From positions 1 to 24,256 of IMG/VR virus record IMGVR_UViG_3300042519_000942: 24,256 nucleotides of DNA; one strand, 5' to 3'. The notes beneath the pieces are model-generated. The model was not told where the DNA came from, searched no databases, and saw only the letters and a list, made by a program, of their open reading frames with translations. The position numbers and the translations under genes are program-made. Below, piece after piece: positions 1-24,256 of the stretch. The stretch comes from a virus. Position 1 is the first letter of the stretch; each line of letters opens with the position of its first letter.

Positions 1-264
1 ACCATTGTCAATCTTTTGTGTTGCGAGTAATAAGTTTAACCTACGTCTATTAAAGAATTGTGGGTTATCTTTTTCTTTCCAAATATCTTCAAACACAATT
101 CGGTTCTTACCTTCTTGTTCAACATCGGTTCTAATTCTAAATTGGATACCGATTTTTTCTTTGCCACTTAGAAGTTTTTTAATTTCCGCTTTTTCTAAAA
201 TGACTTCATATTCGCCTTCTTTAATTAACCCACCAACGTTCGTAAAAGTATATTGTTCTGCCAT
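1..264 (-). CDS. DUF669-like phage protein, probable ssDNA-binding partner (3' truncated)
   Basis: The minus-strand reading frame opens with ATG at 264 and runs off the left edge without a stop, giving 88 residues. It starts MAEQYTFTNVGGLIKEGEYE and continues with a beta-rich stretch (EVILEKAEIKK, KIGIQFRIRTDVEQEGKNR, IVFEDIWK). From memory of the family, this resembles phage DUF669 proteins, which sit beside Sak4 and exonuclease genes and are thought to bind single-stranded DNA. The start is supported by AAGGAAA about 10 nt upstream and by the preceding nuclease gene stopping at 269, only 4 nt before. Its place at the end of the recombination operon agrees with an SSB-like role. The C-terminus is outside the window, so no acidic tail can be checked. 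Confidence 0.75.
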   Translation of the reverse strand, partial: MAEQYTFTNVGGLIKEGEYEVILEKAEIKKLLSGKEKIGIQFRIRTDVEQEGKNRIVFEDIWKEKDNPQFFNRRRLNLLLATQKIDNG

Positions 265-268
265 TGTT

Positions 269-853
269 TTATTTTTCCTTTTCTTTTGATTTCCATTTTT
301 CTTGGAATACTCCAAACAGGTTCCTTTCCTTTAACCAGTTGAAGAAGTGATGTATTACAGGTGCCATAGGTTTTACTTCATCTCTACGATAGGTTTCTAT
401 GTAAGTTTGTTCCCCATCGTTAATTAAGTATGTAAACGCTATTGCCTCTGGTATCAACTCCATATATAAGTGGTGTTGATAACTATTGAAATATTTTGGA
501 GTTTCGTATTTGCTTACTCGCTTTATATCGTAGATAATTCCTGCCTTCAAGCAGTCGAGTTTCCCATATAGTAGGACTTCCACATTATCTACATCTATTA
601 CTTTTGTTCCAGTTGCTTGGAACACCCCACCTTTAATAAGGTCACTTATGACCTCAACTTTTCCGTCAACGCAGTCCTGTTCAAATTGTATGCCACGTTC
701 CATAAAGAAATTGGGTGGGGTATGTATTTTGTTTAGAGTGTTAATAAAGTCATTGTAAGCATCTTGGACCTTGTCCGCATCGGAGGACAAGACATATTGC
801 CACGAGTTTAATAATGTTTGTGTTATATAAACCTTACTTTTGTTGTTCGACAT
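269..853 (-). CDS. PD-(D/E)XK nuclease, Cas4/RecB-like phage exonuclease
   Basis: This 194-aa protein carries the whole PD-(D/E)XK signature: GIQFEQ with E58, an acidic residue D100 in YGKLD, D109-I-K111 in IIYDIKRV, and the trailing Q126-x-x-x-Y130 motif (YQHHLY) typical of RecB/Cas4-type nucleases. The likely role is resection of DNA ends to make single strands for the neighbouring Sak4-type ATPase and DUF669-like protein. No Cys cluster for a 4Fe-4S site is seen, so it is not a full Cas4. The start at 853 (MSNNKSK) is preferred over an upstream in-frame ATG at 916 because AAAGGAC lies just before it, and the longer form would only extend far into the preceding gene. It overlaps that gene's end by 20 nt, which suggests translational coupling. 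Confidence 0.85.
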   Translation of the reverse strand: MSNNKSKVYITQTLLNSWQYVLSSDADKVQDAYNDFINTLNKIHTPPNFFMERGIQFEQDCVDGKVEVISDLIKGGVFQATGTKVIDVDNVEVLLYGKLDCLKAGIIYDIKRVSKYETPKYFNSYQHHLYMELIPEAIAFTYLINDGEQTYIETYRRDEVKPMAPVIHHFFNWLKERNLFGVFQEKWKSKEKEK

Positions 854-1772
854 AGGTATATTGTCCTTTGTCCTTATCATATCCCAACGAAAGTTGCTTT
901 GCCTTTTCGTGAACAAGTAGTTTTAATTCTTTTTCACTTGTTAAGGCGTGTTCCATTGTCTTAATTCTTTCTACTAACTTATTGATATGTTCTACCGAGT
1001 TTGCCTTGTCAATAAACTGAGTAGTCAACATTGCTTTGTCATATACATCTTTTTCTTTTGCGTATGTTGTTACTTCGTTTTGTAGGTCTTGAATAACCTT
1101 ATTAAATAAATCGGTTAGGAATGTATTAGATGCACCATCTCTTAAATCAGGAATAGTGTATACACCTTTAATTCCGTGAGTTCCTTTGGCGTAATACTTT
1201 TCGCAGTTTGAGAAACCGATAGTTCTTTGTTTACCAGTCATCTCAACGAAACCGCCTAAGTCCATCATTTGCCAAATGTTATCACGAGTAGAACCTTCAA
1301 CGAGTATGCGAAGTTTAGTTTCATCGCCATCTCGTTCTTCTTTGCTGTGAAAGATTACGACTAAGTGTTTGTTTAATCCTTCCACAAGTTTCATAAAATC
1401 ACTAAACTTTCTACTGATAGCACCCCAACCTGCGAGAGCAAGGGTTCCGTCCTTTTGACCGTTCTTTGGATTTTCTAAAATCACTTGCGGTTTTAACAAA
1501 TCAAGCAACTTACCTCCTGTATCAATTACGATTGTATCATAGGTTGATAAGTCGTTAGTAGTTAAATCTTTTACAAGTTCATTGTAGTCATCAACTAAGA
1601 TTACATCTTTGCGGTATCGTGCCTCAACTCTATCCACACCTTTATCCAAATCAATTAGAAGTGGTCGTGGTGCCGATAATCCAAGAGTTGTTTTACCAAT
1701 TCCTGGGTATCCAGCAATAATCATCTTTAACTTTTTAGAGGAAAAGTTTAACTCATTAGGTTTTTTAAGCAT
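834..1772 (-). CDS. Sak4-type RecA-like phage ATPase (AAA_24-like recombinase)
   Basis: This is a 312-aa P-loop ATPase. Walker A is GYPGIGKTT at residues 21-29, followed by LLIDLDKGVDR; a Walker B strand follows as DTIVIDT. The central section (GWGAISRKFSDFMKLVEGL, HLVVIFHSKEE, EGSTRDNIWQMMDLGGFVEM) follows the pattern of phage nucleotide-binding proteins of the Sak4/AAA_24 group, which act in single-strand annealing or strand exchange during phage recombination. The C-terminal part after about residue 230 is charged and helical (AKEKDVYDKAM, VERIKTMEHAL) and is less conserved in the family. Start ATG 1772 has AAGGAGGACAAACACG before it. It overlaps the upstream gene by 8 nt and the downstream nuclease by 20 nt, so the three are one translational unit. 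Confidence 0.87.
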   Translation of the reverse strand: MLKKPNELNFSSKKLKMIIAGYPGIGKTTLGLSAPRPLLIDLDKGVDRVEARYRKDVILVDDYNELVKDLTTNDLSTYDTIVIDTGGKLLDLLKPQVILENPKNGQKDGTLALAGWGAISRKFSDFMKLVEGLNKHLVVIFHSKEERDGDETKLRILVEGSTRDNIWQMMDLGGFVEMTGKQRTIGFSNCEKYYAKGTHGIKGVYTIPDLRDGASNTFLTDLFNKVIQDLQNEVTTYAKEKDVYDKAMLTTQFIDKANSVEHINKLVERIKTMEHALTSEKELKLLVHEKAKQLSLGYDKDKGQYTYVEQQK

Positions 1773-2208
1773 CGTGTTTGTCCTCCTTGCTTGGTTGAAC
1801 CTTTACTTCTTTGTCTTGCTCTTCGTCTTGTTGTGCTTGTTTGAATAATTCTCCTTTCTTTGAATTAAGCACTTCAATTAAATCATCGGGGTGCTTAATG
1901 TTTTCTTTCTTAACAACTTTAAGCACATCGTGATAAGCAGTAATCATAGCATCTATCATCTTAACGAGAACAAATGCTTCCATCGGTCCTTGTGGGTTGT
2001 GAATATTTAAGTCAAGCATTTCTATCATAGACACAAGCACATTGATAATTGATTGTTTACCAAAGTTGCCGATGCCACTAATACTCATAGCACTCGTGTC
2101 CGCATCTTTGTCTTTTAAAGTAATTAACATAACACCTTTTAACACTTGTTGAACGTCAATTTGTTTATCCTTTAACAAATCTTGAATAGTCACATTGTCT
2201 TTTTTCAT
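1765..2208 (-). CDS. Hypothetical early phage protein
   Basis: This 147-aa protein is of unknown function. The body is mainly helical with a central hydrophobic segment (SMIEMLDLNI, AFVLVKMIDAMITAYHDVL) that looks like a soluble helical core. The tail from about residue 115 is strongly charged (KGELFKQAQQDEEQDKEVK) and probably disordered. AAGGAGGG lies 13 nt before the ATG, a rather long spacing. It sits between the XRE regulator and the Sak4-type ATPase, with an 8-nt overlap to the latter. A role in replication or recombination is inferred only from this position; I do not recognise the family. Confidence 0.8.
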   Translation of the reverse strand: MKKDNVTIQDLLKDKQIDVQQVLKGVMLITLKDKDADTSAMSISGIGNFGKQSIINVLVSMIEMLDLNIHNPQGPMEAFVLVKMIDAMITAYHDVLKVVKKENIKHPDDLIEVLNSKKGELFKQAQQDEEQDKEVKVQPSKEDKHDA

Positions 2209-2235
2209 AAGTTTTTATTACCCTCCTTGGTAAAC

Positions 2236-2469
2236 TTACTCAACGTCTACTCGTTTCATCACTTGGCGAAGTTCAATGTAAGTCATACCCAGTGCAGTTG
2301 CTATTCTATCTATTGCTTTGCGTCCACCTTTGATGTGTCCGTTTTCAATAAGTGAGATAGTAACTCTGGACAAGTTTGCTCTCTTGGAAAGTTCTAAAAT
2401 GCTTAGGTTGTTGTCTAAACGCTTTTCTCGTATGAAATCCCCAAACTTTGCCATACCTTTATCAGTCAT
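2236..2469 (-). CDS. Small XRE/Cro-family HTH transcriptional regulator
   Basis: This 77-aa protein is nearly all HTH_3 domain: FGDFIREKRLDNNLSILELS, then ANLSRVTISLIENGHI, with the two DNA-binding helices at about residues 25-45, and a closing helix (KAIDRIATALGMTYIELRQ). The start at 2469 (MTDKGMAKFG) has AGGAGG seven bases upstream. The same frame is open to 2640, and an ATG at 2556 overlaps the previous gene's TGA, but that start lacks a ribosome site and the extra residues do not look like protein. It has its own promoter with a palindrome over the -35, so autoregulation is plausible. It lies inside the replication operon, so it may set expression of the genes to its left. Whether it is a lysogeny repressor cannot be judged: no divergent cro-like partner or integrase is in the window. 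Confidence 0.88.
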   Translation of the reverse strand: MTDKGMAKFGDFIREKRLDNNLSILELSKRANLSRVTISLIENGHIKGGRKAIDRIATALGMTYIELRQVMKRVDVE

Positions 2470-2497
2470 ATGTGTTCCTCCTTTCCTTCTTGTTATC

Positions 2498-2526
2498 ATA
2501 TTAGCATATTGTAATCTATTTGTAAA
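2498..2526 (-). promoter_or_regulatory. Sigma-70 promoter for the XRE gene
   Basis: Reading leftwards, TTTACA (2521-2526), a 17-bp spacer and TAATAT (2498-2503) form a good vegetative promoter. It lies about 30 bp before the XRE start codon, in the only gap in this part of the operon. The -35 falls inside a palindrome. Confidence 0.6.
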
Positions 2527-2530
2527 TAGA
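2515..2530. promoter_or_regulatory. Palindromic operator candidate over the -35 of the XRE promoter
   Basis: TCTATTTGTAAATAGA is a perfect inverted repeat with 7-bp arms and a 2-bp centre. It covers the -35 hexamer of the XRE promoter. XRE-family dimers bind sites of this size, so autorepression is the natural reading. No second perfect copy was found, though CCTATAAATAGG at 5209-5220 shares the half-site AAATAG. Confidence 0.5.
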
Positions 2531-2552
2531 TAATTAACAATTTGTTGATTAC

Positions 2553-3440
2553 TCATTTTTGTAACACAACTTTCATTGTGTTCCAATCTTCCACGCTTAC
2601 TTTGTTTTCTAAACCTTTGATAGCACTTTCGTTTAACCAAACATAAGTAAAGTTTGTATCTTGAATATATTTTAAGATTTGAGATTTGAGAACACTTTTA
2701 TCACTCCAATGATATAGTGCTTGTCCTTTACCAAGTCGTGCTTGTCCATCTGGGACTTTCTCTTCCCAGTCAAAACCTACGCCACGAAACATTGCGGTGT
2801 GGGCAAGTGGGAACATAAAACGCTTTAAGTCGAAAGGTTGTCCTTCATCTTTTAATACATATCGGAGTAACATAGCGGTGTCATTCTTTTGTGCTTGTTG
2901 GTCACAGAAGAAGTTTAAGATTTCAACTCTTACTCGGTATCCAATTTTTTCCAGCATTTGAAACTCGGCAATAAGTTTAGAACCCCATTTAAGTATTTCA
3001 TCTTGTTCAGTCATACCAGCGTAAGTGCCATCAATTAAGAAGTTAAGGATTTTATTACGCTTTGGTTTTTTGTTGTAAGTAATCATTGACTTTGGTAAAC
3101 CCATTAAAGCATTTGCTACGATTGGACCAAACCCAGCAACGTCGGTTTCAAAGTGAATTGCTTGTTGCTTATGAACTCGTGTTTTGTGAATTGATTTAAT
3201 TTGTTGTTCAACTTTGGGTAGTGGTTCCGACCAACCATAGCGGAGTAAGTTGTAAAGTTCGTCCGCATCTTTTACACCTTGGAAACCCCTGGACATTCGA
3301 GTAATCGTTGGTTGGTCGCCCCTTCTCTTATAACTTTCGTTGAGTTCACGAGTTTTGCTCACTTCAATAATTTCGCTAACACTATTAAAGCGTTCCTCAA
3401 TAATCTTGATAAGTGGAAGTTGTGTTACTTTTCTAATCAT
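2553..3440 (-). CDS. VWA-like partner protein of the MoxR-type ATPase (degenerate metal site)
   Basis: This 295-aa protein lies 2 nt after the AAA+ ATPase gene. Residues 95-120 (HFETDVAGFGPIVANALMGL) precede a block that reads like the first strand and helix of a von Willebrand A fold: ILNFLIDGTYAGMTEQDEI (131-149), a long helix to about 165, then GYRVRVEILNFF (167-178). A classical MIDAS would be D-x-S-x-S; here it is D137-G-T-Y-A, keeping D and T but losing both serines. MoxR-type ATPases are commonly paired with VWA proteins, so a joint remodelling role is likely. The fold call rests on pattern and context, not on a search. The ribosome site is weak (TAGGT), so translation is probably coupled to the ATPase gene. 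Confidence 0.65.
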   Translation of the reverse strand: MIRKVTQLPLIKIIEERFNSVSEIIEVSKTRELNESYKRRGDQPTITRMSRGFQGVKDADELYNLLRYGWSEPLPKVEQQIKSIHKTRVHKQQAIHFETDVAGFGPIVANALMGLPKSMITYNKKPKRNKILNFLIDGTYAGMTEQDEILKWGSKLIAEFQMLEKIGYRVRVEILNFFCDQQAQKNDTAMLLRYVLKDEGQPFDLKRFMFPLAHTAMFRGVGFDWEEKVPDGQARLGKGQALYHWSDKSVLKSQILKYIQDTNFTYVWLNESAIKGLENKVSVEDWNTMKVVLQK

Positions 3441-3442
3441 TA

Positions 3443-4711
3443 TTATTTACCTACGATGATGCTACGAAGTTCGGCAAAGTATTTGTTGGAGTGAGTTAGC
3501 GACATTTCGTTGTAAATCATATTCACATCGTCTTTGTCCATACCGCTTAACAATCCAATGTTTATTACATCTTTGAGTGTCCATTTTAATTGAGTTAAGT
3601 CACGGAGGTTAATAATTTCTCGGTAGGAAACAATCTTGCGTTGTCCAGTTTTCTTAACTCCATTACGGAAGGCACGGAGGAAAGCGAGTAACTCGTAGTC
3701 GGTAGTAAGTGAGTTTTCTATCATCTCACTGTAATCAATTTCGATTTGGATAAACCGATTAAGTGTTGCCCCGTCAAGTTGTTGTCTTGTGTTATACTCC
3801 GAAGTAGCACCTTGTCCAGTTGTGTTACCCGCTGCGATAACCTTAAAGTCCTTGTGTGCTTCCTTGTAACCATTTGGAAAAGTAAAGTAACCATTGGCGA
3901 GTGCTGCGTTGAGTAAAATCACAATTTCAGGATTTGAAGCATCTAACTCATCTAAGAAGTAAACACCGCCATCAGTAAACGATTTGTAGAATTGAGTTTC
4001 TTGGTATTTGCCCATTGCATCAATGAACCCTGTAAGTTGGTAGGGTTGTTGAACCGCATTGTCAAAGTAGAACTTCATTTCAAGTGCCTTGGCAACTTGC
4101 TTGGCGATTACGTTCTTACCACTTCCAGCAGGACCTCGTAAGTAAACCGCTTTGCCGATTTGAGTAAGTTGTAAAATCTTTTCAAATTGTTCGTGGACAG
4201 TTTCTTTCATCACAACCTTGTCAAGTATTTTCAATTCAACTTGTCGCTTGATTGTTCCATATTGCTCGGCAACTAACTTCTTAACTTGTTCCATTGCGTT
4301 TGCCGCAACTTGTGGTGCATATTGTTCAAGCATTACTTTGGCAAGTGCTTGTTCGATAAGTCCAAGTGTCATCGTGGATTGCGTCGGTGCGTCCTGTGCT
4401 CGTGTAGGTGTAGGAGTAGGAGTAGTAATCGGTGTAACTTCTTTCATAGTTGGTTGTTGTGTTCCTTTCTTAACCAAGTATTCTTTGATAGCAAACATAT
4501 CAAGGACTTTGTAAATGTCATCGGATTTCACATTTACAATTAACTCTTCGACAAGTGGTAATCCGAACTTGTCTATTGCTCGTTTGACAAGCGACTGTAT
4601 TGCCGGTGCCCCTCCACGATGGAAAGTTCCGTTCAGTGAGTTAAATCGTTTGACCAATTTTACGATTTGCTCATCGAACCCTTCCGTTGTCGTCTTTGCT
4701 TTGTCTTCCAT
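3443..4711 (-). CDS. MoxR/AAA_5-type AAA+ ATPase
   Basis: This 422-aa protein has an N-terminal helical domain (about 1-85), a Pro/Thr-rich linker (88-110) and an AAA+ core. Walker A is GPAGSGKN at 193-200, Walker B YFLDELD at 251-257, sensor 1 the Asn in VIAAGNT (N296), and an arginine-finger candidate R319 in ATLNRF. Asn replaces the usual Ser/Thr after the Walker A lysine; as I recall, this is normal in a phage/prophage branch of AAA_5 and does not by itself mean loss of ATPase. It is the first gene of the early operon: a near-perfect promoter lies 30-60 bp upstream, and AAAGGAGGG sits 6 nt before the ATG. The VWA-like partner follows after 2 nt. The target is unknown; remodelling of a replication or host complex is inferred. 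Confidence 0.85.
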   Translation of the reverse strand: MEDKAKTTTEGFDEQIVKLVKRFNSLNGTFHRGGAPAIQSLVKRAIDKFGLPLVEELIVNVKSDDIYKVLDMFAIKEYLVKKGTQQPTMKEVTPITTPTPTPTRAQDAPTQSTMTLGLIEQALAKVMLEQYAPQVAANAMEQVKKLVAEQYGTIKRQVELKILDKVVMKETVHEQFEKILQLTQIGKAVYLRGPAGSGKNVIAKQVAKALEMKFYFDNAVQQPYQLTGFIDAMGKYQETQFYKSFTDGGVYFLDELDASNPEIVILLNAALANGYFTFPNGYKEAHKDFKVIAAGNTTGQGATSEYNTRQQLDGATLNRFIQIEIDYSEMIENSLTTDYELLAFLRAFRNGVKKTGQRKIVSYREIINLRDLTQLKWTLKDVINIGLLSGMDKDDVNMIYNEMSLTHSNKYFAELRSIIVGK

Positions 4712-4742
4712 TTTTGACCCTCCTTTATATAGGTCTGTATAT

Positions 4743-4771
4743 ATATTATCATATGGTTAACATATTGTCAA
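4743..4771 (-). promoter_or_regulatory. Near-consensus sigma-70 promoter of the early operon
   Basis: Reading left: TTGACA (4766-4771), 17-bp spacer, TAATAT (4743-4748), about 32 bp before the ATPase start codon. It is the best promoter match seen on this strand. Two near-identical 10-mers, ATATGTTGAC (4768-4777) and ATATGTTAAC (4756-4765), lie 12 bp apart over the -35 and spacer, followed by CATAT that makes an ATATG/CATAT dyad. A repressor could bind there. Confidence 0.8.
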
Positions 4772-4787
4772 CATATATAAAAAAACC

Positions 4788-4807
4788 CGATATAATCGCA
4801 CTTTTTT
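4788..4807. repeat. 20-bp direct repeat, copy 1 (CGATATAATCG plus T-tract)
   Basis: CGATATAATCG followed by CAC and a T-run. It matches copy 2 at 4897-4916 at 19 of 20 positions, 109 bp away. CGAT/ATCG can pair, flanked by A-run and T-run, so each copy is also a weak hairpin. On the minus strand it ends in seven T, so it might stop transcripts coming from the membrane module before the early promoter. Confidence 0.7.
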
Positions 4808-4824
4808 AGCACTAAAAAAACACC

Positions 4825-4853
4825 ATTTTTACTCATTTTTACCCTATTTTTAC
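4825..4853. repeat. Three-unit tandem repeat ATTTTTAC (iteron-like)
   Basis: ATTTTTAC occurs at 4825-4832, 4835-4842 and 4846-4853, giving spacings of 10 and 11 bp, about one helical turn. Evenly phased short repeats in an AT-rich gap are typical of initiator-protein binding sites. A fourth degenerate unit (TTGTTTTAGC) follows. Confidence 0.6.
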
Positions 4854-4862
4854 CTTGTTTTA

Positions 4863-4883
4863 GCACTCCTATACACAGAGTGC
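4863..4883. repeat. Inverted repeat GCACTC/GAGTGC
   Basis: GCACTC (4863-4868), a 9-nt loop and GAGTGC (4878-4883) form a perfect 6-bp stem, the most GC-rich hairpin in the gap. No T-run follows on either strand, so it is not an intrinsic terminator. Confidence 0.55.
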
Positions 4884-4889
4884 CAGACC

Positions 4890-4916
4890 AAAAGTGCGAT
4901 ATAATCGGACTTTTTT
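4890..4916. repeat. 20-bp direct repeat, copy 2, within an 11-bp-arm imperfect palindrome
   Basis: Copy 2 of the repeat at 4788 is 4897-4916. It sits in a larger dyad: AAAAGT-G-CGAT (4890-4900), ATA, ATCG-G-ACTTTT (4904-4914), 10 of 11 arm positions pairing. T-runs close both sides, so it could act as a weak terminator in either direction or as a protein site. Confidence 0.65.
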
Positions 4917-5115
4917 GGTAACCCCAAATATCCGCATTTTATCGCATATATTTAACTATACGCAACTATACACAAAGTTCCACTATGTATACTTATGTAT
5001 AGTATGTATCATTTTCTATAAACTATATATATAAAAAAAATAGTATATAGTTGTAGAAAAACCCTACAAAGTATACACTACTATACACTAAATGAATTAC
5101 ACTACTTATGTTAAT

Positions 5116-5167
5116 CTATTGGCAAATGTAATGTAAAAGCATTAGTTTTGTATAACCTATTGGCAAA
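5116..5167. repeat. Direct repeat pair CTATTGGCAAA
   Basis: Identical 11-bp copies at 5116-5126 and 5157-5167, 41 bp apart, close to four helical turns, so a bound protein would sit on the same face. Confidence 0.65.
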
Positions 5168-5181
5168 AGTTTACTGCCTAT

Positions 5182-5216
5182 TATTCCTATAAAAAGGGGT
5201 AGTATATTCCTATAAA
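5182..5216. repeat. Direct repeat pair TATTCCTATAAA
   Basis: Identical 12-bp copies at 5182-5193 and 5205-5216, 23 bp apart. The second copy overlaps the dyad CCTATAAATAGG (5209-5220). Confidence 0.65.
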
Positions 5217-5228
5217 TAGGACTTCATA

Positions 5229-5272
5229 ACACTTTACGAACTCGTTTTGTGACATTTTTTACACTTTACGAA
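5229..5272. repeat. Direct repeat pair ACACTTTACGAA
   Basis: Identical 12-bp copies at 5229-5240 and 5261-5272, 32 bp apart, about three helical turns, directly after the last membrane gene. Confidence 0.65.
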
Positions 5273-5282
5273 ATCTGTTTTA

Positions 5283-6149
5283 TTATTCTTCTAATGGTTT
5301 GCCAAGTTCTTTTTCCAATTCGGTCATTATCTCTTTTGTTCTGTCGGTTATGTTAAGCAAAACTGCATACTTGTCTTCCAAGATAACTTCCTTGCCGAGT
5401 TTGACCCCATTAAAAGCACCCAAGGAAAACATAACTACTTTGTGAGCAAACATATAAACTGAAAGCCAAGTGAAGCCGTAACTCATTACAACGATTGAGG
5501 CATTGAAGAACGAGGTTATCATAGTTACCAAGAAAGGCATTGTTGAACGAGATAGACCTTCACGCCCTGCATCAAATGTATATTTTTCTCCCAAGCGTCT
5601 TACAACTTCGCCAAAACTAAATATATTGGCAAACTCTAATTTGTCGTATTTGATTTTAAGCGTATCAAGGTTAATCTTGCCTTTATAATCTGCCATCTTG
5701 TTTTTTTCAAGCAAAGGCATAAGTTCAAGTAAATCAAGTTTTATTTCGTTCCATTTTAATAATTCTTTGGCGTTCTTTGTTGTGCTTAATTTATTATCTA
5801 CGAAATCCATATAAGCGGAACACTTTGCTATCTTGTTGTGCTTTTCAATCTTTTCTCTAAACTCTTTATTAATCTTATTCTTGTAAATGATATTTCTATA
5901 CTTGTTTACGGAGTTAGTCATAAGTTGTATTTTTTCTTCTCCATTGCCAATGTCCATACCGACAGGGAAGTAAATGCTTCTTGCGACTACCCAATTCATA
6001 ACAGAAAATCCGAAATCAAACCAGTTAATTTGTGTAATATCAAAATTAACACTCATTAACATAGTCACAAACATCAAACCAAAAAGGAAAGATGTTAATG
6101 CTATTGTCAAAAAGGAAGTTGTTTTATTAACTCTTTTTAATTCGTTCAT
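5283..6149 (-). CDS. Membrane protein with paired N- and C-terminal membrane segments, unknown function
   Basis: This 288-aa protein has hydrophobic segments near the N-terminus (FLTIALTSFLFGLMFVTMLM and a second around FDFGFSVMNWVVA) and again after about residue 205 (FLVTMITSFFNASIVVMSYG, WLSVYMFAHKVVMFSLGAF). Between them is a charged helical region of some 120 residues (KYRNIIYKNKINKEFREK, KWNEIKLDLLELMPLLEKNK), probably cytoplasmic. I chose ATG 6149 over an in-frame TTG at 6161 because AGAGG abuts the TTG but lies 12 nt before the ATG. It overlaps the previous gene by 23 nt and is last in the operon. Function is not recognised: superinfection exclusion, lysis control or host membrane remodelling are all possible. 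Confidence 0.75.
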   Translation of the reverse strand: MNELKRVNKTTSFLTIALTSFLFGLMFVTMLMSVNFDITQINWFDFGFSVMNWVVARSIYFPVGMDIGNGEEKIQLMTNSVNKYRNIIYKNKINKEFREKIEKHNKIAKCSAYMDFVDNKLSTTKNAKELLKWNEIKLDLLELMPLLEKNKMADYKGKINLDTLKIKYDKLEFANIFSFGEVVRRLGEKYTFDAGREGLSRSTMPFLVTMITSFFNASIVVMSYGFTWLSVYMFAHKVVMFSLGAFNGVKLGKEVILEDKYAVLLNITDRTKEIMTELEKELGKPLEE

Positions 6150-6591
6150 TTTCTTTATCAACCTCTTTTATAATATTGCGTAATTTATATGCCTTGCTAT
6201 TTTGTATAAACTCTGGTAATGGATTTATAAACAACGCAAATGTTTGAAAGATAATAGAACCCATTAAAATAAGTTTTATCTTATCTATGTTCCGTGCTAT
6301 AATGCCTGACAAAAAATAAATAATAATCAATGGCAACACAACTTTAATTATTCCCATCAACACATTTTCTAAATATGCGTTAGGTAACGCTTTGGCAACG
6401 CTTGATAAAATATAATAAACACCACTAAAAACAATAACAATTATAATAATTCCCCAACCGCTTAATTTTTGTGATACAGTTTGCGTAGCACTAAAAAAAT
6501 CATATTGAGTTAGGATTAAAACCAGTGGTCCAACTATTGCCAGTAGAACCCAAGAGAGTAATCTAACAAAGAACCACGAGTTTGTTTTCAT
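6127..6591 (-). CDS. Four-helix integral membrane protein, holin candidate
   Basis: This 154-aa protein is very hydrophobic, with segments at about residues 8-28 (VRLLSWVLLAIVGPLVLIL), 45-65 (GWGIIIIVIVFSGVYYILSS), 78-100 (VLMGIIKVVLPLIIIYFLSG) and 106-122 (LILMGSIIFQTFALF). The C-terminal 25 residues are charged (NIIKEVDKENERIKKS), as in many holins. The start overlaps the previous stop as ATGA (6588-6591), with no clear ribosome site, so it is translationally coupled. Holin is inferred from size, topology and position after the tail genes. Four segments and 154 aa are larger than most holins, and no lysin gene is adjacent. Confidence 0.72.
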   Translation of the reverse strand: MKTNSWFFVRLLSWVLLAIVGPLVLILTQYDFFSATQTVSQKLSGWGIIIIVIVFSGVYYILSSVAKALPNAYLENVLMGIIKVVLPLIIIYFLSGIIARNIDKIKLILMGSIIFQTFALFINPLPEFIQNSKAYKLRNIIKEVDKENERIKKS

Positions 6592-7058
6592 AAGAACTTA
6601 ACTGGTTCTTCTAACGCTTGGACTACTTCTTGTTTTGCTTCTTCTTTTACTGCTTCTGTTTTGATTTCTTCCGCAACTTCTTGCTTTGCCGCTTCTAAAA
6701 TGTTTGTATCAATGTTTGCGATTTTAGTAATGTTGTTGATTAAAGCAAGTTTCGCTTGTGGGTCATTTTGTGATAACAACACAAGGCACTCAGCAAGGAT
6801 TTTTTCGTTTTGAGTAATTGTTGATAATTTGCTTTCGTATGATTTCAAACTTTCAGTAATAGTTGTTTTGACAGCATCTTTAACTGTTCCATCAACCCTT
6901 GATGCGATTTCTTTTGGCGTAGTTACGCTTTGAGTTTTGAACTTGTTATATATACCAACTGCCCAAGTCAAAGCACCGCCACTAACTATAAATTGTCCAA
7001 ACAAAGCGATTTTTTCGGCATTTACATTTTCTGTAAACCATTGTAAGATTTCGTCCAT
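6588..7058 (-). CDS. Single-pass membrane protein with helical tail, holin-like
   Basis: This 156-aa protein starts at ATG 7058 (MDEILQWFTENVNAEKIALF), with AAAGGAG seven nt upstream; the longer in-frame form from 7118 would only read back through the preceding gene. One hydrophobic segment lies at about residues 18-36 (ALFGQFIVSGGALTWAVGIY). The rest is predicted helical and ends in a Glu/Lys/Val-rich repeat region (EAAKQEVAEEIKTEAVKEEA). The layout of one membrane anchor plus a long coiled or amphipathic tail resembles small phage lysis or anchor proteins, but no family is recognised. It starts 2 nt after the previous stop codon and overlaps the next gene by 4 nt. Confidence 0.75.
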   Translation of the reverse strand: MDEILQWFTENVNAEKIALFGQFIVSGGALTWAVGIYNKFKTQSVTTPKEIASRVDGTVKDAVKTTITESLKSYESKLSTITQNEKILAECLVLLSQNDPQAKLALINNITKIANIDTNILEAAKQEVAEEIKTEAVKEEAKQEVVQALEEPVKFL

Positions 7059-7059
7059 A

Positions 7060-7311
7060 TTATTCTCCTTTGAGCAATTTAGCGATTGCTTCTCTTTCTT
7101 GATTAACTGCTTCTTCAATTTTTTTTAGCGTAATTTTGTATCCGTGTTCCGCTTCTTCAATCTTGTTTTGTAACATTATGATTTGTTGCCTAACTTGATG
7201 TAACACTTGTTCGATGTCCACAGGAACCCAATTTCTTCCATCGTAACCCAAAAGGTCGCCCTTCTTGGCGTTCTTAAACTCTTTGATTTTAACACCTAAT
7301 TGTTGTTCCAT
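7060..7311 (-). CDS. Small coiled-coil protein, possibly tail-fibre associated
   Basis: This 83-aa protein begins MEQQLGVKIKEFKNAKKGDL and has a short beta segment (GDLLGYDGRNWVPVD) then a heptad-like helix to the end (VRQQIIMLQNKIEEAEHGYK, KKIEEAVNQEREAIAKLL). GYDGRNWVPVD resembles the short modules that end phage fibre genes (compare NDGTWTTP in the fibre at 7686-8600). Start 7311 has GAGGTAAAT directly before it; the upstream in-frame start at 7362 would overlap the promoter. It is the first gene of the unit driven by the promoter at 7328-7357. A link between tail and membrane modules is inferred. Confidence 0.7.
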   Translation of the reverse strand: MEQQLGVKIKEFKNAKKGDLLGYDGRNWVPVDIEQVLHQVRQQIIMLQNKIEEAEHGYKITLKKIEEAVNQEREAIAKLLKGE

Positions 7312-7327
7312 ATTTACCTCTAAATAT

Positions 7328-7357
7328 ATTATACAATATGTGTTTGACTTTTTACAA
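7328..7357 (-). promoter_or_regulatory. Promoter of the membrane/lysis module
   Basis: Reading left: TTGTAA (7352-7357), 18-bp spacer, TATAAT (7328-7333), 17 bp before the start codon at 7311. The -10 is perfect and the -35 matches at four of six positions. It is back to back with the plus-strand small-RNA promoter, the two -35 elements being 2 bp apart, so one regulator could control both. Confidence 0.6.
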
Positions 7358-7373
7358 ACCATAATGCTATAAT
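7344..7373 (+). promoter_or_regulatory. Plus-strand promoter of a small RNA
   Basis: TTGACT (7344-7349), an 18-bp spacer and a perfect TATAAT (7368-7373). It is the only strong plus-strand promoter seen in the window, and a complete terminator follows 55-90 bp later, so the two define a short transcription unit. Confidence 0.72.
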
Positions 7374-7379
7374 GAGTTT

Positions 7380-7464
7380 ACAAGAAGAACCCTACCTTTC
7401 AGTTCTTCTTACCCCCTCCTGGGTCGCCCACTATATCTTGCTCGGTATAGTGGGTCTTTTTTTT
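7380..7464 (+). ncRNA. Candidate phage small RNA with an anti-Shine-Dalgarno loop
   Basis: The predicted transcript is about 85 nt, starting 7 nt after the -10. Hairpin 1 pairs AAGAAGAAC (7382-7390) with GTTCTTCTT (7402-7410), 9 perfect bp around loop CCTACCTTTCA. Hairpin 2 pairs ACCC (7411-7414) with GGGT (7421-7424) and presents CCTCCT (7415-7420), the exact complement of AGGAGG, in a six-base loop. Hairpin 3 is the terminator. The only plus-strand frame here begins inside the -10 and has no ribosome site, so the unit is best read as non-coding. It is antisense to the gap between the genes ending at 7463 and starting at 7311. An SD-binding regulatory RNA is inferred; a cis-antisense role on the membrane-module leader is the alternative. 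Confidence 0.66.
7426..7464 (+). terminator. Intrinsic terminator of the plus-strand small RNA
   Basis: GCCCACTATA (7426-7435), 10-nt loop and TATAGTGGGT (7446-7455) give ten pairs including one G-U, followed by C and eight T (7457-7464). The T-run lies on the plus strand, so it ends rightward transcription; on the minus strand no T-run follows the hairpin. Its T-tract overlaps the stop codon of the minus-strand gene at 7463. Confidence 0.85.
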
Positions 7465-7684
7465 ATTCTTGTTCTTTACTCGTTTTTTCTAATGCGAGTT
7501 TTCTTGCTTCTAAATCGGCAATATCTAATCTAATTTGTTTGCGTTGATTTATCAAAGAAACATAATCATAAGGTATTGCTTCTCCCATCAACTGTGCTTC
7601 AAAACATTTAATGATTTTATAATCATCGTGTTTTAACATATCTAATTTAGTCAAAAGATTAATAACAATTTCTGTATATTTCAT
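7463..7684 (-). CDS. Small hypothetical protein after the tail-fibre genes
   Basis: This 73-aa helical protein (MKYTEIVINLLTKLDMLKHD, then DIADLEARKLALEKTSKEQE) starts 1 nt after the fibre gene's TAA, with no good ribosome site, so translation is coupled. A charged C-terminal helix could form a coiled coil. Short proteins directly after fibre genes are often assembly chaperones, but there is no motif here to prove it. Confidence 0.65.
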   Translation of the reverse strand: MKYTEIVINLLTKLDMLKHDDYKIIKCFEAQLMGEAIPYDYVSLINQRKQIRLDIADLEARKLALEKTSKEQE

Positions 7685-7685
7685 A

Positions 7686-8600
7686 TTAGAAGTTTACCCT
7701 ATCTATACTTCTCAAATACATTATTGAGTTAGTATCACTTCCTGCTGGGGTTCTTGTTTTACCGCCACCAACAATCCAAGATGTGCCACTATAAGCACCT
7801 GTTGCGTTTGCTTTAATATGCAATAAAGCGATAACATCGCCACCACTAATAACATCAAGTGGTTCTGCAATATAAGTAAGTGGTGCTGACCCTGCGTCTG
7901 GTTTGACCGTAACATAAGTTACAAGTTCGGTTGATGTGGTTGTTCCCCAAACTACTCTTAAACGAGTTCCAGGTAAACCAGTCGTTCCAACACCTGTCGT
8001 AGAAGCAGAAGCACTAAATGTAATCGTTTGCGTCCCACCACTTGCGATGGTTAAAGGCGTAGAGTTTGTATACAAGTTCGTAAACTTCGCTTCGGTAGTT
8101 AATACACCGCTTGTAGTAGTCACAACTGCTAATCCACTTGTTGAACCAATAGCACCTGCGTTAGTAATATTTCCGTGAAGGTGTCCAGATGTTGCTAAAC
8201 CTGAAATCAATGTTCCACTATCTTGAATAAGTTTTCCAGTCGTTCCATTAAATGTAGCAATACGAGCAGTTACTGAGGAAGCAGGACCTACAACATCGCC
8301 ACCACCTGCTGGGGTAGTCCAAGTTCCATCATTGCGTAAGAAGGTTGTTGTTCCAGTTCCAATCGCTAATGCCGAACGAACAATTTGATTTGAACCATTT
8401 ACAAGAACTAATTTTTGACCTGATGCGACAGCGGTATCAGCAGTAATTGTTCCAGTATCAGTAATGTTGCCGTGCGAGTGTGAGGTAGGCGTAAAAGTAG
8501 TAGGTTTGCTTTCTACTTGTGTCCACGTAGTAGTTGGATATAATGTATCAACATCTACTCCGTTATTTCGTTTTAATGTAATATCAAGATTTGATGCCAT
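7686..8600 (-). CDS. Tail fibre / receptor-binding protein
   Basis: This 304-aa protein is rich in Gly, Thr, Ser and Ala. Its first 22 residues (MASNLDITLKRNNGVDVDTL) match the start of the next fibre gene (8613-9992) closely, marking a shared attachment domain. Two histidine modules follow: HSHGNITDTGTI at about 42 and GHLHGNITNAGAI at about 138; H-x-H motifs of this type bind metal along the axis of phage fibre trimers. GTTTFLRNDGTWTTP is another common fibre module. The C-terminal 150 residues form a beta-rich domain (TIASGGTQTITFSAS, TRLRVVWGTTTSTELVTYV) likely to carry the tip or receptor site. AGGGAAAAACT precedes the ATG; 12 nt separate it from the previous gene. Confidence 0.82.
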   Translation of the reverse strand: MASNLDITLKRNNGVDVDTLYPTTTWTQVESKPTTFTPTSHSHGNITDTGTITADTAVASGQKLVLVNGSNQIVRSALAIGTGTTTFLRNDGTWTTPAGGGDVVGPASSVTARIATFNGTTGKLIQDSGTLISGLATSGHLHGNITNAGAIGSTSGLAVVTTTSGVLTTEAKFTNLYTNSTPLTIASGGTQTITFSASASTTGVGTTGLPGTRLRVVWGTTTSTELVTYVTVKPDAGSAPLTYIAEPLDVISGGDVIALLHIKANATGAYSGTSWIVGGGKTRTPAGSDTNSIMYLRSIDRVNF

Positions 8601-8612
8601 AGTTTTTCCCTA

Positions 8613-9992
8613 TTAATCAACGTCAAAGATAATATCGCCTAATGTAGTTCCTGTCGTGGTGTCGTAATAAATAAATGGACTATTAACCCAACTTGGTGCT
8701 ACGCCATTTCCACCCGAAACAAGTGTTTGTTTAACTTGCGAAGTAGAACTTGCTAAACCCGAACCAGTCGGTGCGTAGAAAGAAGGAGAAGTAGATGCAC
8801 TGCCGTTTAAGGTCACAGCGGGGATTTGTCTTGGTAAGGTCACAAAACCTTTTTCACTTGATAATTCTAATGCTCTTTGAGTTTCAGTAGAAGTATAACC
8901 AATTTGTAATCCACCACGAGTTCCGTTCGCAGCGAGTGGCAATGAGTAGTTATTATAAGTAGCAGTAGTCACAGCGGTAACGTGCCCAAAACCATCAACG
9001 GTAATAGATGCAATACCTGCCGAACCTTGTGCGCCAATTAAACTCGAAGTATCAGTGTGTGTAATGCGTATAGCGTCTGTGGTAGTCGAAACTTCTACAT
9101 CAACCCCTGCACCATCAACAATCGTTAAACTATCGGCAGTTGTATCAGCAGCGGCAGTTCCAGTAGAAGCCCAACTATGTCCACTATCAATTCCAGTAAC
9201 TGAAACATTACCGAAGTCGTTTGATTGAGCAGTTAAATAAGTATTTGTATCTAACGAAGCATCATTAACTCCATTTACACGGATAAAACCTGGTGTTCCT
9301 GTCGTTAATATTGAAGCAACATCAGTTAATCCGTCATTATGAGGTTCATAAACATCGGTGTGTAAGTGGTTGCCATAAGCAATCTTTGTTCCAGATGTGC
9401 CCATTAAACCATTTAAGATGCCGTCAGTAATAACAGCACTTCCAGTAGTTGCTACGGAACTTGAATTGGATAAAGTAACAATACCTTTTAACGCAGTCGT
9501 TGCATCTTCATAAGTGTTATTAACAATAGCAAATGTAAAACTATAAGGTGTGCCAACTGTTCCAGCACCTGTAATTGCCACGAGAATAAACCAATCGCCA
9601 ACTTCAACAGTTTCGCTTAATTGCGAACCATTAGCACCTTCTTCCGATACATTAAATCCACTTGTAGTAGCATATACGCCACCTACATCTAAACTTCCAG
9701 TTCCACTACCAACGCTAACCAAAGCAGTTGCTACCCAATAATAACCGATAGCACTACGATTGTTTGTTGTTGCATCTGCTACCGCAGCAAGACCAAGGTT
9801 TCTAAGGTCGCTATTAACTCCAACAGAAGCAAAAAAGCGTAAACTATCAAAAACTGAGTTTGGTAATAAACCTACGCTAATTTTTCCACCAGTCAAAAGT
9901 CCAACAACTTGTTCTGGTATCGTCTTGGGATAAAGCACGTCATAATCGGTGCCGTTATTCCTTTTTAATGTAATGTTGATATTTGAAGCCAT
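8613..9992 (-). CDS. Long tail fibre protein
   Basis: This 459-aa fibre begins MASNINITLKRNNGTDYDVL, paralogous to the start of the following fibre. It continues with beta-rich repeats and fibre modules: TTALKGIVTLSNSSSVATTG, YGNHLHTDVYEPHNDGL with an H-x-H motif at about 208, and DSLTIVDGAGVDVEVSTTTD, a pattern found in many trimeric fibres. The C-terminal part (ASTSPSFYAPTGSGLASSTS, PSWVNSPFIYYDTTTGTTLG) resembles fibre tips. Ribosome site AAAGGAGAAG precedes the ATG. Composition is low in Cys and Trp and high in Thr/Ser/Gly, unlike the helical neighbour at 9996. The shared N-terminus suggests both fibres dock on the same tail component or form nested segments of one fibre. Confidence 0.82.
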   Translation of the reverse strand: MASNINITLKRNNGTDYDVLYPKTIPEQVVGLLTGGKISVGLLPNSVFDSLRFFASVGVNSDLRNLGLAAVADATTNNRSAIGYYWVATALVSVGSGTGSLDVGGVYATTSGFNVSEEGANGSQLSETVEVGDWFILVAITGAGTVGTPYSFTFAIVNNTYEDATTALKGIVTLSNSSSVATTGSAVITDGILNGLMGTSGTKIAYGNHLHTDVYEPHNDGLTDVASILTTGTPGFIRVNGVNDASLDTNTYLTAQSNDFGNVSVTGIDSGHSWASTGTAAADTTADSLTIVDGAGVDVEVSTTTDAIRITHTDTSSLIGAQGSAGIASITVDGFGHVTAVTTATYNNYSLPLAANGTRGGLQIGYTSTETQRALELSSEKGFVTLPRQIPAVTLNGSASTSPSFYAPTGSGLASSTSQVKQTLVSGGNGVAPSWVNSPFIYYDTTTGTTLGDIIFDVD

Positions 9993-9995
9993 ATT

Positions 9996-10481
9996 TTACT
10001 TCTCCTTTAATTGTTCACTAAGTAACACTTCTAATTCTATCGCCACTTCTAATCCGCCCTGAGTTTGTTTTAGGAACGAACGGAAGTTTGCTACATAACC
10101 ATTTAATGCGTTAACAATTTTTTTATATTGTGTTTCAAGTTTCTTAAACGCTTCTTCATTGCCGTTAGCACGACCGATTTCGTTTTTTAATTTGCCTTGT
10201 AGTTCTTGATTTTCTTTTTGGATTTTGTCTTTCAACGCAACCATTTCGTGATACAATTTATCTTTTTCTTCGACAGATTGTGATAGATGTTGTTGTTTTG
10301 CCAACTCTTGTTGTTGCTTGTTTAATTCTTTTTTTAACGCAATAATTTGTTGTTCTGCGTTTGAAACTTGATTTCTCAAAACTTCAATGTGCATATCCTT
10401 TGCGTTAATTGCTTCGGCAAGGTGCTTTTGTTCCTCAACCAATTTAAGCAATTCATCTTTCTTCATTTCTTTATATTCCAT
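9996..10481 (-). CDS. Coiled-coil tail-associated protein
   Basis: Most of this 161-aa protein is one long coiled coil: EEQKHLAEAINAKDMHIEVL, SNAEQQIIALKKELNKQQQE and KDKIQKENQELQGKLKNEIG, followed by a short helical end (ALNGYVANFRSFLKQTQGGL). Gln and Lys are very frequent. It sits between the baseplate-upper-like genes and the long fibre gene, so a spacer, a trimerisation stalk or an assembly factor is likely. AGGAGAAAT lies before the ATG. It has no Walker or catalytic motif. Confidence 0.72.
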   Translation of the reverse strand: MEYKEMKKDELLKLVEEQKHLAEAINAKDMHIEVLRNQVSNAEQQIIALKKELNKQQQELAKQQHLSQSVEEKDKLYHEMVALKDKIQKENQELQGKLKNEIGRANGNEEAFKKLETQYKKIVNALNGYVANFRSFLKQTQGGLEVAIELEVLLSEQLKEK

Positions 10482-10490
10482 ATATTTCTC

Positions 10491-11573
10491 CTAATCAATA
10501 TCATACCATAAGTCGCCTTCAATTTGTCCAATAGGTTCTGTATTACTTAATTGAATATCTATACCGCCTTCTAATCTTTGTTTTTGTGGATAGATAAATA
10601 AAGTTGCGTTGGTATATTGATTGGTGTTGAAATCAATAAGTGTAGCAACCCAAATATCTGCGTTTGGTCTATCAGGTTCAATGATAGAGTATTTACCATT
10701 TTCCACAGACGATAGATAAAGTTTTGTGCCGAATTGTAAACTTTCCATTGCTGTTCCACTTTCAACAACAAGGTTTAGGTTTACTTCGTGTAAATAACCA
10801 AAGATAAACACAGGTCCGTATTGATTGTTGGCGGTTTGAGTTGCAGCAACGCCAATCATTGCGTTCTTTTGTGGAGTTAAATAATTGCCGTTTGCCTTTC
10901 CCATTAAGATATGATGACCTTGAACATCTTTGAAATAACACACCATACCTCTATAAATGATTTCGCCTTCATTGTTTTTACCTATTCCGTGTAGATTTTG
11001 GTTAATTTGTATAGGTAGAGATTGCCCATTTTCGTATGTATGATAATAAGTTAGAGTTTGATGTTCCGCTTCTGTATCAAAGTAAAGCATACCGCTTTCA
11101 AAAGTTTCAGGTTCAAATGTTTCATTAAACACAATTTGGTCTACATCGTATGTTTTTAATGTTAATTGTTGAACGATTTGTTCGTATTGCTCAGATGTAA
11201 TAGTGCTATAATCAGAAAGAACGGATTGTTGAACCGATGTCGTAACCTTGCCTTGTGCTGCGATAATCAAACCAGAGTATAATTTAATCGTAATTTCAAG
11301 CGAACCAGCAACGCCTAAAAACCAACCGTCATATAAAACAAACTTATAACCTTGATAAGTAACAGAATTATTCACAAAACTATGTTGTTCCATCAATAAT
11401 TCAGGGGATACAACTCCGTCCGACCGCTTAAAAGTAATCGTTGCTTGTGGATATAGCAACCAAGTTTTGCCTTGAAAACCAGCGGTAAAAGAGTTTTGAT
11501 TAACGCTACCTTTAATCAATGCTTCACTTACGAACGATAATGTAGTTCCATATTGGTCAAAAATTGCTATCAT
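10491..11573 (-). CDS. BppU-like baseplate/receptor-binding protein
   Basis: This 360-aa protein has three parts. Residues 1-115 (FDQYGTTLSFVSEALIKGSV, ATITFKRSDGVVSPELLM, GSLEITIKLYSGLIIAAQGK) form a beta-rich domain like the N-terminal domain of siphophage baseplate upper proteins (BppU type). A helix with SEQYEQIVQQLTL links it to a fibre domain at about 180-345 containing GMVCYFKDVQGHHILMGKAN, AMIGVAATQTANNQYGPVFI and GTKLYLSSVENGKYSIIEPD, a module found in many phage tail fibres. The N-terminal domain is paralogous to the previous gene (11576-12034). The ribosome site is weak, and the start lies 2 nt after the preceding stop, so it is coupled. Confidence 0.75.
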   Translation of the reverse strand: MIAIFDQYGTTLSFVSEALIKGSVNQNSFTAGFQGKTWLLYPQATITFKRSDGVVSPELLMEQHSFVNNSVTYQGYKFVLYDGWFLGVAGSLEITIKLYSGLIIAAQGKVTTSVQQSVLSDYSTITSEQYEQIVQQLTLKTYDVDQIVFNETFEPETFESGMLYFDTEAEHQTLTYYHTYENGQSLPIQINQNLHGIGKNNEGEIIYRGMVCYFKDVQGHHILMGKANGNYLTPQKNAMIGVAATQTANNQYGPVFIFGYLHEVNLNLVVESGTAMESLQFGTKLYLSSVENGKYSIIEPDRPNADIWVATLIDFNTNQYTNATLFIYPQKQRLEGGIDIQLSNTEPIGQIEGDLWYDID

Positions 11574-11575
11574 AT

Positions 11576-12034
11576 TTAATCCAATGTGTAGAAGAAATCA
11601 ATACCAAGTGTTGCTATATTTTGTAGCATTTGTTCATATTGTTCGGTTGTTATATATGTTTCCTCTGCTACAACCGACTTTTGAACGGATACGGTTATCT
11701 TTCCATAAGCAATAATAAGGTTTTCCCCATATAAACGAATACTCATTTCTAAAATACCGCTAACTTCTAAAAACCAAAAATCATAAAATCCAAAAGAAAA
11801 TCCAAGATGACTTGTTCCAGCAGGTTGCTCAAATGTTGCAGGAACCATAACCATTTCAGGAGAAATCATACCATCTGCTCGTTTGAAGGTCACAGTTGCT
11901 AAACCATATTGTGTGTTTGGTCTGTTCGCAAAAGCACAATATAAAGTGTTCGCATTGACGCTACCTTGAACGATAGTTTGGTCAGTGGTGTCTAACGATA
12001 GTAGGGTTCCGTATTGGTCGAATAGTGCTTTCAT
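11576..12034 (-). CDS. BppU N-terminal-domain protein (short paralogue)
   Basis: This 152-aa protein is nearly all one domain, MKALFDQYGTLLSL ... TVTFKRADGMISPEMVM ... GILEMSIRLYGENLIIAYGK ... TTEQYEQMLQNIATLG, aligning along its length with residues 1-140 of the next gene. It ends shortly after the linker helix with FFYTLD and so lacks a fibre domain. This suggests a duplication in which one copy became an adapter only. AAGGAGAAAAT lies directly before the ATG. Role inferred: structural adapter between tail tip and receptor-binding protein. Confidence 0.75.
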   Translation of the reverse strand: MKALFDQYGTLLSLDTTDQTIVQGSVNANTLYCAFANRPNTQYGLATVTFKRADGMISPEMVMVPATFEQPAGTSHLGFSFGFYDFWFLEVSGILEMSIRLYGENLIIAYGKITVSVQKSVVAEETYITTEQYEQMLQNIATLGIDFFYTLD

Positions 12035-12059
12035 ATTTTCTCCTTATATTTTATCAAAT

Positions 12060-14666
12060 CTATTGTCTTTCTTTCAATACATTTAAGTATACACTCGTAT
12101 TGATATTATTGTTATCAACTTTATTAACAGCAATAATAATTTCATCTAATTGATTAACAATCGCCCAACTTTGTATGCTGGATAATCCAACAAATGCGAA
12201 TAGGTTTGTAACAGCAGTAGTTAAAGAAAGAACATTGTTTGTGACGGATACAGGTATAGCGGAAGCATATTTAGTTCCTTTGGCAATAGTATCGTTCATT
12301 GAGTATTTTTGAGTTGTGCTGTAATACAAACGAAGATTAACTTGTTTGTTTTTAGGCATAGTTAAACCACAATATTTTGCCATCATAGGTGTTACAATAA
12401 TGTTTTTGTTTTGAGAACAAAACTCATTTTGGATAGTTAATCTTGTTTTTTCTCTACTATCTTTGTATATATACCAATTTTGAATAGAAAGCATTATGTT
12501 TGTAGAAGCATACATATCGGTAAAAACTTTTGGTAATTTCCAACTCTTATTAGCAACCGATGTTTCGTATTGTTGGTATGTTTCGTAATAAGGCATACTA
12601 TAAGTTCCAGTAGTTCCAAGAACTGCATTGTCATAAGTTCTATTAAATGTTCCGCCAGTATAAACAAGGTCTAAACCATTAGATATTTCATCTAACAAAA
12701 GCACTCTAACCTTAACAAACTCCCCATTATTATCTACATATCTAACTATATTTTGTAAAGCACCTGGTTCTCCAAATGTGTTGTTTCGCACAACTTCTAA
12801 CCCAGCATTTGAGTTATCTTCAAGCGTCATTGTAGTTAACACAGACCTACCTGCTTGATACATAGCAATTTCTCCAAAAACTTCGTTCGATGTAGTATTA
12901 TCAGCGTATGTAAAAAGCATTGTTCCGCCAACTATTTTAGATTTTGTAGAACCAGTAGTATATTCATTTGAAGATGCGGAAAAACCAAATCTACCCATTA
13001 AATAAGAAGTATATGTATTTCTTGATGTAGTAACAGATAAGTCGTCCATACCCACATCTAATTTGTTTGTAAAACCAAACTCACAATAGATTTTGTGTAA
13101 ATCGCTTCGTTCAATCGCTTCTTCACTTTTGGCAATCGCCCACATTCTACGCCTTGCGTTGATGCCAGTATATAGTGTCTTTTGGACATAGTCCTTATAA
13201 AAAGACCCCTTAAAGTTTACAAATCCGTCATATACAGCGACTTCTCTACTCGCCAATATATAATCATCAATTTTATCTCCCAACGCAGGAATAGACGCAA
13301 ATGAGTTATAACGCTTAACTGCGGTTAATTCGGGATTGCCAAGTCGGTTTGCGTTTTGTTCATTAAACACACCAAAGCGTTTTACATCAACAAAACTCGT
13401 TTCTTGATTGTTAGGCATAGTTATTTTGTGCTTTGATGGAAGTAATTTAGAACTTGATAATTTAGTTGAGGTCAATGGAATATATTTTATCTGCATCGTT
13501 GTATTTCTATAATCGACACCAACATCAAAACCATCTTCGCCATTCCACCACCATTCGCCACCAGTATATAACCATTGTGTTAATGCGAAATAAATGTTAA
13601 TAAATGTTCTAACGCTATACCACTCTACATTTGCGAATAAACCATTAATTGATTTTTCGCCAAGTTTATAGTATATATAAAACTTTTTATAACCTTCATC
13701 AAAAGCACCGCTAATGTTTTCGTTCTTTAATAAAATATATCTATCATATTCCACAGTTACTGGTGTTAGGTCCAAAATCAATTCCGCTGCGTTTGGATTA
13801 GCAAGAGCACCACCAGTTTTATAAGGGACGTTTAATTTTACTTCCACAATTTTATATATCGGTAATTGTGTATAAAATGTAACTTCTTGGTTAGTCATAA
13901 ACGCACTATCTAATTGTCGTGGCGAAATCCAAGCAGTTTCGGTTACCATATCATTCACGTCAGTTAATGCATTATTGATTTCTGTTTGTAAATCCGAAAC
14001 ATATTCCATACCCATTTGTGTAGACACAACTTCATTAAAACTGCTTTTTACAAGAGATGCACCTGTTTGCGTTAAGTCGATATAATCTAATTCTCCGCTT
14101 TGGTTAATCGTAATAATACAATTTAATGGCGACAACAAAACATTTAATGCGTCAAAAAGCATTGGTTGTTGTAGCGTAAACTCGTGGCAATTTACATTAT
14201 TTGTTTTGTTCATTAATCTTGTTGATATAGGATATGTGTTTGAATAAGAAGAAACGCTTTTCGTTTTAGGTCCATACATATCTACATATTGATTTATTTT
14301 ATCGTAGATAGTTATTTTTGTGGCATCAGTTCTAATTCGTTGTGTGACCGAAATGTTAGGTAAAATAATCTTTTGTAAAATAATAGTTCTTGATACATAG
14401 ACAATCGTGTAGTTATATAGTGGCGGTAAAAATGACGCAACCTCTTCTTGAATATCTAAAACAAAAAACTTTAACCAAGTTCCAATTCCAGTTTGTTCGT
14501 TATAATCAAATGATATTTCAAACTCATCAAATGGTTCAATAACTAATTGAGATATTTGAGCAAGCATAGCAACGCCATTATTTAGCGTTTCGTTATAATA
14601 ATCACGATAGATAGAACCATCTGCAAGATTATATAAAATGTCGTTTATCTTTACTTTGCTACTCAT
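12060..14666 (-). CDS. Large tail-tip/baseplate structural protein
   Basis: This 868-aa protein begins MSSKVKINDILYNLADGSIY. The N-terminal 200 residues contain short beta segments (FDEFEISFDYNE, YNYTIVYVSRTIILQKIIL, FTLQQPMLFDALNVLLSPL, CIITINQSGELDYIDLTQTG) of the kind seen in tail hub or distal-tail proteins, where a docking domain is followed by a hub; the rest is mainly beta with Asn/Thr/Tyr-rich stretches and no peptidase motif that I can see. Size and position, directly before the adapters and fibres, favour a tail-tip or baseplate hub protein. Start 14666 is chosen because GGAGG lies 11 nt upstream; two upstream in-frame ATGs lie on or before that site. It overlaps the previous gene by 8 nt. 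Confidence 0.72.
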   Translation of the reverse strand: MSSKVKINDILYNLADGSIYRDYYNETLNNGVAMLAQISQLVIEPFDEFEISFDYNEQTGIGTWLKFFVLDIQEEVASFLPPLYNYTIVYVSRTIILQKIILPNISVTQRIRTDATKITIYDKINQYVDMYGPKTKSVSSYSNTYPISTRLMNKTNNVNCHEFTLQQPMLFDALNVLLSPLNCIITINQSGELDYIDLTQTGASLVKSSFNEVVSTQMGMEYVSDLQTEINNALTDVNDMVTETAWISPRQLDSAFMTNQEVTFYTQLPIYKIVEVKLNVPYKTGGALANPNAAELILDLTPVTVEYDRYILLKNENISGAFDEGYKKFYIYYKLGEKSINGLFANVEWYSVRTFINIYFALTQWLYTGGEWWWNGEDGFDVGVDYRNTTMQIKYIPLTSTKLSSSKLLPSKHKITMPNNQETSFVDVKRFGVFNEQNANRLGNPELTAVKRYNSFASIPALGDKIDDYILASREVAVYDGFVNFKGSFYKDYVQKTLYTGINARRRMWAIAKSEEAIERSDLHKIYCEFGFTNKLDVGMDDLSVTTSRNTYTSYLMGRFGFSASSNEYTTGSTKSKIVGGTMLFTYADNTTSNEVFGEIAMYQAGRSVLTTMTLEDNSNAGLEVVRNNTFGEPGALQNIVRYVDNNGEFVKVRVLLLDEISNGLDLVYTGGTFNRTYDNAVLGTTGTYSMPYYETYQQYETSVANKSWKLPKVFTDMYASTNIMLSIQNWYIYKDSREKTRLTIQNEFCSQNKNIIVTPMMAKYCGLTMPKNKQVNLRLYYSTTQKYSMNDTIAKGTKYASAIPVSVTNNVLSLTTAVTNLFAFVGLSSIQSWAIVNQLDEIIIAVNKVDNNNINTSVYLNVLKERQ

Positions 14667-15102
14667 TTGTATCTCTACCTCCATTTGTAAATACACCTGC
14701 TCTACGTCTTAATAATTCTACTTCTTTTTCGTTTCTTACAAAACTAACACCTATGTTAGCAACCGCTGAAATAGTAGAAATTGCTGCACCTATGTAATCG
14801 CCAGTTGCTAATTGCATTCCAAAAGAAATTGCTTGTGATACTTGATTAAACTTTTGTGCCATTACATAATCGCCAGTTAGGTTAGCATATTGTGACATAC
14901 CTGCCGACAACATTTGTTTACCTGCCTGCCAAGCAACAGATTTAAGAAACGCTGGTGTTTCTCCTTCATCGTCCTCTGCTTTTGGAGTTTTCGTTCTTGT
15001 AGAAGAACCCTTTTTGGCTTCATCGTCTTTTTGAGAAGAAGGTGCAGTTGTTCTTTTGCGTTTCTTTTTTTCTTTAATAGTTATTTCAATTTCTTTTGCC
15101 AT
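14659..15102 (-). CDS. Small protein in tape-measure position
   Basis: This 147-aa protein has a very basic, disordered first 60 residues (KEKKKRKRTTAPSSQKDDEA, then TRTKTPKAEDDEGETP) and a helical second half with a long hydrophobic stretch, SQAISFGMQLATGDYIGAAI then STISAVANIGVSFV, before a charged end (EKEVELLRRRAGVF). It lies exactly where a siphophage tape measure would be, between tail tube and tail tip. A short tape measure, an ejected channel-forming protein, or a tail-tip plug are possible. It starts at the previous gene's stop (TAATATG) and overlaps the next by 8 nt, so translation is tightly coupled. No family is recognised. Confidence 0.72.
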   Translation of the reverse strand: MAKEIEITIKEKKKRKRTTAPSSQKDDEAKKGSSTRTKTPKAEDDEGETPAFLKSVAWQAGKQMLSAGMSQYANLTGDYVMAQKFNQVSQAISFGMQLATGDYIGAAISTISAVANIGVSFVRNEKEVELLRRRAGVFTNGGRDTNE

Positions 15103-15103
15103 A

Positions 15104-15940
15104 TTATTTACCTAATCTAACAGTTAATATAGGCAACTCATTTGGTGTTGAAGTCAAAGAATAGTCCAACAAAATCATAGAAAATGTTGAAACAAGAATT
15201 GGCGATGCTTCTGTTCCTCTGTATAGTTTTACTTCTAACGCTGTGTTACCAGACAAAGAACCAGATGCTATGTTGTAAACATCAGTAAAGAATTGACTTG
15301 ATAAATTGTTTGTGGTAAAAGAAAGCATTTGGTTTGCGAGTTTCTTTTTAGTCACATTTAATTCTTCTCCGCTAACACGCTGACTATCAGGAGTAACTGT
15401 ATATGTAAAAGCAAAACTCATAAACTTAATTGTAGTAGGCGTATCTGTGCCTTTTCTAATCGTGATATAAGAAATATCGTTTATGTTTTTAGTTACAACG
15501 ACCGTTCCGCCCAAGAACAACATAGAACGCAAACCATCTGTTGTTCTATTGAAGTTACTCATTATCACAGAGGTCGAATACATTTGTTTATAGTAAATCA
15601 TCGTAGCAGGGTTCGTTGAGTTATCTATGACGCTAAAAGTGGTCATAGATTTGTTTTTAGCAAAGGTGTCAATAAGAGTTCTTGCGTGTTCCACAGAACC
15701 TACTTCGCTAAACACCATAATTTGAACAGGATATACTACGCTGTTAGTAAGAACGCTACCAGTCACAACTTTTAATACAAAAGTAATAGTTTTCTTTTCG
15801 GTTTCATCTTCTGTGCCGAAAGATAATTCTTGAACAACATTGATTTTATAACCGCTTGGAATAGTCGGAGTTATACCTGACGAAAGTGTTGTATAAAGAG
15901 ATTTTAATTCTGTTTCAAGATATGATTTATAATTGTTCAT
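15104..15940 (-). CDS. Tail tube/terminator-like protein
   Basis: This 278-aa beta-rich protein appears to have two halves. Residues 1-150 start with a helix (NNYKSYLETELKSLYTTLSS), then strands with YPVQIMVFSEVGSVEHARTL, a pattern like tail-terminator/completion proteins. Residues 155-278 (KFMSFAFTYTVTPDSQRVSG, EELNVTKKKLANQMLSFTTN, FSMILLDYSLTSTPNELPIL) look like a tube-type beta sandwich. No separate major tail protein is present, so this is the best candidate for the tail tube. The fusion reading is inference from pattern only. ATG 15940 is preferred over an in-frame GTG at 15949: GTGGA lies just before the ATG. It overlaps the previous gene by 14 nt. Confidence 0.68.
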   Translation of the reverse strand: MNNYKSYLETELKSLYTTLSSGITPTIPSGYKINVVQELSFGTEDETEKKTITFVLKVVTGSVLTNSVVYPVQIMVFSEVGSVEHARTLIDTFAKNKSMTTFSVIDNSTNPATMIYYKQMYSTSVIMSNFNRTTDGLRSMLFLGGTVVVTKNINDISYITIRKGTDTPTTIKFMSFAFTYTVTPDSQRVSGEELNVTKKKLANQMLSFTTNNLSSQFFTDVYNIASGSLSGNTALEVKLYRGTEASPILVSTFSMILLDYSLTSTPNELPILTVRLGK

Positions 15941-16277
15941 ATTCCACACTTTCTGTTACATCGCTTCCAAGTATTTTAGAAACTTGGGCAACGCATCTAT
16001 CTACCCACAAATAATTATACTGCTGTTTAGGACCATAAGAGTTTTCGTTTGTATATCGTGCATATTCAACGCCACGAGAAACAATAATTTTAGCGACAAT
16101 TCCGTCTTTTGCTTCTCCATAATATTCAAGCGTTATGTTAGAACGAAGATTACCAGTATCAATAGGCGATTGAGCAACCAAAGTGCTATAAAGCAAAGCA
16201 ACATAGTTTGGAATAAAAGACATTGCTTCTAATTGTTCGATAGATGCCTCGCCACCTCGTAAAATTGTGTCGTTCAT
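15927..16277 (-). CDS. HK97 gp10-like neck/tail-completion protein
   Basis: This 116-aa protein contains the family hallmark AQSPIDTGNLRSNITLEYYG followed by IVSRGVEYARYTNENSYG; in HK97-gp10-type proteins the same order, a P-x-D-T-G-x-L-R motif and then an alternating beta region with Y-A-x-Y-x-x-x-G/N, is conserved. These act at the head-tail junction. The start overlaps the previous TGA as ATGA (16274-16277), with AGGAAT upstream. It follows the head-closure gene and precedes the tail protein, the standard position. Confidence 0.85.
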   Translation of the reverse strand: MNDTILRGGEASIEQLEAMSFIPNYVALLYSTLVAQSPIDTGNLRSNITLEYYGEAKDGIVAKIIVSRGVEYARYTNENSYGPKQQYNYLWVDRCVAQVSKILGSDVTESVEYEQL

Positions 16278-16627
16278 TTTCTAATTCCTATTTGATAAAA
16301 CAAAACACTTCTATTTGATATAGCGTGACTTCGTTCTTCTTTTCTAAAAGATACGCTATCAACTATCCATACCTTGCCATCATAAAAAACCCAATCATCT
16401 ACTTTTATAGTAACTTCGTCAGTTGTTGTTAGCGTAGTTCTATCAACATCTCTTCTTACTATATTTTGGAACTCTTCTTTGGATTGTGAAAAGTCGCCTT
16501 CTTTCGCATAAAAAACACCGCTTGGTTCGGCAATCTTTTCAGCGATTTCTTGTCTTGAATATTTGTTTGAATAATAAACACATCGTTCATAATTCGTTCT
16601 ACGAGAAGTTCTTAAATCAATTCCCAT
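16274..16627 (-). CDS. Head closure protein (head-tail joining)
   Basis: This 117-aa protein has the beta-barrel pattern of SPP1 gp16-like/head-closure proteins: TTTDEVTIKVDDWVFYDGKV, WIVDSVSFRKEERSHAIS, RSVLFYQIGI. The VxxxDWxxxxGxxWxVxSV core is characteristic. The first 60 residues are charged and helical (TNYERCVYYSNKYSRQEIAE). GAGGTAATCT precedes the ATG. Position after the connector and before the gp10-like gene supports the call. Confidence 0.8.
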   Translation of the reverse strand: MGIDLRTSRRTNYERCVYYSNKYSRQEIAEKIAEPSGVFYAKEGDFSQSKEEFQNIVRRDVDRTTLTTTDEVTIKVDDWVFYDGKVWIVDSVSFRKEERSHAISNRSVLFYQIGIRK

Positions 16628-16635
16628 AGATTACC

Positions 16636-17055
16636 TCAGTAGATGTCCGTGTATTTGAAACCATATCTTGATTTCATCTTTCTTGTCCACACACCTGCCA
16701 TATGGAACTCCATTTTAGCGTTGTTAGACAAGGCAATGCGTTCGAGATAATTAATATCGGTAATAGGTCCTGTTTCAGGATTATAACCGCTATCGGTCGA
16801 AATATCACTATTACGGATAACATACTCCATTTGATATAGTATGCCCCGCTTAAAATGTTCTTGTTGTTCAGGAATTAACGAAACATATTCAATTTTTTGA
16901 GCACTATGATATTGAATATAAGTTTCGCACCAGTTTTCAATTTGTGAGATAAAGATATTAGATTTATTGCTTGTATCATCTTTATCACGCAATTCTAAAT
17001 CAAGGTCAATACCTGTAAAGTTTCTAAAATCGTCTTTTGTTACATATTTAGGCAT
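16636..17055 (-). CDS. Head-tail connector (adaptor) protein
   Basis: This 139-aa protein begins MPKYVTKDDFRNFTGIDLDL and continues helically (NIFISQIENWCETYIQYHSA, EQQEHFKRGILYQMEYVIRN), the pattern of gp6/gp15-type connector adaptors in which an N-terminal DFxxxTG segment is followed by a four-helix body. The C-terminal segment LERIALSNNAKMEFHMAGVW probably packs on the portal. AGGAGG lies seven bases before ATG 17055; the longer in-frame form would begin within the terminator hairpin upstream. It is the first gene after the terminator that follows the capsid gene, so it is read at a lower level than capsid. Confidence 0.82.
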   Translation of the reverse strand: MPKYVTKDDFRNFTGIDLDLELRDKDDTSNKSNIFISQIENWCETYIQYHSAQKIEYVSLIPEQQEHFKRGILYQMEYVIRNSDISTDSGYNPETGPITDINYLERIALSNNAKMEFHMAGVWTRKMKSRYGFKYTDIY

Positions 17056-17068
17056 ATGTGTCCTCCTA

Positions 17069-17103
17069 CAAAAATAGGGTGCGTAGCATTTGCCACACAC
17101 CCT
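17069..17103 (-). terminator. Intrinsic terminator/attenuator after the major capsid gene
   Basis: On the minus strand, AGGGTGTGTGGC (17103-17092), loop AAAT and GCTACGCACCCT (17087-17076) pair over 12 bp with two G-U pairs, followed by ATTTTTG. It lies 27 bp after the capsid stop codon and just before the connector's ribosome site, so it would hold down expression of the connector and tail genes relative to capsid. Confidence 0.82.
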
Positions 17104-17129
17104 AATTATAGCACTTAACTAATTAGTCG

Positions 17130-18329
17130 TTATGCTTTTTTGACTATGGTTAACTTGCTCGCAGCGATAGCGTTTCCACTTGCATCTGCGATAGCAACAA
17201 TAATCGTAACATTAGTTGAGGCAGCGATTTCCGCACCTGGAACTAAGGTCGTATAGGACGAGAGTGAAGCACCGTATGCTGGTAACGCTAATGAACCAAC
17301 AGCGGTTGTTGAGAGTAAGTATTTAAGCGTTCCACGAACACCAGCGGCATAGATGTCATTGATGATGGTTCCGTTAGTAGCAGCACCAGCGACTGTCGTA
17401 AATGAAACTGGGGATAAGTAGGAAGTCACACCACTTACTGAAACATAAAGAGCAACACGTTTATTTTTAGGAACAAAGATGTCGTGATATAAACGGTGGT
17501 TAAGTTTGAAACCATCGAAATCTTGGACGACTTCTGGTCCAAATACTTTTAACACAGAGTGTTTCTTAATTGGCAGCGCAGCATTAAAGTGAACGAGCAT
17601 AAAGTTCATTAACTTAGCGGCAGCGGTTGGGAAGAAACCATTTTGGTTAAAATCATAAGCAGTATAGAAACGACGAGCAGGAACTGGGATAATTGGGCGA
17701 CCTTCCCACTTGGTTACTGTGAAAGTTAAACCAGCAGGAGTAGTGAAATCTTCTTGATAAATGCGTTTTGCTAATTCGGTAGTGTTACGGATTTGTGTCA
17801 TAACAGCGTTAGAAACATACAAAACTTGTTCATCTTCTGGGATTTCTAAATCGGCAAACTTTTCAAATGCCAAGTTGAACTTAGCAATAATTTCGTTAGC
17901 ACCGATAGTTTCGGTAACAACTTGGTCAGCATATGCTTTTGAGAAAAGCGTAGATAAGCGGTAAGCGTCAACTTCTGGAACTTCTTTGGTGCGGACGAAT
18001 TGGTCTAATAAGTTACCAACAACAAGTCCTTGGGTTTCTTCATCGTCCATTTGGTCGACTTTGAATTGTTTGCCTCGGTCTTTTGTTAAGGTGTGACTTT
18101 CCCAGTTGATGTCCACAGAACCTGCGGAGTAACCAGCGTTAGATTGGTCAGCACGGATATAGTCGCCTAAGCCGTCCATTTCGATAGATGGGATAAGCAC
18201 AGTTTTAGCACTGGTAAACTTTAATAAACCAGAGTTGCGTTCAAGAATTGCAGTAACTGCTTCTTTCGCAAAGATTTCGTCTAAGATTTCAGGGGAGTAT
18301 TTTTGAATTAATCCAATTTTGTTTGGCAT
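17130..18329 (-). CDS. Major capsid protein (HK97-like fold)
   Basis: This 399-aa protein shows the HK97-fold layout: an N-terminal arm (YSPEILDEIFAKEAVTAILE), an E-loop region (TVLIPSIEMDGLGDYIRA, YSAGSVDINWESHTLTKDRG), a long spine helix (VPEVDAYRLSTLFSKAYADQ) and a P-domain with EVVQDFDGFKLNHRLYHDIF. The tail from about residue 295 (VSVSGVTSYLSPVSFTTVAG, then NVTIIVAIADASGNAIAAS) reads like an extra Ig-like surface domain. AGGAAAA precedes the ATG. The terminator just downstream and a possible promoter at 18609 fit high, separate expression. No protease gene is in the head cluster; the scaffold genes lie upstream. Confidence 0.88.
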   Translation of the reverse strand: MPNKIGLIQKYSPEILDEIFAKEAVTAILERNSGLLKFTSAKTVLIPSIEMDGLGDYIRADQSNAGYSAGSVDINWESHTLTKDRGKQFKVDQMDDEETQGLVVGNLLDQFVRTKEVPEVDAYRLSTLFSKAYADQVVTETIGANEIIAKFNLAFEKFADLEIPEDEQVLYVSNAVMTQIRNTTELAKRIYQEDFTTPAGLTFTVTKWEGRPIIPVPARRFYTAYDFNQNGFFPTAAAKLMNFMLVHFNAALPIKKHSVLKVFGPEVVQDFDGFKLNHRLYHDIFVPKNKRVALYVSVSGVTSYLSPVSFTTVAGAATNGTIINDIYAAGVRGTLKYLLSTTAVGSLALPAYGASLSSYTTLVPGAEIAASTNVTIIVAIADASGNAIAASKLTIVKKA

Positions 18330-18352
18330 ATAATTTTTCCTATTTCTCTATG

Positions 18353-18586
18353 TTATTTCTTTAAGGACGGAAACATAGACCGTGCCATTTTTTCTTCTTC
18401 GTCTTCTTTAACTTCTTCTTTCATTTCGCCTTCGCCTTTAAGGTTTTCCATAATGTAGGCACCTAATTCGGCAACGTCTACTTTGAAATGCTTTGCTAAT
18501 ACTTCGATTTGTTCGGGTGTTAGCGTTGGCGGTAATGCTTCACTTTTTGGTTCGGCAACTGCCATTTCTTTTTCTTTTTCTTCCAT
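18353..18586 (-). CDS. Small scaffold-like protein sharing the scaffold's C-terminal motif
   Basis: This 77-aa acidic protein starts MEEKEKEMAVAEPKSEALPP and ends ARSMFPSLKK. The scaffold gene at 19659-20321 starts MEEKEVSGV and ends IRGLFPSLTKK, so both ends match while the middle differs. A short helix-rich core (TPEQIEVLAKHFKVDVAELG) lies between. The FPSL end is a likely capsid-binding tail, because scaffold C-termini bind coat in several phages. AAGGAAAAATA precedes the ATG; the gene lies directly before the capsid gene. Role inferred: auxiliary scaffold or decoration factor. Confidence 0.75.
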   Translation of the reverse strand: MEEKEKEMAVAEPKSEALPPTLTPEQIEVLAKHFKVDVAELGAYIMENLKGEGEMKEEVKEDEEEKMARSMFPSLKK

Positions 18587-18608
18587 TATTTTTCCTTCTT
18601 TACTTGTT

Positions 18609-18617
18609 AGTATATCA
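18609..18617 (-). promoter_or_regulatory. Possible extended -10 promoter upstream of the capsid gene pair
   Basis: Reading left, TGATATACT fits an extended -10 (TG-N-TATACT), in the 48-bp gap before the 77-aa gene. No good -35 is present. It would allow separate expression of the small scaffold-like gene and capsid. Confidence 0.3.
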
Positions 18618-18634
18618 CATTTTTATAAATGCAA

Positions 18635-19651
18635 CTATAATTTGAAGATTTGTCTAAATGCTTGTTCCCACGCTTCACCAATTTCATCTTCATCTTCGGT
18701 GCCGAGTGTTTCGCCTAATTGTTCCCATAAAGATTGACCTTCTTCGGCAATGTCACGATTAGGGTTATCGTTATAGTTATATAATTGCTTCAATTTTTTA
18801 ATTGAATAATCATTAGTAATATTGTCGATAAAATCTTGGACTTCGCCTTGTGCTACTTCTTCGCCTTGTGGTTGTGCTACTGGTTTGCCATCTGCGGTTA
18901 TTTCGCCATTAACAAGTTTCATAACATCTTCCATAGGCACTTCAAATCGTTTACTTAATTTTAATAAATCACTTTCTCTATAATCTTTTCCTTCACGTTC
19001 CCAATTACTTAATGTTTCTTGGATTGCTTCAAGTTCAAATTGTTTGGGATTTTTTTTGTCAAAAGGTTTTTCCATACCAAGTTGGTTCATCATATCAAAC
19101 ATATTTTGCACATCTTCGTAAGAGAACACTTGGACTTCTTCATCGCCTTGTGGACCATTAACAACTTTAAACTCTAAATCGCTTCCATTGTCTTTTACAG
19201 TAAATTGCGTTCCGTTAGGAAAGTTTCCTTCTACCGTATCATCGGTTACCGATAAAACATTTTTAATGCTAACTGGTGCACTTTCATCGTCACCCATCAA
19301 CATAGTATAAATTGGGTTGGTTTCAGGTTTTTTAGTTTCAACTTGTTTTTTAGCAACAGGTTGTTTTTCAGTTGGTGCTGGAACTTCTGTTTTTTTTACT
19401 TTGCCCATCGGAACATCCATACCTAAAACATTAAAAGATTTTTGTTCTTTTTGTGTTAAAGTTTGTGGTTTTTCAAACTTCACTGGTTTCAGCGTAGTTT
19501 GTGGTTTTTCAAACTTCACACGTTCAAGAGGTTTTTGTTCCATAGGCATAGGTTTAGGAACTGGTTTAGCACCAGTGGGCATCATAGGGGTTTGTCGTTG
19601 TTCCCCTGGTTTCATCTTTGTCTTTGGTTTTGGTTTTGGAGAAAAGTTCAT
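18635..19651 (-). CDS. Pro/Lys-rich internal head or scaffold-associated protein
   Basis: This 338-aa protein has a disordered first 115 residues rich in Pro, Lys and Gln (KPKPKTKMKPGEQRQTPMMP), including a doubled VKFEKPQT motif 12 residues apart. A folded beta segment follows at about 120-175 (ISIKNVLS-type strands, NGTQFTVKDNGSDLEFKVVN) and then helices (YEDVQNMFDMMNQLGMEKPF, LKLSKRFEVPMEDVMKLVNG), ending in an acidic part with WEQAFRQIFKL. GAGGT precedes ATG 19651, and the previous gene's TGA overlaps that site. Position between scaffold and capsid suggests an internal head protein. I do not recognise the family. Confidence 0.7.
   Translation of the reverse strand: MNFSPKPKPKTKMKPGEQRQTPMMPTGAKPVPKPMPMEQKPLERVKFEKPQTTLKPVKFEKPQTLTQKEQKSFNVLGMDVPMGKVKKTEVPAPTEKQPVAKKQVETKKPETNPIYTMLMGDDESAPVSIKNVLSVTDDTVEGNFPNGTQFTVKDNGSDLEFKVVNGPQGDEEVQVFSYEDVQNMFDMMNQLGMEKPFDKKNPKQFELEAIQETLSNWEREGKDYRESDLLKLSKRFEVPMEDVMKLVNGEITADGKPVAQPQGEEVAQGEVQDFIDNITNDYSIKKLKQLYNYNDNPNRDIAEEGQSLWEQLGETLGTEDEDEIGEAWEQAFRQIFKL
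19461..19519. repeat. Two-copy 23-bp in-frame direct repeat
   Basis: Identical 23-bp copies at 19461-19483 and 19497-19519, 36 bp (12 codons) apart, encode the two VKFEKPQT motifs of the Pro/Lys-rich head protein. The exact DNA identity points to a recent duplication. Confidence 0.8.
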
Positions 19652-19658
19652 CTATACC

Positions 19659-20321
19659 TCATTTCTTCGTCAAACTTGGGAATAAACCTCTAATTTGTTC
19701 TCTGTCCGACACTTTTGGTGTTGATACAGAACCAGTATTGCCCAATCTTGTAGGACGAACTGCTGGTTGTTTTTGAGGTCTTACCCATTCTTGATGAGTT
19801 TCTAAAACTTTTTTAACATTGTCGGCATTTAATTCTAATCCTTTACCCTTCATATAGGTAATGATGTCGTCATATTTTGCCAAGTTAACATTGTTCGTAA
19901 ACAACAGTTTTCGGTTAGAAAACTCCTTTAATTGTTCCTGTGCTTGATTGTATTTAACTTCTAAATCTGGATATTGCTTTGCCCTACCGATGAGAGCATC
20001 TAACTCGGTATCATCTTTCACACCATACTTGGTATATAAAGATTTCTTGTTATCCAGCAATCTGCTTTGGACAATTCTGTTAACTTCATCTTGTGTAAGC
20101 ATTTTTGGTGCTTGTTCAGGATTAGTTACCTCTGGTTGTGTTTCTTGAACCTGTGCGACAGGTTGCGTTTGTTGAGGAGTTTGGACTTCCTTTTTCACAA
20201 CAGTTGGTTTTACTTCAACAGGTTTTACAACAGGTTTCGGATTTGTCGCCACTTGTTGAACTGGTTGTGCTTCAACATTTGGTTGCGATGGAGTAACGCC
20301 TGACACTTCTTTTTCTTCCAT
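19659..20321 (-). CDS. Head scaffold protein (gp20-type)
   Basis: This 220-aa protein has a low-complexity N-terminus rich in Val, Gln, Pro and Thr (VQQVATNPKPVVKPVEVKPT), then the typical scaffold opening LTQDEVNRIVQSRLLDNKKS and a helical or coiled region (YPDLEVKYNQAQEQLKEFSN). It ends REQIRGLFPSLTKK, basic and aromatic, as expected for a coat-binding tail. The order portal, minor capsid, scaffold, capsid is the usual one. AGAGG lies 11 nt before the ATG. No protease domain is fused, so scaffold may leave the capsid intact. Confidence 0.8.
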   Translation of the reverse strand: MEEKEVSGVTPSQPNVEAQPVQQVATNPKPVVKPVEVKPTVVKKEVQTPQQTQPVAQVQETQPEVTNPEQAPKMLTQDEVNRIVQSRLLDNKKSLYTKYGVKDDTELDALIGRAKQYPDLEVKYNQAQEQLKEFSNRKLLFTNNVNLAKYDDIITYMKGKGLELNADNVKKVLETHQEWVRPQKQPAVRPTRLGNTGSVSTPKVSDREQIRGLFPSLTKK

Positions 20322-20377
20322 AGTATTTTTACCTCTTTCTATGAGTAGTTCCTTGTTTCTACAAGTAATAAGGGAGT

Positions 20378-21616
20378 TTAATCGGCTTTGATATTATAAC
20401 GCACACCTAAATCCTGAATAATAATCTCATTGCTTTCTCTACGAAAATCTCGTTGGAGAACATTGGGATTTTTGGAGATAAGAGTTTGTTGTTTACTCTG
20501 CCACTTCCTAATAAACATATTATCACGTTTTAAGGAGTTGAGCAAGTCATCTTTTAATTCTTTATCTTTTACTAACTCTATTGCTTTTTCGTGGAGTTCT
20601 CTTTGTTCTTTCCACTTTCTTATATTTCTCTCATTGTAACGCTGTTCTTGGAGTGCCTCGTAATGTTTTGGGTTATAATTTCCCTTCTTTAAGTTTAATT
20701 CATTTAGCAGTTGATTTGGTGTTTTTTCCAGCACCTCGTCTATTGATAGTGGCATAAACTTGTGTCGGCAGTTAGGTCTTGTAGTCATATACACAGGTTC
20801 ATCTTTTACCCATTGAAAACTTTTCATATTCGTTCTCGTGATTAATGTTTGAACATCTGCGTGTAGTTCTTTTGGCACCATTTGTCGCCAATTTTCATCG
20901 TAATATATTTTACCCTGATAATCCTTGTGGTCAGGTGCGCTGTCGCTGTGCGAACTCGCAATGTAGAAAGCAACGCCTGTCATACGCCCTACATATTCTT
21001 GTAACTTCGCAGCATCTTGCATTAGTCCTGTTCTAACAACCATTTCGGTATATGTCTTATATGACATTTGTTTACCGCTTGGTGTTAGTATCTTTGGTTG
21101 TTTATCTATGCCTTCCTCTGTTGCTTGTTTAATGTTTTGATATAGGGTGTTTGTCTTTTGTGTCTGTAATAGCGAGAAAGCACCTATTTTTAACACCTTG
21201 CGTTTATGCTCTCTTAACACTTCATCAGTCACAGATTGAACTGTCTTCTTTGCGATGTCTTTGAAATACACAATTCTATCTTTGACAAGTTTAGGTATTT
21301 CCACATCAACAATCTTTTTTTCTCGTAGCGTTTCTAACTCTTTAAGAATATCTAATTTACCTGTGGCGAGTTTAGAGTTTAAGACGATAACCTTTTCTAA
21401 TGCGTTATTAAGTAAAGGCAATTCTTTTTTTATGACTAACCCTAACTCTTTTTCAAACCTTGAAAACATACTGGTTTGATATGACTTCCAAGCGACTGGG
21501 TCTAACTCTACTTTGCTATACAATAAAAGATGTGACATCATTTTTGCTTCGCTTTCAAGACGACCAAATATCTTGGACATCAATTCAGCGAGTTCGTCTA
21601 TTTCTTTTTTTGCCAT
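20378..21616 (-). CDS. Minor capsid protein (Phage_min_cap2/SPP1 gp7-like)
   Basis: This 412-aa protein is helical in its first 200 residues (ELAELMSKIFGRLESEAKMM, FEKELGLVIKKELPLLNNAL). The conserved core starts with MVVRTGLMQDAAKLQEYVGR and contains SSHSDSAPDHKDYQGKIYYD and TTRPNCRHKFMPLS; the S-x-H-x-x-x-x-P-x-H and R-P-N-C-R-H motifs identify the minor capsid protein 2 family. The C-terminal 110 residues are highly charged and helical. These proteins sit on the portal or inside the head and help DNA entry. The ribosome site is weak (AAAGAAAAAACTT), so it may rely on translation from the short frame at 21585-21686. Confidence 0.85.
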   Translation of the reverse strand: MAKKEIDELAELMSKIFGRLESEAKMMSHLLLYSKVELDPVAWKSYQTSMFSRFEKELGLVIKKELPLLNNALEKVIVLNSKLATGKLDILKELETLREKKIVDVEIPKLVKDRIVYFKDIAKKTVQSVTDEVLREHKRKVLKIGAFSLLQTQKTNTLYQNIKQATEEGIDKQPKILTPSGKQMSYKTYTEMVVRTGLMQDAAKLQEYVGRMTGVAFYIASSHSDSAPDHKDYQGKIYYDENWRQMVPKELHADVQTLITRTNMKSFQWVKDEPVYMTTRPNCRHKFMPLSIDEVLEKTPNQLLNELNLKKGNYNPKHYEALQEQRYNERNIRKWKEQRELHEKAIELVKDKELKDDLLNSLKRDNMFIRKWQSKQQTLISKNPNVLQRDFRRESNEIIIQDLGVRYNIKAD

Positions 21617-21686
21617 AAGTTTTTTCTTTTTGTTTAGGTCTTCCGTATGGTGTTATGTGTTCTTTAATTGGTTGTATATTGTTCAT
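21585..21686 (-). CDS. Possible 33-aa basic peptide between portal and minor capsid genes
   Basis: The ATG overlaps the portal stop as ATGA (21683-21686), with AGGACAA before it. The frame gives MNNIQPIKEHITPYGRPKQK followed by EKTYGKKRNRRTR and ends 32 nt inside the minor capsid gene in another frame. It would carry ribosomes across the 66-nt gap to that gene's weak start. It may be a translational relay rather than a functional peptide. Confidence 0.35.
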   Translation of the reverse strand: MNNIQPIKEHITPYGRPKQKEKTYGKKRNRRTR

Positions 21687-23314
21687 ACTTGTCCTGTTTC
21701 GGCAGCAAGGAACTCTTCTTCATCACTCTGTGCTTGTTCTTGTGGTTGCGTAGCACCTAATAATGCGTCTAATGGGTTACCGCCTTGTCCCATAAATTGT
21801 TTGATATATTCGACTTCCGCTTGTTTTGCTGCTTCATCTAAACTATCGCCCCATAGTAAATCTACATATCTATCAATGGAAATAGCACCAGATGATAATG
21901 CGTTGGCAAGGATAACGATTTGGTTTTCAAATGACGGGTTCGCAAACTCTTCAAAGTCAACACCGATTTGATATTCAGGAAACTCTGTAAGCGTTGGGTC
22001 CATCATATAATTTTCCATCTTTAACGCAAGGCATAAAACCTTGTCTAAGATTTCTTTTTGCTTCAAGATAATATTGTTGCGTGTCATAATAGTAACTTTT
22101 TCTTTTTCACGCTGTGCATCTGCGTTATCTTTTTTAGCAACATCAATGCCCATTGTAGCAGGAGATAAAACGCCAGTTAAAATAAATGATAGTAAAGTTA
22201 ATTCTTCGCCAGAGTATTGTGCGAAATTAACAGAAGGTTGCGTTGTGTTAATTTGAGAAACTCTGTCGCCATCGCCATTACGACCTGCTGGTGTAGCAAC
22301 ATATGTTCTATCATATCGTGCTGGTAATTTAGGTTCGCCTGTCGGAGTGCGTTCAAGCATATCAACTGGGAAGTATTCCACAGGAGTTGATTTTCTAACC
22401 GTGTTGGCGGATTGTGATAACGCTTGGTCTAAATCATCAAATAGGTCTACTTTGCCTGAGTAGATACTTCTTCCGTAACCTTCGTAAATAGTATCCTTGA
22501 AAAAAATAGATGGAACACCAAGTATTTCGGTCAAACCAACAATCTCGGTATCTTGTAAATCTTTTGTTTGTGGAAGTGAAGTTAAAGCAACTTCTTCTCC
22601 ATCTTTTTCATATTCGCCATCTTTTTGACCAGGACGCAGTTTGTAGAGTTTATATTCCACATAACTATTGCCATCATCAACGAAACGATGGTCTACGAGA
22701 GCATACGCTTTATTGTCCTCGCCTTTGTAATAGTCAACAAACTTAATACCCATAATTCTACGAGAAATAATTTCAAAGCGAACATTTCTAACATCATAGA
22801 AAGTTAAAATAGGTTTGTCACTTATGTTGGTATCAATGTTAATCTTCCAAGCACCTCCGCCAGTTACGAGAGTGAGAGGCATTTGCTCTTGATTAACGGC
22901 AGTATACAAATCATTTGCTTTGATAATATCATCAATGCGTTGTTGTATTAATGGGTCATCGCTTGAAATCATAGGGTTGCCAATAGCATTAGTAATTGTT
23001 TCTACAATAGCACGAGGTATACCGCTGTGTGTTCTCTTGACTTTTTCTTCCATTGACGCAACAGACCAAAAGTAATCTTTCTTATTGCGATTAAAAATTG
23101 GGTCAGTTTGAAACTCACGGAAGTTACCACGAGTGTAATAGTTTAGTAACTCATCACTATCGCCACTATACCAAATCAAATACTCTTGGAGTTTTCTTTT
23201 TCTAATTTCATCGTCATCGTTAATAAACCACAAACGGTTATCGTATGGTTTACCAACACGATTTGTTTGCGAACTAACGCTTAACCAACGCATAGCATCT
23301 CTAAAAAATCCCAT
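21683..23314 (-). CDS. Portal protein (SPP1 gp6-like)
   Basis: This 543-aa protein has the expected length and pattern. It opens MGFFRDAMRWLSV and includes KLQEYLIWYSGDSDELLNYY, FWSVASMEEKVKRTHSGIPR and AIVETITNAIGNPMI in the wing, LPLTLVTGGGAWKIN-type strands, KVDLFDDLDQALSQSANTVR before the stem, and YSGEELTLLSFILTGVLSPA with TMGID in the crown-side helix region. The C-terminus is acidic (EEEFLAAETGQV). It forms the dodecameric ring at the capsid vertex. AGGTGG precedes the ATG. It follows the large terminase by 75 nt and overlaps a short downstream frame by 4 nt. Confidence 0.9.
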   Translation of the reverse strand: MGFFRDAMRWLSVSSQTNRVGKPYDNRLWFINDDDEIRKRKLQEYLIWYSGDSDELLNYYTRGNFREFQTDPIFNRNKKDYFWSVASMEEKVKRTHSGIPRAIVETITNAIGNPMISSDDPLIQQRIDDIIKANDLYTAVNQEQMPLTLVTGGGAWKINIDTNISDKPILTFYDVRNVRFEIISRRIMGIKFVDYYKGEDNKAYALVDHRFVDDGNSYVEYKLYKLRPGQKDGEYEKDGEEVALTSLPQTKDLQDTEIVGLTEILGVPSIFFKDTIYEGYGRSIYSGKVDLFDDLDQALSQSANTVRKSTPVEYFPVDMLERTPTGEPKLPARYDRTYVATPAGRNGDGDRVSQINTTQPSVNFAQYSGEELTLLSFILTGVLSPATMGIDVAKKDNADAQREKEKVTIMTRNNIILKQKEILDKVLCLALKMENYMMDPTLTEFPEYQIGVDFEEFANPSFENQIVILANALSSGAISIDRYVDLLWGDSLDEAAKQAEVEYIKQFMGQGGNPLDALLGATQPQEQAQSDEEEFLAAETGQV

Positions 23315-23315
23315 A

Positions 23316-23366
23316 CTATTTTACCACCTGTTTTCTTTTACTTAATCTTTTGTTCATATTCTTCAT
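23316..23366 (-). CDS. Possible 16-aa basic leader peptide before the portal gene
   Basis: AGGAG lies 10 nt before ATG 23366; the frame reads MKNMNKRLSKRKQVVK and stops 1 nt before the portal start codon. It fills most of the 75-nt gap after the terminase. A basic content and a stop at the next start match the frame at 21585, which suggests translational coupling. Very short, so uncertain. Confidence 0.3.
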   Translation of the reverse strand: MKNMNKRLSKRKQVVK

Positions 23367-23389
23367 TTTATTATACTCCTAAACACTTG

Positions 23390-24256
23390 TTAATGTTCCT
23401 TAAATTGTTTCCATCTTTGTAATTGCTTAATCAAACTCGCCCAAGCATACTCGTTACCATTTATAGCGTGGTCATTGTTATCTTCACGAGCATCGCCATT
23501 TTCTCCTTTGCGAGAGTTTTTAAGTTCTCGTATTAAGTTGGGACACGCTTCACTAATTAAGTATTCGTCCCAAGCCATTAACAATCTTATTATATCAACT
23601 CTGGTTTGTATTTTCATCTTTGTAGATGCACCGAAGTAAACATTGAACAATCCCTTTTGCCGAGCAACGAGTTCTAACCCTTGTCGGAAACCTATATCAG
23701 CGCTATCAACCCACACATAAGTCACACCCTTCATCAACTTGCGGTGCGAGTTATACACCTCACGCCACTTGATAATGGTATCAACTATCTCGTTCATTAT
23801 TTCAGGTTCTGTCTTGGGCGAAGGAGAACCTGCGTTCGTATAGAAGTATTCATTGAGGCACACAAGTTTAGAGTAGTCAGAGGTTAATCCGACAAGTTGC
23901 ATCGTTGTAGCACTGCGAACATCTCCATCACGCTTTACTCTTCCTTCGCCATTGGATAGTCCTGTATCAACTCCGATAGCATAGTCCACAAAGTTATATG
24001 AGTTTGCTTGTCCTCTGCTAATGATTAACTTTTCACTATACTCTGGGTAGCAAGAACCTTTGGCGTTACCCCACATACCCAGTCCTTCGACTTTGAATAT
24101 GTCAGGTGCTCTGCGTGATAATTCAAGCATCGCAATATCGTAAACGCTTGTATCCCTAAACTCATTGATTTTATAGTTGTTTATCATCAGGTATAATCCT
24201 TTGCCATAGTCCCCTATGAAATCATCGTTTATATATTCCATCGCAGGATTAAGCAT
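23390..24256 (-). CDS. terL: Terminase large subunit, C-terminal nuclease part (5' truncated)
   Basis: The frame is open to the right edge, so the N-terminal ATPase is outside; 289 codons are in the window, including the stop. The nuclease domain shows the RNase H-like acidic residues: D97 in DYAIGVDTG, the VDSAD strand (YVWVDSADIGFRQGLE), and the late DHAINGNEYAW motif. The first ATG seen at 24256 is internal. The enzyme cuts concatemeric DNA during packaging and docks on the portal encoded next. A stretch around 200-215 (GASTKMKIQTRVDIIRLLMA) matches the usual nuclease-side helix. No small terminase gene is in the window. Confidence 0.9.
   Translation of the reverse strand: MLNPAMEYINDDFIGDYGKGLYLMINNYKINEFRDTSVYDIAMLELSRRAPDIFKVEGLGMWGNAKGSCYPEYSEKLIISRGQANSYNFVDYAIGVDTGLSNGEGRVKRDGDVRSATTMQLVGLTSDYSKLVCLNEYFYTNAGSPSPKTEPEIMNEIVDTIIKWREVYNSHRKLMKGVTYVWVDSADIGFRQGLELVARQKGLFNVYFGASTKMKIQTRVDIIRLLMAWDEYLISEACPNLIRELKNSRKGENGDAREDNNDHAINGNEYAWASLIKQLQRWKQFKEH

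Follow-up and report, generated by a model that had tools for sequence, protein, structure and literature searches.

The stretch of DNA analysed here (the window; 24,256 bp) is 99.97% identical to positions 4804-29059 of a 33,332-bp IMG/VR contig (G001, the parent contig). A second contig of 33,847 bp (G002) is 86-91% identical to G001 over most of its length. The phage is a gut-type bacteriophage with head, portal, terminase and putative tail genes, and it also carries a Sak4-like annealing protein, a CobS-like ATPase, a D5-type primase, two ParB-like genes and two PAPS-reductase-like genes. In named genomes, the portal has its best homologues in MAGs of Clostridia and Tenericutes (42-51% identity), which points to a low-GC bacterium of that kind, from gut or digester, as the probable host. 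Among the phage genes searched none was recognised as an endolysin, an absence that would fit a wall-less or unusual host.

A plus-strand unit between late genes

Apart from a single implausible 69-aa ORF, every called gene of the parent contig lies on the minus strand, which bears out the original prediction of a plus-strand unit in an otherwise minus-strand genome. The unit sits between two minus-strand genes, a 73-aa gene (7463-7684; phrog_17180-like, E 2.4e-13) and, downstream, an 84-aa late gene (7060-7314). Further downstream of this spacer (5283-7058) are three genes, two of them clearly with membrane-spanning stretches, for which no PHROG or Pfam match was found. Beyond these lies a 570-bp AT-rich non-coding gap (4712-5282). 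It holds GATATAATCG(C/G)ACTTTTTT twice, as well as a divergent promoter pair near 4768/4771, and may be an origin or control region.

The predicted promoter (7344-7373, plus strand) consists of TTGACT at 7344-7349, an 18-nt spacer and TATAAT at 7368-7373. We confirmed it as originally described and found in addition a TG before the −10, making it an extended −10 promoter. Its consensus score of 11/12 is the highest of 67 sigma-70-like sites in the first 20 kb, and when the 149-nt spacer was dinucleotide-shuffled 1000 times, only 5 of the shuffles gave an 11/12 site on either strand. Two promoters with this score are kept in G002, this one and one at G001 1451 that drives an early operon. With a start placed 7 nt after the −10, the promoter would yield a non-coding RNA of ~85 nt (7380-7464, plus strand), which holds no ATG and no coding potential. 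It would end at an intrinsic terminator (7426-7464) with a 12-bp stem (7426-7437/7444-7455), the loop UUGCUC, a C and the expected run of eight T (7457-7464), the tail of which touches the stop codon of the minus-strand gene at 7463-7684. The sequence thus predicts an independent non-coding transcript with its own promoter and terminator. Other readings of the spacer were rejected. The sole candidate for a small plus-strand protein, a 53-aa ORF, has its start within the −10 (7372), upstream of the predicted RNA start, and runs across the terminator. On the minus strand, AGGAGG is not followed by a start codon, as a Shine-Dalgarno (SD) sequence would be, and no T run is present to make a terminator.

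The RNA is predicted to fold as hairpin, hairpin, terminator, a model backed by sequence selection (below). Its minimum free energy is −31.0 kcal/mol, against −14.8 ± 2.7 kcal/mol in shuffled sequences (z = −5.97; 0 of 200 as good), and it is the lowest-energy 86-nt fold among 3326 overlapping windows on both strands of the parent genome. Hairpin 1 (7382-7410) is the perfect 9-bp stem expected from the original prediction (7382-7390/7402-7410), and it closes an 11-nt loop, CCUACCUUUCA, at 7391-7401 with an unpaired probability of 0.97-1.0. The second predicted hairpin is present at 7411-7424 (ACCC at 7411-7414, CCUCCU at 7415-7420, GGGU at 7421-7424), but it is weak and its loop is partly paired: ACCC/GGGU around CCUCCU (6-nt loop) alternates with CCC/GGG around UCCU (4-nt loop), so that the first two C are unpaired only 55-59% of the time. 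The computed cost of opening the loops is 0.0-0.4 kcal/mol. The hairpin 2 loop, CCUCCU, is the complement of AGGAGG. The hairpin 1 loop (CCUACCUUUC) differs from the 16S tail CCUCCUUUC by one inserted A, a likeness absent from the original prediction, and both free loops resemble that 3′ tail. CCUCCU occurs in 17% of dinucleotide shuffles of this C-rich RNA and is by itself not improbable; the combination of promoter, fold, terminator and conservation exceeds chance.

Conservation and distribution of the RNA

Comparison of the window with G002 shows a single difference across the 74 hairpin positions, and it falls in the unpaired linker between hairpins 2 and 3; hairpin 1, hairpin 2 and the terminator stem and loop are identical. 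By comparison, the upstream spacer that includes the promoter differs at 10 of 67 positions (P=0.003 against the hairpins), and in the two flanking genes 28 of 159 third codon positions differ (P=0.0002). The promoter itself differs at 2 of 30 positions, both within its spacer. A rank test over windows of the whole genome places the RNA's 97% identity in the top 12%, which is not unique; this test is less impressive because conserved coding stretches compete, and the comparison with neutral-like sites is the fairer one. The selection test rests on two distinct RNA sequences only, the total in the data, and covariation is therefore not measurable. The comparison supports a discrete, predicted non-coding RNA gene conserved in two diverged phages with its hairpins, loops and promoter intact.

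In two more distant relatives with the same gene order (G008 and G019), no spacer separates the tail gene from the gene after it, the two either overlapping or abutting; in G008 the overlap is between the homologue of the 84-aa gene and the tail gene before it, so that the RNA would not fit. The 73-aa gene is likewise absent from both and found only in the two RNA-carrying phages, with no match in the phage collection, and it is probably part of the RNA's insert. Since distant relatives have neither the RNA nor a gap at this site, both the RNA and the 73-aa gene seem to belong to an insert specific to this lineage, placed between late genes (an ‘RNA moron’). It had been reasoned that relatives keeping the minus-strand genes but lacking the RNA would count against the prediction. 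Such relatives were found only at a distance, with flanking genes ~30% identical, which argues for recent gain rather than lack of function.

A model of the RNA (R1) had no match in 48 related phage contigs, a DNA search of 50,697 phage records returned only promoter-like fragments, and a search by the hairpin 1 loop returned the two known contigs only. The pattern TATAAT-N(24-54)-CCCCTCCTGGG had 27 matches in viral contigs; the unit was among them only in the two known phages, and the remaining matches look coding or due to chance. Matches of R1 in 9 of 576 host genomes proved on inspection to be ordinary terminators or chance. In Rfam, no family matched the window at E<=1; for a 106-nt stretch the top bit score was that of ctRNA_pT181 (16.7 bits against a cut-off of 56, E=5.3), and no covariance-model match was found to 6C RNA, C4 antisense RNA or other Rfam families.

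Proposed ribosome-site binding, candidate targets and rival explanations

Judged from the sequence and fold, an anti-SD function is probable for this phage sRNA gene. Our best reading, which we favour tentatively, is that it is a stand-alone gene for a trans-acting phage sRNA that covers SD sequences. Host RNA polymerase would transcribe the RNA from its vegetative-type promoter, against the other phage genes, and stop at the intrinsic terminator after ~85 nt. The two exposed C-rich loops would then pair in trans with AGGAGG-type SD sequences, keeping the 30S subunit off and lowering translation. Candidate targets would be the phage's early operons, AGGAGGG sites being present in some of them, or, just as possibly, abundant host mRNAs. 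The unit would have been inserted between late genes in this lineage together with the 73-aa gene.

Accessible loops complementary to the SD are indeed predicted, with computed pairing energies of −8.9 kcal/mol for loop 2 with AGGAGG and −11.0 kcal/mol for loop 1 with AGAAAGGAGG. The top phage candidate is an early gene outside the window (G001 1202-1402), whose SD region, CAGGAGGG, gives a net −10.0 kcal/mol; the best of 148 background windows for accessibility-corrected pairing is −7.3 kcal/mol. This SD region and both promoter hexamers of the gene are identical in G002. The gene itself has only 16 codons there (against 66) with an ATGA overlap into the next gene, and this first cistron of the early operon may be a leader peptide. 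The operon has the promoter TTGACT-N17-TATAAT and a leader, TTTAGACAGGAGGGTTTATATATG, identical in both phages. Two candidate sites within the window, both AGGAGG on the minus strand, are not above the control: the SD of the CobS-like ATPase gene (3443-4711; site at 4719-4724, net −5.8 kcal/mol) and that of a Cro/C1-type HTH gene (HTH_3; 2236-2469) starting at 2469 (site at 2477-2482, net −7.6 kcal/mol). In that control, 5 of 44 and 5 of 45 own ribosome sites scored −5 kcal/mol or lower, compared with 83 of 413 pooled from relatives lacking the RNA, several of which have stronger best pairing scores than the RNA's own phage. The top phage site at −10 kcal/mol is likewise equalled in phages without the RNA. 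Since the RNA complements its own phage's ribosome sites no better than those of RNA-less relatives, no target is established, and we dropped a specific phage target as unproven. A 12-nt complementarity of the terminator loop to another gene (G001 720-1205) was also set aside, being near chance and within coding sequence. Anti-SD-like loops of any kind complement ribosome sites generically, and the modelled pairings support an ability to bind SD sequences, not any particular target. Of the proposal that the RNA binds phage or host ribosome sites, then, the accessible loops are supported, and a particular target is not as yet.

The main rival, which we consider unlikely, is a cis-antisense RNA like lambda OOP that would pair over its full length with the opposite-strand late polycistronic mRNA. 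It would target the spacer between 7463-7684 and 7060-7314 and trigger RNase III cleavage, so that the tail genes would no longer be coupled to the membrane-protein (possibly lysis) genes downstream. The RNA lies wholly opposite the late operon and therefore has perfect 85-bp complementarity to it; it is similar in size to OOP (77 nt, RNase III) and, like it, has a promoter and terminator of its own, and C-rich loops on one strand with G-rich loops on the other would make good kissing partners. Such pairing, however, is kept automatically whatever the sequence, so an antisense role leaves the conservation of 73 of 74 nt amid changing flanks unexplained. The RNA also overlaps no start codon or SD: it is antisense to the late-operon spacer, touches only the stop codon of the gene at 7463-7684, and ends ~66 nt upstream of the next gene's start.

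The same conservation bears on two further accounts. A functionless transcript would belong to a promoter-terminator pair that interferes with or insulates late transcription, or to a recent passenger that has not yet decayed. This would suit a lineage-specific insert known from only two sequences, whose 97% identity, in the top 12% of genome windows, is not unique; yet the flanks and promoter spacer have diverged where the hairpins have not, and an insulator needs no conserved loops, which makes this account distinctly unlikely. The hairpins are conserved whole, terminator loop included, which is more than a short seed needs and would suit a decoy or sponge for a protein, a host sRNA or an rRNA-related factor, or an RNA with a structural role, in each case without ribosome-site targeting. 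The RNA matches no Rfam family and resembles no known protein-binding RNA, and we regard this as the least likely of the explanations weighed here.

Similar RNAs in related phages and known systems

We scanned 2.08 Mb of portal-related phage DNA, a figure that counts some bases twice in overlapping loci, for intergenic units with a promoter of at least 10/12 and a terminator. After removal of repeated units, the scan yielded 26 promoter-terminator RNA units. CCUCCU occurs in 3 of the 26, against 0.25 expected from dinucleotide shuffles (P=0.0005, an optimistic value because the scan was set up after such cases had appeared in a looser first pass). GGAGG occurs in none, and other non-overlapping letter permutations of CCUCCU in 0 or 1 units. 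At locus L168 (G022; minus strand, 7846-7775), a 72-nt promoter-terminator RNA contains AUCACCUCCUUUCU, 14 nt identical to the 16S 3′ tail. The predicted fold leaves this stretch mostly unpaired, flanked by a 5′ hairpin and the terminator. None of the other sequences examined contains its 12-nt core, TCACCTCCTTTC, and on the other strand no ORF of at least 30 aa starts behind the motif. The suggested mimicry of the 16S 3′ end by the window RNA would involve a 6-nt match, or 9 nt with one inserted A, and is weaker than in L168. At L102 (minus strand, 13489-13376), the predicted fold comprises a hairpin, a hairpin with ACCUCCUAC in its loop and a terminator with UCCUCC in its loop; at L078 (minus strand, 3589-3478), CUCCUCCUUUU lies in a large predicted loop behind a 12/12 promoter. 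Apart from the motif, the four RNAs have no sequence in common, and a similarity search with the L168 and L102 RNAs found no homologues, only shared promoter sequence. Stand-alone RNA genes copying the 16S anti-SD may have arisen several times in this clade, with the window RNA, L168, L102 and L078 as cases. They would compete generally for SD sequences and shift translation towards phage mRNAs at the expense of the host's, or towards late mRNAs at the expense of early ones; we think this broader scenario unlikely.

The related phages also contain RNA units of ~175-180 nt that start with GTAAGG behind near-consensus promoters (L102, minus strand 19320-19145; L105, minus strand from 8975; G021, minus strand 15175-14993). 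Those of L102 and L105 share the terminator GAAGGNAGTTGCAAATGCCTTC and had no credible match in Rfam.

The Firmicutes C-rich-loop sRNAs RsaE/RoxS, LhrC and IsrR bind SD regions through C-rich single-stranded motifs; they are chromosomal and differently built, and resemble the phage RNA in principle only. The 6C/B11 RNA of Actinobacteria, like the phage RNA, is short and pairs with G-rich ribosome sites through two C-rich loops; in mycobacteria it represses through these loops, either of which suffices in B11 (PMC10470900). It is a bacterial chromosomal RNA with C-runs in its loops, whereas the phage RNA has CCUCCU and CCUACCUUUC and no Rfam match. SmelA075 and SmelA099 of Rhizobiales likewise present an anti-SD motif, CCUCCUCCC, in each hairpin loop (PMC3927594), but they have three or four such hairpins, are multicopy and chromosomal, and no sequence similarity to the phage RNA was detected. 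Among phages, the c4 RNA of P1/P7, which presents complementary sequences in loops, and the sar RNA of P22 are short RNAs that block a ribosome site on phage mRNA (PMC12197685). Both are specific for ant mRNA, whereas the RNA described here carries generic anti-SD sequence, with no ant-like target identified and no Rfam match. Lambda OOP, a 77-nt phage RNA acting with RNase III, also has its own promoter and terminator and runs opposite to its neighbouring genes (PMC12197685); OOP overlaps the cII coding end, whereas the RNA described here lies in a spacer and overlaps coding sequence only at the terminator tail. The statement that no phage RNA of this layout had been described must thus be tempered by 6C/B11, SmelA075/SmelA099, c4 and sar as precedents, and for phage RNAs with anti-SD loops, our searches of the open-access literature found nothing closer.

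Bacteria are known to have RNAs that act by blocking ribosome sites, and by analogy the RNA described here looks like a phage version. The ribosome-site-blocking RNAs known in phages come from a few E. coli and Salmonella phages, and each has a single target. If the favoured reading is true, a compact phage RNA with two generic anti-SD loops, together with unrelated RNAs carrying the same motif in relatives, would point to an RNA route of translation control during infection that is invisible to protein annotation.
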